NCBI RefSeq assembly: GCF_002931055.1
Contig: NZ_PSXX01000007.1
Span: 1-64,000, forward strand
DNA from: Pseudoclavibacter sp. AY1H1
GTDB taxonomy: Bacteria > Actinomycetota > Actinomycetes > Actinomycetales > Microbacteriaceae
Length of the DNA: 64,000 nucleotides
Reading direction: 5' to 3'
The translations under genes were made by a program, and so were the position numbers. This document shows positions 1 through 64,000 of the stretch, one piece after another (position 1 is the stretch's first letter; every line of letters begins with the position of its first letter). The notes beneath the pieces were generated by a model. The model worked only from the letters and a program-made list of their open reading frames with translations. It searched no databases and was not told the DNA's origin.

Positions 1-196
1 CTCGACAACAGGTAGGGCCCGCCGCCGCGAGTCCCGCATCCCACCGCTGCGCCGCCGCACCCGCCACTCCCCACCAGAGTTGTGGCAAAGTGCGGCGCGC
101 GCGCTCACGAACAGCACCGCGCCACAACTCTGCTCGGACTCCGGCGGCGGGATGCGGCGGCGCAGCGGTGGGATGCGGGACTCGCGGCGGCGGGCC

Positions 197-211
<15 letters not shown>
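1..211. repeat. Large inverted repeat covering the end of the S8 protease gene
   Basis: Bases 1-59 are the exact reverse complement of 153-211, giving 59-bp perfect arms. The right arm contains the last four codons and stop of the protease gene (197-211). The left arm therefore reads the same four codons and a TAG on the plus strand, as a mirror image. A second, shorter inverted repeat (75-86 with 121-132) lies inside. It could act as a strong bidirectional terminator, or mark the end of a convergent gene with the same terminal codons lying left of the window. The left flank is not visible. Confidence 0.85.
75..132. repeat. Intergenic inverted repeat, family A copy 1
   Basis: The arms CAGAGTTGTGGC (75-86) and GCCACAACTCTG (121-132) are perfect reverse complements separated by 34 bases. 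The same arms with the same 34-base gap but unrelated gap sequence recur at 41477-41530. No gene is seen here. The function is unknown. Confidence 0.7.
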
Positions 212-2506
<2,295 letters not shown>

Positions 2507-2817
2507 GTCACCTCAGGGAGTAGGCACTGAAACAGGAGCGGGGGCTGGAACAGGAACTGATGGTGCTGATGGAACTGGAGCCAAGAATGGCAGATGCGGC
2601 GGCACTTCCGCTACTGGAAGGCGCGGGCGAAAGCGCGCACGCCTCGCCGAGATCCGCGGGCTCGTCGCGGGCCGGGAAACGCTGGCCTCGGCGGTCGCTG
2701 TCGACGCCGCCCAAGAGCCGCGCTCCCCCTCTTCCCGACTTGACACCGACGTCCACACGAGCAAAAGTACAACTGGTACAGACCAGTGAGCAGGACCGAA
2801 CAGACGGAGCGAGCAGA
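2507..2817. other. Divergent intergenic region between protease and nagA
   Basis: A 311-base gap between two divergent genes. Near 2525-2580 it holds short imperfect repeats of the type GGAACAGGA/GGAACTGGA. The nagA operator lies at 2772-2787. A reading frame runs through the gap into nagA, but it looks like neither NagA nor a signal peptide and is taken as non-coding. Confidence 0.5.
2772..2787. promoter_or_regulatory. dre-type operator upstream of nagA
   Basis: ACTGGTACAGACCAGT is an imperfect palindrome with half-sites ACTGGT and ACCAGT. It is very close to the DasR/NagR-type site (ACTGGTCTAGACCAGT-like). It lies 30 bases before the nagA start. The GntR/UTRA regulator encoded at 7821-8537 is the obvious candidate ligand-responsive repressor. 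Confidence 0.85.
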
Positions 2818-3963
2818 ATGATCGTCAGCGCCGCGAACGTCATCACGCCGCACAGCCACCTCTCGCCCGGGTGGGTGCAGATCGAGGGAACCGTCGTGCA
2901 GCGTGTGGGCTCGGGGCGGCCCCCCTCGGACTCCGGCGACATCGTCGAACTCGGGGAAGCGACGATCGCGCCCGGCTTCGTCGATGGCCACGTGCACGGT
3001 GGAGGCGGCGCGGGGTTCGACGACGCCGGCGCGGGCGACGGACGCGGCGCACTCGCGGCGAAGACAGCGGTGCGCACGCATCTCGAGCAGGGCACCACCT
3101 CGCTCGTCGCGAGCCTCGTCACCGACGAGATCGGCGCGATGTGCGACTCGGTCGCGGCGCTCGCGACCCTCGTGGAGGAGGGCATCCTCGCGGGCATCCA
3201 CCTCGAGGGGCCATGGCTGAGCCGCGAGCATCCAGGCGCCCACGCGCAGCAGCACCTCATCGAGCCGAACAGTCGCGATCTCGCTGCGCTGCTGGCGGCA
3301 GGGCGCGGGCAGGTGCGCATGGTCACGCTCGCACCTGAGCTGCCCGGTGGTCTCGACACCATCAAGGCGCTGACCGACGCCGGGGTCGTCGCCGCCATCG
3401 GACACACCGACGCCTCCTACGACATCGCCCGCGAAGCGCTCGACAACGGTGCAACGGTCGGCACGCACCTCTTCAATGCGATGCGCGGACTGCACCACCG
3501 CGAACCCGGCCCCGCCACAGCATTGCTCGAGCACCCGGATGCGGTGATCGAGCTCATCGCGGACGGCACCCACGTGCATCCTGCGGCCCTCCGCCTCGCC
3601 GCAGTCGCGAAACCGCACCAGTTCATGCTCGTCACCGACGCGATGTCGGCCGCGTGCATGCACGATGGCGACTACACGCTGGGCTCGCTCGACGTCGAGG
3701 TGCGCGGCGGGGTCGCCCGCCTCACGCAGGGTGGCGCGATTGCCGGATCGACGCTCACGATGGCGCGAGCGGTGCAGTACGCGGTGGCCGTGGCCGGACT
3801 GCCGCTCGTCGACGTGGTGCGGGCCGCGTCGACAACGCCGGCGACCGCCCTCGGCCTCGAGAAGGTCGGGTCGTTGCTGCCGGGATACTCGGCGGATCTC
3901 GTCGTACTGGACCAGTCGCTCGGCGTGCAGCGGGTCATGCGTCGCGGCGAGTGGATTCGCTGA
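2818..3963 (+). CDS. nagA: N-acetylglucosamine-6-phosphate deacetylase
   Basis: Hydrolyses GlcNAc-6-phosphate to glucosamine-6-phosphate and acetate in the cytoplasm, feeding NagB. The 381-residue protein has the amidohydrolase fold: metal ligands HVH at 58-60 (GFVDGHVHGGGG), the HLEGP motif near 125, IGHTDASYD and THLFNAM in the middle, and the catalytic Asp in LVTDAMSA. The ATG at 2818 is preceded by a purine-rich GGAGCGAGCAG and gives the usual family length. The dre operator sits just upstream. The gene is monocistronic and divergent from the protease, and belongs to the same regulon as nagB and the PTS gene across the repeat-rich gap. Confidence 0.95.
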   Translation: MIVSAANVITPHSHLSPGWVQIEGTVVQRVGSGRPPSDSGDIVELGEATIAPGFVDGHVHGGGGAGFDDAGAGDGRGALAAKTAVRTHLEQGTTSLVASLVTDEIGAMCDSVAALATLVEEGILAGIHLEGPWLSREHPGAHAQQHLIEPNSRDLAALLAAGRGQVRMVTLAPELPGGLDTIKALTDAGVVAAIGHTDASYDIAREALDNGATVGTHLFNAMRGLHHREPGPATALLEHPDAVIELIADGTHVHPAALRLAAVAKPHQFMLVTDAMSAACMHDGDYTLGSLDVEVRGGVARLTQGGAIAGSTLTMARAVQYAVAVAGLPLVDVVRAASTTPATALGLEKVGSLLPGYSADLVVLDQSLGVQRVMRRGEWIR

Positions 3964-4078
3964 GCGACGCCCGCCCCCACCCACGCAGCGGTGGCCGCCG
4001 GCGCTGCAGGCACCGCAGGCACCGCAAGCACCGCCCTGCCGCCCTGCCGCACCTGCCAGCGGTGATCCTGCCGTCCCT

Positions 4079-4246
4079 GCCACCTTCGCGCTGCGTCGGC
4101 GGCGACCCCCGTCATCCTGAGGCGCGTGATGGGTTTTGCCGACCGTGATGGGTTTCTACCCATCACCGGTCGGCAAAACCCATCACGCGCATCCGAGAAA
4201 CCCATCAGCGTCGCGAAAACCCATCAGCGTCACTCGACCACGCGCG
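4079..4246. repeat. Intergenic palindromic repeat, family C copy 1
   Basis: A ~168-bp unit repeated at 4519-4685. Its core (4122-4190) is a near-perfect long hairpin with arms of about 30 bases around a TTCT loop, built from nested GTGATGGGTTT words and their complements. It is followed by direct AAACCCATCA(C/G)CG words. The core arms differ only by one bulged base. Confidence 0.85.
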
Positions 4247-4518
4247 ACCTGCCGCGTCAGAGCAGGCAACGGATGCACCGCAGCCGTTTCCCGCCCAGGG
4301 AGCGCAAGGCCGCGAATGTCCCCAGGCTCTCGCCCAGCCGAGGAAGCCGAATGCCGCAGCCGTCCCCGGATGTCCCCAGGCTCTCGCCCAGCCAGCCGAA
4401 TCAGCCGAGTGCCGCAGCTGTCCCCGGATGTCGCCCCACCGAGGGAGCAGTGAAGGCCGCAGCTGCCACCCGAATGTCACCCGGTCGCAGCCGCCGAAAA
4501 GCCGAGGTTCCAACCCGT

Positions 4519-4685
4519 GCCACCTTCGCGCTGCGTCGGCGCGACCCCCGTCATCCTGAGGCGCGTGATGGGTTTCGGCGACCGTGATGGGTTTTTACCC
4601 ATCACCGGTCGGCAAAACCCATCACGCGCATCCGAGAAACCCATCAGCGTCGCGAAAACCCATCAGCGTCACTCGACCACGCGCG
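4519..4685. repeat. Intergenic palindromic repeat, family C copy 2
   Basis: Second copy of the 4079-4246 unit, lying 440 bases away. The left core arm (4561 onward) carries substitutions relative to copy 1 (GGTTTCGGCG instead of GGTTTTGCCG), while the right arm and the trailing AAACCCATCA words are conserved. The copies therefore look like an old direct duplication. Confidence 0.85.
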
Positions 4686-4844
4686 CCAGAGCAAGCGACG
4701 GATGCGCCGCGGCCGCATCCCCGCCGAGAGGCCGATAGGCCGATAGGCCGACGATAAGCCGAGGTTTCCGCGACGCCACGTTCGCGACGCCGACGGCGAG
4801 CCTCGTCGCAGCGGACGATAGGGCGCGGCGGCCGCCTTCGAGGG

Positions 4845-5627
4845 CTACGCCTCGGGCTGGACGCCGGCTCGGTGCTCGACCGTGTACCGGTAGTAGTCGG
4901 CCATGGTGAGCTCGGCGGCCGCGGCCTCGTCGATGACGATCGTCGCCCGGCGGTGCAGCTGCAGCACGGAACCCGGCCACATCGAGGAGACGGGCCCCTC
5001 GACCATCGCGGCGACCGCGCGCGCCTTCGACGCACCCTGCGCGACGAGCACGACACTGCGCGCGTCGAGGATGGTGCCGAGCCCCTGCGTGAGGCAGTGC
5101 ACCGGCACGTCCTCCGGCTTGTCGAAGAAGCGTGCGTTGTCGGTGCGCGTCTTGGGGGCGAGCGTCTTCACGCGTGTGCGGGAGGAGAGCGAGGACGTGG
5201 GCTCGTTGAATCCGATGTGCCCGTTCGCCCCGATGCCGAGGAGCTGCACGTCGACGCCTCCAGCGGCGGCGATCTTGGCCTCGTAGTCCTCGCAGGCGGC
5301 GTCGAGGTCGGCCGCGAGGCCATCCGGCACGTGCACCCGCGCGGGGTCGAGGCCGAGCGGCTCGACCACCTCACGGCCGACCACGGCGTGGTACGACTCG
5401 GCGTGCGACCTGGCGATGCCGACGTACTCGTCGAGGGCGAAGGCGCTCACTCGGCTGAAGTCGAGGCCTTCAGCGCGTCGGGCGGCGAGCGAGCGGTAGA
5501 TCTCCAGGGGGCTGGAACCGGTAGCGACGCCGAGCACCGCTTCCGGATTGCCCGCGACGACGTCCGCGATTCGTCCAGCTGCAAAGGCGCCGACCTCTGC
5601 CGGCCCGGCCATGATGACAACTTCCAT
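4845..5627 (-). CDS. nagB: Glucosamine-6-phosphate deaminase
   Basis: Converts glucosamine-6-phosphate to fructose-6-phosphate and ammonia, the last step linking amino sugars to glycolysis. The 260-residue protein matches family length. Visible motifs are GVATGSSP (phosphate binding), FALDEY with the catalytic Asp near 68, GIGANGHIGFNEP with the catalytic His and Glu, and SSLSSRTRVKTL. NGH instead of DGH is the form I associate with Gram-positive NagB enzymes. It is transcribed alone from a promoter between it and the PTS terminator, where a weaker dre-like site lies (5733-5748). It converges on nagA across the repeats. Confidence 0.95.
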   Translation of the reverse strand: MEVVIMAGPAEVGAFAAGRIADVVAGNPEAVLGVATGSSPLEIYRSLAARRAEGLDFSRVSAFALDEYVGIARSHAESYHAVVGREVVEPLGLDPARVHVPDGLAADLDAACEDYEAKIAAAGGVDVQLLGIGANGHIGFNEPTSSLSSRTRVKTLAPKTRTDNARFFDKPEDVPVHCLTQGLGTILDARSVVLVAQGASKARAVAAMVEGPVSSMWPGSVLQLHRRATIVIDEAAAAELTMADYYRYTVEHRAGVQPEA

Positions 5628-5732
5628 GCGCTGCTCCTAGAGATCGAAGGCGATCGGGGCGCCTCAGTCCAGTCTGGACGTGCGGCCGAATCGGCGAGAC
5701 GTGTTGCGCATCACAATACCGGGAAACCGATG

Positions 5733-5748
5733 CGTGGTCTAGTCCACC
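5733..5748. promoter_or_regulatory. dre-like operator upstream of nagB
   Basis: CGTGGTCTAGTCCACC has half-sites GTGGTCT and AGTCCAC, sharing the TGGTCTAG-TCCA core of dre sites. It lies about 106 bases upstream of nagB, just past the PTS terminator. It is weaker than the sites at 2772 and 7782. Confidence 0.6.
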
Positions 5749-5754
5749 AAGGGC

Positions 5755-5791
5755 AGCGGGGTGGGCTGCCGATCCGGCAGCCCACCCCGCT
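5755..5791 (-). terminator. Strong hairpin terminator after the PTS gene
   Basis: Perfect 17-bp arms (5755-5771 and 5775-5791) around a 3-base ATC loop, 16 bases past the stop of the PTS gene. No T-run follows on either strand. It separates the PTS transcript from the nagB promoter region. Confidence 0.8.
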
Positions 5792-5806
5792 GATCAGAGC
5801 GCGAAC

Positions 5807-7726
5807 TCAGTCCTGACGCAGCCTCAGCTCGACGTCGCCACCCCCGAGCACGATGACCGGAGTCACGGCAGGATGCCCAGCCGCGCGGATGGCGTCGAGG
5901 TCGAACCGCAGGAGTGGCGTGCCCTCCACGACCTCATCGCCGACAGCGACAAGCGTCTCGAATCCCTCACCCTTCATCTCCACGGTGTCCACACCGACGT
6001 GGACCAGCAGCTCGGTGCCATCACGGAGCTTCAACGCGACCGCGTGACTCGTCGGGAAGACGTGCGCGACGGTGCCGTCTGCCGGCGCCCACACGGTGTC
6101 GCCCGTGGGCTCGACCGCGACCCCAGAACCCATGATCCCCTGGGAGAACGTCGCATCCGGAACCTCGGAGAGCGGAACGACGCGACCGGCAACCGGCTGG
6201 CGCACGGTGAGCACGGTCTTCGTGGCGACGCCACCCTGCGACGGCGCGGCCACCGCGGCATCCGCCACCGCGACGGGCGCGGAAGGCGCCTCGACTCGGC
6301 CTGCGATGAGGTCCTCCATCGCATCCTTCACGAACTGCACCTCGAGGCCGTAGATGACCTGCACCGACTTTCCGCCCGGCTTCATGATGCCGGCAGCACC
6401 AGCACGGCGGATGGCCGCATCATCCACCTTCGACACGTCGGCGATCTCCATGCGGAGCCGCGTGGCGCAGTTGTCGAGCTCGAGCACGTTGTCCTTGCCA
6501 CCGAGCCCCTTGAGGATCGCGGATGCCTGGTTGAGGAACTTCGACGACCCTGTCGATGTCTCATCCACTTCGACTTCCTCGTCTTCGCGACCCGGCGTCT
6601 TCAGGTCGAAGCGCTTGATGATGAAGTAGAACGAGACGAAGTAGATGACGAACCAGATGGCGCCGGCCAGGAAGATCGCCCACGGATTCTGCGCCAGGGG
6701 GTTGACCCAGCCGAGCATGAGGTCGATGAACCCGCCGGAGAACCCGAAGCCCATGCGCACCGGCAGCAGCGCCATGATGAACATCGAGATGCCGGTGAAG
6801 ATCGCGTGGACCACGTACAGCGCTGGCGCGAGGAACATGAACGCGAACTCGAGCGGCTCGGTGACGCCGACGAAGAACGACGCGAAGGCGCCGGACAGCA
6901 GGATGCCGGCGGTGACCTTGCGGCGGTTGGTCTTGGCCGTGAGGTACATGGCGAGCGCCGCACCGGGCAGACCGAACATCATAATCGGGAAGTAGCCGGT
7001 CATGTACTGGCCGGTGACGCCTGCCGTGCCCGTGCCGTTCAGGAAGTTGCCGAGGTCGTTGATGCCGGCGACGTCGAACCAGAACACCGCGTTGAGCGCG
7101 TGGTGGAGGCCGAGCGGGATGAGCAGGCGGTTGAAGAAGCCGTAGAGGCCGGCGCCGACCGGGCCGAGCCCGACCATCCACTCACCGAACGAGACGAGGC
7201 CACCGAACAGCACCGGCCACACGAAGTAGAGCGCGAGTGCGACGACGAGGGATGCACCGGTCGTGACGATCGCGACGGAGCGCTTGCCCGAGAAGAACGA
7301 CAGGGCGGCCGGCAGCTGGACGTCCTTGAACTTGTCGTAGCAGTACGCGCCGATGAGACCGCAGATGATGCCGACGAAGGCGTTCTCGATGCGCCCGAAG
7401 CCGATGTTGACATCCTCAACCGGGATGCCCTGCAGCGTCGCGACCGTCTCAGGACTGAGGAGCCGCGTGACGACGAGCCACGACACGAGCCCCGCGAGCG
7501 CGGCGGTACCGTCTGGCTTCGATGCCATTCCGATTGCCACGCCGAGCGCGAAGAGCAGGGGCAGGTTGTCGAGCAGCGCGCCACCTGCAGCGGTGAAGAA
7601 GGCCTGAACGAAGTTCTCGCCTGCCGTGTTGAGGATCCAGTACCCGATACCGGACAGGATCGCCGCTACCGGCAGGACAGCCACCGGCAGCATGAGCGAC
7701 TTGCCGAGTTTCTGGAGATATTTCAT
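5807..7726 (-). CDS. PTS GlcNAc-type permease, EIICBA fusion
   Basis: Membrane sugar permease that phosphorylates its substrate during uptake, drawing phosphate from HPr. The 639 residues are ordered IIC (about 1-380, multi-helix glucose/GlcNAc-class domain), IIB with phospho-Cys420 in LDNCATRLR, and IIA with phospho-His576 in LLVHVGVDTVEMKGEGF, joined by an Ala/Val linker. The nagA/nagB/dre context favours N-acetylglucosamine over glucose, so NagE is the likely role, but specificity cannot be read directly. It lies 94 bases downstream of the GntR gene on the same strand with its own dre site in between, and ends in a strong terminator. Confidence 0.92.
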   Translation of the reverse strand: MKYLQKLGKSLMLPVAVLPVAAILSGIGYWILNTAGENFVQAFFTAAGGALLDNLPLLFALGVAIGMASKPDGTAALAGLVSWLVVTRLLSPETVATLQGIPVEDVNIGFGRIENAFVGIICGLIGAYCYDKFKDVQLPAALSFFSGKRSVAIVTTGASLVVALALYFVWPVLFGGLVSFGEWMVGLGPVGAGLYGFFNRLLIPLGLHHALNAVFWFDVAGINDLGNFLNGTGTAGVTGQYMTGYFPIMMFGLPGAALAMYLTAKTNRRKVTAGILLSGAFASFFVGVTEPLEFAFMFLAPALYVVHAIFTGISMFIMALLPVRMGFGFSGGFIDLMLGWVNPLAQNPWAIFLAGAIWFVIYFVSFYFIIKRFDLKTPGREDEEVEVDETSTGSSKFLNQASAILKGLGGKDNVLELDNCATRLRMEIADVSKVDDAAIRRAGAAGIMKPGGKSVQVIYGLEVQFVKDAMEDLIAGRVEAPSAPVAVADAAVAAPSQGGVATKTVLTVRQPVAGRVVPLSEVPDATFSQGIMGSGVAVEPTGDTVWAPADGTVAHVFPTSHAVALKLRDGTELLVHVGVDTVEMKGEGFETLVAVGDEVVEGTPLLRFDLDAIRAAGHPAVTPVIVLGGGDVELRLRQD

Positions 7727-7781
7727 GGCGTGACTCCATGGTCAAAGGAAAAGTTAGGGGGACTCTACTTGGAAAATCCGC

Positions 7782-7797
7782 CCTGGTATAGACCAGA
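7782..7797. promoter_or_regulatory. dre-type operator upstream of the PTS gene
   Basis: CCTGGTATAGACCAGA carries the dre core CTGGTATAGACCAG (7783-7796), a near-perfect palindrome. It lies 56 bases upstream of the PTS start and downstream of the regulator stop, so the permease probably has its own regulated promoter. Confidence 0.85.
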
Positions 7798-7820
7798 GTT
7801 CGCCGGTGGTTCGGTTTGCG

Positions 7821-8537
7821 TCAGGAGAAGGGCAGCGTGAGGCGCTCCTGGAGCGGGAACGTGAGCTCGAAACGATCCGCGGGGAACGTCGCACGTGAGT
7901 ACGACATGGGCAGGCCGCGGGCGATCGCGGCGCGAGTGAGACGCAGGACCGGGTAGCTCGCGGCGATGCCGAGCACCTCGATCTCCTCGGGGCTCGGCAG
8001 CGTGGCCGTGACGACCTCGACCCCCTCCGTCGGCAGCAGATCGAGCGTCTCGAGCATCTCGTAGAGGCTCCCCTTGGCCGTCTCCTCGTCGAGCTGCGGC
8101 ACCAGGGCCGCGGGCAGCCACTCGTCCTCAAGCGCGAGCGGACGGTCATCGCCGAGTCGCAGCCTGCGCAGGTGGATGGTCTCAGCTTCCGGCGGGAGCT
8201 GCAGGTGCTCTTCCACCTCGTCCGGGCGCTCCGTGCTCCGAACGAACGAGAGCACCCGCGTCTCGGCGCGCATCCCGTGCTCGCGGACGGCGCTCGCGAA
8301 CGACCGCAGCCGAACCTGCAGGGAGACGGGCGGGGCGAGCTTCTCGGTGCCGATACCGCGCTTCGTGCGGACGAGCCCCTCACGCTCGAGGACATCGATC
8401 GCCGCTCGGACGGTCATGCGAGCCACCCCCAGCTGTGCTGAGAGCGTGCGTTCCGACGGCAGCAACTCGCCCGGGGAGAGCGATGCGGCGAGGGCGCGAA
8501 CGCCCTCGAGAGCTGTTGAACCACTGACGCGTGCCAT
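7821..8537 (-). CDS. GntR-family (HutC/UTRA) regulator, DasR/NagR-like
   Basis: A 238-residue DNA-binding regulator. The N-terminal winged helix contains PSERTLSAQLGVARMTVRAAI with EGLVRTKRGIGT as the wing. Residues from about 75 onward form a UTRA effector domain (RLRLGDDRPLALEDEWLP and similar). In relatives such as DasR and NagR this domain binds GlcN-6-P or GlcNAc-6-P and releases DNA. The three dre-like sites in this window make it the likely repressor of nagA, nagB and the PTS gene. The first codon (8537) gives a short N-terminus before the HTH. No dre site was seen upstream of this gene itself. Confidence 0.88.
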   Translation of the reverse strand: MARVSGSTALEGVRALAASLSPGELLPSERTLSAQLGVARMTVRAAIDVLEREGLVRTKRGIGTEKLAPPVSLQVRLRSFASAVREHGMRAETRVLSFVRSTERPDEVEEHLQLPPEAETIHLRRLRLGDDRPLALEDEWLPAALVPQLDEETAKGSLYEMLETLDLLPTEGVEVVTATLPSPEEIEVLGIAASYPVLRLTRAAIARGLPMSYSRATFPADRFELTFPLQERLTLPFS

Positions 8538-8630
8538 CCCGCCAGTATCCCATCGCGTCCGGACCCGGGTACGACGACCGCAGCGCCTCGCCTCGGCACG
8601 CCCTCGGCACGCCTCGTGATCTCACCGCCC

Positions 8631-8689
8631 CGAAGAGGTCATTTTGCGCCCATCCCCAGCCCTCGGAAGGGCGGAAAGTGACCTTTTCG
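8631..8689. repeat. Intergenic palindromic repeat, family B copy 1
   Basis: An imperfect inverted repeat opening CGAAGAGGTCATTTTGCGCC and closing GGAAAGTGACCTTTTCG. It lies between the divergent-side end of the GntR gene and the response regulator stop. Related copies occur at 11506, 11744, 42567 and 42771. The bases before it (CTCACCGCCC) also resemble the flanks of copies 2 and 3. Confidence 0.8.
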
Positions 8690-8779
8690 CGGGATGGCGG
8701 GATGAAGCGGCGGGGCGCGGCGGGGCTCGGCGGGGCTCGGCGGGTCGGCGGATGGGAACCAGCGCCGGATCGACCGACC

Positions 8780-9442
8780 CTAGGCACCACCGCCGACGAG
8801 GCCGGCGCGGTGCGCGAGGATCACGGCCTGGACGCGATCGCGGAGCTCGAGCTTCGCGAGGATGCGTCCGACGTGCGACTTCACGGTCGACTCGCTGAGG
8901 AACAGCTCGACCGCGATCTCGGGGTTGCTCAGGCCCTGGCCGATCGCGATGAGCACCTCGAGCTCTCGCGGCGAGAGCACACTCAGCTCGGGTGCCCCGC
9001 CGGGAGGAAGCGTGCGAGCGGCGTCGGGGTCTGTGAGCTCCCCGACGTCCCGCGCCAGCGCCGGGGGCAGCACGAAGTCGCCCGCGTGGACGTCGCGGAT
9101 GGCCTGCATGAGCTCGGCCGGGCGCACATCCTTCAGCAGGAAGGCGCTCGCGCCGGCGTGCAGCGCCTGCGTGACCGAGGAGTCGCTGTTGAACGTGGTC
9201 AGGACGATCACTCGGACCGGGCTGTCACGGACGATCATTCGGGTCGCGGCGATGCCGTCGAGGTCGGGCATCCGCACATCCATCAGCACGACATCCGGCC
9301 GCGTTCGGGCGGCGAGCGCCACACCCGCGCGGCCACCGGACGCCTCGCCGACGACGGTGAAGTCGCCGTCCGCTTCGAGGACGAGGCGGAAGCCGGTTCG
9401 GACCAGGTCCTGGTCATCGACGAGAGCGACGCGGATCTTCAC
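8780..9442 (-). CDS. NarL/LuxR-type response regulator
   Basis: A 220-residue two-component regulator. The receiver domain (1 to about 120) has acidic residues at DD (9-10), phospho-acceptor Asp55 in VVLMDVRMPD, and the conserved Thr and Lys (VLTTF, LLKD). A C-terminal LuxR HTH follows: LSPRELEVLIAIGQGLSNPEIA and STVKSHVGRILAKL. Its ATG overlaps the stop of the histidine kinase by four bases (ATGA), so the two are translationally coupled partners. Target genes are unknown; the co-transcribed DUF998 membrane gene is one candidate. Confidence 0.92.
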   Translation of the reverse strand: MKIRVALVDDQDLVRTGFRLVLEADGDFTVVGEASGGRAGVALAARTRPDVVLMDVRMPDLDGIAATRMIVRDSPVRVIVLTTFNSDSSVTQALHAGASAFLLKDVRPAELMQAIRDVHAGDFVLPPALARDVGELTDPDAARTLPPGGAPELSVLSPRELEVLIAIGQGLSNPEIAVELFLSESTVKSHVGRILAKLELRDRVQAVILAHRAGLVGGGA

Positions 9443-10668
9443 GACGGGAGCCCCTTCCCCGCAGAGGCGGCGACGGACGGGATCACGGCCCGAACGCGCC
9501 AGCCGGAATGATGCGCTCGGGGGCCCGCCTCGAGCATGCCTGCCACGATGTCCAGCCGCTGCCGCATCCCGATGAGGCCCGAGCCCGAGCCGCGGCTCGC
9601 TGCGCCGAGCGGCGCTCCGCTCGGCGGCCCGTCGTCGACGACCTCGAGAAACGAACCGGACGGCGAGTGGGTCAGCGTCACATCGACACGAGCGTCGCGA
9701 CCGGCATGGCGGAGCGTGTTCGTGAGCGCTTCCTGCGTGACCCGGAAGGCGACGAGCTGGCGCGTGGCGTCGAGATCAGGAGTGCCCTCTTCCGTGAACC
9801 GCACGTCGAGCCCGGCGTCGCGGGAGCGATCGATGAACTCCGGCAGCGCGTCCAGCGACGGCTGCGGTGCAGGGGCGGCCGGAGTCTCGGCATCGTTGAG
9901 CAGCGAGAACACGGTGCGCGCCTCGCGCATCGAGCGTCGCCCCGTGTCGGAGATGGCGGCCAGCAGCCCTCGAGCCTGGTCAGGGTCGCGGTCCAGGACC
10001 GCCGAGGCGCCGTCGGCGCTGCTCACGATCACCTGGAGGCCGTGCGAGAAGATGTCGTGCACCTCGCGGGCGATGCGGGCTCGCTCGGCGTGCGTCGCGA
10101 GCTGAGCGGAGCGGTCCCGTTCGATAGTCAGCTCCTCGGCGAGCTGGATGAGGGAGGCGATGAACCTGCGGCGCATCCCGACCGCGAGACCGATGAGGAG
10201 GGCCGCGACCCCGACGCCGAGGATGAGGAGGAGGTCGACCTGCCAGCGTCCGACGAGCGGCGGATCGTCGACGACGAGCCGGAGGGTGGACGCGCTGATC
10301 GCGGCGACGAGGCTGAGGCCGACCCACGAGAAGATCCCCACGCGGGGCGTGCCGCCCGCCGCGATCGAGTAGGTCACGACGGCGAGCACGAAGAGGTCGG
10401 CGGGGAGCTGCAGCGGCACCGCCAGCGCGAAGGTGAGGGCCGCGGCGGAGATCGCGACGGCGGGCGCGGCGCGGCGCAGGGAGATGGCGATGCACCCCAC
10501 CGCGAGCATGACGAGCTCGGGAGCGAGAGCACCCACGGGGATGCCGACGTACAGGGCCTGCCACCCGAGGATCGACCCGTTGAAGAGCACGTACACGGCC
10601 AGGAGCGCGGCGTCTCCGAGCGTGAATCGCGACGCCCTGGTCGGCTGCCCCTCGCTGGGCTCGGTCAC
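9439..10668 (-). CDS. Sensor histidine kinase, HisKA_3/NarX type
   Basis: A 409-residue membrane kinase that should phosphorylate the adjacent regulator. The N-terminal half is hydrophobic with about six membrane segments and no large extracytoplasmic domain, suggesting membrane or intramembrane sensing. The kinase core has phospho-His204 in ERARIAREVHD and an HATPase domain with QEALTNTLRHAG (N box), DDGPP and GSGLIGMRQRL (G boxes). The GTG at 10668 was chosen because it overlaps the upstream gene's stop (GTGA). An in-frame upstream extension to 11298 only translates the wrong frame of the DUF998 gene. Confidence 0.9.
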   Translation of the reverse strand: MTEPSEGQPTRASRFTLGDAALLAVYVLFNGSILGWQALYVGIPVGALAPELVMLAVGCIAISLRRAAPAVAISAAALTFALAVPLQLPADLFVLAVVTYSIAAGGTPRVGIFSWVGLSLVAAISASTLRLVVDDPPLVGRWQVDLLLILGVGVAALLIGLAVGMRRRFIASLIQLAEELTIERDRSAQLATHAERARIAREVHDIFSHGLQVIVSSADGASAVLDRDPDQARGLLAAISDTGRRSMREARTVFSLLNDAETPAAPAPQPSLDALPEFIDRSRDAGLDVRFTEEGTPDLDATRQLVAFRVTQEALTNTLRHAGRDARVDVTLTHSPSGSFLEVVDDGPPSGAPLGAASRGSGSGLIGMRQRLDIVAGMLEAGPRAHHSGWRVRAVIPSVAASAGKGLPS

Positions 10669-11354
10669 GAAAGCACGCTCACGGGCAACACCGTAGCGCG
10701 GGCTCGTTCGGCGGGAATGAGAGCCTGTCGCACGAGGACGCCAGCCAGCCAGACGACCCCGACGGTCATGGCGACGAACTCGAGGGTCGCGCCGAGATCC
10801 GTCCGGAACCGCAGGAGCGAGAGGGATGCGCCCGCGGCCGCGACGAGGCCGGTCGCGCCCGCAGCTCCCCAGGCGACGAGCCGCGTCAGGCGCGGGAGCG
10901 AGCTCGTCGCGAGCTGCACCATGACGACAGCAGCCCCGGTGAAGCCCGTCGCGGCGAAGACGATGTGAACGAGGTCCTGCAGCGTCGAGCCCGGCGTGAA
11001 CGGGATGGGGCAGCCGTACGTGCAGGTCACCTGGGATGCCCCCACGAACGCCAGCGCCGTGGCGACGAGGGTGCCGGATGCGCTCCAGCTCAACCAGCGC
11101 AGCCGTGATCGGATGCCGTGCAACGACGGGGCCCCGAGGAGCGCGCCAACGCCGATTCCGAGCAGAGCGGTGTTGAAGACGTCGGCCGTTGGCATGCCCG
11201 TGGCACCTAATCCGCTGACATACACCTGCTCCGTCACCTGCGATCTTGTGAACCAGATCGTCGCGACGCTCACGAGGAGGATCGCGGCCGCCAGCCACAT
11301 CGCGGTCGGCGTCGTGGGGGTCCGCTCTGCTTCGGTGAGTCTGTGCGCAAGCAT
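10665..11354 (-). CDS. DUF998-family membrane protein
   Basis: A 229-residue integral membrane protein with about six hydrophobic segments. It resembles DUF998 proteins in size and layout, with a CTYGCPIPFTPG segment after the third helix, a W/F-T-R-S-Q extracytoplasmic stretch after helix 1, and histidine near DLVHIVFA. The molecular function of the family is not known to me. It heads a three-gene unit with the kinase and response regulator, overlapping the kinase start by four bases. It could modulate or supply the signal for the kinase, but this is inference. Confidence 0.75.
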   Translation of the reverse strand: MLAHRLTEAERTPTTPTAMWLAAAILLVSVATIWFTRSQVTEQVYVSGLGATGMPTADVFNTALLGIGVGALLGAPSLHGIRSRLRWLSWSASGTLVATALAFVGASQVTCTYGCPIPFTPGSTLQDLVHIVFAATGFTGAAVVMVQLATSSLPRLTRLVAWGAAGATGLVAAAGASLSLLRFRTDLGATLEFVAMTVGVVWLAGVLVRQALIPAERARATVLPVSVLS

Positions 11355-11505
11355 CCCCTCACGCTAGGAATTCGCGGGCGGGAATTGAGCGAAGGCTCGA
11401 TTTCTCATACCTGGGTACGAGCAGCGGGCCCGCGGGCTGAAGGCCGCAGGCGGACGCGGCCCGGCGGTCACGCGGGCCGGGGCTCACCTCGCGGTCCCAC
11501 CGCCC

Positions 11506-11565
11506 CGAAAAAGGTCACTTTCCGCCCATCCGCAGCCCTCCGGAGGGCCCAAAGCGACCTTCTCG
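11506..11565. repeat. Intergenic palindromic repeat, family B copy 2
   Basis: Opens CGAAAAAGGTCACTTTCCGC and closes AAAGCGACCTTCTCG, with a GCCCTCCGGAGGGC hairpin in the centre. It shares its flank and left arm with copy 3. Confidence 0.8.
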
Positions 11566-11593
11566 CGGAGGCCGAGGCGCGTCCGGAGGCGGA

Positions 11594-11736
11594 TGGGGAT
11601 CCGAGTTCGGACGCGGACGCGCATGCGGGTGCGGACGCAGAGGCGGACTCGGACGCGGACAGGCAGGCGGGTGCGGACGCGGAGACGGGTGCGGAGACGG
11701 ACGCGGGCACGCAGGCGGACGCGACCCGGCGGTCCC
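11594..11736. repeat. Degenerate GCGGACGCG tandem tract
   Basis: About 140 bases of degenerate 6-base periodicity (GCGGAC/GCGGGT/GCAGGC words) between two family B palindromes. In one plus frame it reads as an Asp-Ala-rich run. No start, ribosome site or family supports coding. Confidence 0.65.
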
Positions 11737-11743
11737 ACCGCCC

Positions 11744-11802
11744 CGAAAAGGTCACTTTCCGCCCATCCTCAGCCCTCCGATGGGTCGAAAGTGACCTTGT
11801 CG
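11744..11802. repeat. Intergenic palindromic repeat, family B copy 3
   Basis: Opens CGAAAAGGTCACTTTCCGCC and closes CGAAAGTGACCTTGTCG, 42 bases beyond the end of the convergent-side DUF427 gene. It could serve as a transcription stop, but there is no T-run. Confidence 0.8.
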
Positions 11803-11844
11803 CGGGGCGCGAGGCGGGGCGCGGGGCGCGCGGGCGCGGCGCGG

Positions 11845-12147
11845 TCAGCCGAGGCTGACCTGCGACTTATCGAAGGCGACGTAGCCGGCGAAGTCGTGGC
11901 CGACGCGTTCGGTCGAGCCGTCGAACGGCTCCGGGTAGCTCCAGGCCGCGTCACGGTGCGTGGCGCCGTCGACGACGACGTCCCAGTACTGCGCGTGTCC
12001 CTTCCACGGGCACGTGTACTGCGTGTCGCTCTTCGTGAACGACTCGGAGTGCAACGACGACGGCGGGAAGTAGTGGTTGCCTTCGATGCCGACGAGCTCC
12101 GACTCGGGCGCTTCGGCGATGACGGTTCCGTTGACAGTTGCCTTCAT
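11845..12147 (-). CDS. DUF427 domain protein
   Basis: A 100-residue protein that appears to be one complete DUF427 domain: ESELVGIEGNHYFPPSS, TQYTCPWKGHAQYWDV and AAWSYPEP are recognisable family-type stretches. Its biochemical role is not established to my knowledge. The ATG at 12147 follows AAGGAAG with good spacing. Longer in-frame extension (to 13419) is antisense to glgX and was rejected. It is divergent from glgX with 195 bases between them. Confidence 0.85.
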   Translation of the reverse strand: MKATVNGTVIAEAPESELVGIEGNHYFPPSSLHSESFTKSDTQYTCPWKGHAQYWDVVVDGATHRDAAWSYPEPFDGSTERVGHDFAGYVAFDKSQVSLG

Positions 12148-12342
12148 GGTGGTCTTCCTTCGACGAATAGCGAGTGGGTAGACGGGAAGCGTCGCCCCGT
12201 CAGCTGGGAGAAGGGTGATGTGCGTGGATGCGCGTCGCTCGTACCTGGGAGAACGTCGGCAGCGACGCCGATCGCCTGCCCTACTCTCAGCGGCGGGGAT
12301 CCGTGCCGGGCCCCAGCTCCCCCGCCATTGGAAGGTCCCCCG

Positions 12343-14388
<2,046 letters not shown>

Positions 14389-14445
14389 CGGTCCCCGCGT
14401 CTTCGGTGCTCCCTGCGTCCGTGCTGACCGGGGAGCGCCGAGTGC

Positions 14446-14754
14446 TCAGTCTTCGACCCAGGGGCGCGCGAGGACGGCGTCCATCTCTCCACGGACGACC
14501 TCGGTGAAGATCACGAGGGCCTCATCCCTGGGTACATCGGAGAGCACGAGTTCCGGATCGTGCGGTCGTGCAGCATGCGACAGCACCACGGTTCCGGATG
14601 CGAAGGCGGTGACGAACCAGCCGTACGGGTCGCCGGCGCCGACGTCCGGCTCCTCATCACTCGCATCGTCGAGCTCGGCAAGCAGCGCAAGCAGGTCCTC
14701 GACTCGGGCGGGATCCGACGAGCCATCGAGGTGCATCACGTCCATGGCGTGCAC
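14446..14754 (-). CDS. Small acidic protein of unknown function
   Basis: Not recognised. About 102 residues, strongly acidic, with VEDLLALLAELDD, a DPYGWFVTAFASGTVVLSHA stretch and a VPRDEALVIFTEVVRGEMD segment. It has no signal peptide or membrane segment. The GTG at 14754 is chosen because GGAGG lies nine bases upstream. The ATG at 14745 is the alternative and would remove three residues. It converges on glgX with 57 bases between and is bounded on its other side by the displaced glgX tail. Codon use matches the neighbours, so it is probably a real gene. Confidence 0.6.
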   Translation of the reverse strand: MHAMDVMHLDGSSDPARVEDLLALLAELDDASDEEPDVGAGDPYGWFVTAFASGTVVLSHAARPHDPELVLSDVPRDEALVIFTEVVRGEMDAVLARPWVED

Positions 14755-14815
14755 ACTACGAGGCCTCCCTGGGCCCCTTCTCCGCGAACGCCCCGGCGAG
14801 ATCGACGGCGGTCCA

Positions 14816-14917
14816 GCAAGCGACGACGAGCAGCACGTCAGCGACCCGGTGACCCGGTGACCCGGTGACCCGGTGACCACGCTCATGGTCGAGGAGCGCT
14901 CGTCCACGCTGCTGTGT
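14816..14917. repeat. Displaced partial copy of the glgX 3' end with an 8-bp tandem array
   Basis: This stretch matches the last ~80 coding bases of glgX (from about 14294): shared words include AGCGACGACGAGCAGC, GTCAGCGACCCGGTGA and CCACGCTCATGGTC. The copy has a few substitutions and four tandem ACCCGGTG units (14844-14875) where glgX has one. Its distal part is read antisense as the C-terminus and stop of the DUF418 gene. Confidence 0.85.
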
Positions 14918-15992
14918 CCGCCCGCTCAGCACTGCGTTCCGTGACGCGCATGTCGCCTCTCCGAACCGAGTCTCGCCGGAGGGGCCCGCGCGTACCCCAC
15001 GTGCCCCAACGCCAGAGCCATTCGAGCGGTCCTTGCGTGAAGGCACGCAGCCAGAGCGTGCTCGCGATCCACTGCAGCACGAGGATGCCGACGACGATGC
15101 TGAGCAGCAGCGTCCACGAGGTGCTGTTGGGCAGGTCGAAGAGCGCACCTGCGGCGAGCATCAGCGGGGCTGCAGCGACGTAGTTCGTGAGCGCCATCTT
15201 TCCGAGCGGCGTGAAGACGGCCTGCAGGACACGCGCGGCGCGGGTCGTCATGAGCAGTGAGAGCAGCGCGATGTATGCGCCGGCCATCGCGAATCCGGCG
15301 AGCCCGGAGGCGAGGTCGAAGCCGGACATCCGGATGTCCCCCGCCTGCCAGATCGCGAGCGGGATCGAGGCCGCGGTGAAGGCGAGGAGCGCGACGACGG
15401 AGCCGCCACGCGAGCGGCCGATCGACTGCACGATGCCGTACCGAGTGAGGGTGGCGCCGAGGAGAAAGACGCCCGGGATGAGGGTGATGCCGCCACCCGT
15501 CAGCGCGAGACTCGCGACGATGAGCACGGCGGCGCCGACGGCGACGGCCCAGCGCGGCAGCCAGGTGCTCGGAAGCAGCACGAGCAGGCCGGCGATGGCG
15601 TACGGCCAGAGCGCGGAGCCGCTCTGCAGGAACTCGAAGGGGATGCCGATGGCGAGGAGGAGCAGGAGGCGCCTGAGCAGCACGAGCCTCGGTCGGCGCG
15701 AGCGTCGCGCGGCGGAATTGAAGAAGAGCGCGAAGCCGATTCCGAAGAGCAGCGAGAAGATCGGGAAGAAGCGCTGCTGCACGAACAGCTGCAGCCAGCC
15801 GCTCGGGTCGCCGAGATCGGCGGGCTGGAGCACGCCGGTGTCGGAGCCGAAGTGCACGAGCGGGGCGATGTTGACGAAGAGGATGCCGCAGAGTGCGGCA
15901 CCACGGATGACGTCGAGGGCGGCGATTCGGCCACGGGCGGATGCAGATGCAGGTGCAGCGGGTGCGCGTTCTGGGGAAGAGGGGGAAGTCAA
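14883..15992 (-). CDS. DUF418 (YeiB-like) membrane protein
   Basis: A 369-residue polytopic membrane protein. After a Pro/Ala-rich cytoplasmic start, RIAALDVIRGAALCGILFVNI is the typical first-helix signature, followed by about nine more hydrophobic segments including FSLLFGIGFALFF and PLGKMALTNYV. The C-terminal WLRAFTQGPLEWLWRWGTWG region is characteristic of DUF418. The function is unknown, perhaps transport or surface acyl/lipid modification. The last ~20 residues (VTERSAERADTAAWTSAPRP) come from the antisense of the displaced glgX tail, so the native C-terminus may have been replaced. Confidence 0.85.
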   Translation of the reverse strand: MTSPSSPERAPAAPASASARGRIAALDVIRGAALCGILFVNIAPLVHFGSDTGVLQPADLGDPSGWLQLFVQQRFFPIFSLLFGIGFALFFNSAARRSRRPRLVLLRRLLLLLAIGIPFEFLQSGSALWPYAIAGLLVLLPSTWLPRWAVAVGAAVLIVASLALTGGGITLIPGVFLLGATLTRYGIVQSIGRSRGGSVVALLAFTAASIPLAIWQAGDIRMSGFDLASGLAGFAMAGAYIALLSLLMTTRAARVLQAVFTPLGKMALTNYVAAAPLMLAAGALFDLPNSTSWTLLLSIVVGILVLQWIASTLWLRAFTQGPLEWLWRWGTWGTRGPLRRDSVRRGDMRVTERSAERADTAAWTSAPRP

Positions 15993-16068
15993 GACATGCC
16001 TTTCGCGGCGCGGCCCGGATCTCGGGAATGACGCGACGACCCATCATCTGGCGGGGGCGTGACGGCTC

Positions 16069-16140
16069 GCGTCCGCCGCCGGATGGACCCGCGTCCGCCG
16101 CCGGATGGACCCGCGTCCGCCGCCGGATGGACCCGCGTCA
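16069..16140. repeat. 22-bp tandem repeat, three units
   Basis: Three identical units beginning GCGTCCGCCGCCGGATGGAC start at 16069, 16091 and 16113, followed by a partial fourth (GCGTCA). They lie upstream of the ECF-like gene, in the gap from the DUF418 start. No gene is supported here. Confidence 0.9.
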
Positions 16141-16216
16141 GCCTCTGGGGTGACCTGGACGGCCCGCCGGGTTGGAGAATGGCAGCAGACACTCGGCTAC
16201 GGACAGGACGACCTGC

Positions 16217-16801
16217 ATGAACTCGCGGACATCACGTGCACCGACTCGCTGGGCGAGCTCTGCGCTGCTTCGCCTCGGCGCCCTCTCTGCCCTGAATGCG
16301 GTGGTCGCTCTGGCCCTGGCACCCGTGACGACGGTGTTGGCCACGGTGAACCCGCCCGCCTACGCGGTCGTCGCGTCGATGACGATGATGCTGCCGATGC
16401 TCGCAGCGCTGCTCGTGCCCCGTTTCGGGAGCGCGATCATCGTCGCGTTCTGTACCGGCATCTTCCTCATGATCACCCCGCTCGGGGCCATCGCCATCGT
16501 CGCCCTCTCCCTGCCCGCGCTGGTGATGGAGCTCGTCCTGCTCCTCGGACGCCTCGTCCTTCGGAGGTCCCGCCCAGGTGCCGAGGCGACGACGACCGAC
16601 GTGCCGTGGACGACGTGGCTGCTCGCGTGCGCTGCCGGCGGGACCGCGATCGCCGCGATGTCGCTCCTGGTCCTCGCCCCTGGCGCAGCGACGCCCGGGC
16701 TCGTGGCGCTGCTCTTCTGCATCCGCGTGCTCACGTACACGACTCTCGGCGCGCTGATGCGACGCTTGCGCTCACAACTGCGTTCGGCCGGCCTGGTCTG
16801 A
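16217..16801 (+). CDS. Small hydrophobic membrane protein, possibly an ECF transporter S component
   Basis: A ~194-residue protein with about five membrane segments: LSALNAVVALALAPVTTVLATVN, TMMLPMLAALLVP, SAIIVAFCTGIFLM, PLGAIAIVALSLPALVMELVLL and later helices. A basic C-terminus (RRLRSQLRS) follows. The size and layout recall the substrate-binding S components of energy-coupling-factor importers, but no vitamin-specific motif is visible. The ATG at 16217 is preferred over 16172, since upstream codons look unlike protein; the preceding AGGAC is only a modest ribosome site. Its last 30 bases overlap the convergent LuxR gene. Confidence 0.5.
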   Translation: MNSRTSRAPTRWASSALLRLGALSALNAVVALALAPVTTVLATVNPPAYAVVASMTMMLPMLAALLVPRFGSAIIVAFCTGIFLMITPLGAIAIVALSLPALVMELVLLLGRLVLRRSRPGAEATTTDVPWTTWLLACAAGGTAIAAMSLLVLAPGAATPGLVALLFCIRVLTYTTLGALMRRLRSQLRSAGLV

Positions 16802-19372
16802 TCGCCCTCCGGGGCGCGGCTGGTCGTCGAGCAGATGGATGGTGAGCGCGGCGTTGATCGCCTCTTCGCGTGAACGCACCTCGAGCTTGCTGTACAGCGA
16901 ACGCACCTGCGTGCGCACGGTGTTGATGCTGACGTCGAGGCGCGCGCTGACTTCTGCGTAGCTTGCGTTGTCCATCAGCTCCCGCAGCACGGCGATCTCC
17001 CTCGGCGTGAGCTTCGGCGGCGCGGCGTGCTGGGACTCTTCCGGCGCGGTGAGGCTGTCCGGCAGGCTCGGGAGGAGGATGCCGGTCTCCATCGCGAGCG
17101 ACGTGAGCTCGGCGTGTCCGATCGAGCGATGGCCGAGGAGCGGGAGCGTCAGCCCGGCGTTCGTGAGGCTCGCCGCGGCGCTCCGGAGCAGGGTGACCGC
17201 GGAGTCGCGGTGTCCGGTCCGCTGGTGGGCAGTTGCGAGGGTGAGCTCGTGATCGATGCGGTCGCGCAGGGTCGTGTCGCGCACGGGCGGATAGCGCAGC
17301 AGCACGCCGAGGGCATCGGTGTCCGACTGGCGAGCGAGGTCGACCTTCGCGCGAAGGGTGGCTGCCGGCACACGCCCGAGCACGTCGACGCCGCGGGAGT
17401 ACTGCGCGGCGAGGGCGACGCGATGGGTGGCGAGCGCGACGTGCGCCGTCGAACGGTCGAGGTGCGCGGTCACGTAGCTCGGGAGTCGGCGCTGGCGCTC
17501 CGCGAGCTTCCTGATCTCCAGGATGCGGTCGAGCCCTTGGGCGGGGTCCAGTCCGATGTGCGCCCAGGTCTCGGCTTCGAGGAGGAGGTGGATGTTCTCG
17601 ATGGTGCCGTAGTGGGGGTGGAGCCGCGCGAGCACCTCCAGGGCTGCTTCGTAGCGGCCCGCCTCCAGGTGCAGGTAGGCCTCAGCGAGGCGAGCGGGCG
17701 AGCCGCTGTAGTCATCGTGCCGATGCTCCTGGCCGGGGACGCTGTCCGATTCCACGATCGCCAGCTGCGCTTCGGCGAGCTCCCCCGCGATCGCGTGGGC
17801 GCCCGCGCGCAGGGAGAGCGGGAAGTACTGGGCGCGGAGCGGTGCGCGCAGGCGGCGCGCGGTCGCCGTGCCGGAGATGAGCGTCTGGAGCGCGTCCTGG
17901 GTCGCCCCGGTGAAGAGCTGCGTGGCGGCGAGCTGGGAGATCGCGTGCGGGATGACGCGGTGGGCGTGCTCGTACTCGGCTGCGGGGAACTCGGAGAGCA
18001 TCCTCGAGAGGCGATCTGCGTGGTGCCTGGCTTGCTTGTACGACCCGAACACGGTTCTGGCGGCGACCATCTCGAGGAGCACGTACATGAGCTGCTCGGT
18101 GGCAGATGCGGTTCCCCGTCGAAGCCCGATTCCGGTCAGGCTGAGCGCGAAGACCTCCGCGGCTCGCCACTGGTGGTCCTTCATCGCGAGGTAGCAGAGG
18201 GCGAGTTCCACTCCGAGGAGCGGCCATCGCGCGATCGTCACGCGCGGAAGCCGTTCGAGCGCTGCGACAACCTGGGGACGGTCGTCACCCAGCTCGAACC
18301 AGTGGTCCATGACGATGCTCGAGGCAAGCGCGTAGTCGGATCCATCGACCGCGGCGGTCAGCGCCGCGTGCGGTTGGCCTCGCTCCTTGGCCCAGGCGGC
18401 GAAGGATCGGCGCTGGCCGAAGAGGGCTTTCGCGTCCTTGGCCCGCAGCGACGCACGACCTGCCCGCGCGGTGGTCGGTGTGAAGCGGAACACCGCTTGG
18501 CTCTGGCCGTCCTCCAGCACGAGTCGCTCTCGTGCGCCGAGTCCACGGCGCTCGAACTCGTCCAGCACCTGGGCTCCGGGTCGGGCGGTGAGCTGACCCG
18601 CCAGGGTCTCGTCGAGGAGGTCCGCGCCGATGGCGAGCGCGGCGAGGTCGTCGTCACCGCGGAGGATCGTCGCAGCGACGTAGTCGCCGAGCCGCTGGGT
18701 CAGCCATCGCTCGAGCACGTCGACCGTGTTCGGATGGCCCCCTCCGGAGAGCTCGAGCAGGCTGAGCTTCACGAGCGCTGGCACGCGCCCCGAAGCGCGT
18801 TCGACGACGGCGGTCAGAGCTGGGGCGCCCATTCCGGCGCTTCGCAGCTCGGCTTCGATCTCTTCGGTCGTGAACAGCAGCTCCTCGGCCGCGATGACCT
18901 GCACATCCAACGACATGCGCGTGCGAGCGTCCTCGAAGCTCGTCTCCCGTCGACTGGCGATCACGACCCGGACACCGGGCGCGCGCGTCAGCAGCGAGAT
19001 GAGATCCGCCTCCACGCTCGGCTGCTCGTCGAGATACTCGAACCCGTTGACGACCAGCGTCAGGGGGTGCGCCACGAGGACGTCCTCGACAAGCGCCTCG
19101 GCCGGACGGGCGTCGCCAAGCGAGGAACGCTCGGACCCGTGCCCGGGGAGGGCCGCTGCGACGTCATGCCAGAAGCTCTCGCGGGTCGCGCCCCCTGGGT
19201 CGATGACGACGCGGACGACGTGGCGACCGTCGCCCTCATCCCACCCGTCGAGCACCCTCGACTTCCCGAAGCCCCATGGGGCGCGGATCACGACAGCCCG
19301 CGACGTGCTGGCGGAACCGAGCAGTGCTCGGAGTCGGTCACTGCGCGGTTCCTGCTGGGGGGACGGGTTCAC
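16772..19372 (-). CDS. Large LuxR-family regulator (MalT/LAL-like)
   Basis: An 866-residue ATP-dependent transcription regulator of the LAL type. It has a Walker A motif at 31-38 (APWGFGKS) and Walker-B-like hydrophobics at LTLVVNGFEYLD. A long helical, TPR-like middle follows (about 330-760) with repeated AEAYLHLEAGRYEAAL-type helices. A LuxR HTH closes the protein: LTPREIAVLRELMDNASYAEVSARL and SINTVRTQVRSLYSKL. Members bind an inducer in the TPR region. The inducer here is unknown. The start is GTG at 19372. The gene ends inside the convergent membrane-protein gene. Confidence 0.88.
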   Translation of the reverse strand: MNPSPQQEPRSDRLRALLGSASTSRAVVIRAPWGFGKSRVLDGWDEGDGRHVVRVVIDPGGATRESFWHDVAAALPGHGSERSSLGDARPAEALVEDVLVAHPLTLVVNGFEYLDEQPSVEADLISLLTRAPGVRVVIASRRETSFEDARTRMSLDVQVIAAEELLFTTEEIEAELRSAGMGAPALTAVVERASGRVPALVKLSLLELSGGGHPNTVDVLERWLTQRLGDYVAATILRGDDDLAALAIGADLLDETLAGQLTARPGAQVLDEFERRGLGARERLVLEDGQSQAVFRFTPTTARAGRASLRAKDAKALFGQRRSFAAWAKERGQPHAALTAAVDGSDYALASSIVMDHWFELGDDRPQVVAALERLPRVTIARWPLLGVELALCYLAMKDHQWRAAEVFALSLTGIGLRRGTASATEQLMYVLLEMVAARTVFGSYKQARHHADRLSRMLSEFPAAEYEHAHRVIPHAISQLAATQLFTGATQDALQTLISGTATARRLRAPLRAQYFPLSLRAGAHAIAGELAEAQLAIVESDSVPGQEHRHDDYSGSPARLAEAYLHLEAGRYEAALEVLARLHPHYGTIENIHLLLEAETWAHIGLDPAQGLDRILEIRKLAERQRRLPSYVTAHLDRSTAHVALATHRVALAAQYSRGVDVLGRVPAATLRAKVDLARQSDTDALGVLLRYPPVRDTTLRDRIDHELTLATAHQRTGHRDSAVTLLRSAAASLTNAGLTLPLLGHRSIGHAELTSLAMETGILLPSLPDSLTAPEESQHAAPPKLTPREIAVLRELMDNASYAEVSARLDVSINTVRTQVRSLYSKLEVRSREEAINAALTIHLLDDQPRPGGRSDQAGRTQL

Positions 19373-19551
19373 GGTGTTCGGACGCTTCCGGGGATGGACG
19401 CTCGTGTCGGCTGGGGTCGCGCCGGTGCTGGGGGCAGCGAGCGCGAGTGCTGCGTGAGCATGATCGCACAGCTGTGGAGCACACTGATCGCGCGCGACGG
19501 CGAAGCCGCCGCTCTCGAGGCGCCCTCGGAGGGCCTAGTCCCCGCCGAGCG

Positions 19552-20244
19552 CTAGCAGGGGTTCACGGCGAGGTTGCCGAGTCCGATGACCATGTTCTGC
19601 GAGTTGGTCGAGTCGCCTGGCTGGAAGTAGCGGAACTCGACGGCTGAGACGGGCGCTGCCCAGGTGAGCTGCACGTTGCCCTGGTTGGACGTCGGTGCGA
19701 TGTTGCCGTACGGCGTATCCATCCGGAAGGGATCCCCCGCCGTGCCGGCGCCGATGACGCGCGCCTGGCGCGCGGCGCTGAACCCTGTCGTCAGGACCTC
19801 GACGTTGTCGCGGTAGCCGTTTGTCGTGGCGTCGATGTCGAGGAGGGAGAAGCTGAGGCCGGTCACCGGGCGGTTGAAGGCGATGCGGACCGTCGCCGAG
19901 TTGTTCGGGATCGGGTTCGAGAACTCGATGCGGTAGTAGTTGCCGGTGACGCCGCCCTGGGGGCCCGCCGCAACCCGACCGCTGGCCGCCGACGGAGTGG
20001 ACCCAGACGAGTACGTGATCGAGAAGGTCGCGGTGGTGGTGGGGGCGGTGCCGGGAACGGTCACCGTCGTGACGTTCGCGCCAGCCGCGAGTGCTGCCCA
20101 GTCGAGGGTTCCGGCCGTGCACTGCGATGCGGAGGCGAGGGGGGTGGCCGTGGCGGCCGCGATGATCGGCACGGACCACACTGCACCGGTGACCAGCGAA
20201 CGACGAGTCAAGCCGGACTTGGCTTCGGTTTCGAGCGCGCTCAT
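19552..20244 (-). CDS. Tat-type secreted surface protein
   Basis: A 230-residue exported protein. SGLTRRSLVTGAVWSVPIIA is a twin-arginine-like signal with an n-region of about 13 residues and cleavage near ASAS. The mature part is rich in Thr, Ser, Asn and Gly, predicted beta-rich, with a Cys near its start and one as the last residue (NPC), which may form a disulphide. It has no wall-sorting signal or enzyme motif. AAGGAG precedes the ATG at 20244. The signal is nearly the same as that of the protein at 36297-36956, although the mature domains differ. Function unknown. Confidence 0.85.
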   Translation of the reverse strand: MSALETEAKSGLTRRSLVTGAVWSVPIIAAATATPLASASQCTAGTLDWAALAAGANVTTVTVPGTAPTTTATFSITYSSGSTPSAASGRVAAGPQGGVTGNYYRIEFSNPIPNNSATVRIAFNRPVTGLSFSLLDIDATTNGYRDNVEVLTTGFSAARQARVIGAGTAGDPFRMDTPYGNIAPTSNQGNVQLTWAAPVSAVEFRYFQPGDSTNSQNMVIGLGNLAVNPC

Positions 20245-20593
20245 AGGGGACTCCTTGTCGAGGCGGGGGCCTCGGAAAATTCGAGAAGAGCACCGGGCGG
20301 GGGCTGCGGTGCCACACGAGTCGCGATGCCGCTGGACTCGGTGAGACCTCACTGTAGGTACGGACGAAGCCCTGTCCGGATGCCCTTAACATCGGCCTTC
20401 GCATCCGCGAGATCTCCCCGATCCCCGGGGAAAAACGTAGGTAAAACGCGACCTCGTGCGCCGAACCTGTACGCAAGCTGAGAGCCGAAAACGAGTTTGT
20501 GACACATCAGGGGTCGTCTGCGTCTCACCTGTACAAGCCCACACGGTGCATCTGCACCGGGGCAGAGACCAGAAAGACAGAAGGAAGAGCATC
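20245..20593. other. Divergent promoter region of the Tat protein and Asp23 operon
   Basis: 349 bases with lower GC than surrounding genes, including GGGAAAAACGTAGGTAAAACG and a short CGGTGCATCTGCACCG hairpin (near 20544) in the likely 5' leader of the Asp23 operon. No gene is seen, and no promoter could be assigned with confidence. Confidence 0.5.
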
Positions 20594-21058
20594 ATGGCGA
20601 ACACCACACCCAACACGACTTCCGCCCACGGCACGGCTCAGACGTCCAGCAGCGTCGTCCCGACGACTTCGAACGGACGCGGCACGACGACGATCGTCGA
20701 CAGCGTCGTCGCTCGCGTCGCTGGCATCGCGGCCCGCGACGCCCGTGGTGTCTACGACCTCGGTGGCGGTGCGGCCCGCGCGATCGGCGCCATCCGCAAC
20801 GCCATCAACGCCACCGACCAGAGCCAGGGCATCAGCGTCGAGGTCGGCGAGAAGCAGGTCGCCGTCGACGTGACCATCGTCGCCGAGTACCCCGTCTCCC
20901 TCCAGGACGTCGCGGACGGCGTCCGCGCCGACGTGATCCGCGCCGTCGAGACGATCGTCGGCCTCGAGGTCACCGAAGTCAACGTGACCGTCAACGACGT
21001 GCACCTCCCCTCCGAAGACAACGACACCAACACGACGGAAGAAGCGCGAGTCCAGTGA
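20594..21058 (+). CDS. Asp23/Gls24 family envelope stress protein
   Basis: 154 residues. After a Ser/Thr-rich N-terminus, the Asp23 domain runs from about residue 30: IVDSVVARVAGIAARDARGVYDL, VEVGEKQVAVDVTIVAEYP and VIRAVETIVGLEVTEVNVTVNDVHL. In Firmicutes, Asp23 is held at the membrane by AmaP and supports envelope homeostasis. AGAAGGAAGAG precedes the ATG at 20594. It is the first gene of a tightly packed set of six whose other members are small membrane or Asp23-like proteins. Confidence 0.92.
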   Translation: MANTTPNTTSAHGTAQTSSSVVPTTSNGRGTTTIVDSVVARVAGIAARDARGVYDLGGGAARAIGAIRNAINATDQSQGISVEVGEKQVAVDVTIVAEYPVSLQDVADGVRADVIRAVETIVGLEVTEVNVTVNDVHLPSEDNDTNTTEEARVQ

Positions 21059-21255
21059 ACACCGCATCCCTCACCCGAACCGGCATCCTCATCGGCGCAG
21101 TCCTCGCGCTCACCTGGATCATCCTCGGCTTCTGGGCGTTCTTCTTCGTCGCGATCGCGATGATCATCGGCGGCGTCATCGGTCGGATCCTCGAAGGAAA
21201 GCTCGACGCCAGCGCTCTCGTCGACGTCATCCGAGGACGGAACACCTCCTCATGA
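21055..21255 (+). CDS. DUF2273-like small membrane protein
   Basis: 66 residues with two closely spaced membrane segments (GILIGAVLALTWIILGFWAF and FVAIAMIIGGVIGRILEGKL) and a short polar tail. Small DUF2273 proteins typically sit beside Asp23 genes and are thought to help membrane attachment. The GTG start overlaps the preceding stop (GTGA), and its own stop overlaps the next start, indicating translational coupling on both sides. Confidence 0.85.
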   Translation: MNTASLTRTGILIGAVLALTWIILGFWAFFFVAIAMIIGGVIGRILEGKLDASALVDVIRGRNTSS

Positions 21256-21632
21256 GCATCGCCGCGACGACACACCACGGCGCGGCGCAGCGAGGCACAA
21301 CACGACTCACCGCGAAGGCCCTGACTCGTGTCGCGTCAGCTGTCGCCGGTGACGCCCTCGGGGTCGACGCAGGCAACGTCAACGTCGACCTCGACGATCA
21401 CAACGGCAAACTCGCGCTCCGTGTGCGGACCGCCATCCGAGTTCCGTCGCTCGCCCGAATCCGTGAGCAGCCGAATGCGCTCGCGCGCAGCGGCGGTCCA
21501 CTTCTGGAGCGAGTCGAGAACGCCAAGACAACCATCCGAGACCGCGTGCAGAGCCTCACCGGCTCCCACGTGGACCAGGTCACCGTGCGGGTGACCGGGC
21601 TCGACATCAAACCAGAGGAGCGAGTCAGATGA
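21252..21632 (+). CDS. Asp23-like accessory protein
   Basis: 126 residues without membrane segments. LTAKALTRVASAVAGDALGV, a VNVDLDDHNGKLALRVRTAI strand pair and RVQSLTGSHVDQVTVRVTGL resemble a diverged Asp23 fold (helix, strands, then a terminal strand), but the similarity is weak by eye. The ATGA overlap at each end places it firmly in the operon. Its role is unknown; it may pair with the first-gene Asp23 protein. Confidence 0.75.
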   Translation: MSIAATTHHGAAQRGTTRLTAKALTRVASAVAGDALGVDAGNVNVDLDDHNGKLALRVRTAIRVPSLARIREQPNALARSGGPLLERVENAKTTIRDRVQSLTGSHVDQVTVRVTGLDIKPEERVR

Positions 21633-22210
21633 GCAGCCACACGTCGCTCTACTCCCGCGTCTCCCGACGCGAGACGCACTCGCCTCGGTCGGCGCTCGCG
21701 ATCGTCCTCGCCGTGCTGCTCATCGTCGTCGCAGCCTGGGGCGGCACCGAGGTGGTGCTCGCGCTCCTCGCCCTCCCGGCGCTCCTCGTGGCACCGGCTG
21801 ACATGTTCACCTCCACGCTCGGGGTGCTCGAGCAGCCCGCCCAGTACGTCGGCCCAGCCGGCGTCATCGTGGCCATCATCGGGCTGATCCTGCTCATCGC
21901 AGGCCTCGCCCCCGGTCGCCGTTCCCGCCACGCGCTGCGCTCCTCGCGGACCGCGACCGTCGCGGACAACGCGGTCATCGCCTCGGCGCTCGCCCGGCAC
22001 GCGGCCCTCGCCGGCAGCGTCAGCCCCGACAACGTCACCGTCTCGGTGTCCCACCGCCGCGCCGACGTACGCCTCACCCCCGCATCCGGGATGCCCGTCG
22101 ACGCCGCCTCCATCGAAGCGGCCGTCACACAGCAGCTCGAGCAGTACGAACTCACCCCCCGCGTCACCGCCAAGGTCCGCGTCGCAGAGAACGGGAAGGT
22201 CGGCGCATGA
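21629..22210 (+). CDS. DUF6286-like membrane protein of the Asp23 operon
   Basis: 193 residues: a basic N-terminus, two membrane helices (SALAIVLAVLLIVVAAWGGTEVV region and GPAGVIVAIIGLILLIAGLAPG), then a cytoplasmic domain with TVADNAVIASALARHAAL and VTVSVSHRRADVRLTPASG. Two helices plus a soluble C-terminal domain is also the AmaP layout, so an anchor role is plausible. Start and stop both overlap neighbours by four bases. Confidence 0.8.
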   Translation: MSSHTSLYSRVSRRETHSPRSALAIVLAVLLIVVAAWGGTEVVLALLALPALLVAPADMFTSTLGVLEQPAQYVGPAGVIVAIIGLILLIAGLAPGRRSRHALRSSRTATVADNAVIASALARHAALAGSVSPDNVTVSVSHRRADVRLTPASGMPVDAASIEAAVTQQLEQYELTPRVTAKVRVAENGKVGA

Positions 22211-22812
22211 ACAGCACGAACCGAGGCCTGAACCGGCTCCTCATCGTCGCCACAGGTCTGCTCCTGCTCACCGTCGGAGCAGCTGCGGCACTCGGCGCCT
22301 GGCTGCCCGGGGCGAAGGACACCTGGACCCCCATCTCCGAGACCGTGAACACGCAGGTCGGGAGCTGGCTCCAGCAGACACCCTTCCCCGGCACGGACTT
22401 CAGCTGGCTGATGATCGCCGTCGTCGCCGTCCTCGTGGTGGGCATCATCCTGCTCCTCGCCTTCGCCCTTCGACAGGGCCAGGGTCGGACGGGAACACTC
22501 ATCCACGACCGCAGCTCGGACACGGGACGCACCGTCGTCGACGTGTCCGTCGCACGCGACGCCCTCGCTGACGCACTCGGCGAACGTGACGAGTTCCTCT
22601 CGACCAGCGTCTCCGCGTACGACGTGAAACGCACCCCAACACTCAAGGTCTCGGCGACCTGCCGACGTGGTGTCTCGCCCAGGGACGCGACGGCGATCGT
22701 CGAGCAGAACCTCGAGGCGCTCGATGCGCTCCTCGGCCAGAAGGTGCCAGTCCTGCTGCAGTTGAGCGGCGGATTCCGCGCCAAGGTGCAGCAATCGACG
22801 CGCCTCCAGTAA
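22207..22812 (+). CDS. AmaP-like membrane protein of the Asp23 operon
   Basis: 201 residues with an N-terminal helix (LLIVATGLLLLTVGAAAALG), an extracytoplasmic loop, a second helix (WLMIAVVAVLVVGIILLLAF) and a cytoplasmic domain with VVDVSVARDALADALG and TLKVSATCRRGVSPRDATAI. The arrangement is the same as the preceding gene product, and the two may be distant paralogues. AmaP-like anchoring of Asp23 is inferred from context. It is separated by 64 bases from the downstream CsbD gene. Confidence 0.8.
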   Translation: MNSTNRGLNRLLIVATGLLLLTVGAAAALGAWLPGAKDTWTPISETVNTQVGSWLQQTPFPGTDFSWLMIAVVAVLVVGIILLLAFALRQGQGRTGTLIHDRSSDTGRTVVDVSVARDALADALGERDEFLSTSVSAYDVKRTPTLKVSATCRRGVSPRDATAIVEQNLEALDALLGQKVPVLLQLSGGFRAKVQQSTRLQ

Positions 22813-22876
22813 CCACGACTCCCCACCGCGGCACCCCGATTCCGAGGAACCGCACCCCCAACAGAAAGGAACTGCC

Positions 22877-23050
22877 ATGAGCGCAGGAGACAAGATCAAG
22901 AACGCAGCAGAAGAGTTCGGCGGCAAGGCCAAGGAAGCCCTCGGCAAGGCCACCGACAACGACAAGCTCGTCGCAGAGGGCCAGGCCGACCAGGCCAAGG
23001 CCAACGTGAAGCAGGCGGGCGAAGACGTCAAGGACGCCTTCAAGAAGTAG
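22877..23050 (+). CDS. CsbD-family small stress protein
   Basis: 57 residues, highly charged and helical: GDKIKNAAEEFGGKAKEALG, then DNDKLVAEGQADQAKANVK, the standard CsbD pattern. AGAAAGGA lies eight bases before the ATG at 22877. CsbD proteins are typically under general-stress control, and the role is unclear. It is last in the Asp23 operon and followed by a hairpin terminator, suggesting the whole unit is a stress or envelope response. Confidence 0.92.
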   Translation: MSAGDKIKNAAEEFGGKAKEALGKATDNDKLVAEGQADQAKANVKQAGEDVKDAFKK

Positions 23051-23066
23051 AGCTCACCAACACGCA

Positions 23067-23099
23067 GAAGCGGCAGCCGACCGAGTCGGCTGCCGCTTC
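23067..23099. terminator. Bidirectional hairpin terminator
   Basis: Perfect 14-bp arms (23067-23080 and 23086-23099) around a CCGAG loop, between the CsbD gene and the convergent monooxygenase gene. No clear T-run is present. Confidence 0.8.
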
Positions 23100-23164
23100 G
23101 CCGTGCCCCGGCGACTCGCAGACCTGCAAACTCCGCGTCGTCCGGCGGCTCGAGCAACGCCCGC

Positions 23165-24496
23165 CTAGGCGACCCGCGGGTCCTGACCGTACTGCGCAGG
23201 GGCCCCAAGGTGCTCTCGGAGCGTGGCGCCCGCGTAGTCGTCGGGGTAGATGCCCCGCTCTTGCAAAAGCGGGACCACCTGGTCGACGAACGCATCGATG
23301 CCGTCCTCGTTCACGTCGACCGATACCCAGAAGCCGTCGCAGGCCCCGGCCTCGAACCACTCCTGCATGTGGTCGGCGACCACACTCGCCGGGCCGACAG
23401 GCGTCGGGTGATAGTCGATGACGCCGTGCGCCAGGATGTCGCGGATCGTCCACCCCTCCCGGGCGATCTCGAGAGCCCTCGCCGAGCGCGGGTCGTACGG
23501 GTTCGGACTCGCGGCGGCCAGCTGGCCCGCGGTCAGCGGCTTGTCGATCTGTGCCGGATCCAGGGCCGATGGCAGGTTCAGCATCTGGCCCAGGTAGCCG
23601 ACGCGCGCAGGTGCGGAGAGCTCACCAAGGGCAACGCGGCGATCGAGCGCCTCACGCTTGGTCTTGCCGAGTGCTGGCATCACCCCGGCGAAGAACTTCA
23701 CGTCGTCGGGGTCGCGACCGGCTGCTTGAGCGACTTCCCGGAGGGCGTTTCGCTGTTCCCGCGCATCATCGATCGTGAACACGGCCCCGATGACGCCGCT
23801 GGCGTGACGACCGGCGATCTCTGCCCCGTTGGCTCCACCGCCGGCTGAGAAGATGACGGGCTGCCCCTGCTCCGAGGGTGGGATGTTGAGCGGCCCCCGG
23901 GACGCGACGTACTGGCCCTGCAGGTTGATCGGCCGAATCTTGTCGCGGTCGGCGAACTGCCCCGTCGCCGTGTCCTTGACCCAGGCGTCCTGCTGCCAGC
24001 TGCCCCAGAGCGCCTCGACGATCTGGATCGTCTCGTGGGCTCGCTGATACCGCTCGGGCCTCGGCGCGACGAGCTGCCCGAAGTTGGCGGCCGCCCCTGG
24101 GTCGCTCGTCGTGACCGCGTTCCACCCCGCGCGACCGTGGCTCATGATGTCGAGTGCCTTGAACTGGCGCGCGATGGTGAATGGCTCGTTGAAGGTCGTG
24201 GATGCGGTGGCGACCAGGCCGATCCGGTTGGTCTCGCGGGCGATCGCGGCGAGCGTCATGAGCGGATCGATGGAGATCATGAAGGATTCACGGGACAGAT
24301 CGACCTGCTCGCCCGGGAAGTCGGGGAAGAACAGGAACGCGAACTTGCCGCGCTCCGCGGCCTGGGCATACCGGACCTGCGCGTCGAAGCTCGTGTAGTT
24401 GGCCGGGTCCACGCCGGGAGCACGCCATGCTGAGCTCTGCGAGCCGTATCCGCTGCCGATGTGCAGCCCGAGGATCATCTGGCTCTTGGCCGTCAT
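23165..24496 (-). CDS. Flavin-dependent monooxygenase, NtaA/SnaA/DszA (LLM) family
   Basis: 443 residues of the bacterial-luciferase-like fold. Typical family stretches are FAFLFFPDFPGEQVD, ARETNRIGLVATASTTFNEPFTIARQF, MSHGRAGWNAVTTSDP and VIFSAGGGANGAEIAGRHA. These enzymes use reduced FMN delivered by a separate reductase to oxidise or cleave C-N, C-S or similar bonds; the substrate here is unknown. AGGAAG precedes the ATG at 24496. It is divergent from a TetR/reductase pair. Two near-identical inverted repeats between them suggest TetR control and induction by its substrate. Confidence 0.9.
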   Translation of the reverse strand: MTAKSQMILGLHIGSGYGSQSSAWRAPGVDPANYTSFDAQVRYAQAAERGKFAFLFFPDFPGEQVDLSRESFMISIDPLMTLAAIARETNRIGLVATASTTFNEPFTIARQFKALDIMSHGRAGWNAVTTSDPGAAANFGQLVAPRPERYQRAHETIQIVEALWGSWQQDAWVKDTATGQFADRDKIRPINLQGQYVASRGPLNIPPSEQGQPVIFSAGGGANGAEIAGRHASGVIGAVFTIDDAREQRNALREVAQAAGRDPDDVKFFAGVMPALGKTKREALDRRVALGELSAPARVGYLGQMLNLPSALDPAQIDKPLTAGQLAAASPNPYDPRSARALEIAREGWTIRDILAHGVIDYHPTPVGPASVVADHMQEWFEAGACDGFWVSVDVNEDGIDAFVDQVVPLLQERGIYPDDYAGATLREHLGAPAQYGQDPRVA

Positions 24497-24585
24497 TCGC
24501 TTCGCTTCCTGTCGATATCCGTGTGCGTGCGAGGACGTCTGCGCGCCTTTCGTGCTGGTGCGAGGCCTGGCACCCACAGCGAAAA

Positions 24586-24598
24586 GGAGATACTCTCC
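24586..24598. promoter_or_regulatory. Twin operator, site 1
   Basis: GGAGATACTCTCC is a perfect 5-bp inverted repeat (GGAGA/TCTCC) around TAC, in the divergent region between the monooxygenase and tetR. Confidence 0.65.
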
Positions 24599-24616
24599 AC
24601 TTCAGAAGGACGATAC

Positions 24617-24629
24617 GGAGAAGCTCTCC
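24617..24629. promoter_or_regulatory. Twin operator, site 2
   Basis: GGAGAAGCTCTCC has the same GGAGA/TCTCC half-sites around AGC. Its centre is 31 bases from site 1, about three helical turns, so two TetR dimers could bind one face of the DNA. Confidence 0.65.
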
Positions 24630-24651
24630 TCTTTGTCAACCGAGGTGCCAT

Positions 24652-25266
24652 ATGACTGAAGCAACGGCGGGAAGACCCCGCGCCCCACGAGCCGACGCTC
24701 GTCGCAACCGCGACCACATCCTCGACACCGCAGAGCAGTACTTCTCAGAGCACGGGGTCACTGGCTCGCTCGACGCGATCGCGAAGCGCGCTGGCATCGG
24801 CGCCGGCACTCTCTACCGCCACTTCCCAAACCGCGAGGCCCTGCTCGCCGCCTTGCTCACCGCACGCGACGAAACGCTTGTGGCCCGCCGCGACGAGCTC
24901 GGCGCTTCCGCCGAGAACGCAGCCGAGGCCCTGGACGGCTGGCTGAACGCGGTCACCGAATGGGCGTGCGCCTTCGATGGGCTCCCCGAACCGCTGCGCG
25001 TCGCGACGACCACCGAGCTGTCCCCCCTAGCGCTGACCTGCCAGGGCTTCATCACGACGACCGAGGAATTCCTCCTCGCCGCGCAGCGCGAGGGAAGCGC
25101 GCGCACCGACATCCGCGCGCTCGACCTCTTCCTCGCGGCGCTCGCAGCCAGCTGGGTGCGAGGCGCCGCGATGGCAGACGAGGCATCTGGCGCTGCGCTG
25201 GCGGCGCTCACGAGGAGCGGCTGGGAACTGCGAGCCGATCATTCAACCCCGAGGAGAGCAGCATGA
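24652..25266 (+). CDS. TetR-family regulator
   Basis: 204 residues. The N-terminal HTH is clear: RDHILDTAEQYFSEHGVTGS, LDAIAKRAGIGAGTLYRHFP and NREALLAALL. The C-terminal ligand domain (about 80-200) is not specific enough to name an inducer. It is divergent from the flavin monooxygenase, and its stop overlaps the reductase start (ATGA). It most likely represses both transcripts through the twin sites at 24586 and 24617. Confidence 0.92.
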   Translation: MTEATAGRPRAPRADARRNRDHILDTAEQYFSEHGVTGSLDAIAKRAGIGAGTLYRHFPNREALLAALLTARDETLVARRDELGASAENAAEALDGWLNAVTEWACAFDGLPEPLRVATTTELSPLALTCQGFITTTEEFLLAAQREGSARTDIRALDLFLAALAASWVRGAAMADEASGAALAALTRSGWELRADHSTPRRAA

Positions 25267-25970
25267 AGCGCATCGGAATCATCGGCAGCGGATCCATCGG
25301 AGCAGCGGTCGCCCGCCTGGCGGTCGCCGCGGATTGGGAGGTGCTGATCGCGAACTCGCGCGGGCCCGCATCGCTCGCCGAGCTGATCAGGGAGCTCGGC
25401 CCACGAGCGCGGGCTGGCACTGTGAACGAGGCCGTGCAGTTTGGTGACATCCCTGTGCTGGCCGTGCCGCTGGCGGCCTACCCCAAGCTCCCCCAGGCCA
25501 CCTTCGCGGGGAAGACGGTCCTGTCAACAGGGAACTACTACCCCCACCGCGACGGCCGCATCGAGCAGCTCGATACCCTCGCAACCACAACCGCCGAATA
25601 CGAGCAGTCTCTGCTTCCGGATGCACGCATCGTCAAGGCGTTCAACAGCATCCTCTTCACCCACATCCCGAATCTCGCCAACTCGACGCCACGCACCGCG
25701 CTGCCGATCGCCGGCGATGACGACGCCGCCAAGGCGGGAGTCTCCGAACTCGTGAACGCTCTCGGCTTCGACACCGTCGATGCCGGCACGCTTGCCGAGT
25801 CGTGGCGCTTCGAACCGGAGTCCGGTGCCTACACGCAGGTCTACGTGGCAGATCTTGACGCGTTCCACGCGGACTACCTCAGCGACCCAGGCGCGCCACT
25901 GCCTGCCAACCGGCTCCAGACACTCCTGGAGAAGTCGACTCGAGCGGATGTGGCCGCGCGGGAGTTCTGA
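25263..25970 (+). CDS. NADPH-dependent F420-reductase-like oxidoreductase
   Basis: 235 residues. The N-terminal Rossmann motif is IGIIGSGSIGAAVARLAVAADWEVLIANSRGP, with NSR in the NADP-phosphate-binding position. FAGKTVLSTGNYY and VKAFNSILFTHI fit the F420H2:NADP oxidoreductase-like fold. It may recycle a cofactor for, or act on a product of, the divergent flavin monooxygenase. True F420 use is not shown by the sequence. It is co-translated with tetR. Confidence 0.8.
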   Translation: MKRIGIIGSGSIGAAVARLAVAADWEVLIANSRGPASLAELIRELGPRARAGTVNEAVQFGDIPVLAVPLAAYPKLPQATFAGKTVLSTGNYYPHRDGRIEQLDTLATTTAEYEQSLLPDARIVKAFNSILFTHIPNLANSTPRTALPIAGDDDAAKAGVSELVNALGFDTVDAGTLAESWRFEPESGAYTQVYVADLDAFHADYLSDPGAPLPANRLQTLLEKSTRADVAAREF

Positions 25971-25996
25971 GCAGGGCGCGCCACCTCAGCCCTGCT
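25970..25996. terminator. Possible hairpin between convergent genes
   Basis: AGCAGGGC (25970-25977) and GCCCTGCT (25989-25996) form an 8-bp stem with an 11-base loop. It spans the ends of the reductase gene and the convergent hydrolase gene, with no T-run. Confidence 0.45.
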
Positions 25997-26849
25997 GCCT
26001 ACCCCGCCTGCCCGCCGGATCTCGGACGCCACTTGTCCACCGCGTGAGCTCAGCCGCGAGCGCTGCGGGAGCGTCCAGCTGGATCAGGTGGCCTGCGCCG
26101 TCGATGAGGGTGACCGAGGCGTTCGGGATGAGCGCGCCGAGCCGCTGTGCTCGGTCGCTCGGGATCCAGGTGTCCTCGCGCCCCCACACGATGTGCACGG
26201 GTTCCGTGAGGGTGCCGTAGCGCGGTTCGACCTCCGCCGTGAAGCGCTCGTCGGCCTGCGCGATCTGCCGGTAGAACGCCGCCTGCCCCTCCGCATCCGC
26301 CCACGGATCCACGAGCATGGCGAGGTCATCCGCGCTCAGGCCCTTGTGGCTGGCTCCGCGGATGTACGCCTCCACGGCGCCGCGATGCACCGCGGCCGGC
26401 AGCTGCTCGAACACCGGCGCGTGCTCTTTCACGAGGTTGAAGAACGGCGACCCCCACGGCGAGAGGGCGACGACGTCGACGAGTGCCAGCGACGCGTACG
26501 CGGCCCCGTGGAGCAGTCGAGCACGCAGTGCCACCGCGCCGCCGAAGTCGTGGGCGACGACGTGCGGCCGGTCGAGGCCCCAGGAGTCGAGCAGCTCGGC
26601 GAACAGCTCGCCCTGCACGCCGAGGTCGACGGCATGCGACGGGTCCTTCGACGAGGAGCCGTAACCGGGCATGTCCCACAGGTAGACGGTGAACTGCGCG
26701 GAGAGGGCCTCCGCGATCGGCCGCCACAGCGCCGACGACCACGGGGTGCCGTGCAGGAAGACGAGGGCTGACCCTTCCCCGAAGCTGTCCCAGCGCACGG
26801 TCCTCCCGCGCCAGGAGAACACGTTGGGCAGGCTCTCGTCGCTCATCAT
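25986..26849 (-). CDS. Alpha/beta hydrolase with Asp nucleophile (epoxide hydrolase/dehalogenase type)
   Basis: 287 residues of the alpha/beta-hydrolase fold. HGTPWSS (34-40) supplies the oxyanion region. The nucleophile elbow is VVAHDFGGA with Asp101 in place of the usual Ser. An acidic residue lies in WGREDTWIP, and GAGHLIQLD gives the catalytic His near 264. An Asp nucleophile is the mark of haloalkane dehalogenases, fluoroacetate dehalogenases and epoxide hydrolases rather than esterases. The substrate is not determinable. It converges on the reductase gene with a shared hairpin. Codons 1 and 2 are both ATG. Confidence 0.88.
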   Translation of the reverse strand: MMSDESLPNVFSWRGRTVRWDSFGEGSALVFLHGTPWSSALWRPIAEALSAQFTVYLWDMPGYGSSSKDPSHAVDLGVQGELFAELLDSWGLDRPHVVAHDFGGAVALRARLLHGAAYASLALVDVVALSPWGSPFFNLVKEHAPVFEQLPAAVHRGAVEAYIRGASHKGLSADDLAMLVDPWADAEGQAAFYRQIAQADERFTAEVEPRYGTLTEPVHIVWGREDTWIPSDRAQRLGALIPNASVTLIDGAGHLIQLDAPAALAAELTRWTSGVRDPAGRRGRQQG

Positions 26850-26935
26850 CCAACGATTGTGTCAGCCGCGCGGGCGGCCCCGGTTGTGACGGCGAGCTGG
26901 CGTCCCGCTCGAAGGCGGCACGCCAGCCCTCCGCC

Positions 26936-29353
26936 TCAGAGGTTCGCGGCGAGCCTCGTCCACGTCTCCACGACGCTGTCCGGGTTGAGCGACAGCGAGG
27001 AGATGCCACGGTCGAACAGGTACTGGGCGAGTTCGGGATGGTCGCTCGGCGCCTGCCCGCAGATGCCGACGTAGCGTCCGTGCTTCGCGCAGGCGTCGAT
27101 CGCGAGGTCGATGAGGCGAAGCACCGCGGGGTTGCGCTCGTCGAAGCTGTCCGAGATGAGGCCGGAGTCGCGGTCGATGCCGAGCGTCAGCTGCGTGAGG
27201 TCGTTCGAGCCGATGGAGAAGCCGTCGACGAGCTCCAGGAATTGCTCTGCGAGGAGCGCGTTGGAGGGCACCTCGCACATCATGATCACCTCGAGGCCGT
27301 TCTGGCCGCGGCGCAGCCCGTTCTCCGCGAGGCGCTCGACAACCGCGCGGGCCTCCTCGACCGTGCGCACGAATGGGATCATGACCTTCACGTTCGTGAG
27401 CCCCATGTCGTCCCGGACGACCCTGATCGCCTCGCACTCGAGCGCGAACGCCTCGGCGAAGTCGTCGGAGATGTACCTCGCGGCACCGCGGAAGCCGAGC
27501 ATCGGGTTCTCCTCGACGGGCTCGTAGCGGGCACCCCCGAGCAGCCCCGCGTACTCGTTCGACTTGAAGTCGGAGAGCCGCACGATGACGGGCTTCCCGT
27601 CGAACGCGGCGGCGAGCGTCGCGACGCCCTCGGCGAGGCGGCGCACGAAGAAGTCGGCGGGAGAGTCGTAGGCGGCGATGCGCTCGTCGATGGCGGCGCG
27701 GATGCTCGCCTCCTGGTCGTCGAGCTCGAGCAGCGCACGGGGGTGCACGCCGATCTGGCGCGAGATGACGAACTCCATGCGCGCGAGCCCCACGCCGTCG
27801 TTCGGCAGGGCGGCGAGCGTGAACGCGGCGTCCGGGTTGCCGACGTTGAGCATGATCTTGCCCGGCAGCTCCGGGAAGGAGTCGAGCTCGATGCGCTCGA
27901 CCTCGATGGGGAGGATGCCGGCGAGCACAGCCCCCGTCTCGCCCTCGGCGCAGGTCACGGTGACCTCGTCGCCGTCCGAGAGGCGCTCGGTCGCGTCGCC
28001 GGCCCCGACCACGGCGGGCACGCCGAGCTCGCGGGCGATGATCGCGGCGTGACAGGTGCGGCCGCCGCGGTTCGTGACGATCGCGGAGGCGCGCTTCATG
28101 ATCGGCTCCCAGTCGGGGTCGGTCATGTCGGCGACCAGCACGTCACCCTGGCGGAACTCGCTCATCTGCGAGGGGGAGGTGAGCAGGCGCACGACGCCAG
28201 CGCCGATGCGCTGCCCGATCGCCCGACCTTCGACGAGCGTCGCGCTGCGCTCCAGCAGGCTGTGCCGCTCGAGAGTGCCGGCAGCTCGCCGCGAGACGAC
28301 GGTCTCCGGGCGGGCCTGCAGGATGTAGATGCGCCCGTCGATGCCGTCCTTGCCCCACTCGATGTCCATGGGCCGCCCGTAGTGCTCCTCGATCGCGAGC
28401 GCCGCCTCGGCCAGCTCGGTGACCTCGGCGTCGGTGACGGAGAACTGGCGCTGCGCATCCGGTGCCGTCTCGACGAACTCGGTGGTGCGCCCGACGCGGG
28501 TGTCGTCCGTGAAGACCATGCGGGTCGCCTTGCTGCCGACTCGGCGCGACAGCACGGCGGGCCGCCCCTCGCGGAGGGTGCGCTTGTGCACCGTGAACTC
28601 GTCGGGGTTGACCGCGCCCTGCACGACCCCCTCGCCCAGCCCGTAGGCGCTCGTCACGAACACCGCGCCGTCGTAACCCGACTCGGTGTCGACGCTGAAC
28701 ATGACCCCGGCTGCGCCCTCGTCGGAGCGCACCATGCGCTGCACGCCGACGGAGATCGCGATGCCGGTGTGCGCGAAGCCCTGGTGCACGCGGTAGGCGA
28801 TGGCGCGGTCGGTGAACAGCGACGCGAAGACCTTGCGGGTGGCGGCGAGCACGTTCTCGATGCCCGCGATGTTGAGGAACGTCTCCTGCTGCCCCGCGAA
28901 CGACGCGTCCGGCAGGTCCTCCGCGGTGGCGCTCGAGCGCACCGCGACGAGCAGCTGGGCGTCGGTCTCCGCGTCCAGACGGGCGAAGGCTTCGCGCATG
29001 GCTGCTTCGAGCTCCGCGGCGAGCGGGGCGGCCTCGATGCGAGCGCGGATGCGGGCGCCGACGATCGCGAGGCGCGCCACGTCGTCGACGTCGAGGCCCA
29101 CGATCTCACCGCGGATCCACGCGTCGATGCCCGTCTCGCGCAGGTGCCGGTTGAAGGCGCTCGCCGTCGTGGCGAAGCCGTCCGGCACACGCACTCCGGC
29201 GTCCGTGAGGTTCGCGATGAGCTCGCCGAGCGAGGCGTTCTTGCCGCCAACCTCGGGGATGTCCGAGAGGCGCACCGCGCTGAAGGGGAGGACGTACGCC
29301 TCGTTGCTCGCGGATGCGTCTGCGGAGGTCGGGGGTTCGTGGAGCAGCGTCAT
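26936..29353 (-). CDS. ppsA: Phosphoenolpyruvate synthase
   Basis: Makes PEP from pyruvate and ATP (AMP and phosphate released), needed for gluconeogenesis on acetate, lactate or propionate. The 805-residue protein has the family length. An ATP-grasp domain (about 15-350) contains [30 protein letters not shown] and DIEWGKDG. The swivelling domain carries phospho-His435 in [21 protein letters not shown]. The PEP/pyruvate barrel has [16 protein letters not shown] and GICGQAPSD with the catalytic Cys. The ATG at 29353 is consistent. It is divergent from a RamB-like regulator with 124 bases between, which suggests carbon-source control. Confidence 0.95.
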
Positions 29354-29420
29354 GGTGAGTCCTTGGGTGTCGTCGTTGACGGTTGTTGACGGGATGAACT
29401 CAGTATTCGTCGCGAACTAA

Positions 29421-29454
29421 GCACTCTTTCGTGAAAATGCGTGTAAAGAAGTGC
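29421..29454. promoter_or_regulatory. Inverted repeat in the ppsA/regulator divergent region
   Basis: GCACTCTTT (29421-29429) and AAAGAAGTGC (29445-29454) form imperfect inverted half-sites separated by 15 bases, overlapping the probable promoter region of the regulator gene. A possible -10 (TAGCGT, 29466-29471) lies six bases before the ATG at 29478, implying a leaderless transcript. The A/T-rich half-sites recall RamB sites only loosely. Confidence 0.5.
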
Positions 29455-29477
29455 TGTTCTTGCGCTAGCGTCATGCT

Positions 29478-30917
29478 ATGCCCGCCGACGTGTACACCGC
29501 CTCCGTGCTCGGAGCCCGCATCCGCCACTACCGCTCGCTCGCGAAGCTCACTCTCGACGACCTCGCGGCACAGCTCGAGACGAGCCCCAGCCGCATCTCG
29601 CTCATCGAGAACGGACGCCGCGAGCCGAAGCCCTCGGAGCTCCCCTCCTTCGCGAGGGCCCTCGGGGTGACGGTCGAGGACCTCGTGCGCGCCGAAGCGC
29701 CGAACAGCCGCGCCGCGCTCGAGCTCGAGCTGAAGCGCGCCCAGTCGTCCCCGCTGTTTGCGGGCCTCGGGCTCCCCAAGCTGCGCGGGGGCAAGGGCAT
29801 GCCAGACGACACCCTGGAGACACTCGTCGGCCTGCACCGGGAACTCGAGCGACGCGCACAGGCCGCCTCTGCGACGCCCGAGGAGGCGCGCATCCGCAAC
29901 ACACAGCAGCGGGCGTGGATGCGGGAACGCAACAACTACCTGCCGGAGATCGAGGCGGTCGCCGAGGAGCGCCTCCGCCAGGTCGGGCACGTCGCGGGGG
30001 CGCTCACGCACCGCGAGGTGCACCTCATGGTCGAGCAGCTCGGCCTCGAAATCGTCTATGCCGACGACCTCCCCCGTTCCACGCGCAGCATCACCGACCT
30101 CGAGAACGGGCGCATCTACCTGCCGCCGGAGTCGATCCCGGGCGGGCACGGGCTGCGATCCATCGCCCTCCAGGCCGTCGCCCACCGCATCCTTGGCCAT
30201 ACGCCTCCCGATTCGTACGCCGACTTCCTGCGCCAGCGGCTCGAGATCAACTACTTCGCGGCCGCCTGCCTCATCCCGCGCACGCAGGCCGTCGACTTCC
30301 TGAGCGCCCGCAAGAAGGACCGCGACCTCGCCGTGGAGGACTTCCGCGATGCGTTCGGCGTCACCCACGAGGCGGCCGCCCTGCGCATGACGAACCTCAT
30401 GACCGAGCACCTCGGGATGCGCGTGCACTTCCTGCGCGTCGGCGCCGTCGGGGAGGTCTACAAGGCCTACGAGAACGACGATCTCCCCCTGCCGCTCGAC
30501 GTGACCGGCGCCGTCGAGGGGCAGATCGTCTGCCGCCGCTGGGGGGCGAGGCGTGCGACGGAGATCGAGCACCGCACGACCGAGTTCTGGCAGTACACGG
30601 ACACGCCCGCCGGCACGTTCTGGAGCACCATCCAGACGGGCAGGTCCGCCGAGGGCGCCTTCTCGATCACCTTCGGGGTGCCCTTCGACGACGCGAAGTA
30701 CTTCCGCGGCCGCGACACCGAGAACCGCCAGGTGTCGCGCTGCCCCGACGAGACCTGCTGCCGGCGGCCCGACCCGACCCTCGCGGCACGCTGGTCCGGG
30801 CGCGCCTGGCCGAGCGCCCGCCTGCACGCGCAGATCCTCGCATCCCTCCCCGCTGGCCGGTTCCCAGGCGTCGACGACAGCGAGATCTACGCTTATCTGG
30901 AACGCCACGCGCCCTGA
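29478..30917 (+). CDS. RamB-like regulator (XRE HTH plus ImmA/IrrE and DUF2083)
   Basis: 479 residues. An XRE-type HTH lies at 10-60 (GARIRHYRSLAKLTLDDLAAQLETSPSRISLIENGR, with the helix pair at TLDDLAAQLETSPSRISLIE). An ImmA/IrrE-like domain follows (about 180-290), where the metallopeptidase HExxH is degenerate (LQAVAHRILGH). A C-terminal DUF2083-type domain has clustered Cys (SRCPDETCCRRPDP). This architecture is that of short-chain acyl-CoA responsive regulators such as RamB of acetate metabolism. The divergent ppsA is the likely target, and the GH3 gene follows 47 bases downstream. The clustered cysteines might bind metal or sense redox, which is inference. Confidence 0.88.
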   Translation: MPADVYTASVLGARIRHYRSLAKLTLDDLAAQLETSPSRISLIENGRREPKPSELPSFARALGVTVEDLVRAEAPNSRAALELELKRAQSSPLFAGLGLPKLRGGKGMPDDTLETLVGLHRELERRAQAASATPEEARIRNTQQRAWMRERNNYLPEIEAVAEERLRQVGHVAGALTHREVHLMVEQLGLEIVYADDLPRSTRSITDLENGRIYLPPESIPGGHGLRSIALQAVAHRILGHTPPDSYADFLRQRLEINYFAAACLIPRTQAVDFLSARKKDRDLAVEDFRDAFGVTHEAAALRMTNLMTEHLGMRVHFLRVGAVGEVYKAYENDDLPLPLDVTGAVEGQIVCRRWGARRATEIEHRTTEFWQYTDTPAGTFWSTIQTGRSAEGAFSITFGVPFDDAKYFRGRDTENRQVSRCPDETCCRRPDPTLAARWSGRAWPSARLHAQILASLPAGRFPGVDDSEIYAYLERHAP

Positions 30918-30964
30918 TCTCCGGGCCGCGAGCACTCCCCCGCACGACAGATCGGAGCACGACG

Positions 30965-33202
30965 ATGACCCACGCTGAGCACCTCGACGACCTCACCCTC
31001 GAAGAGAAGGCGTCCCTGACGAGCGGCGGGAGCTTCTGGTCGACGAAGTCGGTCGAGCGTGTCGGCATCCCGGTGGTGACGCTGACGGATGGGCCGCACG
31101 GGGTGCGCCTGCAGCGGGAGGGCGGCGACCACCTCGGCCTCGCCGACAGCGTCCCGGCCACGTGCTTCCCGCCCGCCGTCGCGCTCGGCTCGAGCTGGGA
31201 CGCGGACCTCGTGCGCCGCGTGGGTGTCGCGCTCGGCGAGGAGGCCAAGGCGGAGGGTGTCGGCGTGCTGCTCGGCCCCGGCATCAACATCAAGCGGTCC
31301 CCGCTGTGCGGGCGCAACTTCGAGTACTTCTCCGAGGACCCGCTCGTGAGCGGCGTCATGGGCTCTGCCCTCGTCGGCGGCCTGCAGAGCCAGGGCGTCG
31401 GGTCGTCGCTCAAGCACTTCGCCGCGAACAACCAGGAGACCGACCGGCTGCGGATCAGCGCCGACGTCGACGAGCGCCCCCTCCGCGAGATCTACCTGCG
31501 CGCCTTCCAGCGCGTCGTCACCGAGCAGCAGCCGTGGACCGTCATGTGCTCCTACAACAAGATCAACGGCGTCTACGCGTCCGAGAACCACTGGCTGCTC
31601 ACCACCGTCCTCCGCGAGGAGTGGGGCTACGAGGGCCTCGTCGTCTCCGACTGGGGCGCCGTCGACGACCGCGTCACCGGCATCGCGGCCGGGCTCGACC
31701 TCGAGATGCCGGCCAGCGGCGGGCGCACCGATGCTCAGCTCGTGGATGCGGTGCGCTCCGGCGACCTCGACGAGCAGCACGTGACCACCGCCGCCCGCCG
31801 CTCGCTGGAGCTCGTCGACAAGATCGTCGCGGGCGCAGACGCATCCGCAAGCTACGACGCGGAGGCACACCACGCGCTTGCCCGCGAGGCCGCCGGGCAC
31901 AGCATCGTGCTACTGAAGAACGAGGGCGAGCTTCTCCCGCTCGCCCCCGCCTCGAGCGAGAGCATCGCGGTGATCGGCGAGTTCGCGCGCACTCCCCGCT
32001 ACCAGGGCGCCGGCAGCTCGCTCATCAACCCGACCCGGCTCGACGACGCCCTCACGGAGCTGAGCCGGGTTGCCGGCGACCGGGTCCGATTCGCGCCCGG
32101 CTTCACGCTCGACGACTCCGGCGACGCCGACGCGCTGCGAGCGGATGCGGTCGAGGCCGCCGCGAGCGCATCCGTCGCCGTCCTCTTCCTCGGCCTGCCA
32201 GCGCACGAGGAGTCCGAGGGCTTCGACCGCGCGCACATCGACCTCCCCGCCGAGCAGCTCGAGCTGCTCGAGGCCGTGCACGCGGCGAACGAGCACGTCA
32301 TCGTCGTGCTCTCCAACGGCGGTGTCGTCCGCACCTCGACGTGGCAGGACCTCGCCCCGTCGATCGTCGAGGGCTGGCTCCTCGGGCAGGCCGGCGGCGG
32401 GGCGATCGCCGACGTGCTCTTCGGCCTCGTCAACCCGTCCGGGCGCCTCGCCGAGACGGTTCCCGTGCGCCTCGAGGATTCCCCGGCGCACGTCGGGTTC
32501 CCCGGCGCGTTCGGCCACGTGCGCTACGGCGAGGACATCTTCGTCGGCTACCGCGGCTACGACGCGCGTGCAAGCGAGGTCTCGTTCCCGTTCGGCCACG
32601 GCCTGTCGTACACGAGCTTCGCCTACGAGAACCTCGCCGTCGAGGTCGACGACAGCGGTCTGCGCATCCAAGTGGATCTCACCAACACGGGGAGCAGGGA
32701 CGGCCGCGAGGTCGTGCAGGTCTACACGGGCCTCCCCGGCTCCGCCGTACCCCGCGCGACGCGCTCGCTCGCTGCGTTCGCTGTCGTCGAGGTGGCTGCC
32801 GGCTCGACGGTCCCCGTCACCATCGAGGTGCCGCGCTCCGAGCTCGCCTACTTCCACCCGATCGCCGGGCAGTGGACGGTCGAGGGCGGCGAGTACCTCG
32901 TCGAGGTTGGTGCCTCGAGCCGCGACCTCCGCGCCTCGACGCAGGTAGCGGTCGCGGGTGACGAGCTCGCGCTCCCCCTCGACGAGACCTCGACGATCGC
33001 CGAGTGGCTCGACGACGAGCGGGGTGGCCCACTGCTGCGCACCGCACTGCTCGAGGGCGACAGCGGCCTGGCCGGAATGCTGGCCGACCCGGAGATGCTC
33101 AAGATGCTCGGCTCCATGCCGCTCGGGCGAGTAGCTGCGTTCCCCGGCAGCCCACTCGATGAGGCGGCGCTCGGCGGGCTCGTGCAGAACGCGAAGGGGT
33201 AA
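30965..33202 (+). CDS. GH3 beta-glucosidase-type glycoside hydrolase
   Basis: 745 residues, no signal peptide, so probably cytoplasmic. The GH3 N-terminal barrel has LTDGPHGVR, GPGINIKRSPLCGRNFEYFSEDP, KHFAANNQETDR and the nucleophile Asp229 in GLVVSDWGAV. The C-terminal sandwich contains ARHS/VLLKNEGELLPL-type and QGAGSSLINP stretches. A fibronectin-III-like domain (about 560-660) follows. An extra ~75-residue helical tail ends the protein. Substrates are probably beta-linked oligosaccharides or glycosides taken up by the cell. GGAGC precedes the ATG at 30965. It follows the RamB-like gene on the same strand and ends at a terminator. Confidence 0.92.
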   Translation: MTHAEHLDDLTLEEKASLTSGGSFWSTKSVERVGIPVVTLTDGPHGVRLQREGGDHLGLADSVPATCFPPAVALGSSWDADLVRRVGVALGEEAKAEGVGVLLGPGINIKRSPLCGRNFEYFSEDPLVSGVMGSALVGGLQSQGVGSSLKHFAANNQETDRLRISADVDERPLREIYLRAFQRVVTEQQPWTVMCSYNKINGVYASENHWLLTTVLREEWGYEGLVVSDWGAVDDRVTGIAAGLDLEMPASGGRTDAQLVDAVRSGDLDEQHVTTAARRSLELVDKIVAGADASASYDAEAHHALAREAAGHSIVLLKNEGELLPLAPASSESIAVIGEFARTPRYQGAGSSLINPTRLDDALTELSRVAGDRVRFAPGFTLDDSGDADALRADAVEAAASASVAVLFLGLPAHEESEGFDRAHIDLPAEQLELLEAVHAANEHVIVVLSNGGVVRTSTWQDLAPSIVEGWLLGQAGGGAIADVLFGLVNPSGRLAETVPVRLEDSPAHVGFPGAFGHVRYGEDIFVGYRGYDARASEVSFPFGHGLSYTSFAYENLAVEVDDSGLRIQVDLTNTGSRDGREVVQVYTGLPGSAVPRATRSLAAFAVVEVAAGSTVPVTIEVPRSELAYFHPIAGQWTVEGGEYLVEVGASSRDLRASTQVAVAGDELALPLDETSTIAEWLDDERGGPLLRTALLEGDSGLAGMLADPEMLKMLGSMPLGRVAAFPGSPLDEAALGGLVQNAKG

Positions 33203-33237
33203 CAGAGAGCGCAAAGGGCGAGCGGAGCGCCGGCGAC

Positions 33238-33266
33238 GTGCCGGTTCGGGGATCCCGGACCGGCAC
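33238..33266. terminator. Hairpin terminator between GH3 and tetR genes
   Basis: GTGCCGGT and ACCGGCAC arms with an inner CGGG/CCCG stem and a T-G wobble give a 13-bp stem around GAT. It lies between two convergent genes. Confidence 0.7.
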
Positions 33267-33272
33267 ATCGAT

Positions 33273-33875
33273 TCAGGCGGGCAGCACCGCCCGAACCTGC
33301 GCGCGCACCTGCTCGACGAGGTCGTCGTCGGACAACGAGGCGTTGATCGACGCGGCCATGGTCGTGAACATGATGGCGGAGACGACCTGCGCAAGCGTGC
33401 GCGCGGTGTCGTTCGTGGCAGCGGTCTCCCGCTCGATGACGTCGGCGACCAGGTCCTGGGTCTGGCTCGTCAGTGCCAGCGCCTCTGCATGCCGAGGCTC
33501 TTCCGGGTCGCCGAAGACCATCTCCCGCAGGTAGGTTCGCCCGTTCTCGATCTGCTTGCGGTTGCACGCGACGACGGGGCGAAGCACGGCAAGCACGCCG
33601 TCGAGCGCGCCGGTCGTCTCGGCCACAGCCGCCCGACCCTCCTCGAGCGCAGCCTCGTACATGGAGTTCTGCACGAGCAGCAGCAGCTCGCCCTTGGTCT
33701 TGGCGTAGAGGAACAGCGTTCCGGTGCCGATGTCGGCGCGGTCCGCGATCTCCTGCGTGGTGACGTCATCGACCCCGCGCTCGGCGAAGAGCTCGCCAGC
33801 AGCCGCCGTGATGCGCTCGAGCTTGTCGAGCTTGTTTCGCTCGCGGCGACCCATCGGACGGACGTCGGTGGTCAT
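33273..33875 (-). CDS. TetR-family regulator
   Basis: 200 residues with an N-terminal HTH (LDKLERITAAAGELFAERGV, TTQEIADRADIGTGTLFLYA) preceded by a basic MGRRERNK segment. The C-terminal half is a helical ligand domain with VSAIMFTTMAASINASL. The ATG at 33875 follows GGAGGAG at good spacing, so a longer in-frame extension to 34031 was rejected. It is divergent from the short-chain dehydrogenase at 34032, with a perfect palindrome at 33901-33912 in the shared promoter region. Confidence 0.9.
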   Translation of the reverse strand: MTTDVRPMGRRERNKLDKLERITAAAGELFAERGVDDVTTQEIADRADIGTGTLFLYAKTKGELLLLVQNSMYEAALEEGRAAVAETTGALDGVLAVLRPVVACNRKQIENGRTYLREMVFGDPEEPRHAEALALTSQTQDLVADVIERETAATNDTARTLAQVVSAIMFTTMAASINASLSDDDLVEQVRAQVRAVLPA

Positions 33876-33900
33876 CCAGATCTCCTCCGGGAATAATTCG

Positions 33901-33912
33901 TGAGCATGCTCA
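33901..33912. promoter_or_regulatory. Palindromic candidate TetR operator
   Basis: TGAGCATGCTCA is a perfect 12-bp palindrome 26 bases upstream of the tetR start, with further GAG/CTC-type words downstream (GTTATGAGTTTAG). Confidence 0.6.
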
Positions 33913-34031
33913 GTTATGAGTTTAGTCGCTAAGGTGTGGGTTCGGTACCCGTGCCGATTCTTCCACGCCGCCGCAGCGCCCATCCGCTGCCCGGAGGTCC
34001 GCGACAACCCACCGACTAGAAAGAGCCCCAC

Positions 34032-34745
34032 ATGCCTTCACTCAACGGAGCAGTTGTCCTCGTCACCGGCGCGAACGGGGGCATCGGCACGAACTTCGTC
34101 CGCGAGGCCCTCGCCCGCGGCGCCGCCAAGGTCTACGCCACGGCCCGCACGCCACGAACCTGGGACGACGAGCGGGTCGTGCCCCTCGCCCTCGACGTCA
34201 CCGACTCGGCATCCATCGCCGCCGTCGTCGAGGCGGCACCCGACGTGACCGTGCTCATCAACAACGCCGGGGCCTCGGTCTCGTCCCCGGGCATCCTGTC
34301 GCACAGCGACGAGGAGATCCGGGCGAACGTCGCGACCAACTTCCTCGGCCCCGTCTTCCTCGCGCGCGCCTACGCGCCGCTCCTCTCGAACCGTGAGGGC
34401 GCAGCCATCATCGACGTGCACTCGGCACTCAGCTGGTACGCGGTCAACGGCATCTACAGCGCCACGAAGGCCGCACTCTGGTCGGCGACGAACTCGCTGC
34501 GCCTCGAACTCCAGCCGGCAGGCGTGCACGTCGTGGGCGTCCACGTCGGCTGGGTCGACACGGCCATGGCCGCGCACACCGATGACCCGAAGACCGACCC
34601 GGCCGTGCTCGTCTCGAAGGTCTTCGACGCGACCGAGGCAGGCGAGTACGAGGTGCTCGCCGACGAGACGTCGGTGCAGCTGAGGGCAGGCCTCAGTGCC
34701 CCGCTCGAAGCGGTCTACCCGCAGCTCAGCCGCGCGACCAGCTAG
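34032..34745 (+). CDS. Short-chain dehydrogenase/reductase
   Basis: 237 residues with a complete classical SDR core: VTGANGGIG cofactor motif, NNAGA, catalytic Ser in VHSALSWYAVNGIYSATKAA with the YSATK Tyr/Lys pair, then a VHVGWVDTAM loop. Substrate unknown. It is under likely control of the divergent TetR, and so is probably induced by a small hydrophobic or reactive compound. A weak AAAGAGCC lies before the ATG at 34032. It stands alone; the AraC gene downstream is convergent. Confidence 0.92.
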   Translation: MPSLNGAVVLVTGANGGIGTNFVREALARGAAKVYATARTPRTWDDERVVPLALDVTDSASIAAVVEAAPDVTVLINNAGASVSSPGILSHSDEEIRANVATNFLGPVFLARAYAPLLSNREGAAIIDVHSALSWYAVNGIYSATKAALWSATNSLRLELQPAGVHVVGVHVGWVDTAMAAHTDDPKTDPAVLVSKVFDATEAGEYEVLADETSVQLRAGLSAPLEAVYPQLSRATS

Positions 34746-34892
34746 CGGCAGAACCGCAGAGTGGTGTGACGTTCGAGCCCAGCGGACATGCCAATCTCCA
34801 AGATTCAGTGGAGCACTGGCCGTAGCAGCCGCCGGAAGGAGGAGTCGTTCGCGCAGGCTCCGCCCCGAAAAGGCCTGATCCACGAGCGGCGG

Positions 34893-35840
34893 TCACACCT
34901 CGGGATCGGGGGGTGATTTTCCGGCGAGTGCGTTTCGCATGCGCCTGACGGTTCCGAAACCGGACCCTCTAGCAGCCATCTCAGCGGCGACGCCATCTGC
35001 GATCAACCGCTCAGCGAGGCGCACTCTTGCGCGTCGAAGATAGACCGACGGGGTCTCGCCAGTTGCCGCGAAAGCGCGATAGAGGTGCGGCTGCGAGACC
35101 CCGAGCGCGGTCGCCATCGAATACACCGTGGTCGCCGCATCTCCCGCGAACAGGGCCACATACTTCACGGCCTCGTTGTAGACACGAGCGAGTTCACTGC
35201 TCGCGCTCGACATCGTTCGAAGTTCGGTATGGGTAGCGAGCGCCCAAATCAACGCCTCAACGGCCAGCCCAACCCGCTTGAAGGCGGCGTCCTGCACGCT
35301 CGCTCGACTGCTGAGAATGGAAGCGGAGGCATCGATCAAGATCTGCAGGTACGTCGCCGATGCAGCGGCAGCGCTCACATAATTGTCCGTGACCGGTTGG
35401 GGGCGAGGGAAGATCACGAGCAGATTACTGACCGGCACGTCGGCACTCTTGCCGACGAGGTCTTCGGGGTTCGCGAAGAGCACGCGACCGGGCGTGAGTC
35501 TCTCCTTGACCCCCGCAACCTCGACCTCGACCTCACCCTCGAGACATGCCAGGAGCAACCGAGCGGCTCCCCCCGCAAACACCCGCGGGACCACGTAGCG
35601 GAACGACGCTGCCGTGTGTCGATATCGACTCAGCGCGAAGGTCTCACTCTTCACCACGTCACCATGCAGTTCGAAGCCCTCACCGGGCGATTGAATGTGC
35701 CAACCCCAGGCTCGCGCCGTCTCCACCGCAGCCTGACCAACCTCATCGACGGAGAGGGACATCGTCCGCGCGAGCCCTGCGCACCCTGCACCCTGGTGCG
35801 CGTCGAATCCGGGGCTGTTGGGCTGTCGAGACACAAACAC
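34893..35840 (-). CDS. AraC-family regulator
   Basis: About 315 residues. The C-terminal third holds an AraC-like double HTH (VYSMATALGVSQPHLYRAFAATGETPSVYLRRARVRLAERL read in two parts), while the final helix region (GFGTVRRMRNALAG) is shorter and less typical. The N-terminal part resembles a cupin-like sensor (FALSRYRHTAASFRYVVP). The start is uncertain: GTG at 35840 has a purine run too close, GTG at 35834 and ATG at 35762 are alternatives. The upstream gap is AT-richer than the rest of the window. Target genes unknown. Confidence 0.75.
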   Translation of the reverse strand: MFVSRQPNSPGFDAHQGAGCAGLARTMSLSVDEVGQAAVETARAWGWHIQSPGEGFELHGDVVKSETFALSRYRHTAASFRYVVPRVFAGGAARLLLACLEGEVEVEVAGVKERLTPGRVLFANPEDLVGKSADVPVSNLLVIFPRPQPVTDNYVSAAAASATYLQILIDASASILSSRASVQDAAFKRVGLAVEALIWALATHTELRTMSSASSELARVYNEAVKYVALFAGDAATTVYSMATALGVSQPHLYRAFAATGETPSVYLRRARVRLAERLIADGVAAEMAARGSGFGTVRRMRNALAGKSPPDPEV

Positions 35841-36296
35841 TCCATCCGTCGGACGTCAAAGGAAGAGCTCACAACTGAAAGCGACGCATCGGGCAGCAGC
35901 GTTCGTGGCGGTTGCTCGGCTCAAAGATGAGACGAACGTGCGGGCTCATTCGTCACGTTATGGGACATCGGCCAGTGCCAATGCCACGAAACACCCGGAT
36001 AAATCCTGCTTCGGCCCTGGAAATAGCGGATCACAACAGATCGAAGCACCCGACAGAATGATTTCGGTCAACGCTCAGAACGGAAATGGCATTGAGCACC
36101 AACTGGCCACAGTTGAACATCAAAAAACCTGATCAAAAGGCATTTATTGACCGGCCCATTCAATGAGAAGGACCGACCCTCACACTGCACCGAGAAAGCG
36201 GTCTATGCCTATGCTCACTCCGCGGCTGTGAGTTCACTTCAACATGTGCGCCGCACGTCAACTGCCTTGCCCCCGCACTGAAGAAAGTAGTCCTCC
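35841..36296. other. AT-richer intergenic region
   Basis: 456 bases of clearly lower GC (for example CAAAAAACCTGATCAAAAGG near 36120) between the AraC gene and a secreted protein gene. Short open frames lack ribosome sites and typical codon use. It probably contains the promoter of the downstream gene and may be acquired DNA. Confidence 0.6.
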
Positions 36297-36956
36297 ATGC
36301 CTTCCCCCGAACAGCAATCCACCGTCACCCGCCGATCAATCGTCCAAGGCGCTGCCTGGTCCCTCCCAGTGATCGCGACGGCGGTCGCCGCACCTGCGTA
36401 CGCCGCGTCGAACTGCATCCCGGCCGCGAATGCTGGCCAGTACGCCTACACGATCTCCAGCACCGGTGCTCGCAACTTCCCTCGCGACAACGGCCTCGGC
36501 TCAGGTGAGTACTACCGCGTTCCCACCAACACCAACATCGCCATCACGACCACCTTCTCGTACACCGGCCCGCAGCCACTCCCGGTCGGATCACGAATCA
36601 CCGTGAGCTACGCGGATGGCGCGCGCCAGATCACCCTCGGCCAGACATCCATCAGCGGAGCTCCCGCCGGAAGCCTCACGGCACCCGCTTCGCAGACTGC
36701 GACCTCTCCCTCGATGGTCTACACGACGACGCAGCCGATTCCGGCGAACACCACGATCACGATCACGAGCTTCGCTCGATCTGCGAACTCCATCAACGGC
36801 AACGCGGACTACCCGCTCGCACGGGTTGCCCTGCCCAACTCGTGCGATGGCACATCGCTCAACTCCCGCCTCGTCGTCAACGGACGCTCGCAGAGCTCCT
36901 CCGCGACCCAGGGCTCCGGCACCCCGCTCTGGTACTACAACATCTTCAACGGCTAA
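36297..36956 (+). CDS. Tat-type secreted surface protein, second paralogous signal
   Basis: 219 residues. STVTRRSIVQGAAWSLPVIA is a twin-arginine-like signal nearly matching the protein at 19552-20244, with cleavage near AYAAS. The mature domain is beta-rich and full of Thr, Ser, Asn and Tyr, with two Cys (SNC near its start, NSC in the C-terminal part). It has no anchor or enzyme motif. It follows an AT-rich gap beside an AraC regulator. An extracellular or surface structural role is likely, but the function is unknown. Confidence 0.85.
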   Translation: MPSPEQQSTVTRRSIVQGAAWSLPVIATAVAAPAYAASNCIPAANAGQYAYTISSTGARNFPRDNGLGSGEYYRVPTNTNIAITTTFSYTGPQPLPVGSRITVSYADGARQITLGQTSISGAPAGSLTAPASQTATSPSMVYTTTQPIPANTTITITSFARSANSINGNADYPLARVALPNSCDGTSLNSRLVVNGRSQSSSATQGSGTPLWYYNIFNG

Positions 36957-37378
36957 CCACCCTTCAACCAGCGCCGCACCCACGCGGAATGCTGGCCACT
37001 GCCCACCTCACTCAGCGGCACCGGTTGGGGAACCTCGTGCGGACCGTCGCATGCGGCACACGCGTCAGGGGACAAAGTGCGCGCAACGTCCAGCTCAGTG
37101 AGGTGTCCCGCGGTGGCTTCCGACAACGCACTCGTTGGAAGCCACCGCCATCCTTACTCCCCTCTCGATGAGCGAGAACGCCCCTCGCTTGAGCCGCGCG
37201 CAACGAAGCAGACGACTCGAAGGCGTCTCGACGACTAGCAGGTCCACTAGCCGCAGGCCTCGGCCGCAAGATCCGGCACCTACCTATAAATGCCTCGCGT
37301 CCAATGTTCCCCGCATCGGGACGGTCGAGGGTTCGCGTGCTGTTGTTCTGCGGGTCTAGGACTGTCCACCCGCTGCAA
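36957..37378. other. Intergenic region with terminator
   Basis: 422 bases between the convergent secreted-protein and hydrolase genes. Apart from the stem-loop at 37110-37148, no gene or repeat was recognised. Confidence 0.6.
37110..37148. terminator. Hairpin terminator
   Basis: GCGGTGGCTTCC (37110-37121) pairs with GGAAGCCACCGC (37137-37148), with an inner AACG/CGTT stem. It lies 154 bases past the secreted protein gene and could stop transcription from either side. Confidence 0.7.
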
Positions 37379-38239
37379 TCAGCGGGTGAGGAACTCGACG
37401 GCGACCGGGGCGAACTGGTGGTGGTACTGGAAGATGCCGCCGTGGCCCGAGTCGGAGTACATGACGAGCTCGGAGCCGGAGATGCGCCTGTGCAGGTCGT
37501 TGGAGAGCACCGACGGCACCATGCGGTCGTTGTCGCCGTTGGCGATGAGGGTCGGCTGCGTGAGGGTCGAGAGGTCGGAGGGCGCGGAGCGGCCGTAGCG
37601 CTGGATGGCCCCCAGCTGCGTCTGGAACGCCTTCAAGCTGATCGACTTGTCGCGGTCGACCGTGCGCTCGGACAACCGGGCGACGAACGCCTTCGCAGCC
37701 CGCTTGCCACGGTCGTCACGGTTGAAGAAGAGGAACTCCTTGATGTCGGAGCGGGTGAGGATGGAGCGCACGAGGTCGAGGTAGGTGACGCCGACGACCT
37801 TGTCCATGTCCTTGCCGCCGCGCGGACCGGTGCCCGTGAGCACGAGCCGGCGCACCAGGTCCGGGTGCTTGACGACGAGGTCCTGCGCGATCATCCCGCC
37901 CATGGAGAACGAGAAGATGTCGACCTTGTCGTAACCGAGCGCGGTGATGAACTCGTACGCGTGGTCGGCGGCTTCCTCGATGGTGCCGGGGACGACGCCC
38001 GTCGAGGCGCCGACGCCGCGCTGGTCGAAGGTGATGACGTGGCGCTTCTCGGCGATGGGGTCGACGATGCGGGGGTCCCAGTTGTCGAGCGTGGCCGCGA
38101 GGTGCACGAAGAAGATGACGGGGATTTCCTCCTTCGGGCCCAGCTCCCGGTAGGCGTAGCTGATGCCGCCCACGGTGATGCTCTTCGCCGGGGCGAGCGT
38201 GTAGGAGGTGACGACGGGCTCATTGGATGCAGTGCTCAT
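37379..38239 (-). CDS. Alpha/beta hydrolase (Ser nucleophile)
   Basis: 286 residues. FFVHLAATLDNW supplies the oxyanion region, and the nucleophile elbow is FSFSMGGM with Ser112. NGDNDRMVP gives the acid region and YSDSGHGGIFQ the catalytic His. It resembles haloperoxidase/esterase-like hydrolases; the substrate is unknown. It lies 52 bases downstream of the quinone oxidoreductase gene on the same strand, so the two are probably co-transcribed and could share a role in detoxifying reactive carbonyl compounds. Confidence 0.88.
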   Translation of the reverse strand: MSTASNEPVVTSYTLAPAKSITVGGISYAYRELGPKEEIPVIFFVHLAATLDNWDPRIVDPIAEKRHVITFDQRGVGASTGVVPGTIEEAADHAYEFITALGYDKVDIFSFSMGGMIAQDLVVKHPDLVRRLVLTGTGPRGGKDMDKVVGVTYLDLVRSILTRSDIKEFLFFNRDDRGKRAAKAFVARLSERTVDRDKSISLKAFQTQLGAIQRYGRSAPSDLSTLTQPTLIANGDNDRMVPSVLSNDLHRRISGSELVMYSDSGHGGIFQYHHQFAPVAVEFLTR

Positions 38240-38291
38240 GATGTTCTCTCTTGGAACTTTGAGGGGGTTGGTGGGGTGTGGCCGCCGATGG

Positions 38292-39287
38292 TCAGCGGCT
38301 GCTGATGACTGCCTTGCCGCGAAGGCCGCCGTCCCTCAGCGACTCGAGCGCGCGCACGGTCTCGTCGAAGGGGAAGACTCGCCCCACTATCGGCTTGATC
38401 GCTCGACGCTCGATGAGCGCGGAGATCTCACGCAGCTGCTCGCCGCTCGCGCGCATAAAGAGGAAGCGGTAGTCGACGCCGAGTCGTTTCGCCTGCTTGC
38501 GGATCTTGCCGCTGAGCCCGGCGATCGCGAGGCGCAGCACGGGGTTCAGGCCGGCACTCCGGGCGAAGTCGGGGGTGGGGGGACCGGAGATGCCGACGGC
38601 GATTCCGCAGGGCCCCAGGATGCGGAGCGACTTCTCGAGGTTCTCGCCGCCGAGGCTGTCGAGCACGAAGTCGTAGCCGCTGAGGAGCTGCTCGAAATCC
38701 TCGTTGCGGTAGTCGATCGTGTGGTCGGCGCCGAGCTCGCGAGCAAACGCCGCGTTGGATGCGCTGACGGTGGTGGCGACCTCTGCTCCGAGGTGCTTCG
38801 CGAGCTGGATCGCGATCGACCCGACACCACCCGATCCGGCGTGGATGAGGACCTTCTGCCCACGCTGCACGTTGCCGATCTCGACGAGCGCCTGCCAGGC
38901 GGTGAGGGCGACGAGCGGGAGCGAGCCCGCCTCTTCCATGGAGATGGAGGACGGCTTGGGCGCCACATCCGCTTCGTCGACCGCGATGCGCTCGGCGAAC
39001 GTGCCGATGCGGTGGTCGCGGGGCCTCGCGTAGACCTCGTCTCCCGGACGGAACCCGCGAACCGCGGCGCCGACCCGAAGCACCGTACCGGCGACATCGT
39101 GCCCGAGGGTCAGCGGCAGCTTGTACGGCAGGATCTGCTTGAACTCGCCGATGCGGATCTTCTCGTCGAGCTGGTTCACCCCCGCGGCCTGCACCTGGAC
39201 AAGCACGTCGTGCTCTCCCATGATCGGCTCCGGGATATCGGCCTCTCGCAGGGACGTCTTGTACGTGGAGAAGGTGAACGCTCGCAT
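38292..39287 (-). CDS. Medium-chain (zinc-independent) NADP-dependent quinone oxidoreductase
   Basis: 331 residues of the MDR superfamily. GHDVAGTVLRVGAAVRGFRPGDEVYA gives the catalytic-domain signature, and IHAGSGGVGSIAIQLAKHLG is the Rossmann nucleotide loop. The structural Zn cysteines are absent, as in quinone oxidoreductases. The C-terminal part has ALIERRAIKPIVGRVFPF. It is the first gene of the pair with the hydrolase. It is divergent from another SDR gene, with the 14-bp palindrome at 39354-39367 between them as a likely common operator. Confidence 0.9.
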   Translation of the reverse strand: MRAFTFSTYKTSLREADIPEPIMGEHDVLVQVQAAGVNQLDEKIRIGEFKQILPYKLPLTLGHDVAGTVLRVGAAVRGFRPGDEVYARPRDHRIGTFAERIAVDEADVAPKPSSISMEEAGSLPLVALTAWQALVEIGNVQRGQKVLIHAGSGGVGSIAIQLAKHLGAEVATTVSASNAAFARELGADHTIDYRNEDFEQLLSGYDFVLDSLGGENLEKSLRILGPCGIAVGISGPPTPDFARSAGLNPVLRLAIAGLSGKIRKQAKRLGVDYRFLFMRASGEQLREISALIERRAIKPIVGRVFPFDETVRALESLRDGGLRGKAVISSR

Positions 39288-39353
39288 GGGTGAGGCTCCG
39301 GATTCGGGGATCGAGTTGCTGAATCGCTCCGCATTTGCCGAGCTTACTCAATT

Positions 39354-39367
39354 CTGAGTTAACTCAG
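39354..39367. promoter_or_regulatory. Palindromic candidate operator
   Basis: CTGAGTTAACTCAG is a perfect 14-bp palindrome, flanked by TTACTCAATT and TAATTCTG, which extend the symmetry imperfectly. It lies between the divergent quinone oxidoreductase and SDR genes, with 66 bases to the former start. Confidence 0.65.
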
Positions 39368-39526
39368 TAATTCTGTCAACCAGCCTTACCCAGGGACCAC
39401 CGATCCCTGGATGAGCGAGCCCTGAATCGAAGAAGATCAACCCAGCAGAGTGGTTCCAGCAGCCAGACTGCACCTTCGCCTCACCGGTGAAGCGATCTCG
39501 ACACCGACACCACTCAGGAGCATCCC

Positions 39527-40462
39527 GTGCCCAAGAACCGCGACATCCCAGTCCCCTCCCTCACCGGCAAGCTCGCCCTCGTCACGGGTGCGAGCGACGG
39601 CATCGGCATCAACATCGCCGCCAGGCTCGCCCGTGCCGGCGCGACGGTCATCATGCCGGTCCGCAACCGCGCCAAGGGCGAGAAGGCGGCGGCGCGCATT
39701 CGAGGAGCGAACCCGGATGCGAAGCTCGAGCTGCGCCAGCTGGACCTCTCCTCGCTGGCATCGGTCTCGGCCCTCACCGAGGAGCTCGTCGAAGACGGGC
39801 GCCCCATCAACATCCTGATCAACAACGCCGGGGTGATGACACCACCAGAGCGCCGCACCACGAGCGACGGCTTCGAGCTGCAGTTCGGCACCAACCACCT
39901 CGGCCACTTCGCCCTCACGACCGGCCTGCTCCCCCTCCTCACGGAGGGCAAGGCGCACGTCACGACGCAGATCAGCATCGCCGCCAACCAGGGCGCCGTG
40001 AACTGGGACGACCTGAACTGGGAGCGCAGCTACAGCAACATGGGCTCGTACAGCTCGTCGAAGATCGCGACCGGCCTGCTCGGGATGCACCTGCACCGCC
40101 TCAGCGAGGCGAACGACTGGGGCATCCAGAGCAACCTCTCGCACCCTGGCGTCTCACCCACGAATCTCCTCGCCGCGCAGCCGGGCATGGGGCGAGCCAG
40201 CGACACCACCGAGGTCAAGATCATCCGCCTCCTCTCGCGGGTCGGCATCACCGGCACCCCGCAGAGCGCCGCCCTCCCCGCCGTCCTCGCTGCCACGAGC
40301 CCCGACGCGAAGGGTGGCCGCCTCTACGGCCCGAAGGGCCCAGGCCACATCGGCGGCCGCCCGGCCGAGCAGACGCTCTACTCGCGCGTCGCGAGCGAAG
40401 CGGATGCACGCCGCCTGTGGGAGCTCTCCGAACAGCTCGTCGCCGAGCACGTCGCCCGCTAG
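39527..40462 (+). CDS. Short-chain dehydrogenase/reductase
   Basis: 311 residues with VTGASDGIG cofactor motif, [15 protein letters not shown], and catalytic Tyr/Lys in YSSSKIATG. The insertions around [15 protein letters not shown] follow retinol-dehydrogenase-like SDRs (RDH/WWOX type). The GTG start at 39527 follows AGGAGCATCCC. It is followed 9 bases later by an XRE/MmyB-type regulator on the same strand, a pairing often seen for such SDRs. Substrate unknown. Confidence 0.9.
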
Positions 40463-40471
40463 CCTCGCCTC

Positions 40472-41317
40472 ATGGACAGAGCCCAGCTCGCCGACTTCCT
40501 CCGCAGCCGCCGCGAGGCGCTCCAACCCGAGGACGTCGGCCTGACGAAGGGACCCCGCCGACGCACGCAGGGGCTGCGGCGCGAGGAGGTCGCAGCACTC
40601 AGCGACATGTCGGTCGACTACTACAGTCGCCTCGAGCAGAGCCGCGGCCCCCAGCCGTCGGAGCAGATGCTCGCCGCCATGGCCCGTGGCCTGCGGCTGA
40701 CGGCCGCGGAACGCGACCACCTCTTCCACCTCGCCGGCCACCAGGCACCGCGGCGCGCCATCAGCGGCGAGCACGTGGCCCCCGGCCTCATGCGCATCCT
40801 CGACCGCCTGGCCGACACCCCGGCGCAGGTCATGACGGCCATGGGCGAGACGCTCGTGCAGACACCGGCCGCGCGTGCCCTCTTCGGCGACGAGACCCGC
40901 TTCGTCGGCAACGCCCGCAGCGTCGTCTACCGCTGGTTCACGGCGCCCAGCGCCCGCGACGTCTACCCGTCGACCGACCACGAGAAGCTGTCTCGAGCGT
41001 TCGCCGCGGATGCTCGCAGCTTCGCCGCCCAGCAGGGTCCAGGCTCTCGAGCGCAGCGGGTCGTGGATGCGCTCCTCGCCGAGAGCCCGGAGTTCGCCGC
41101 AATCTGGGCCGACCACGAGATCAACGCGACGCACGAGCTCGAGAAGCGAGTGCAGCATCCCGAGCTCGGGGCCATGGAGGTGCACTGCCAGTTCCTCATC
41201 GACCCCGCGCAGCACCAGACGCTGCTCGTGCTGACGGCCACGCCTGGCACAGAGAGCTACGACCGACTGCAGCTGCTCTCGATCATCGGCACGCAGCGCC
41301 TCACCGCCGACGCCTGA
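40472..41317 (+). CDS. XRE-family regulator with MmyB-like ligand domain
   Basis: 281 residues. An N-terminal XRE HTH (GLRREEVAALSDMSVDYYSR, EQSRGPQPSEQMLAAMARGL) is followed by an MmyB-like PAS-type domain that binds fatty-acid-like or other hydrophobic ligands in relatives. PTARALFGDETR-type and NARSVVYRWFT stretches are visible. It probably controls the adjacent SDR, with which it is co-transcribed. TAGCCT six bases before the ATG could be a -10 for an internal leaderless promoter. Confidence 0.88.
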   Translation: MDRAQLADFLRSRREALQPEDVGLTKGPRRRTQGLRREEVAALSDMSVDYYSRLEQSRGPQPSEQMLAAMARGLRLTAAERDHLFHLAGHQAPRRAISGEHVAPGLMRILDRLADTPAQVMTAMGETLVQTPAARALFGDETRFVGNARSVVYRWFTAPSARDVYPSTDHEKLSRAFAADARSFAAQQGPGSRAQRVVDALLAESPEFAAIWADHEINATHELEKRVQHPELGAMEVHCQFLIDPAQHQTLLVLTATPGTESYDRLQLLSIIGTQRLTADA

Positions 41318-41470
41318 CTCAGGCGCCCGGCGTCCGGCGTCCGGCACCCGACGACTGGCGTCCGACGTCCGACATCCGGCGTCCGGCGTCCGGCGTCCGA
41401 ACACCCGCGCCCGTCGTCCGGCGTCCGAACACCCGCGCCCGGCGCCCTGCACCCGAACGCGCGCGCCCAG
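41318..41470. repeat. Degenerate GGCGTCC tandem tract
   Basis: About 150 bases of GGCGTCC-type words, including a ~26-bp unit repeated twice (containing CGTCCGAACACCCGCGCCCG, around 41390-41440). It lies between the MmyB-type regulator and the family A repeat. No gene is supported. Confidence 0.75.
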
Positions 41471-41476
41471 GCCGTG

Positions 41477-41530
41477 GAGTTGTGGCTTGTTGCTGCTGCG
41501 CGACGTCGCCACGACGTCACGCCACAACTC
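41477..41530. repeat. Intergenic inverted repeat, family A copy 2
   Basis: GAGTTGTGGC (41477-41486) and GCCACAACTC (41521-41530), a 34-base gap, then TGC. Arms and gap length match copy 1 at 75-132, while the gap sequence differs and here contains GACGTCG/ACGACGTC words. Confidence 0.75.
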
Positions 41531-41728
41531 TGCGGTGGCCGTGCCTCTGCTCGGGGCGGGGGCGGGGCGGGGCGCATGTTTTCGTTGCATTCGCTGTGTC
41601 GGTACACAGTGGATGCGCATGCGTGGCACCTAACCTGGCGGCGCCGTCGGAGATACAGCTCCGGCGGCCGACGACTGCCGCGGGCGAGCGACGTCACGCG
41701 GACAACCAGACGACAAAGGAGTTGCGAC

Positions 41729-42499
41729 ATGACAGATTTCACCGGACGCTCAGTGGTCATCACCGGCGGCGCGGGCGGCATCGGCGCGGCGACAGCTGAG
41801 GAGTTCCTCAAGCTGGGCGCACGCGTGGCCCTGGTCGACCTCTTCCCGGAGCCCCTCGAGGCCGCGCGCGAACGCCTCTCGGCGCACGGCGAGGTCATCG
41901 CGATCGCCGCGGATGTCACCGACGAGGCCGACGTCGAGCGCTACGTCGCCGAGACCATCGAGGCGTTCGGGACGATCGACGTGTTCTTCAACAACGCGGG
42001 CATCGAAGGCGCCGTCGGCCCGCTCACGGAAGCGAGCGTCGACAACTACGAGAAGGTCTTCGCCGTCAACGTGCGCGGCGTCTTCCTCGGTATGAAGCAT
42101 GTCCTCAAGGTCATGACCGAGCGCGGCGGCGGCAGCATCATCAATACGTCCTCGGAGGCGGGCCTCGACGGGGCGCCAGGCGTCTCCGCCTACGTCGCGT
42201 CGAAGCACGCCGTGGTCGGCTTCACGAAGTCCGCCGCGCTCGAGGTCGCCCCGACCGGGGTGCGAGTCAACAGCATCCACCCGTCCGGCGTGAACACGCA
42301 GATGGTGCGGCGGCTGGAGGAGGGCTTCGGCGGCGGCGACACGGAGGCCGCGAAGGCCGGGTTCCAGGCCGCTATCCCGATGGGCCGCTACGCCGAGCCG
42401 CTGGACATCGCTCGAGTCGTCGTGTTCCTGGGCTCCGACGAGGCGTCGTTCGTGACCGGCGCGCAGTGGCGCGTCGACGGCGGCAACGGAGCCCGCTAA
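41729..42499 (+). CDS. Short-chain dehydrogenase/reductase
   Basis: 256 residues, classical SDR. ITGGAGGIG cofactor motif, a VALVDLFPEP acidic end of beta-2 that favours NAD, NNAGIEG, catalytic Ser in INTSSEAGLDGAPGVSAY with YVASKHA Tyr/Lys, and a C-terminal LGSDEASFVTGAQWRVDGG. It is close to 3-oxoacyl-ACP reductase/cyclopentanol dehydrogenase-like SDRs; substrate unknown. AAAGGAG precedes the ATG at 41729. It stands alone, with palindromic repeats downstream. Confidence 0.92.
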   Translation: MTDFTGRSVVITGGAGGIGAATAEEFLKLGARVALVDLFPEPLEAARERLSAHGEVIAIAADVTDEADVERYVAETIEAFGTIDVFFNNAGIEGAVGPLTEASVDNYEKVFAVNVRGVFLGMKHVLKVMTERGGGSIINTSSEAGLDGAPGVSAYVASKHAVVGFTKSAALEVAPTGVRVNSIHPSGVNTQMVRRLEEGFGGGDTEAAKAGFQAAIPMGRYAEPLDIARVVVFLGSDEASFVTGAQWRVDGGNGAR

Positions 42500-42566
42500 C
42501 CCCGCGCTCCCACCCCGCGCGCCGCACCCGCGCCCGCGCCCCGCACCCCGCGCACCCACCCCGACG

Positions 42567-42625
42567 CGAAGAGGTCAGTTTCGCCCCATCCTGGGCCTCA
42601 GGATGGGGCGAAACTGACCTCTTCG
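42567..42625. repeat. Intergenic palindromic repeat, family B copy 4
   Basis: Perfect 26-bp arms (42567-42592 and 42600-42625) around a 7-base loop; the left arm starts CGAAGAGGTCAGTTTCGCCC. It lies 68 bases past the SDR stop. Confidence 0.9.
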
Positions 42626-42770
42626 GCGCTTGAGACGCGGGTAGCGCGGGGGTTCGGCGGGATGCGGCGCGGCGCGGAAGGTGGCGGTCGCGAAGCGGGC
42701 TCGGGAGCGGCGCGGAAGCCAGCGCGGCTCGGGAGCGGCGCGCGCGCGGCGCACGAAGCGGCGCGAACGC

Positions 42771-42829
42771 CGAAAAGGTCAGTTTGGCCCCATCCTGGGC
42801 CTCAGGATGGGGCGAAACTGACCTCTTCG
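42771..42829. repeat. Intergenic palindromic repeat, family B copy 5
   Basis: Same palindrome as copy 4 with two changes in the left arm (CGAAAAGGTC, GGCCCC). Both copies are followed by GCGCTYGAGACGCGGGT, so a unit of about 80 bases was duplicated here, just before the end of hspR. Confidence 0.9.
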
Positions 42830-42872
42830 GCGCTCGAGACGCGGGTGGTTCGGCGGAAGGCGCGGCGCGGGC

Positions 42873-43421
42873 TTACGCGTCAGGCGGGCGCTTGGCGCGG
42901 GAAGCGCGCGTACGCGGTGCCGAGGCTTTCGCGCGGGTTCGCTTCGGGCGCCGCTCGTCGGCGTCGGCGTCGGCTTCGTCCTCGGCATCGTGGATGCGCG
43001 CCGGCCGCCACACGACGACCTCGGTGCGGCGGGCCGTGCGGCGGCCGTGGGCGAGGGGCACGACATCGCCGCGCTCCCCGGCCGCGAAGATGCGACCACC
43101 GAGCCTCGTGAGACGCTCGTCGGCGAGTTCCGCCTCGAGCGCCCGGACGCGGCGGCGCAGTCCCAGCACCTCGCGCTGCAGCTCGAGCACGCGGGCGATG
43201 CCCTCGAGACTCACGCCCTCGTTCGAGAGCACCGCGATCTCACGCAGCTGCGCGACGTCGCGAAGCGAGTACCGCCGCACGCGCCCGGCCGTGCGCCGAG
43301 GCGTGACGAGGCCCATCCGGTCGTACTGGCGAAGCGTCTGCGGGTGCATGTTCGCGAGCTCCGCCGCCATGGCGATCGCGAAGATGGGGGCGTCCTCGTC
43401 GAGGTCGGAGGGGAATGCCAT
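42873..43421 (-). CDS. hspR: HspR heat-shock repressor (MerR family)
   Basis: 182 residues. The MerR-type HTH is IFAIAMAAELANMHPQTLRQ, then YDRMGLVTPRRTAGRVRRYS and DVAQLREIAVL, followed by a coiled-coil helix (EGIARVLELQREVLGLRRRVRALEAELAD) for dimerisation. The long C-terminus is acidic then strongly basic and low-complexity. HspR binds inverted CTTGAGT-N7-ACTCAAG (HAIR) elements. One sits upstream of dnaK at 47280-47300, so the repressor closes a feedback loop on its own operon. It is the last gene of dnaK-grpE-dnaJ-hspR, nine bases after dnaJ. Confidence 0.93.
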   Translation of the reverse strand: MAFPSDLDEDAPIFAIAMAAELANMHPQTLRQYDRMGLVTPRRTAGRVRRYSLRDVAQLREIAVLSNEGVSLEGIARVLELQREVLGLRRRVRALEAELADERLTRLGGRIFAAGERGDVVPLAHGRRTARRTEVVVWRPARIHDAEDEADADADERRPKRTRAKASAPRTRASRAKRPPDA

Positions 43422-43430
43422 GGGCGTCCC

Positions 43431-44441
43431 CTACCTGCCTTGGCGCGCGAGACGCAGCAGGTCCTCGCGGGGGCTCTCGTCTCCGGATGCGGCGACGAAG
43501 TCGGCGAGCGCCTTCTCCTGCGCGCTCGACAGGTGATTCGGCACGGCCACCTCGAGGTGCACGAGCAGGTCGCCCTTGCCCTTCTTCGACTCGATACCCC
43601 TGCCCTTCACGCGGAGCGTCTTCCCGTTCGGCGTGCCCGGCGCGACCTTGACGCGCACGGTCTTGCCGTCGACGGTCGGCACCTCGATGGTGGCGCCGAG
43701 GACTGCCTCAGCGAAGGAGACCGGCACGGTCACCTCCAGGTTGAGGCCCGAGCGCGTGAAGACGGGGTCGGGTCGCACGGCGACGGTGAGGATGAGGTCT
43801 CCGGCTTCGCCGCCGTTCGGGCTCTGCCCGCCCTTGCCGCGGAGGCGGATCTTCTGCCCGTCCTCGACGCCGGCGGGAACGCGGACCTTCACGACCCGCC
43901 CATCCTGCCCCTGCAGCTCGACCGTGTCGCCGTGGATGGCGGTCATGAAGCTGAGCGTCGTGGATGCGCTCTGGTCGCGCCCCTTCTGCGGTCCGGTCTG
44001 GAACCCGGCAGGCCCGCCGGCACCGCCGCCGAAGCTGCCTGCTCCGAAGCCACCGCCACCACCGCCGAACATGGAACCGAGGAGGTCCTCGAAGTCAGCG
44101 TTCGACGCGCCGCGGCGTCCGCCGCCGCCGTTGAACATGCCGCCGAAGACGTCCTCGAAGCCCGCGCCACCTGGACCGCCTGGCCCCTGCTGGAAGCGGG
44201 CGCCCGAGCCCATGGCGCGCATCTGGTCGTACTCGGCGCGGTGCTCTGGGTCGGAGATGACCGAGTAGGCCTCGGAGATCTCCTTGAACTTCGCCTCTGC
44301 GGCAGTGTCGCCCGGGTGCGAGTCAGGGTGATACTGACGCGCGAGCTTCCGGTACTGCTTCTTGAGGTCTTTTTCGTCTACGTCCTTCGATACGCCGAGC
44401 ACCGCGTAGAAGTCCTTGTCAAACCAATCCTGACTGGCCAT
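43431..44441 (-). CDS. dnaJ: DnaJ/CbpA-type J-domain co-chaperone, no zinc finger
   Basis: 336 residues. The J domain (about 10-75) has the HPD triad in YHPDSHPGD. A Gly/Phe-rich linker follows (about 80-160), then two C-terminal substrate-binding domains (VRVPAGVEDGQKIRLRGKG and TVDGKTVRVKVAPGTPNG). There is no CxxCxGxG zinc-finger repeat and in fact no cysteine in the protein, so it is a type II (class B) J protein although it occupies the dnaJ position. It stimulates DnaK ATPase and delivers substrates. A GC-rich stem-loop lies between it and grpE. Confidence 0.92.
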   Translation of the reverse strand: MASQDWFDKDFYAVLGVSKDVDEKDLKKQYRKLARQYHPDSHPGDTAAEAKFKEISEAYSVISDPEHRAEYDQMRAMGSGARFQQGPGGPGGAGFEDVFGGMFNGGGGRRGASNADFEDLLGSMFGGGGGGFGAGSFGGGAGGPAGFQTGPQKGRDQSASTTLSFMTAIHGDTVELQGQDGRVVKVRVPAGVEDGQKIRLRGKGGQSPNGGEAGDLILTVAVRPDPVFTRSGLNLEVTVPVSFAEAVLGATIEVPTVDGKTVRVKVAPGTPNGKTLRVKGRGIESKKGKGDLLVHLEVAVPNHLSSAQEKALADFVAASGDESPREDLLRLARQGR

Positions 44442-44487
44442 ATGGTCCTTCTGTTCCTAGGGATGAGCACGTGTCTTCCGGATGAAG

Positions 44488-44525
44488 ACAGGAGGGGGCC
44501 CGCAGCTGCGGTGCCCCCTCCCGTG
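44488..44525 (-). terminator. Intercistronic stem-loop between grpE and dnaJ
   Basis: GGAGGGGGC (44491-44499) pairs with GCCCCCTCC (44513-44521) around a 13-base loop, extended by ACA/TGT outside. It lies inside the chaperone operon, so partial termination or mRNA processing is likelier than full termination. Confidence 0.6.
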
Positions 44526-44556
44526 TTCGATCGGGCGGATGCGCCGATCGCGGTGC

Positions 44557-45267
44557 TTATGAAGCGGGTACGAAGACTGCTGCCTTCGCGACGCGGACGA
44601 CGCGCTCGCCGATGGTGTAGCCGCGTTCGACGACGTCAGCGATCGTGTCGCTCGTGACCTCGGGGTTCGGCAGCTGTGCGATGGCCTCGTACCGCTGGGG
44701 GTCGAAGGCCTCTCCGGCTTCACCGTAGGCGGTGAGGCCGAGGCGCTCGACTGCGGTGCGCAGCTTGTTCGCGATGACGGCGACCGGGGTGTCTTCGATG
44801 AGGTCGCCGTGCTTCTGGGCACGGTCGAGGTCGTCGAGGACGGGGAGGAGGGACCGGAGCACTTCCGCCTTGGTGGCGTCGTGGGCCTCGGTCTTCTCGC
44901 GGTCGGTGCGGCGGCGGTAGTTGGCGTACTCCGCCTGGACGCGCTGCAGGTCGTGGAGGCGCTCCACTGCGAGATCGCTCTCGCCGGGGGTGCCTTCCGT
45001 TGGCGCGTCTTCTGCACCTTCGCCGCTGAGGAGCTTCTCGAGATCCTCGACGCTCAGGCCTTCAGCCGCGGCTTCAGCAGCCTGGCCGGCGGCCGGGTCG
45101 GCGTCGTCCGGTGTGGACTCCGCCGACTCGGCCCCAGCAGCCGTGCCGAGGTCGCGAACTTCGCCAGTCTCCGGGTCGATCCGACGCTTGTCGTTGATGA
45201 TCGGCTCGTTTGCTTCTCCCGAGTTCTCGGGGCCGCGTGCTTCTGACTCGTTTCGCTCTTCAGCCAT
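44557..45267 (-). CDS. grpE: GrpE nucleotide exchange factor
   Basis: 236 residues, longer than the ~200 usual because of an acidic, Glu/Asp/Ala-rich N-terminus (about 1-85). The core contains the long helix LHDLQRVQAEYANYRRRTDREK, LPVLDDLDRAQKHGD and the terminal beta-wing domain (VTSDTIADVVERGYTIGERVVRVAKAAVFV). It exchanges ADP on DnaK. It lies two bases downstream of dnaK. Confidence 0.95.
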   Translation of the reverse strand: MAEERNESEARGPENSGEANEPIINDKRRIDPETGEVRDLGTAAGAESAESTPDDADPAAGQAAEAAAEGLSVEDLEKLLSGEGAEDAPTEGTPGESDLAVERLHDLQRVQAEYANYRRRTDREKTEAHDATKAEVLRSLLPVLDDLDRAQKHGDLIEDTPVAVIANKLRTAVERLGLTAYGEAGEAFDPQRYEAIAQLPNPEVTSDTIADVVERGYTIGERVVRVAKAAVFVPAS

Positions 45268-45269
45268 GG

Positions 45270-47135
<1,866 letters not shown>

Positions 47136-47236
47136 GTGTGGTTCTCCTTTTGTAGTGCTTGTCTGTTCTGAGTCTTCGTCGGCTCTGGTTCTGTGCTCCG
47201 AATCGGAGGCATGAAGACCTGAGCCGTCTGCGCTCA

Positions 47237-47264
47237 AGTTTACTCAGCACGGTGCACGCGTCAA
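47237..47264 (-). promoter_or_regulatory. Candidate dnaK promoter
   Basis: On the minus strand TTGACG (47264-47259) and TAAACT (47242-47237) are separated by 16 bases, giving a leader of about 95 bases before dnaK. CTCAAG/CTCAG words overlap the -10 region and may be extra HspR half-sites. Confidence 0.6.
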
Positions 47265-47279
47265 GCTGGGCGGCTGAGA

Positions 47280-47300
47280 GTTGAGTGGGAACGACTCAAG
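47280..47300. promoter_or_regulatory. HAIR element (HspR operator) upstream of dnaK
   Basis: GTTGAGT, seven bases, ACTCAAG: 13 of 14 bases match the CTTGAGT-N7-ACTCAAG consensus. It lies just upstream of the -35 of the dnaK promoter. The remaining gap to 47451 shows no gene. Confidence 0.9.
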
Positions 47301-47451
47301 TCTGCGCACACAGGCCAGCACCATCAGGCGACCCGGATGACCAGCCGTTCGAACGTGAAGGCGTTCGAGACCTCTCGGCGCCAGCGAACGATGTCGGTGC
47401 GACCGCGGAACGTGGGGCGCAGGTGCCGCCGTGGTTCGGCGGCCGGCCGCC

Positions 47452-48315
47452 TCACGGCTCCTGGAACTCCACCGGGAAGTCGGCGATGTGCAGACCTGAT
47501 GCGCCGATCGCGGACTCGATCGCCGAGTGCTGCGAGGCGGGTGCGGTGATGTTGACGCGCTCGACGCCGTCGATGGGCGTGCCGCCGCCGTCTGCCCTGA
47601 AGAAGCTGACCTCGTGACGCTCGGCGAGGTCGGTGAGCAGCGCGAGGTAGGGCTCCTGTTGACCGGGAAGGATCGAGGCGCCGAGCGTCGTGGAGTTGAT
47701 CTCGAGCTCCTGGTCGTGCGCCAGGCCCGCTGCGGCGAGCAGCGCCTCGGTGTTCTCGACGAGCGGCAGGAGATGGAGGTACCCGTTCGGCGCCTCCGCT
47801 ATCGACACCAGGGCGAAGCGGCCGTTCTCCCAGATCGACGGCTGCACGGCAAGGCCGGGCACGAGCGCGTCGAGCGCGTCGACAAGCGGCACGGCGTCGA
47901 ACCCGAAGCTCGGACAGACACCTCCCGACAGCGATCGTCTCGATGAGTCGGTCTGGCTGTGCAGTGACGTTTCGCCCCCAGCGGCCGCCGCGACGTCGAT
48001 CGACCAGCTGATCGCCTCGGGATGGGCCGACGCGCAGAGCTCGGCCAGGAGGCCGGGCAGGTGCTCCTGTTCGACGTCCACCCCAACCCACGAGATCGGG
48101 TCGACGAAGAGCGGCGCCTCGACCCACCGCTCGTGCTGGACGTCGCTGACGCCCGGCAGCGCCTCGACGCGGTCCGCGAACTCGTCGAACTGCGCGGTCG
48201 GGCGATCGAAGTGGGTCTCGTTCACCATCCAGCTGAACAGCGTCGCGGCACCGAGCGCGATGCCGATCAGGACGAGCACGACGGCGGCCAGCGACACTCT
48301 CGTTGTGATCCGCAT
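47452..48315 (-). CDS. Membrane-anchored protein of unknown function
   Basis: Not recognised. 287 residues with one N-terminal hydrophobic helix (VSLAAVVLVLIGIALGAATL) and a large exported or cell-surface domain that mixes acidic loops with beta-type segments (WENGRFALVSIAEAPNGYLH). Two repeat-like modules begin with short "EALLxxxG"-type helices. A GGGAGAGG ribosome site lies seven bases before the ATG at 48315; longer extensions run through the GC-rich repeat region and are rejected. Three Cys are present, at ELCAS and GVCPS and near the start. It stands alone, downstream of dnaK on the same strand in reverse order. Confidence 0.7.
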   Translation of the reverse strand: MRITTRVSLAAVVLVLIGIALGAATLFSWMVNETHFDRPTAQFDEFADRVEALPGVSDVQHERWVEAPLFVDPISWVGVDVEQEHLPGLLAELCASAHPEAISWSIDVAAAAGGETSLHSQTDSSRRSLSGGVCPSFGFDAVPLVDALDALVPGLAVQPSIWENGRFALVSIAEAPNGYLHLLPLVENTEALLAAAGLAHDQELEINSTTLGASILPGQQEPYLALLTDLAERHEVSFFRADGGGTPIDGVERVNITAPASQHSAIESAIGASGLHIADFPVEFQEP

Positions 48316-48430
48316 GCGCCAACCTCTCCCTTTCTCCCAACGGTGCCACGCGCAGGTCACGGGCCGGTTCACTGCAGACGAACTCCGGGCGAACTCCGCC
48401 GGCGGCGCGCCTGCACGCAGGCACTGCACT

Positions 48431-48506
48431 GGCCAACTTCCGTGATGCTTCGGCCCGGCTGACGTCCATCCGGGCGGGCAGCCCCGCACCATCACGGAAG
48501 TTGGCC
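48431..48506. repeat. Intergenic inverted repeat, family D
   Basis: GGCCAACTTCCGTGATG (48431-48447) and its complement (48490-48506) flank 42 bases. A (CCGGG)n run follows to about 48534. It lies between divergent genes; arm-plus-gap design resembles family A. Confidence 0.85.
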
Positions 48507-48609
48507 GGACCGGGCCGGGCCGGGCCGGGCCGGGATGGGCCGACGTCCACGCGGACCCCACCGTCCGCGCGTTCGCCTGCGCGCCGCCTCCCGCGCATAG
48601 AATCCGCGC

Positions 48610-50064
48610 ATGGCACTCCCCGGCCGCGCCGACGATGGCGCCCCCTCCTCCAGCGACCCGACCCCGAGCGGGCGAGTCGAGACCGTCGACGGCGGGGCGG
48701 CGGTCACGCCCAAGGAGCTGAAGAGGCGCGCGACGGCGTGGGCGCTGTGGGACGTCGGCAATTCCGCCTTCCAGGCCGTTGTCGTCACGTTCGTCTTCGC
48801 GACCTACCTCGCGAGCGACCTCTTCATCGACCCGCAGGTCGCGGCGCTGGGCGACGCGAACCCGCTCGACCCGCAGTACCTGGCGGCTCAGGCCGCATCC
48901 ACGAACGTCATCGCGAACCTGAGCACCGTCGCTGGACTGCTCGTCGCGCTCATCGCGCCGGTCCTCGGACAGCGCTCGGACGGCTCAGGCAAGCGCAAGC
49001 TGTGGCTCGGCATCTTCACGGGCATCACCGTGCTCATCATGCTCGCCATGTTCTTCATCCAGCCGGGCGAGGAGTACCTCTTCTGGGGCGCGCTGCTGCT
49101 CGCGGTCGGCACGATCTTCGCCGAGCTGAGCGGCGTCAACTACAACGCCATGCTCTCGCAGGTCTCGACGCCCAAGAACGTGGGCCGCATCTCCGGCATC
49201 GGCTGGGGCCTCGGCTACCTGGGCAGCATCGTGCTGCTCGTGCTGCTGCTCGTGCTGTTCATCCAGTCGTTCGGCGCGGAGGGCAGGAACGGGGTGCTCG
49301 GGGTGCCGAGCGGGGTGGATGGGGGCGCGCTCGACATCCGCTTCGCCATCGTGCTCGCGGCCGTCTGGTACGTCGTCTTCGCGCTCCCCGTCATGTTCAA
49401 GGTGCCGGAGATCGCGAAGGACGAGAACCGCCCGAAGGTGGGCTTCCTCGCCTCCTACGGCGTCCTCTTCCGCGTGATCGGGAAGCTCGCGAAGAGCGAC
49501 CCGAAGCTCCTCCTTTTCCTCGCCGCGAGCGCCGTCTTCCGCGACGGCCTGCAGGCGATCTTCGCGTTCGGGGCGATCCTCGCGGCGCAGGTGTACGGCT
49601 TCGCGCCGAGCGAGGTCATCTACTTCGCGGTCGCCGCGAACCTCGTCGCCGGCCTCGGCACGCTCGCTGCCGGCTGGTTCGACGACCGCTTCGGCCCGAA
49701 GCTCGTCATCATGGCGTCGCTCGTGTCGCTCACCGCGTTCTCCGTAGTGCTCCTCTTCCTGCCGTCCGAGCAGACCGTGTTCTGGATCTTCGGCCTCGCC
49801 CTGTGCCTCTTCGTGGGTCCCGCGCAGGCGGCGAGTCGCTCCTACCTGTCGCGCGCGACGCCTCCCGGGCGCGAGGGCGAGCTGTTCGGCCTCTACGCGA
49901 CCACGAACCGCGTCGCGAGCTTCATCACCCCCGCCCTGTTCAGCCTCTTCGTGTTCCTCTCCGGCAACCCGAAGATGGGCATCATCGGCATCGGCATCGT
50001 GCTCGCCATCGGCTTCCTCATGATGCTGCCCGTGCCGAGCAAGGTGAAGCAGGCGAGCGCGTAG
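48610..50064 (+). CDS. MFS transporter, UMF1/Atg22-like
   Basis: 484 residues with about twelve membrane segments. WALWDVGNSAFQAVVVTFVFATYL is the typical first-helix region of the UMF1 family, and AAGWFDDRFGPKLVIMASLV shows the conserved MFS loop 2-like D-R motif. Related proteins efflux or import amino acids or sugars; the substrate is unknown. The ATG at 48610 lies six bases after TAGAAT (48598-48603), a good -10, so transcription is probably leaderless. The N-terminus is a ~38-residue polar cytoplasmic tail. Confidence 0.88.
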   Translation: MALPGRADDGAPSSSDPTPSGRVETVDGGAAVTPKELKRRATAWALWDVGNSAFQAVVVTFVFATYLASDLFIDPQVAALGDANPLDPQYLAAQAASTNVIANLSTVAGLLVALIAPVLGQRSDGSGKRKLWLGIFTGITVLIMLAMFFIQPGEEYLFWGALLLAVGTIFAELSGVNYNAMLSQVSTPKNVGRISGIGWGLGYLGSIVLLVLLLVLFIQSFGAEGRNGVLGVPSGVDGGALDIRFAIVLAAVWYVVFALPVMFKVPEIAKDENRPKVGFLASYGVLFRVIGKLAKSDPKLLLFLAASAVFRDGLQAIFAFGAILAAQVYGFAPSEVIYFAVAANLVAGLGTLAAGWFDDRFGPKLVIMASLVSLTAFSVVLLFLPSEQTVFWIFGLALCLFVGPAQAASRSYLSRATPPGREGELFGLYATTNRVASFITPALFSLFVFLSGNPKMGIIGIGIVLAIGFLMMLPVPSKVKQASA

Positions 50065-50144
50065 CAGCGGACTCCGCGTCACTCCGGCGGCGCCTCAGGG
50101 AACGCCGAATCGGACACTCGATGAACGGCACGTGAACGTGCAGG

Positions 50145-50163
50145 ACTTGCACCCATTGCAAGT
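50145..50163. promoter_or_regulatory. Inverted repeat upstream of rpiR
   Basis: ACTTGCA, five bases (CCCAT), TGCAAGT: perfect 7-bp arms, followed by TTTTGCACTT. It is 24 bases before the RpiR start and overlaps the likely promoter, so it is a candidate autoregulatory operator. Confidence 0.65.
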
Positions 50164-50187
50164 TCTTTTGCACTTAGCGTTCCTCGC

Positions 50188-51018
50188 GTGCTCATCATCA
50201 GCCTCGCCAAGCAGCAGGGTCACCTGCTCACGCCGACCGACCGTCGGCTCGTCTCGGCCCTGCAGTCGCAGCCGCTCGAGGCCACCTTCTGGAGCGCGGC
50301 CGAGCTGACCGGTCCGCTCCAGCTGCACCAGTCCGCGGCGACCCGGCTCGCGCAGCGCCTCGGGTTCGAGGGCTACCCGCAGCTTCGGGATGCGCTGCGC
50401 GCCGACTACCACGGCGGCGACGGCCCCTCGCAGCGCATCAGGGGTCGCCTCGAGCGGCATCAGGCGAGCGACGTGCTCGGTGGATTCGTCGACGACGAGC
50501 TCGCTGCGCTCTCCGACCTCCCCCGCCACGTCCAGCAGGGCGAGCTGGATGCGCTCGCCGAGCAGGTGCTGCGCGCCGGCGAGGTGCACCTCTTCGCGCA
50601 GGGCAACGCGACCGTGCTCGTCGACCTCATGAGCCGCCGCCTGCAGCGGTTCGGGATGCGCACCGTGCAGCTCACGGGGTCGCGCCGCGACATCGCCGAG
50701 CGGATCGCGCGGCTCTCGGCGGGCGACCTCCTCCTGGCCTTCGCCTTCCGCCGGGCGCCCGCCGTGCTCGGGCCGCTGCTCGACGTGGCGGCGGAGGCGG
50801 GCGCGCACAGCGCCCTCATCACCGACACCGTCGTGTGGCCTGCCCCGCGCCCGTCGACCATCATCGCCGCGCCCCGCGGCGGCAGCGACGACTACCTCTC
50901 CCTGACCGTGCCGATGGCGATCAGCAACGCACTCATCCTCACCATCGCCCGCCGTGCCGAGCCCTCCCTGCGCTCCCTCGACCGCCTCGGCACGCTCCTC
51001 GACCGCCTCGACTCCTGA
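50188..51018 (+). CDS. RpiR-family regulator (HTH-SIS)
   Basis: 276 residues. The N-terminal HTH_6 region has TPTDRRLVSALQSQPLEATFWSAAELTGPLQLHQSAATRLAQRLGF, and the C-terminal SIS domain (about 110-250) has VHLFAQGNATVLVDLMSRRLQRFG and GDLLLAFAFRR-type strands. SIS domains in this family bind phosphorylated sugars. The GTG start follows a TTAGCG -10-like element with an inverted repeat upstream. It precedes an ABC transporter and phosphatase on the same strand, 94 bases before the first, so it is likely their regulator. Confidence 0.9.
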   Translation: MLIISLAKQQGHLLTPTDRRLVSALQSQPLEATFWSAAELTGPLQLHQSAATRLAQRLGFEGYPQLRDALRADYHGGDGPSQRIRGRLERHQASDVLGGFVDDELAALSDLPRHVQQGELDALAEQVLRAGEVHLFAQGNATVLVDLMSRRLQRFGMRTVQLTGSRRDIAERIARLSAGDLLLAFAFRRAPAVLGPLLDVAAEAGAHSALITDTVVWPAPRPSTIIAAPRGGSDDYLSLTVPMAISNALILTIARRAEPSLRSLDRLGTLLDRLDS

Positions 51019-51112
51019 CCTGCACCACGACCAGCCTCACCTCGCACCCGGATGCGCCTCGACGCATCCACCCCTCACCGCTCTGCGCTCCACAGACAAC
51101 GAAGGAACACCC

Positions 51113-52279
51113 ATGCGCTTCCCCGCCCGCCCTCTCGTGACGTCCGCCGCGGCGCTCACCGCCCTCGCGCTCCTCGCCGGATGCTCCACCACCCCGACCA
51201 CCGGCGACGACGCGGCATCCGCAGTCGACTGGGACTCCCTCAGCCACGACGAGCTCGTCGCGATGGCCGAAGAGGAGGGCACGGTCTCCGTGTACGCCTT
51301 CACGAGTCGCGTCGCGAGTATCGAGGAGAGCTTCGAGGCCGCTTACCCCGGCATAGACGTCGTCTCGAGCGACCTCTCCTCGACCGAGCTCATCCAGCGA
51401 CTCGCGAGCGAGCACACCGCGGGCAGCACGACCGCGGATGTCGCCTACGTGAGCGACGCCCCGGTCGTCGTCACCGAGCTGCTCGCCGACGGCGTGCTGA
51501 CCCCCTACGTGCCGCCGCGCGTCGCCGAGTCGCTGCCCGCCGAGTTCCAGGCGCCCCTCGTCGCGAATCGCCTCTCGACGAAGGTGCTCATGTACAACGA
51601 GGAGGCGCATCCGGATGGCGCCCCGGTCGACAACCTGTGGGAGCTGACCGAGCCGGCGTGGGCGGGCAAGGTCGTCATGGTCGACCCGAACGTGCGCGGA
51701 GACTACCTCGACCTCGTGACCGAGATGTCGCTGCGCGCCGACGAGATGGCCGCCGCCTACGAGGAGCACTTCGGCACGCCGGTCGTGCTCGACGAGGGCG
51801 TGGACGACGCGGGCCTGCAGTTCATCTCCCAGCTCTACGCGAACGACGTCGTGCTCGTCGACGACACCGACACGGTCAACGCCGCGATCGGCGCCACCGG
51901 CCAGGCGAACCCTCCCGTCGGCTTCACCTCGTACTCCGACCGCCGCGACAACGAGGACGAGGGATGGGCGCTGCAGGTGGCCGCGAACGTCGCCCCGTCG
52001 CCCGGCATCGCGTTCCCCGCGATGCTCGGCGTCACCGCGAACGCCCAGAACCCGGCAGCCGCGCGACTCCTCATCGACTACATGATGGGCGACGACACCG
52101 AGACGGGCGGAGAGGGCTTCGAGCCGTTCTACGTCGCAGGCGACTACCCGACGCGCAGCGACGTGGTCGCGCCAGCCGACGCCGTCTCGCTCGACGAGCT
52201 CGGCGCGTGGCGCATCGAGCCGGAGTCGTCCGCCGAGCGTCGCGACGAGATCGCCGACTTCCTCCTCAGCATCCAGTGA
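51113..52279 (+). CDS. ABC transporter solute-binding lipoprotein, ferric/iron-type family
   Basis: 388 residues. A signal peptide with lipobox LLAGC (Cys24) anchors it to the membrane. The mature part resembles FbpA-type periplasmic-binding proteins (TVSVYAFTSRVASIEESFEAAYPGIDV, VPPRVAESLPAEFQ, GEGFEPFYVAGDYPTRSDV). Ligands of this family range from Fe(III) to phosphonates, sugar phosphates and polyamines. A pair of ligand Tyr residues diagnostic of Fe(III) was not identified. GAAGGAA precedes the ATG at 51113. Its stop overlaps the permease start (GTGA). Confidence 0.92.
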   Translation: MRFPARPLVTSAAALTALALLAGCSTTPTTGDDAASAVDWDSLSHDELVAMAEEEGTVSVYAFTSRVASIEESFEAAYPGIDVVSSDLSSTELIQRLASEHTAGSTTADVAYVSDAPVVVTELLADGVLTPYVPPRVAESLPAEFQAPLVANRLSTKVLMYNEEAHPDGAPVDNLWELTEPAWAGKVVMVDPNVRGDYLDLVTEMSLRADEMAAAYEEHFGTPVVLDEGVDDAGLQFISQLYANDVVLVDDTDTVNAAIGATGQANPPVGFTSYSDRRDNEDEGWALQVAANVAPSPGIAFPAMLGVTANAQNPAAARLLIDYMMGDDTETGGEGFEPFYVAGDYPTRSDVVAPADAVSLDELGAWRIEPESSAERRDEIADFLLSIQ

Positions 52280-54054
52280 CGCTCCTCACCAGGTCCGTCA
52301 GCCGCGGCCCCGCCCCCGCGCGGGGCGGCGGCTGGCGGACGGTCGCATCGCGAGGCCGCATCGGCGTGCTCGCGGCGGTCGTCATCGCCATCCTCGTGGT
52401 CCTCGTGGCGCTCCCCCTCGGCGGCCTCGTCGCTGCAACCGTCGGCGAACGGGGTGCCGGCGCGTGGGGCGACGTGTTCGTGGGGCGCATCGCGGGCAAC
52501 CTCTTCTGGCAGCCGCTCGGGAACTCGCTGCTCGTCGGCCTCGGAACGGGACTCCTCTCGACCGTGATCGGCGCGTTCCTCGCCTGGGTCGTCGTCATGA
52601 GCGACGTGCCCGGCCGGAAGATCATCGGCGCGCTCGCCGCCGTGCCCTTCGCCCTGCCGAGCTTCGCCATCGCGCTCGCCTGGGAGACGGTCTTCCGCAA
52701 CGACCGCATCGGCGGCTCCCCCGGCCTGCTCCAGTCGTTCGGTATCGCGGTTCCGGATGCGCTGTCCTGGGGAGCCGTGCCGATCACGCTCACGCTCGTC
52801 GCGCACTACTTCTCGCTGTCCTTCCTCGTCGTCGCCGCAGCCCTCGCGAACGTCGGCGGGGACCTGCTCGCGGCTGCCGAGCTGACCGGAGCCTCCAGGC
52901 TGCGCATCGCCCTGCGCGTGACCCTGCCCTCGGTCGCCCCCGCGCTCCTCTCAGGGTTCCTGCTCGCCTTCGCCGAAGGGGTCAGCAACTTCGCCGTGCC
53001 CGCCCTGCTCGGCCTGCCCGTCCGCTTCCAGACCCTGAGCACCCGCCTCTACGGGTCCATCTCGACGGGCGACGTCGAGCGCGGCTACGTGCTCTCGATC
53101 CTCCTCGTCGTCATCGCGGCGGCCGTGCTCTTCCTCGGCACGAAGGCCACGGGGCGCGGCTCGTTCGCGACGCTCACCGGCAAGGCGACGCGGGCCCGAG
53201 CCGTGCGGACCGGCGTCTGGCGCATCCCGCTGCTCGTCGCCGCATCCACGCTGGTGCTGGTCACGGCGATCGTCCCCGGCATCGTGCTCGCCGTGAGCAC
53301 CGTGCTGCGGCGCACAGGGCGCGTCGACGGCGGCTTCACGCTGCACTTCTGGACCGGCGGGTCCGACCCCGGCATCGCGCAGGGCGTGCGGGGCATCCTC
53401 ACCGACCCGACCGTCATCACCGCGCTCGGCGGCACCCTCGCGCTCGGGGCCTCCGTCGCGGTCGGGGCGATCGTGCTCGGCGTGCTCGGCGCCTACGTGC
53501 TGCGTCGCCTCCCGCGAGCGCGCGTCACGTCCGGGACGATCTCGTTCCTGTCGTACGTGCCCTTCCTCATCCCCGGCGTCGCGTTCGGGGCCGCGTTCAT
53601 CGCGCAGTTCGGAACGCCGATCGGCCCGCTCCCCTCGCTCTACGGCACCTTCTGGATCCTGATCCTCGCCGGCGTCGCGGCGAGCGTCCCGTTCGCGTTC
53701 CAGACCTCACGGGCCGCACTCGGCCAGGTCTCGAGCGAGCTCGAGGAGGCAGCGACCGTCGCCGGGGCCCGTGGACCGCGACGGCTGGCGCGCATCCTGC
53801 TGCCCCTCTCGGCCAGGGGCGTGGTGGGCGGAGGCGTGCTCGTCTTCGTGACCATGGTGCGCGACCTGTCGCTTGTCGTGCTGCTCGTCACGCCAGCCAC
53901 CCCGCTGCTCTCGACCATGACCTTCCGGTATGCCTCAGAGGGGTTCACCCAGCACGCCAACGCCATCACCCTCATCATCGCCGCCATCTCGGTGGCCGCC
54001 ACCCTCCTCGCCCGCAGACTGCAGGGCGACCGAAACGCCGGGAGCACCACGTGA
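52276..54054 (+). CDS. ABC transporter permease, fused double permease
   Basis: 592 residues: two six-helix MetI-type permease halves in one chain. Each half has an EAA-like loop (AAELTGASRLRIALRVTLPS in the first, EEAATVAGARGPRRLARILL in the second). Fused permeases of this sort are common for FbpB-type ferric or phosphonate importers. The GTG start at 52276 overlaps the stop of the binding protein, and its stop overlaps the ATPase start. Confidence 0.93.
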   Translation: MTLLTRSVSRGPAPARGGGWRTVASRGRIGVLAAVVIAILVVLVALPLGGLVAATVGERGAGAWGDVFVGRIAGNLFWQPLGNSLLVGLGTGLLSTVIGAFLAWVVVMSDVPGRKIIGALAAVPFALPSFAIALAWETVFRNDRIGGSPGLLQSFGIAVPDALSWGAVPITLTLVAHYFSLSFLVVAAALANVGGDLLAAAELTGASRLRIALRVTLPSVAPALLSGFLLAFAEGVSNFAVPALLGLPVRFQTLSTRLYGSISTGDVERGYVLSILLVVIAAAVLFLGTKATGRGSFATLTGKATRARAVRTGVWRIPLLVAASTLVLVTAIVPGIVLAVSTVLRRTGRVDGGFTLHFWTGGSDPGIAQGVRGILTDPTVITALGGTLALGASVAVGAIVLGVLGAYVLRRLPRARVTSGTISFLSYVPFLIPGVAFGAAFIAQFGTPIGPLPSLYGTFWILILAGVAASVPFAFQTSRAALGQVSSELEEAATVAGARGPRRLARILLPLSARGVVGGGVLVFVTMVRDLSLVVLLVTPATPLLSTMTFRYASEGFTQHANAITLIIAAISVAATLLARRLQGDRNAGSTT

Positions 54055-55154
54055 CCGCCATCACCCTCGACCGCCTCGCGAAGGCGTTCGGCCGCCAGAG
54101 CGCGGTGCGCGACATCGATCTCGATATCCCGGACGGCGCCTTCGTCGTGCTGCTCGGACCCTCCGGATGCGGGAAGACCACGACGCTGCGCATGCTCGCG
54201 GGGCTCGAGGAGCCGACGGCGGGGCGCATCCGCTTCGGCGACCGGGTCGTCGCCGACGGCGACACGGGCGCGTCCGTGCCGGCGAGCAAGCGCGGGCTCG
54301 GCATGGTGTTCCAGAGCTACGCGCTGTGGCCGCACATGCGCGTGCGCGACAACATCGGCTGGCCACTCAAGGTCGCCGGTTGGGGGTCCGCCGAGCGTGA
54401 CGCTCGAGTCGCCGAGGTGCTCGGCATGCTCGAGCTCGACGGCCTCGCCGATCGCTTCCCGGCCGAGCTCTCCGGCGGCCAGCAGCAGCGCGTCGCCATC
54501 GCCCGCACCGTCGCGCCGAAGCCCGGCGTGCTCCTCTTCGACGAGCCCCTCTCCAATCTGGACGCGCGCCTGCGGCTCGACACGCGGGCCGAGCTCGTGA
54601 AGGTGCACCGGCTGAGCGGTGCGACGAGCGTGTACGTCACGCACGACCAGGTGGAGGCGCTTGCCATGGCGACCCACATCGCGGTGATGCGCGATGGGGC
54701 GATCGAGCAGTTCGGCACGCCGCAGGAGCTGCTCGATCGGCCCGCGACCGCGTTCGTCGCCTCCTTCCTGGGGAGTCCCGCGAAGGTCATGCTCCGCGGG
54801 GAGGTCGGGCGGGGGCGCCTCTTCCGGGGCGTGGCCCCGCTCGCCGAGGTGCCCGGCGTCCCGGACGGGGCGACGCTGCACGCCATGTACGCGCCGGAGT
54901 CGATCTCGGTCGGGCCCGGCGGGCTCCTCGAGTTCGAGGTGCTCGAGTCGACCCCGGTCGCAGGACGATGGATCACGACGGGCCTCGCGGGCGACGACCG
55001 CCTCTCGGTCGTCACCGACCGGGCCCACCAGCCTGGCGAGGCGACGCGCCTGCAGCCGCCGGAGCATCCGGACGCGATCTTCTCGGCGGACGGCTCGCGG
55101 CTCGCGGCCGCCGGGGACGCGGCGGGGACCGAGCTCGCGGGGGCGGCCCGATGA
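54051..55154 (+). CDS. ABC transporter ATPase
   Basis: 367 residues. Walker [10 protein letters not shown] (near 39-47), Q loop in [10 protein letters not shown], signature [14 protein letters not shown], Walker [16 protein letters not shown] and H loop [11 protein letters not shown]-terminal TOBE-type regulatory domain follows (about 260-340). It powers the preceding permease. The GTG at 54051 overlaps the permease stop, and its stop overlaps the phosphatase start, so the four genes form one tightly coupled operon. Confidence 0.95.
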
Positions 55155-55711
55155 CCGCGCTGTTGCTGGTCCGCCACGGCGCGACCTCGTGGACCGCCGA
55201 GCGCCGCCTGCAGGGGCGCACCGACATCGACCTCACCGCCAAGGGCCGGGCGGATGCGGTGGCGCTGCGGGATGCCGTCTCGGTGTGGGCCCCCTCCAGC
55301 GTGGTCGCCTCGCCGCTGCTCCGTGCTCGCTCCACAGCGTCGGCCCTCAGCGACCTCGAGCCGTCGATCGACGAGCGCTGGGCGGAGGCGACGCTCGGCG
55401 AATGGGAGGGGCGCGTGCCAGCGGAGATCGGGCCGGACTACGCCGAGTGGCGTGCGGGGCGGCTCGTGCCACCTGGCGGCGAGTCGGCGCCGGCGCTTCG
55501 AGCCCGCATCGAGGGCGCCGTCGCCGATGCCGCCAGGCGGCCAGGACCCGTGCTGGTCGTCACCCACGGTGGCACGATCCGCGCGGTCCTCGCGCGCTAC
55601 ATCGGTCTCACCGCGGACCTCATCGAGCCTGTCGCCGCGCCGAGCCTCACGGCGATCGACGTGCAGCACGACGGCTCGGCTCGGCTCGTCGCCTTCAACG
55701 TGGCGAGGTAG
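55151..55711 (+). CDS. Histidine phosphatase superfamily protein
   Basis: 186 residues. [11 protein letters not shown] carries the phospho-accepting His (RHG), [12 protein letters not shown] the Arg, GEWEGRVP the Glu, and [12 protein letters not shown] the second catalytic His. It is therefore likely an active phosphatase or phosphoglycerate-mutase-like enzyme, cytoplasmic. Its ATG overlaps the ATPase stop (ATGA). Coupling to an ABC importer and an RpiR (sugar phosphate) regulator suggests that the imported or regulatory ligand is phosphorylated. Confidence 0.92.
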
Positions 55712-55750
55712 CGAGCCGCGCCCCGAGTGTTACCCCCGGGGCGCGGCTCG
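55712..55750 (+). terminator. Hairpin terminator after the ABC/phosphatase operon
   Basis: Perfect 14-bp arms (55712-55725, 55737-55750) around an 11-base loop starting directly after the phosphatase stop. No T-run. Confidence 0.75.
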
Positions 55751-55788
55751 GTGGCGAAATGTCGGTGGTCGGCACAAGACTTGACGCC

Positions 55789-56841
55789 ATGACGAACAGC
55801 TCGGCAGGCCAGCTCCCCACGACACTCCTCGGCGACGGCCTCGTGACGACCGTCCAGGGCTACGGCGCGATGAGCCTCAGCGATGCCTACGGGCCCATCG
55901 ACGACGCGCAGGCGCTGCGCACGCTGCAGCATTCGGTGGATGCGGGCATCACGTTCCTCGACACCGCCAACATCTACGGCGACGGCCGCAGCGAGAGCAC
56001 CATCGCGAAGATCTTCCCGGCGCAGCGGGAGCGCATCCAGCTCGCCACGAAGTTCGGCATCACGAAGGGCGACGGCGTCGGCAAGCGCGGAGTGCGCGGC
56101 GACCGCGAGCACGTCCGCGAGCAGGTCGAGCTCTCCCTCTCGCGCCTCGGCACCGACCACATCGACCTCTACTACCAGCACCGCGTCGACCCGAACGTGC
56201 CGATCGAGGACACGGTCGGGTTCGTCTCCGAGCTCGTCGCCGAAGGCAAGGTCCGCCACATCGGGCTGAGCGAGCCGACGGGCGCCGAGATCATCCGCGC
56301 GGCCGCCATCCACCCGATCGCCGCGGTGCAGAGCGAGTACAGCATCTTCAGCCGCGACCTGGAGGCGCACGTCATCCCCGCCATCCGCGAGGTCGGAGCC
56401 GGGTTCGTGCCCTACTCGCCCGTCAGCCGCGGCCTACTCACCGACTCGTGGGCGGAGCTCGACGCCGTCTCCCCCAATGTGCGTGCCAACTTCCCCCGCT
56501 TCTTCCCCGAGAACCTGCCCGTGAACCGCGCGCTTGCCGGCGAGGTCGCCGCTGTCGCCCAGCAGCTCAGCGAAGTGCACGACCGCCACGTCTCCGTCGC
56601 CGAGGTCGCCCTCGCCTGGGTCTACGCGAAGTCGGCGGAGTTCGGCGTGCGCGTCTCCCCCATCCCCGGAACCCGCAGCCCGCAGCGCGTCGACGAGAAC
56701 CTGCGTGCCATCGGCCTCGAGCTGAACGTCAAGCAGCTGCAGCAGCTGGACGCGCTCGCCGACCAGGTCGTCGGCCACCGCTCCGCCGACCCCGCCTGGA
56801 CCTCCCAGGGCCGCGAAGAGGCCCAGCTCGCTCGCTCCTGA
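55789..56841 (+). CDS. Aldo/keto reductase
   Basis: 350 residues of the AKR barrel fold with the tetrad Asp58, Tyr63 (DTANIYGDG), Lys88 (LATKFG) and His131 (YYQHRVD). The cofactor region shows IPGTRSPQRVDEN, typical of NADPH binding. It resembles the IolS/YakC-type subfamily (GYGAMSLSDAYGPIDD). The substrate is likely an aldehyde or ketone. It is monocistronic, beginning after the operon terminator and ending before the CNNM leader region. Confidence 0.92.
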   Translation: MTNSSAGQLPTTLLGDGLVTTVQGYGAMSLSDAYGPIDDAQALRTLQHSVDAGITFLDTANIYGDGRSESTIAKIFPAQRERIQLATKFGITKGDGVGKRGVRGDREHVREQVELSLSRLGTDHIDLYYQHRVDPNVPIEDTVGFVSELVAEGKVRHIGLSEPTGAEIIRAAAIHPIAAVQSEYSIFSRDLEAHVIPAIREVGAGFVPYSPVSRGLLTDSWAELDAVSPNVRANFPRFFPENLPVNRALAGEVAAVAQQLSEVHDRHVSVAEVALAWVYAKSAEFGVRVSPIPGTRSPQRVDENLRAIGLELNVKQLQQLDALADQVVGHRSADPAWTSQGREEAQLARS

Positions 56842-56866
56842 CCCGGCGGATCCCCAGCTTGGCGAG

Positions 56867-56894
56867 TTGCGGGCAAACGAAGGGCAACTAGAAT
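56867..56894 (+). promoter_or_regulatory. Candidate promoter of the leader peptide/CNNM operon
   Basis: TTGCGG (56867-56872) and TAGAAT (56889-56894) are 16 bases apart. The -10 ends eight bases before the leader ATG at 56903, typical of leaderless actinobacterial transcripts. Confidence 0.6.
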
Positions 56895-56902
56895 CTCTCC
56901 TC

Positions 56903-56989
56903 ATGGAAGACCCTCCCAGTCATAGTCCCAAGCCTCTCGACGTTCCGGCCGAACCCTCGGCCGCCACAGTCTGGAGGCACCACGCATGA
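56903..56989 (+). CDS. Proline/acid-rich leader peptide (uORF) coupled to the CNNM gene
   Basis: A 28-codon frame beginning MEDPPSHSPKPLDVPAEP and ending in ...WRHHA before TGA. It contains six Pro and four acidic residues, concentrated at the N-terminus. Its stop overlaps the start of the CNNM gene by four bases (ATGA, 56986-56989). The -10 lies eight bases before its ATG, so it would be translated from the very 5' end. Pro/acid-rich leader peptides such as mgtL regulate Mg2+ transport in enterobacteria by ribosome stalling or dissociation. That this one does so is inference. Confidence 0.55.
   Translation: MEDPPSHSPKPLDVPAEPSAATVWRHHA
56946..56963 (+). promoter_or_regulatory. Stem-loop within the leader peptide coding region
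   Basis: CGGCCGA, ACCC loop, TCGGCCG: a perfect 7-bp stem inside the leader frame. Separately, CCTCCCAG (56912-56919) can pair with the downstream ribosome site CTGGAGG (56971-56977) with one bulge, so alternative folding could hide the CNNM ribosome site. Confidence 0.55.
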
Positions 56990-58365
56990 ACGAATGGGTG
57001 ATGCTCGGCATCGGCCTCGTTCTCACAGTAGGAACCGGGTTGTTCGTCGCGAGTGAATTCGCGCTCGTCAACCTCGACCGAAACGAACTCGAAAAACGGC
57101 AAAGCCGCGGAGAGAAGCGACTCGGGCCCACCATCAAGGCCCTGAAGATCACGTCGACGCACCTCTCCAGCGCGCAGCTCGGGATCACGCTCACGACCCT
57201 GCTCACGGGATACACGTTCGAGCCGGCCGTCAGCTCCCTCCTCGAGGAACCCTTCACCGGTTTCGGCGTTCCCGCGGGCCTCGTGCCCGTAGCGGGAGCC
57301 ATCGTCGGCATCATCCTCGCGACGCTGTTCTCGATGATCATCGGCGAGCTCGTCCCGAAGAACTTCGCACTCGCCCTCCCCAGGGCGACCGCGAAGGTCG
57401 TCATCCCGTTCCAGGCGCTCTTCACGACGGTGTTCAAGCCCGTGATCCTGCTCCTGAACAACACCGCGAACGCCATCATCCGCTCCATGGGCATCGAGCC
57501 CAAGGAGGAGCTCTCCGGTGCCAGAAGCGCCGACGAGCTGTCGTACCTCATCCGCCACTCCGCGCTCTCCGGCCTGCTCGAGGAAGACGACGCGGCCCTG
57601 CTGCGACGCACCCTCAAGTTCGCCGAGCACGACGCGTCCGACGTCATGACGCCCCGCGTGCGCATGGCGAGCGTGGAGGTCGACGACACGGCGCAGGCGA
57701 TCATCGCCCTCGCCATCGAGACCGGCTACTCCCGGTTCCCGGTCGTCGACGGCACCCCGGACAACATCACGGGGTTCGTGCACGCCAAGCAGGCGTTCGC
57801 GGTCGCCGTGGAGCGCCAGACCGAGGTCACCGCCGGAGAGCTGCAGACCGAGGCGCTCCGCGTGCCGGAGTCGATGGGCGCATCCGCCCTGCTGACCCTC
57901 CTGCGCGCCGAACGCCACCAGGTTGCCGTCGTCGTGGATGAGCACGGCGGCACCGCTGGCATCGTCACGCTCGAAGACCTCGTCGAGGAGATCGTCGGGG
58001 AGCTCGAGGACGAACACGACCGACACCAGACCGGGTTCATCCGGCGCGGCCGGTCCGTCACGTTCGACGCCTCCTGGCGCCCGGACGAAGTCCTCGACCG
58101 CCTCGCCATCGAGGTGCCGGAGGACGGCGACTACGACACCGTCGGCGGATTCATCACCGACACCCTCGAGCGTCTCCCCGAACTGGGCGACGAGGTCGCC
58201 ATCGAGTCGGGCATGCTGCGCGTCGAGCGCATCGACGGCACGCGCATCGTGCGGGTCCGCTACCTGCCCGACGAACCGGACGGCGACCAGAGCCTCATGA
58301 CGAACCAGGAGCTCGCGCTCGACAGAGCCCACGACCGAGTCAAGGAGGTGATGACCAATGAGTGA
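56986..58365 (+). CDS. CNNM/CorC-type membrane protein (hemolysin family) 1
   Basis: 459 residues. A DUF21 (CNNM) transmembrane domain (about 1-190) with [19 protein letters not shown] and [15 protein letters not shown] is followed by two CBS domains (about 205-335; [43 protein letters not shown]) and a C-terminal CorC/HlyC domain. CNNM proteins transport or regulate Mg2+ (and Co2+). Bacterial members have been described as Mg2+ exporters. GGAGG precedes the ATG at 56986 by eight bases. It overlaps the leader peptide stop and the next gene's start. Confidence 0.92.
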
Positions 58366-59401
58366 GTACCTGCCAGGAATCCTGTGGCTGTTCGTCCTCC
58401 TCATCGGCAACGCCTTCTTCGTCGGCGCCGAGTTCGCCGTCATCTCGGCGAAGCGATCCCAGATCGAGCCCCTCGCCGAGCGGGGCAGCCGCGCCGCGAA
58501 GACCACCCTGTGGGCGATGGAGCACGCGACGCTCATGCTGGCGACGAGCCAGCTCGGCATCACCGTCTGCTCGCTGCTCATCCTGAACGTCTCCGAGCCG
58601 GCCATCCACCACCTGCTCGAGATCCCGCTCGGGCTCACCGCGCTGTCGGCCGAGGCCATCAGCGTGATCGCGTTCGCGGTCGCGCTCGTGCTGGTCACGT
58701 TCCTGCACGTCGTGTTCGGCGAGATGATCCCCAAGAACCTCGCGTTCTCGGTGCCTGACCGCGCGTCGCTCCTTCTCGCCCCGCCGCTCGTCGTGGTCTC
58801 CAAGATCTTCAACCCGATCATCTGGAGCCTCAACACGATTGCGAACGGCGTGCTGCGGCTCTTCAAGGTCGAGCCGAAGGACGAGGCGACGAGCACGTAC
58901 ACGCTCGAGGAGGTGGCCGGAATCGTCGAGCAGTCGACCCGAGAGGGAACGCTGAGCGACACGTCCGGCACGCTCGCTGGCGCGTTCGAGTTCACCGAGA
59001 AGAAGGTCAGCGACGTGGATGTGCCCATCGCCGAGATGGTGCTCCTGCCGGCAGGCGCGCGCCCCATCGACGTGCAGAAGGCCGTCGCCGAGCACGGCTT
59101 CTCCCGCTACGTCGTCACCGACGAGCGAGGAGAGCCGACGAGCTACATCCACATGAAGGACGTCATGGACCTCATGGGTGCTGACGCCTTCACATCGCCC
59201 ATCCCGCAGAAGCGACTGCGGAGCCTCGTCTCCGTGTCGCGCGACGCGGAACTCGAGGACGCCATGGCGGTGCTCCGCGACCGCGGCGCGCACGTCGCCA
59301 AGGCGCTCGACACCGACGGCAGGGTGACGGGTCTCCTGTTCCTCGAGGACGTCCTCGAGGTGCTCGTCGGCGAGGTGAACGCGACCAGCGCGGCCGAGTA
59401 G
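58358..59401 (+). CDS. CNNM/CorC-type membrane protein 2
   Basis: 347 residues, a shorter paralogue of the preceding protein. DUF21 domain with FVGAEFAVISAKRSQIEPLAERG and VVFGEMIPKNLAFSVPD, then a CBS pair (VPIAEMVLLPAG, YVVTDERGEPTSYIHMKDVMDL, TGLLFLEDVLEVLVGEV), but no CorC/HlyC domain. The ATG overlaps the previous stop region by eight bases, so the two are translationally coupled and may form a heteromer. A terminator follows. Confidence 0.92.
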   Translation: MSEYLPGILWLFVLLIGNAFFVGAEFAVISAKRSQIEPLAERGSRAAKTTLWAMEHATLMLATSQLGITVCSLLILNVSEPAIHHLLEIPLGLTALSAEAISVIAFAVALVLVTFLHVVFGEMIPKNLAFSVPDRASLLLAPPLVVVSKIFNPIIWSLNTIANGVLRLFKVEPKDEATSTYTLEEVAGIVEQSTREGTLSDTSGTLAGAFEFTEKKVSDVDVPIAEMVLLPAGARPIDVQKAVAEHGFSRYVVTDERGEPTSYIHMKDVMDLMGADAFTSPIPQKRLRSLVSVSRDAELEDAMAVLRDRGAHVAKALDTDGRVTGLLFLEDVLEVLVGEVNATSAAE

Positions 59402-59422
59402 CCCACCGCTTCGATCCCGCAG

Positions 59423-59464
59423 AAGGGATGCTCCCGCTCGGAAACGGGCGGGAGCATCCCTTTT
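59423..59464 (+). terminator. Hairpin terminator with T-run
   Basis: AAGGGATGCTCCCGC (59423-59437) pairs with GCGGGAGCATCCCTT (59448-59462), a perfect 15-bp stem with a 10-base loop, followed by TTCC. It is the clearest rho-independent terminator in the window and ends the CNNM operon. Confidence 0.85.
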
Positions 59465-59517
59465 CCGCATCCGCTGCCGCATCCACCGCCGCTTCTCGCC
59501 GCGTTGCTCGCGTTTCT

Positions 59518-59547
59518 TTGACAGGACGCGTTCGGTGACGCCAGGCT
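59518..59547 (+). promoter_or_regulatory. Candidate promoter of the CPBP protease gene
   Basis: TTGACA (59518-59523) and CAGGCT (59542-59547), 18 bases apart; the -35 is exact consensus. The GTG start lies six bases past the -10, suggesting a leaderless transcript. Confidence 0.6.
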
Positions 59548-59553
59548 GGAACG

Positions 59554-60540
59554 GTGCAGACGACAACGCCGACCAGACCGTCCACCCGTGACAAGCTCTC
59601 CGCCGGGGTCTTCCTTGCGTTGGCGTTCGGCCTCTCCTGGCTGGTCGCGCTCCCCCTCTGGCTCGGCGATGGGCTCGCCAACCCCTGGTTCCCCGTCATC
59701 TCGATCGCCATGATGCTGACCCCGGCCATCGCCGCCCTCGTCACGGTGTTCGCCATCGAGCGCCCTGCACGGCCGTGGCGCGCGCTCGGCCTCGTGCCGC
59801 TGAAGCCGGCGGGCAGACTCATCGCGTATCTGGCGCTCGCCGTCGTCGTCCCGGTCGCCCTCATCTTCGCCGCCCTGCCCATCGGCGCCCTCTTCGGCGT
59901 CTACTCCATGGACCTCGTGAACTTCTCCGGCTTCCAGGCGATGCTCGACGAGCAGCTCGCCGCCGAAGGCGTCGGCAACCTCGAGCTCCCCCTCCCGGTT
60001 GTCGTGCTCGTGCTGCTGCAGCTCGTGAGCATCCCCGTCGGCGCGTTCCTCAACCTCATCCCCGCCCTCGGCGAGGAGCTGGGGTGGCGCGGCTGGCTGC
60101 TCCCGAAGCTCCTGAGGCTCGGCACCGTCCCCGCGCTGCTCATCTCGGGCCTCATCTGGGGCCTCTGGCACGCACCGCTGATCCTCCTCGGCTACAACTA
60201 CGTGGATGCGCCAGGCTGGCTCGGGCTGACCATGATGACGGGGATGTGCATCCTCGTCGGGGCCGTGTTCGCGTGGCTGCGCATCCGCTCGGAATCGGTG
60301 TGGCCGGCCGCGCTCGCGCACGGTGCCTTCAACGCCGCAGCCGGCTCGTACCTGCTGTTCGCCGCGGCCGGCGAGCGGGTCGACACGACGCAGGCCACGA
60401 TCCTCGGCTGGACCGGATGGATCGTGCCGCTGATCTTCGTGGCCGTGCTCCTCGCGACGAAGCAGTTCGCGCCGTCCAAGCCCGCGCCGACGCAGGTGGC
60501 GCCGCAGCTGCACCAAGGCAACCCGCAGGTGCACCCGTAG
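59554..60540 (+). CDS. CPBP-family intramembrane metalloprotease
   Basis: 328 residues, about eight membrane segments. The CPBP motifs are present: ALGEELGWRGWLLP (EExxxR), LIWGLWHAPLIL (FxxxH-type, W-H) and ALAHGAFNA (HxxxN). It is Rce1/abi-like and may act in membrane proteolysis or peptide maturation. A C-terminal Pro/Ala/Gln-rich tail is cytoplasmic or extracellular. It is followed 21 bases later by a DoxX-like gene on the same strand. Confidence 0.9.
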   Translation: MQTTTPTRPSTRDKLSAGVFLALAFGLSWLVALPLWLGDGLANPWFPVISIAMMLTPAIAALVTVFAIERPARPWRALGLVPLKPAGRLIAYLALAVVVPVALIFAALPIGALFGVYSMDLVNFSGFQAMLDEQLAAEGVGNLELPLPVVVLVLLQLVSIPVGAFLNLIPALGEELGWRGWLLPKLLRLGTVPALLISGLIWGLWHAPLILLGYNYVDAPGWLGLTMMTGMCILVGAVFAWLRIRSESVWPAALAHGAFNAAAGSYLLFAAAGERVDTTQATILGWTGWIVPLIFVAVLLATKQFAPSKPAPTQVAPQLHQGNPQVHP

Positions 60541-60561
60541 CGGAGGGCGCAGACTTGGCGG

Positions 60562-61089
60562 ATGCAGACTTCACCGCCAGCAGACCACCGACCGGCCGGC
60601 TCCAGCGCGCCACAGGACGCGCGCACGACGCACGCGGGGCGCACGCCCCGGACCTCGGTGGCGCGGACGATCGCGCGCGTGGTGCTCGGCGGATTCCTGC
60701 TGTTCGCGGGGGCCGCGCACCTGTCGTTCGCACGCGCCGAGTTTCAGGCGCAGGTGCCGACGTGGCTGCCGCTCGACGCGGACTTCGTCGTGCTCGCCTC
60801 CGGCGTCGTCGAGGTGCTGCTGGGGCTGGCGCTCATCGCGGCGGGCCGCTGGCGGGTCGCCGTCGGCTTCGTCGTCGCCGCGTTCTTCCTGGCGGTCTTC
60901 CCCGGCAACATCTCCCAGTACGTCACGGGGAGGGATGCGTTCGGCCTGGATACCGACGCGGCCCGGCTCATCCGCCTGCCGTTCCAGGTGCTGCTCATCG
61001 CGCTGGCGCTCTGGTCGACCGCCGCGTGGCGCGACCGACGCGAGCTGCTCACCCCGTTCCGGCGCGACGACGCTCGGGGCCAGCGCTGA
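60562..61089 (+). CDS. DoxX-like membrane protein
   Basis: 175 residues. A polar N-terminus (about 38 residues) leads to four membrane helices, including RVVLGGFLLFAGAAHLSFAR, LASGVVEVLLGLALIAAG, RVAVGFVVAAFFLAVFPGNI and VLLIALALWSTAAW. The pattern of a first-helix AGAAHL and a PGNISQYVTGR loop matches the DoxX/MauE superfamily of small integral membrane proteins, whose members are thought to serve redox or quinone functions. It probably shares a transcript with the CPBP gene. A GC-rich stretch before the ATG offers no clear ribosome site. Confidence 0.75.
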   Translation: MQTSPPADHRPAGSSAPQDARTTHAGRTPRTSVARTIARVVLGGFLLFAGAAHLSFARAEFQAQVPTWLPLDADFVVLASGVVEVLLGLALIAAGRWRVAVGFVVAAFFLAVFPGNISQYVTGRDAFGLDTDAARLIRLPFQVLLIALALWSTAAWRDRRELLTPFRRDDARGQR

Positions 61090-61126
61090 ACCACGCCGTC
61101 GTGGGCGATCGAGCGAGCCGATGCTC

Positions 61127-61132
61127 TAGATT
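61127..61132 (+). promoter_or_regulatory. Candidate -10 of the iclR gene
   Basis: TAGATT ends six bases before the ATG at 61139, suggesting a leaderless mRNA. No convincing -35 was identified. Confidence 0.45.
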
Positions 61133-61138
61133 CCATGT

Positions 61139-61942
61139 ATGACTGATTCCGGCAGCGCAGCCCCGCCAGCCACCGGAAACTCGGGCGTCGCTCCGCTGCT
61201 GGTGCTCGGCAAGATCACGGACATCCTCGACAGCTTCACGCTTGAGTCGCCCTCACTGTCGCTCGCGGAGATCCGCACGAAGACCGGTCTCCCCACCTCC
61301 ACGACGCAGCGCCTCGTGACGAACCTCGTCGCGCAGGGCTTCCTCGACCGCGACGACGACCGGTTCCGGATCGGGCTGCGGATGGCGTATTGGTCTGCGC
61401 CAGCCGTTCGCGGCATCAAGGCGATCGACCTGCTCGCGCCGCTCCTACGCGAGCTGCGTCAGGCGACCGGCGAGAGCGCGACTCTCTTCCGCGCCGACGA
61501 CGACTACCGCGTCTGCATCGCCGTCGACGAGACGCGGCATGAGCTGAAGCAGGATGTCCACGTCGGCAAGGTCGCGCCGCTCACGGTCGGTTCCGCGGGG
61601 CGGGTCCTGCTCGCCTGGAACGCTGACCTCCGCGAGAGCATCCTCGCCGGGCCGATCCCCGACCTCGCGGCGAGCACCATCACCGACCCGGTCGAGCTGC
61701 GAGCCGTGCTCGAGCAGACCAGGGAAGACGGGTTCGCGATCACCCGCAACGAGCGCATCGACGGCCTCGTCGGGGTGGCAGCCCCGGTGTTCGAGCCGAG
61801 CGGACGGGTGCGGATGGCGCTGGGAGTGAGCGGGCCGGCCGCCCGCATCCAGCCGAAGATGCTCGAGGACTGGGCTCCGATGCTCGTCGAGACGGCCGAA
61901 CGCGCGACGCGCCTCATCGGCGGTCGCGCTCCCGCCGAGTAG
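61139..61942 (+). CDS. IclR-family regulator
   Basis: 267 residues. A winged-helix N-terminus (ILDSFTLESPSLSLAEIRTK, PTSTTQRLVTNLVAQGFLDR) is followed by the IclR effector domain (about 90-260): ESATLFRADDDYRVCIAV, VGSAGRVLLAW, FAITRNERIDGLVGVAAPVF, ALGVSGPAARI. The family responds to acids and aromatic or CoA-pathway metabolites. It converges on the HMG-CoA-lyase-like gene with nine bases between, and is a plausible regulator of it and of the CoA-transferase. Confidence 0.92.
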   Translation: MTDSGSAAPPATGNSGVAPLLVLGKITDILDSFTLESPSLSLAEIRTKTGLPTSTTQRLVTNLVAQGFLDRDDDRFRIGLRMAYWSAPAVRGIKAIDLLAPLLRELRQATGESATLFRADDDYRVCIAVDETRHELKQDVHVGKVAPLTVGSAGRVLLAWNADLRESILAGPIPDLAASTITDPVELRAVLEQTREDGFAITRNERIDGLVGVAAPVFEPSGRVRMALGVSGPAARIQPKMLEDWAPMLVETAERATRLIGGRAPAE

Positions 61943-61951
61943 CGGCGCAGC

Positions 61952-62884
61952 CTACGCCGGCACGACCCATTCGAACGTGGGGGCCTTGGAGCGAGCGCCC
62001 TGGCGGGCCTTCGATCGGTTCGGCTCTTCGAGGTCGACGAGCAGCGCCTCCGATTCGCGGACGATCTGGGCGAACGCCGCCGGAGTGAGCCACTCGGGGC
62101 GCATCGCGAAGAGCAGGTCCTCCGTGGCCGTGTTGCCGCTGGCCCCCGGAGCGAACGGGCATCCGCCGAGCCCTCCGAGCGCGCCGTCGACGACGCTCGC
62201 ACCCGCGAGGACCGCCGCGATCGAGTTCGTGACGCCCGCACCCCAGGTGTCGTGGCCGTGGAACACGATCTCCCGCTTCGGCGACTCGGCGACGACCCTG
62301 GAGATGAGCGAGGACACCTGTCCGGGGTGCGCCTGGCCCAGGGTGTCGCAGATGACGATGTCCTCAGCGCCCTCGGCCCTGGGGTCGTTGGCGATCCGGA
62401 TGACCCGGTCCGGGTCGACCTGCCCGTCGAAGGGGCACGTGAAGGAGGTCGCGAGGCACAGCTGGATGCGCCCGCCGGCCTGATGGGTCAGGGCGACGGC
62501 GTCCGGCATGGCCGCGAGGCTCGTGTCGGTGGTCCGCCCGATGTTCGCCTGGTTGTGGGCGTCGGAGACCGAGAAGCAGTACTGGAAGTTCTTCGCCCCG
62601 GCGGCCGCGGCCTTCTCGATGTGCCGCGGGGTCGCGACCCACACCCAGCTGTGCTCGAGCTCCTCCGGGGTGAGCGCCTCGATGACCTCGAGCGTGTTGG
62701 CCATGGGCGGGACGAGGTCGCCGCGCGCCATCGAGCCGATCTCGAGCTCTGGCACCCCGGCCGAGAAGAGCTCGCGCGCGAGCTCGACCTTGCGCTGGGT
62801 CGACAGCAGCTTGCCGGTGAGCTGCAGGCCGTCGCGCAGGGTGACGTCGCGCAGACGCGCGGAGGTGATCGGGTTCTGGCTCAT
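61952..62884 (-). CDS. HMG-CoA-lyase-like aldolase
   Basis: 310 residues, HMGL-like TIM barrel. LRDVTLRDGLQ carries the metal-binding Asp, followed by LEIGSMARGDLVPPMAN, ATSFTCPFDGQVD, VFHGHDTWGAGVTNS with His ligands, and GGLGGCPFAPGASGNTATED with the active-site Cys. HMG-CoA lyase splits HMG-CoA to acetyl-CoA and acetoacetate; related enzymes act on other 3-hydroxy-acyl-CoA. The ATG overlaps the CoA-transferase stop by four bases (ATGA). The neighbour could supply its CoA thioester substrate. Confidence 0.92.
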   Translation of the reverse strand: MSQNPITSARLRDVTLRDGLQLTGKLLSTQRKVELARELFSAGVPELEIGSMARGDLVPPMANTLEVIEALTPEELEHSWVWVATPRHIEKAAAAGAKNFQYCFSVSDAHNQANIGRTTDTSLAAMPDAVALTHQAGGRIQLCLATSFTCPFDGQVDPDRVIRIANDPRAEGAEDIVICDTLGQAHPGQVSSLISRVVAESPKREIVFHGHDTWGAGVTNSIAAVLAGASVVDGALGGLGGCPFAPGASGNTATEDLLFAMRPEWLTPAAFAQIVRESEALLVDLEEPNRSKARQGARSKAPTFEWVVPA

Positions 62885-64000
62885 CGTGCGTCCACCTTGC
62901 TGTTGTCGTCGGTCTGAGTCTGCCCGCTGCGGCCCGCGTAGGCCGCGAGCACCGCCTCGGTGTCCTGGCCGAGCCCGGGGGCGAGCGTGCGAATCGGCAG
63001 GGAGGCGCCGCCGAGGACCGGGACGATGCCGGGGAAGCCGACACCCTCGACGGTGGTGTCTCCGTCGGTCACATCGAACTTCTGGATCATGTCGCGGGCC
63101 GCGTACTGCGGGCTCGCGCTGATGTCCTCGGCAGTGTAGATCGGGCCGGAGGGGACGCCGGCGTCGTCGAGGATGTCGAGCACCTCCTCGGCGGGGAGCG
63201 TCGCCGTCCACGCGCCGATCGCGGCGTCGAGCTCGTCGCGCCGGTCCCAGCGGAGATTGTTGGTCGCGAGGCCCGGGTCGCGGGCGAGGTCGTCTCTCCC
63301 GATGATGCCCATGAAGCGCACGAAGATCGCGTCGGCGTTGCCCGCGATCACGACGCTCTTCGCATCCCCGCACACGTACGCATTGGTGGGGGCGATGCCC
63401 TCCATCCGCCCGCCGACCCGCTCGCGCACCACCCCGTGCGCCTGGTAGTCGGGGATGAGCGACTCCATCATCGAGAACATGGCCTCGTTGAGGGCGACGT
63501 CGATGACCCGCTCCTCCAGTGGAGCCGGCTCGAGGCCGGCGCCGCGGCGCTGCTCACGCTGGAACATCGCCATCATCACGCCGTAGGCGGTGTACACGCC
63601 CGCGATGGAGTCGCCGATCGAGACGCCCACGCGGACCGGGGCGCGGTCGGGGTCGCCGACGAGGTTCCTGAACCCGCCCATGGCTTCCGCGACGGCGGCG
63701 AACCCCGGCCGGCTCGAGAGGGGCCCCGTCTGCCCGAAAGCGGAGATACGGCCGATGACGATTTCCGGGTTAATCTCGTTGAGCACGTCCGGCCCGATCC
63801 CCCACCGCTCGATGGTGCCCGGACGGAAGTTCTCGAGGACCACGTCGCAGTCGGCGGCAAGCGCGCGCACCGCATCCCGCCCCTCCTCGGTCCGGAGATC
63901 GAGGGTGATCGACTTCTTGTTGCGGTTGATGGTGTGGAACAGCATGGACGTCGTCGCACCGGGATGCAGGCGCCACGAGCGCAGCTCGTCTCCCGTTCCG
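62881..64000 (-). CDS. Family III (CaiB/BaiF) CoA-transferase, 5' end outside window
   Basis: Partial: the frame remains open to the window edge, and residues before the internal Met at 63945 (ELRSWRLHPGATTSM) fit the family, so the true start lies beyond 64000. Family motifs include NRNKKSITLDL, VVLENFRPGTIERWGIG, GRISAFGQTGPLSSRPGFA and GVSIGDSIAGVYTAYGVMMA. The position that I align with the catalytic Asp of CaiB/formyl-CoA transferase appears to be Glu (VALNEAM), as in a subset of the family. It transfers CoA between carboxylic acids; the substrate pair is unknown. Coupled to the HMG-CoA-lyase-like gene. Confidence 0.9.
   Translation of the reverse strand, partial: GTGDELRSWRLHPGATTSMLFHTINRNKKSITLDLRTEEGRDAVRALAADCDVVLENFRPGTIERWGIGPDVLNEINPEIVIGRISAFGQTGPLSSRPGFAAVAEAMGGFRNLVGDPDRAPVRVGVSIGDSIAGVYTAYGVMMAMFQREQRRGAGLEPAPLEERVIDVALNEAMFSMMESLIPDYQAHGVVRERVGGRMEGIAPTNAYVCGDAKSVVIAGNADAIFVRFMGIIGRDDLARDPGLATNNLRWDRRDELDAAIGAWTATLPAEEVLDILDDAGVPSGPIYTAEDISASPQYAARDMIQKFDVTDGDTTVEGVGFPGIVPVLGGASLPIRTLAPGLGQDTEAVLAAYAGRSGQTQTDDNSKVDAR

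Follow-up and report, generated by a model that had tools for sequence, protein, structure and literature searches.

What does the short open reading frame (ORF) that runs into a pair of CNNM transporter genes do in Pseudoclavibacter sp. AY1H1? The genes lie in a 64,000-nucleotide stretch of one contig, here called the window, for which an mgtL-like Mg2+ switch had been proposed with no direction of control given. An answer depends on how the locus is built, how widely the leader is kept, whether its peptide or its RNA is selected, and which known systems it resembles.

Architecture of the leader and its transporter genes

The frame of 28 codons is present as the original prediction described it, lacking a ribosome site of its own and ending in an ATGA over the start of the first CNNM gene (Table 1). 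The peptide includes 4 acidic and 6 Pro residues, and the 8 nt upstream of its ATG (CTCTCCTC) hold no Shine-Dalgarno sequence. The -35-like TTGCGG stands 16 nt upstream of TAGAAT, and both TAGAAT and TTGC are retained in the five members of the genus Pseudoclavibacter compared; this promoter received no call in a strict sigma-70 consensus scan. Across both strands of the whole window, the leader is the one -10-led short ORF that starts ATG-GAN-GAN.

Table 1. Features of the leader-CNNM locus, in window coordinates
Feature	Position	Strand	Remarks
-35-like TTGCGG	56867..56872	+	TTGC kept in 5/5 genus members compared
-10 box TAGAAT	56889..56894	+	8 nt before leader ATG; leaderless or near-leaderless transcript inferred
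Leader ORF, MEDPPSHSP...	56903..56989	+	ATG at 56903 to TGA ending at 56989
Conserved candidate gate, codons 1-6 (M-E-D-P-P-S)	56903..56920	+	most conserved stretch of the leader in the family
CCTCT, predicted partner of the CNNM Shine-Dalgarno	56933..56937	+	minimum-energy fold, window's genus
GGAGG, Shine-Dalgarno of first CNNM gene	56973..56977	+	within leader frame
ATGA, leader stop overlapping CNNM start	56986..56989	+	
CNNM transporter 1	56986..58365	+	CNNM, CBS and CorC_HlyC domains; 459 aa
CNNM transporter 2	58358..59401	+	CNNM and CBS domains; no CorC_HlyC match; 347 aa
ATGAGTGA overlap of CNNM genes 1 and 2	58358-58365	+	

Through the overlaps of the leader with the first CNNM gene and of that gene with the second, all three cistrons are joined stop over start. 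The lack of a CorC_HlyC match in the second CNNM gene suggests a two-subunit transporter. A strong Shine-Dalgarno-like AAGGAGG is found at the overlap of the two CNNM genes. Directly 3' of the operon, at 59421-59464, a strong G+C hairpin is followed by a short T run in terminator-like fashion; the strict scan did not call it, and an Rfam match to mir-3158 at this place is weak and implausible. On the upstream side, a 715-codon ORF (54694-56841) has an aldo/keto reductase domain limited to residues 389-689 and no Pfam match over residues 1-388, and its true gene may start further downstream. Among 80 named contigs, the best match is Pseudoclavibacter helvolus, with a CNNM protein 96% identical. 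The window's genome also carries a second CNNM pair, preceded by its own, different leader, MDDDHPPRSAPS... (MDDDHPPRS...), after TATACT (L194).

Spread of the leader and its specificity for CNNM genes

The window genome belongs to the Microbacteriaceae, a family of mostly soil bacteria. We gathered CNNM upstream regions from genomes of the family, order and phylum and from the 80 named contigs, setting CNNM starts by homology to the window protein. Of repeated regions, only exact copies were discarded, leaving near-duplicates and paralogues in the set, and four loci were omitted (L042, L057 and L058, which have no CNNM, and L103, which has too little upstream sequence). A first count required M[DE][DE], or M[DEG] after a -10 box, and included 30 loci (L031-L060) picked by the MDDPP pattern. 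It returned a leader in 170 of 220 distinct regions and 167 distinct leaders, 109 of them starting MDDPP; given its peptide criteria, the counts at residues 2 and 3 arise partly by construction. For the recount, the 30 MDDPP-picked loci were dropped along with any peptide criterion, and any -10-led ATG or GTG ORF ending at the CNNM start was accepted.

Such a short ORF was found in 173 of 210 distinct CNNM upstream regions, upholding the proposed coupling to CNNM. Acidic residues (D/E) occupy position 2 in 153 of the 173 and position 3 in 148; proline stands at position 4 in 123 and at position 5 in 136, and serine at position 6 in 110. The acidic and proline residues, whose conservation had been named as a check, are therefore kept at the very start of the peptide. 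The 37 regions lacking the ORF include many from distant phylum members; family members with no leader at CNNM are G029, G070 and, for its second copy, G020. Forty family regions (L214-L253) had not been picked by their leader, nine of them from genera with no MDDPP match and two (L252, L253) repeats. Thirty-six of these hold the ORF, with acidic residues at positions 2 and 3 in 33 and 28 and proline at positions 4 and 5 in 26 and 27. Of the remaining four, L222 and L253 lack a leader, the L221 leader begins with TTG (MGDPPSAHHP...), and in L224 the head is fused.

The promoter position and leaderless type proposed for the window recur across the family. TANNNT lies 5-12 nt upstream of the leader start in 164 of the 167 distinct leaders, the -10 box having been a selection criterion for a minority, and a Shine-Dalgarno energy of -6 or lower ahead of the leader ATG occurs in just 6 of 51 representatives. 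The leader stop ends 4 or 8 nt beyond the homology-inferred CNNM start in 130 of the 167, and at +8, +4, +1 or -2 relative to it in 153. A frameshift fusion of leader and CNNM was rejected, as their relative frame varies between genomes (4- versus 8-nt overlaps). Leaders range from 11 to 81 aa. Some lack PP at residues 4-5 (MDDDRRHVG, MDEHHHRRS), and DPPS is displaced in the Leucobacter leaders L153 and L158. In Microbacterium pullorum (L089) the leader reads MDDPPGS and then a stop (seven codons), directly after a run of seven C, and an AHSPAPSD-like stretch lies in another frame.

One genome, G073, has the head ATGGACGACCCTCCGTCT (MDDPPS) after TAGAAT and in frame with a 475-aa CNNM (MDDPPSAELLLLIAGLL...); in its congener G144, the leader (MDDPPSDRPWTA, 12 codons and a stop) stands apart from CNNM. 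Thus, the head is retained even when it is not a separate peptide, and the in-frame MDDPPS-CNNM fusion offers a natural experiment for a gate of the kind discussed below.

Named hosts outside the Microbacteriaceae include Glycomyces (Glycomycetales), Desertihabitans (Propionibacteriales) and Sanguibacter (Sanguibacteraceae). Coupled leaders of other types precede CNNM in other orders. Six loci (L331, L332, L333, L338, L342 and L345; family f80) carry a CNNM leader with a D/E-(A/T)-GCS core, such as MKDSDDAGCSSGRPTRAEAPAGVDR; with a GGAAGGG ribosome site upstream and a TGTAGT stretch, these form a separate leader family. Four more (L170, L173, L341 and L347; family f21) share a conserved MDGSSCSTCAAP... 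leader that overlaps CNNM and is Ser/Cys-rich in place of Asp/Pro. The observation made in the window is confirmed and extends far beyond it; judged from the sequences compared, the acidic-proline reading is one for the family and its near kin, not for the phylum.

Within this range, the head is largely a mark of CNNM genes. In 40 genomes (one per genus), the pattern ATGGAYGAYCCNCC gave 31 matches, against 9 for the reversed-pattern control, and 27 of the 30 loci examined hold CNNM. Across 150 family genomes, TATACT-N6-11-ATGGANGAN gave 52 matches in 49 genomes, against a single match for the reversed pattern, and 47 of the 52 are at CNNM genes: among 30 loci examined, 27 are CNNM leaders and 3 start ORFs of at least 150 aa, and 20 of the remaining 22 matches adjoin a CNNM match by coordinates alone. 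With TATACT fixed as its -10 box, this pattern misses many leaders, including that of the window (TAGAAT). All 145 distinct -10-led short ORFs starting ATGGANGAN in 1.18 Mb of loci, mostly chosen for CNNM, are CNNM leaders.

Other Mg2+ transporter genes of relatives gave a different result. None of 43 loci (13 MgtE, 30 CorA) holds a -10-led M[DE][DE] short ORF, whether scanned within 260 nt on both sides of the upstream stop or over the whole locus, and a leader common to Mg2+ genes was not found at these loci; an ORF of the form MGPG..., behind a -10 box, is present at one CorA locus. A class-wide search for MDDPP gave 44 matches in 33 of 118 genomes. Of the 30 loci examined, 2 have CNNM (L298 and L300, both from family members), and the matches at G172:C2 and G041:C10 are known CNNM leaders by coordinates; beyond Micrococcales, MDDPP in this search is at chance level.

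Selection on the peptide, RNA structure and competing readings

We compared substitutions between nearest relatives, pairs that are not phylogenetically independent. Leader codons 2-6 in 117 pairs (585 codon comparisons) show 61 nonsynonymous and 131 synonymous differences, a ratio about that of the CNNM protein in the same comparison (521 and 1237 in 4680 codon comparisons). For codons 7-12 the figures are 44 and 20 (252 comparisons). Ser6 is drawn from two unrelated serine boxes (TCT in 56, AGT in 34 and TCA in 17 of 167 leaders). The substitution ratio at codons 2-6 and the two serine boxes together indicate that the amino acids are selected.

Codon choice within the head is also uneven. 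Among the 51 representatives used for the codon and structure tests, an A or T third base is found in 75% at codon 4, 43% at codon 5, 92% at codon 6 and 51-55% at codons 7-8; the values are 33% at codon 2, 16% at codon 3, 32% in leader tails and 15% in CNNM. Of the 167 leaders, 100 use CCT at codon 4. This distribution suggests that rare codons are placed right behind the acidic pair. At many loci, codons 7-9 (56921-56929 in the window) spell a weaker second motif, His-x-Pro (HxP), frequently encoded by rare codons as CAT-AGT or CAT-AGA and, in other orders, as TGT-AGT. Cys replaces His in Microbacterium-type leaders, and the CAT/TGT-AGT codon pair recurs across orders; the motif could be a peptide or a nucleotide constraint.

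The conserved overlap of leader and CNNM would also suit a constitutive feeder or throttle, in which the leaderless leader loads ribosomes that pass to CNNM by termination and reinitiation, with MDDPPS setting a low, fixed flux and no Mg2+ being sensed. In mycobacteria, small ORFs coupled by RTGA on leaderless transcripts are over-represented, and coupling is sometimes conserved without the peptide (PMC4633059). With a pure feeder, the peptide would be free to vary, yet codons 2-6 evolve at a ratio resembling that of the CNNM protein, and the head is nearly confined to one cation-transporter family. We regard this explanation as unlikely, though one to be taken seriously.

Another explanation starts from the DPP(S) sequence and its rare codons (CCT, TCT and AGT at codons 4 and 6), which might make the ribosome pause at polyproline or slow codons and so report on EF-P, charged tRNA or the general state of the ribosome, not on Mg2+. 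However, conservation is somewhat higher for the acidic residues at positions 2/3 than for the prolines at 4/5, both among the 173 recounted leaders and, as a similar trend, among the 36 from unselected regions, and several leaders have no PP, making a pause of this kind improbable. A role in trans, either for the peptide as a small protein or for its His/Cys residues as metal ligands, is more doubtful still. The HxP motif and its Cys variant would fit such a role, but beyond residue 6 both length and sequence vary widely, leaders can be as short as 11 aa (MDDPPSAGAAR), and in one genome CNNM itself carries the head.

The remaining alternative places the switch in the RNA, where the original prediction fared less well. 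It had named a stem-loop in the frame and a pairing of CCTCCCAG with CTGGAGG. The stem-loop (CGGCCGAACCCTCGGCCG) does exist in the window leader, but its perfect CGGCCG stem occurs in just three of the five genus members and is imperfect in the other two, so a conserved in-frame stem-loop was rejected. Although CCTCC(C/T)AG is able to pair with CTGGAGG around a bulge, matched head-tail duplexes at 35 of the representative loci paired no better than mismatched ones (-17.5 versus -17.7 kcal/mol, P=0.64), and the pairing switch is not supported. In the predicted minimum-energy fold, the CNNM Shine-Dalgarno pairs with the CCTCT segment (Table 1) in five of five genus members, which offer no informative variation; a ribosome passing through the leader would be expected to open this pairing.

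Folding is not unusual across the 51 loci (mean z of -0.29, below -2 in 5), and accessibility at the CNNM start falls only a little below that of internal control windows (0.322 versus 0.372, P=0.013, 39 of these loci). A good Shine-Dalgarno of their own is found in 38 of the 51 CNNM genes, making independent initiation possible. No covariance-model match to the M-box (ykoK) riboswitch was found in 55500-60500 at E <= 1, and a known RNA family was rejected, as the two Rfam matches (mir-3158, sR53) are far under gathering scores and implausible. C/(C+G) is 0.58 in leaders and 0.55 in CNNM; as the leaders are just mildly C-rich, we make no claim for a Rho site. Least probable of all is an RNA switch based on masking of the CNNM ribosome site by the CCTCC in the proline codons. 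The complementarity to GGAGG, the frequent CCT at codon 4 and the paired Shine-Dalgarno of the window's genus (though paired with another segment) could be cited for it, but matched head-tail duplexes pair no better than mismatched ones, folding is ordinary, some heads have no CCTCC, and there are just two Rfam matches, both weak and implausible.

A candidate leader-peptide gate and its known counterparts

Set against these alternatives, the explanation toward which we lean, by a modest degree, is a cis-acting leader-peptide gate on the operon of CNNM, a Mg2+/cation transporter and probable exporter. The predicted promoter would place the transcript start at or next to the ATG, M-[D/E]-D-P-P-S is selected, and the stop overlaps the CNNM start. 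From known systems we infer ribosome loading, drop-off and a Mg2+ response at the leader. In such a gate, 70S ribosomes would load on the leaderless ATG and would at once polymerize two acidic residues and then prolines, on rare codons, with the exit tunnel still empty. This would be the setting in which Escherichia coli ribosomes fall apart (intrinsic ribosome destabilization). With ample Mg2+, the ribosome would survive, reach the leader stop, open the CNNM ribosome site and reinitiate on CNNM; at low Mg2+, it would drop off near codons 3-6 and the exporter would not be made.

The relatives MpfA and YhdP behave as Mg2+ exporters, although the direction of transport is disputed for the CNNM family (PMC8242095). 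With homologues reported as exporters and the stop overlapping the start, high Mg2+ would be expected to switch the operon ON, opposite to mgtL. Of the mgtL-like switch first proposed, the leader, its acidic and proline start, the coupling and the promoter position are supported by comparison; the RNA pairing and the stem-loop are not.

We further propose, tentatively and at slightly less than even confidence, a family-wide Mg2+ thermostat, extending with variant peptides to the wider Actinomycetes, in which the stability of the ribosome over the first five residues of a leaderless leader would be the sensor and the CNNM exporter would be ON at ample Mg2+, the reverse of the MgtL sign; in one species, the gate would sit on the N terminus of the exporter itself. 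If true, Mg2+ sensing by the nascent chain would have evolved convergently outside the Proteobacteria, with no need of a structured RNA sensor. Ribosome-based Mg2+ sensing would then not be just enterobacterial, having arisen in Actinomycetes in a very simple form with no 5' UTR, no riboswitch and six codons. Leaderless mRNAs are common in Actinomycetes, and their coupled small ORFs would gain a regulatory role. Bacterial CNNM proteins would be made at Mg2+ excess, which bears on the dispute over export versus import. Among the matches listed from a mainly open-access literature, none describes a leader in front of CNNM genes in Actinomycetes.

The closest precedents include enterobacterial leaders. 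Early acidic and proline residues can destabilize E. coli ribosomes (PMC11282234, PMC8092293), and MgtL, with its EPDP sequence, drops ribosomes at low Mg2+ (PMC11282234). Like MgtL, the leader of mgtA in Enterobacteria (PMC11282234), the present leader is a short ORF that precedes the gene for a Mg2+ transporter and has acidic residues and prolines at its very N terminus (M[D/E]DPPS). Drop-off is the sensor in MgtL as described (PMC11282234) and would be so here by analogy. MgtL controls an importer by way of RNA conformation and a Rho site, and drop-off turns the gene ON (PMC11282234); the short ORF described here is of leaderless type and overlaps its target, that target is a CNNM probable exporter with no conserved head-tail structure, and drop-off should turn it OFF.

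In Salmonella, the 8-aa mgtQ ORF upstream of mgtB controls translation of a Mg2+ transporter through destabilizing Asp2 and Glu5 (PMC8092293), a likeness in both the early acidic residues of a short ORF and the type of target. As described, mgtQ differs in being intergenic, with a strong Shine-Dalgarno of its own and alternative stem-loops (PMC8092293); no such stem-loops over the target ribosome site are conserved across the loci tested here. The M-box riboswitch with an upstream ORF at M. tuberculosis pe20 is likewise a Mg2+-linked upstream ORF in an Actinomycete, but its sensor is a structured RNA (PMC12810186), and the present locus has no M-box match.

Expected sign and target have counterparts in corC and mgpA of Salmonella, the expression of which is raised at high Mg2+ (PMC12421838). 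The same paper cites the N terminus of CorC as a destabilizing sequence, which resembles the MDDPPS-CNNM fusion. It also cites a drop in MgpA translation when the YoaL start is missing, leaving a Mg2+ role of YoaL as a hypothesis. In both cases a leader overlaps the start of a CorC-domain cation gene, and the one behind YoaL, mgpA (yoaE) of Enterobacteria, is raised at high Mg2+ (PMC12421838); MgpA differs in having a TerC rather than a CNNM membrane domain (PMC12421838), and YoaL is likened by description, not by sequence. In architecture, the leader resembles the leaderless coupled small ORFs of mycobacteria, which share the RTG start, the short frame and the RTGA overlap (PMC4633059): a -10 box in 164 of 167 leaders predicts the 5' end, and the stop lies at or over the next start in 153 of 167. 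The peptide of the coupled mycobacterial example described is not conserved (PMC4633059), whereas here the first six residues are strongly selected and belong to one transporter family.
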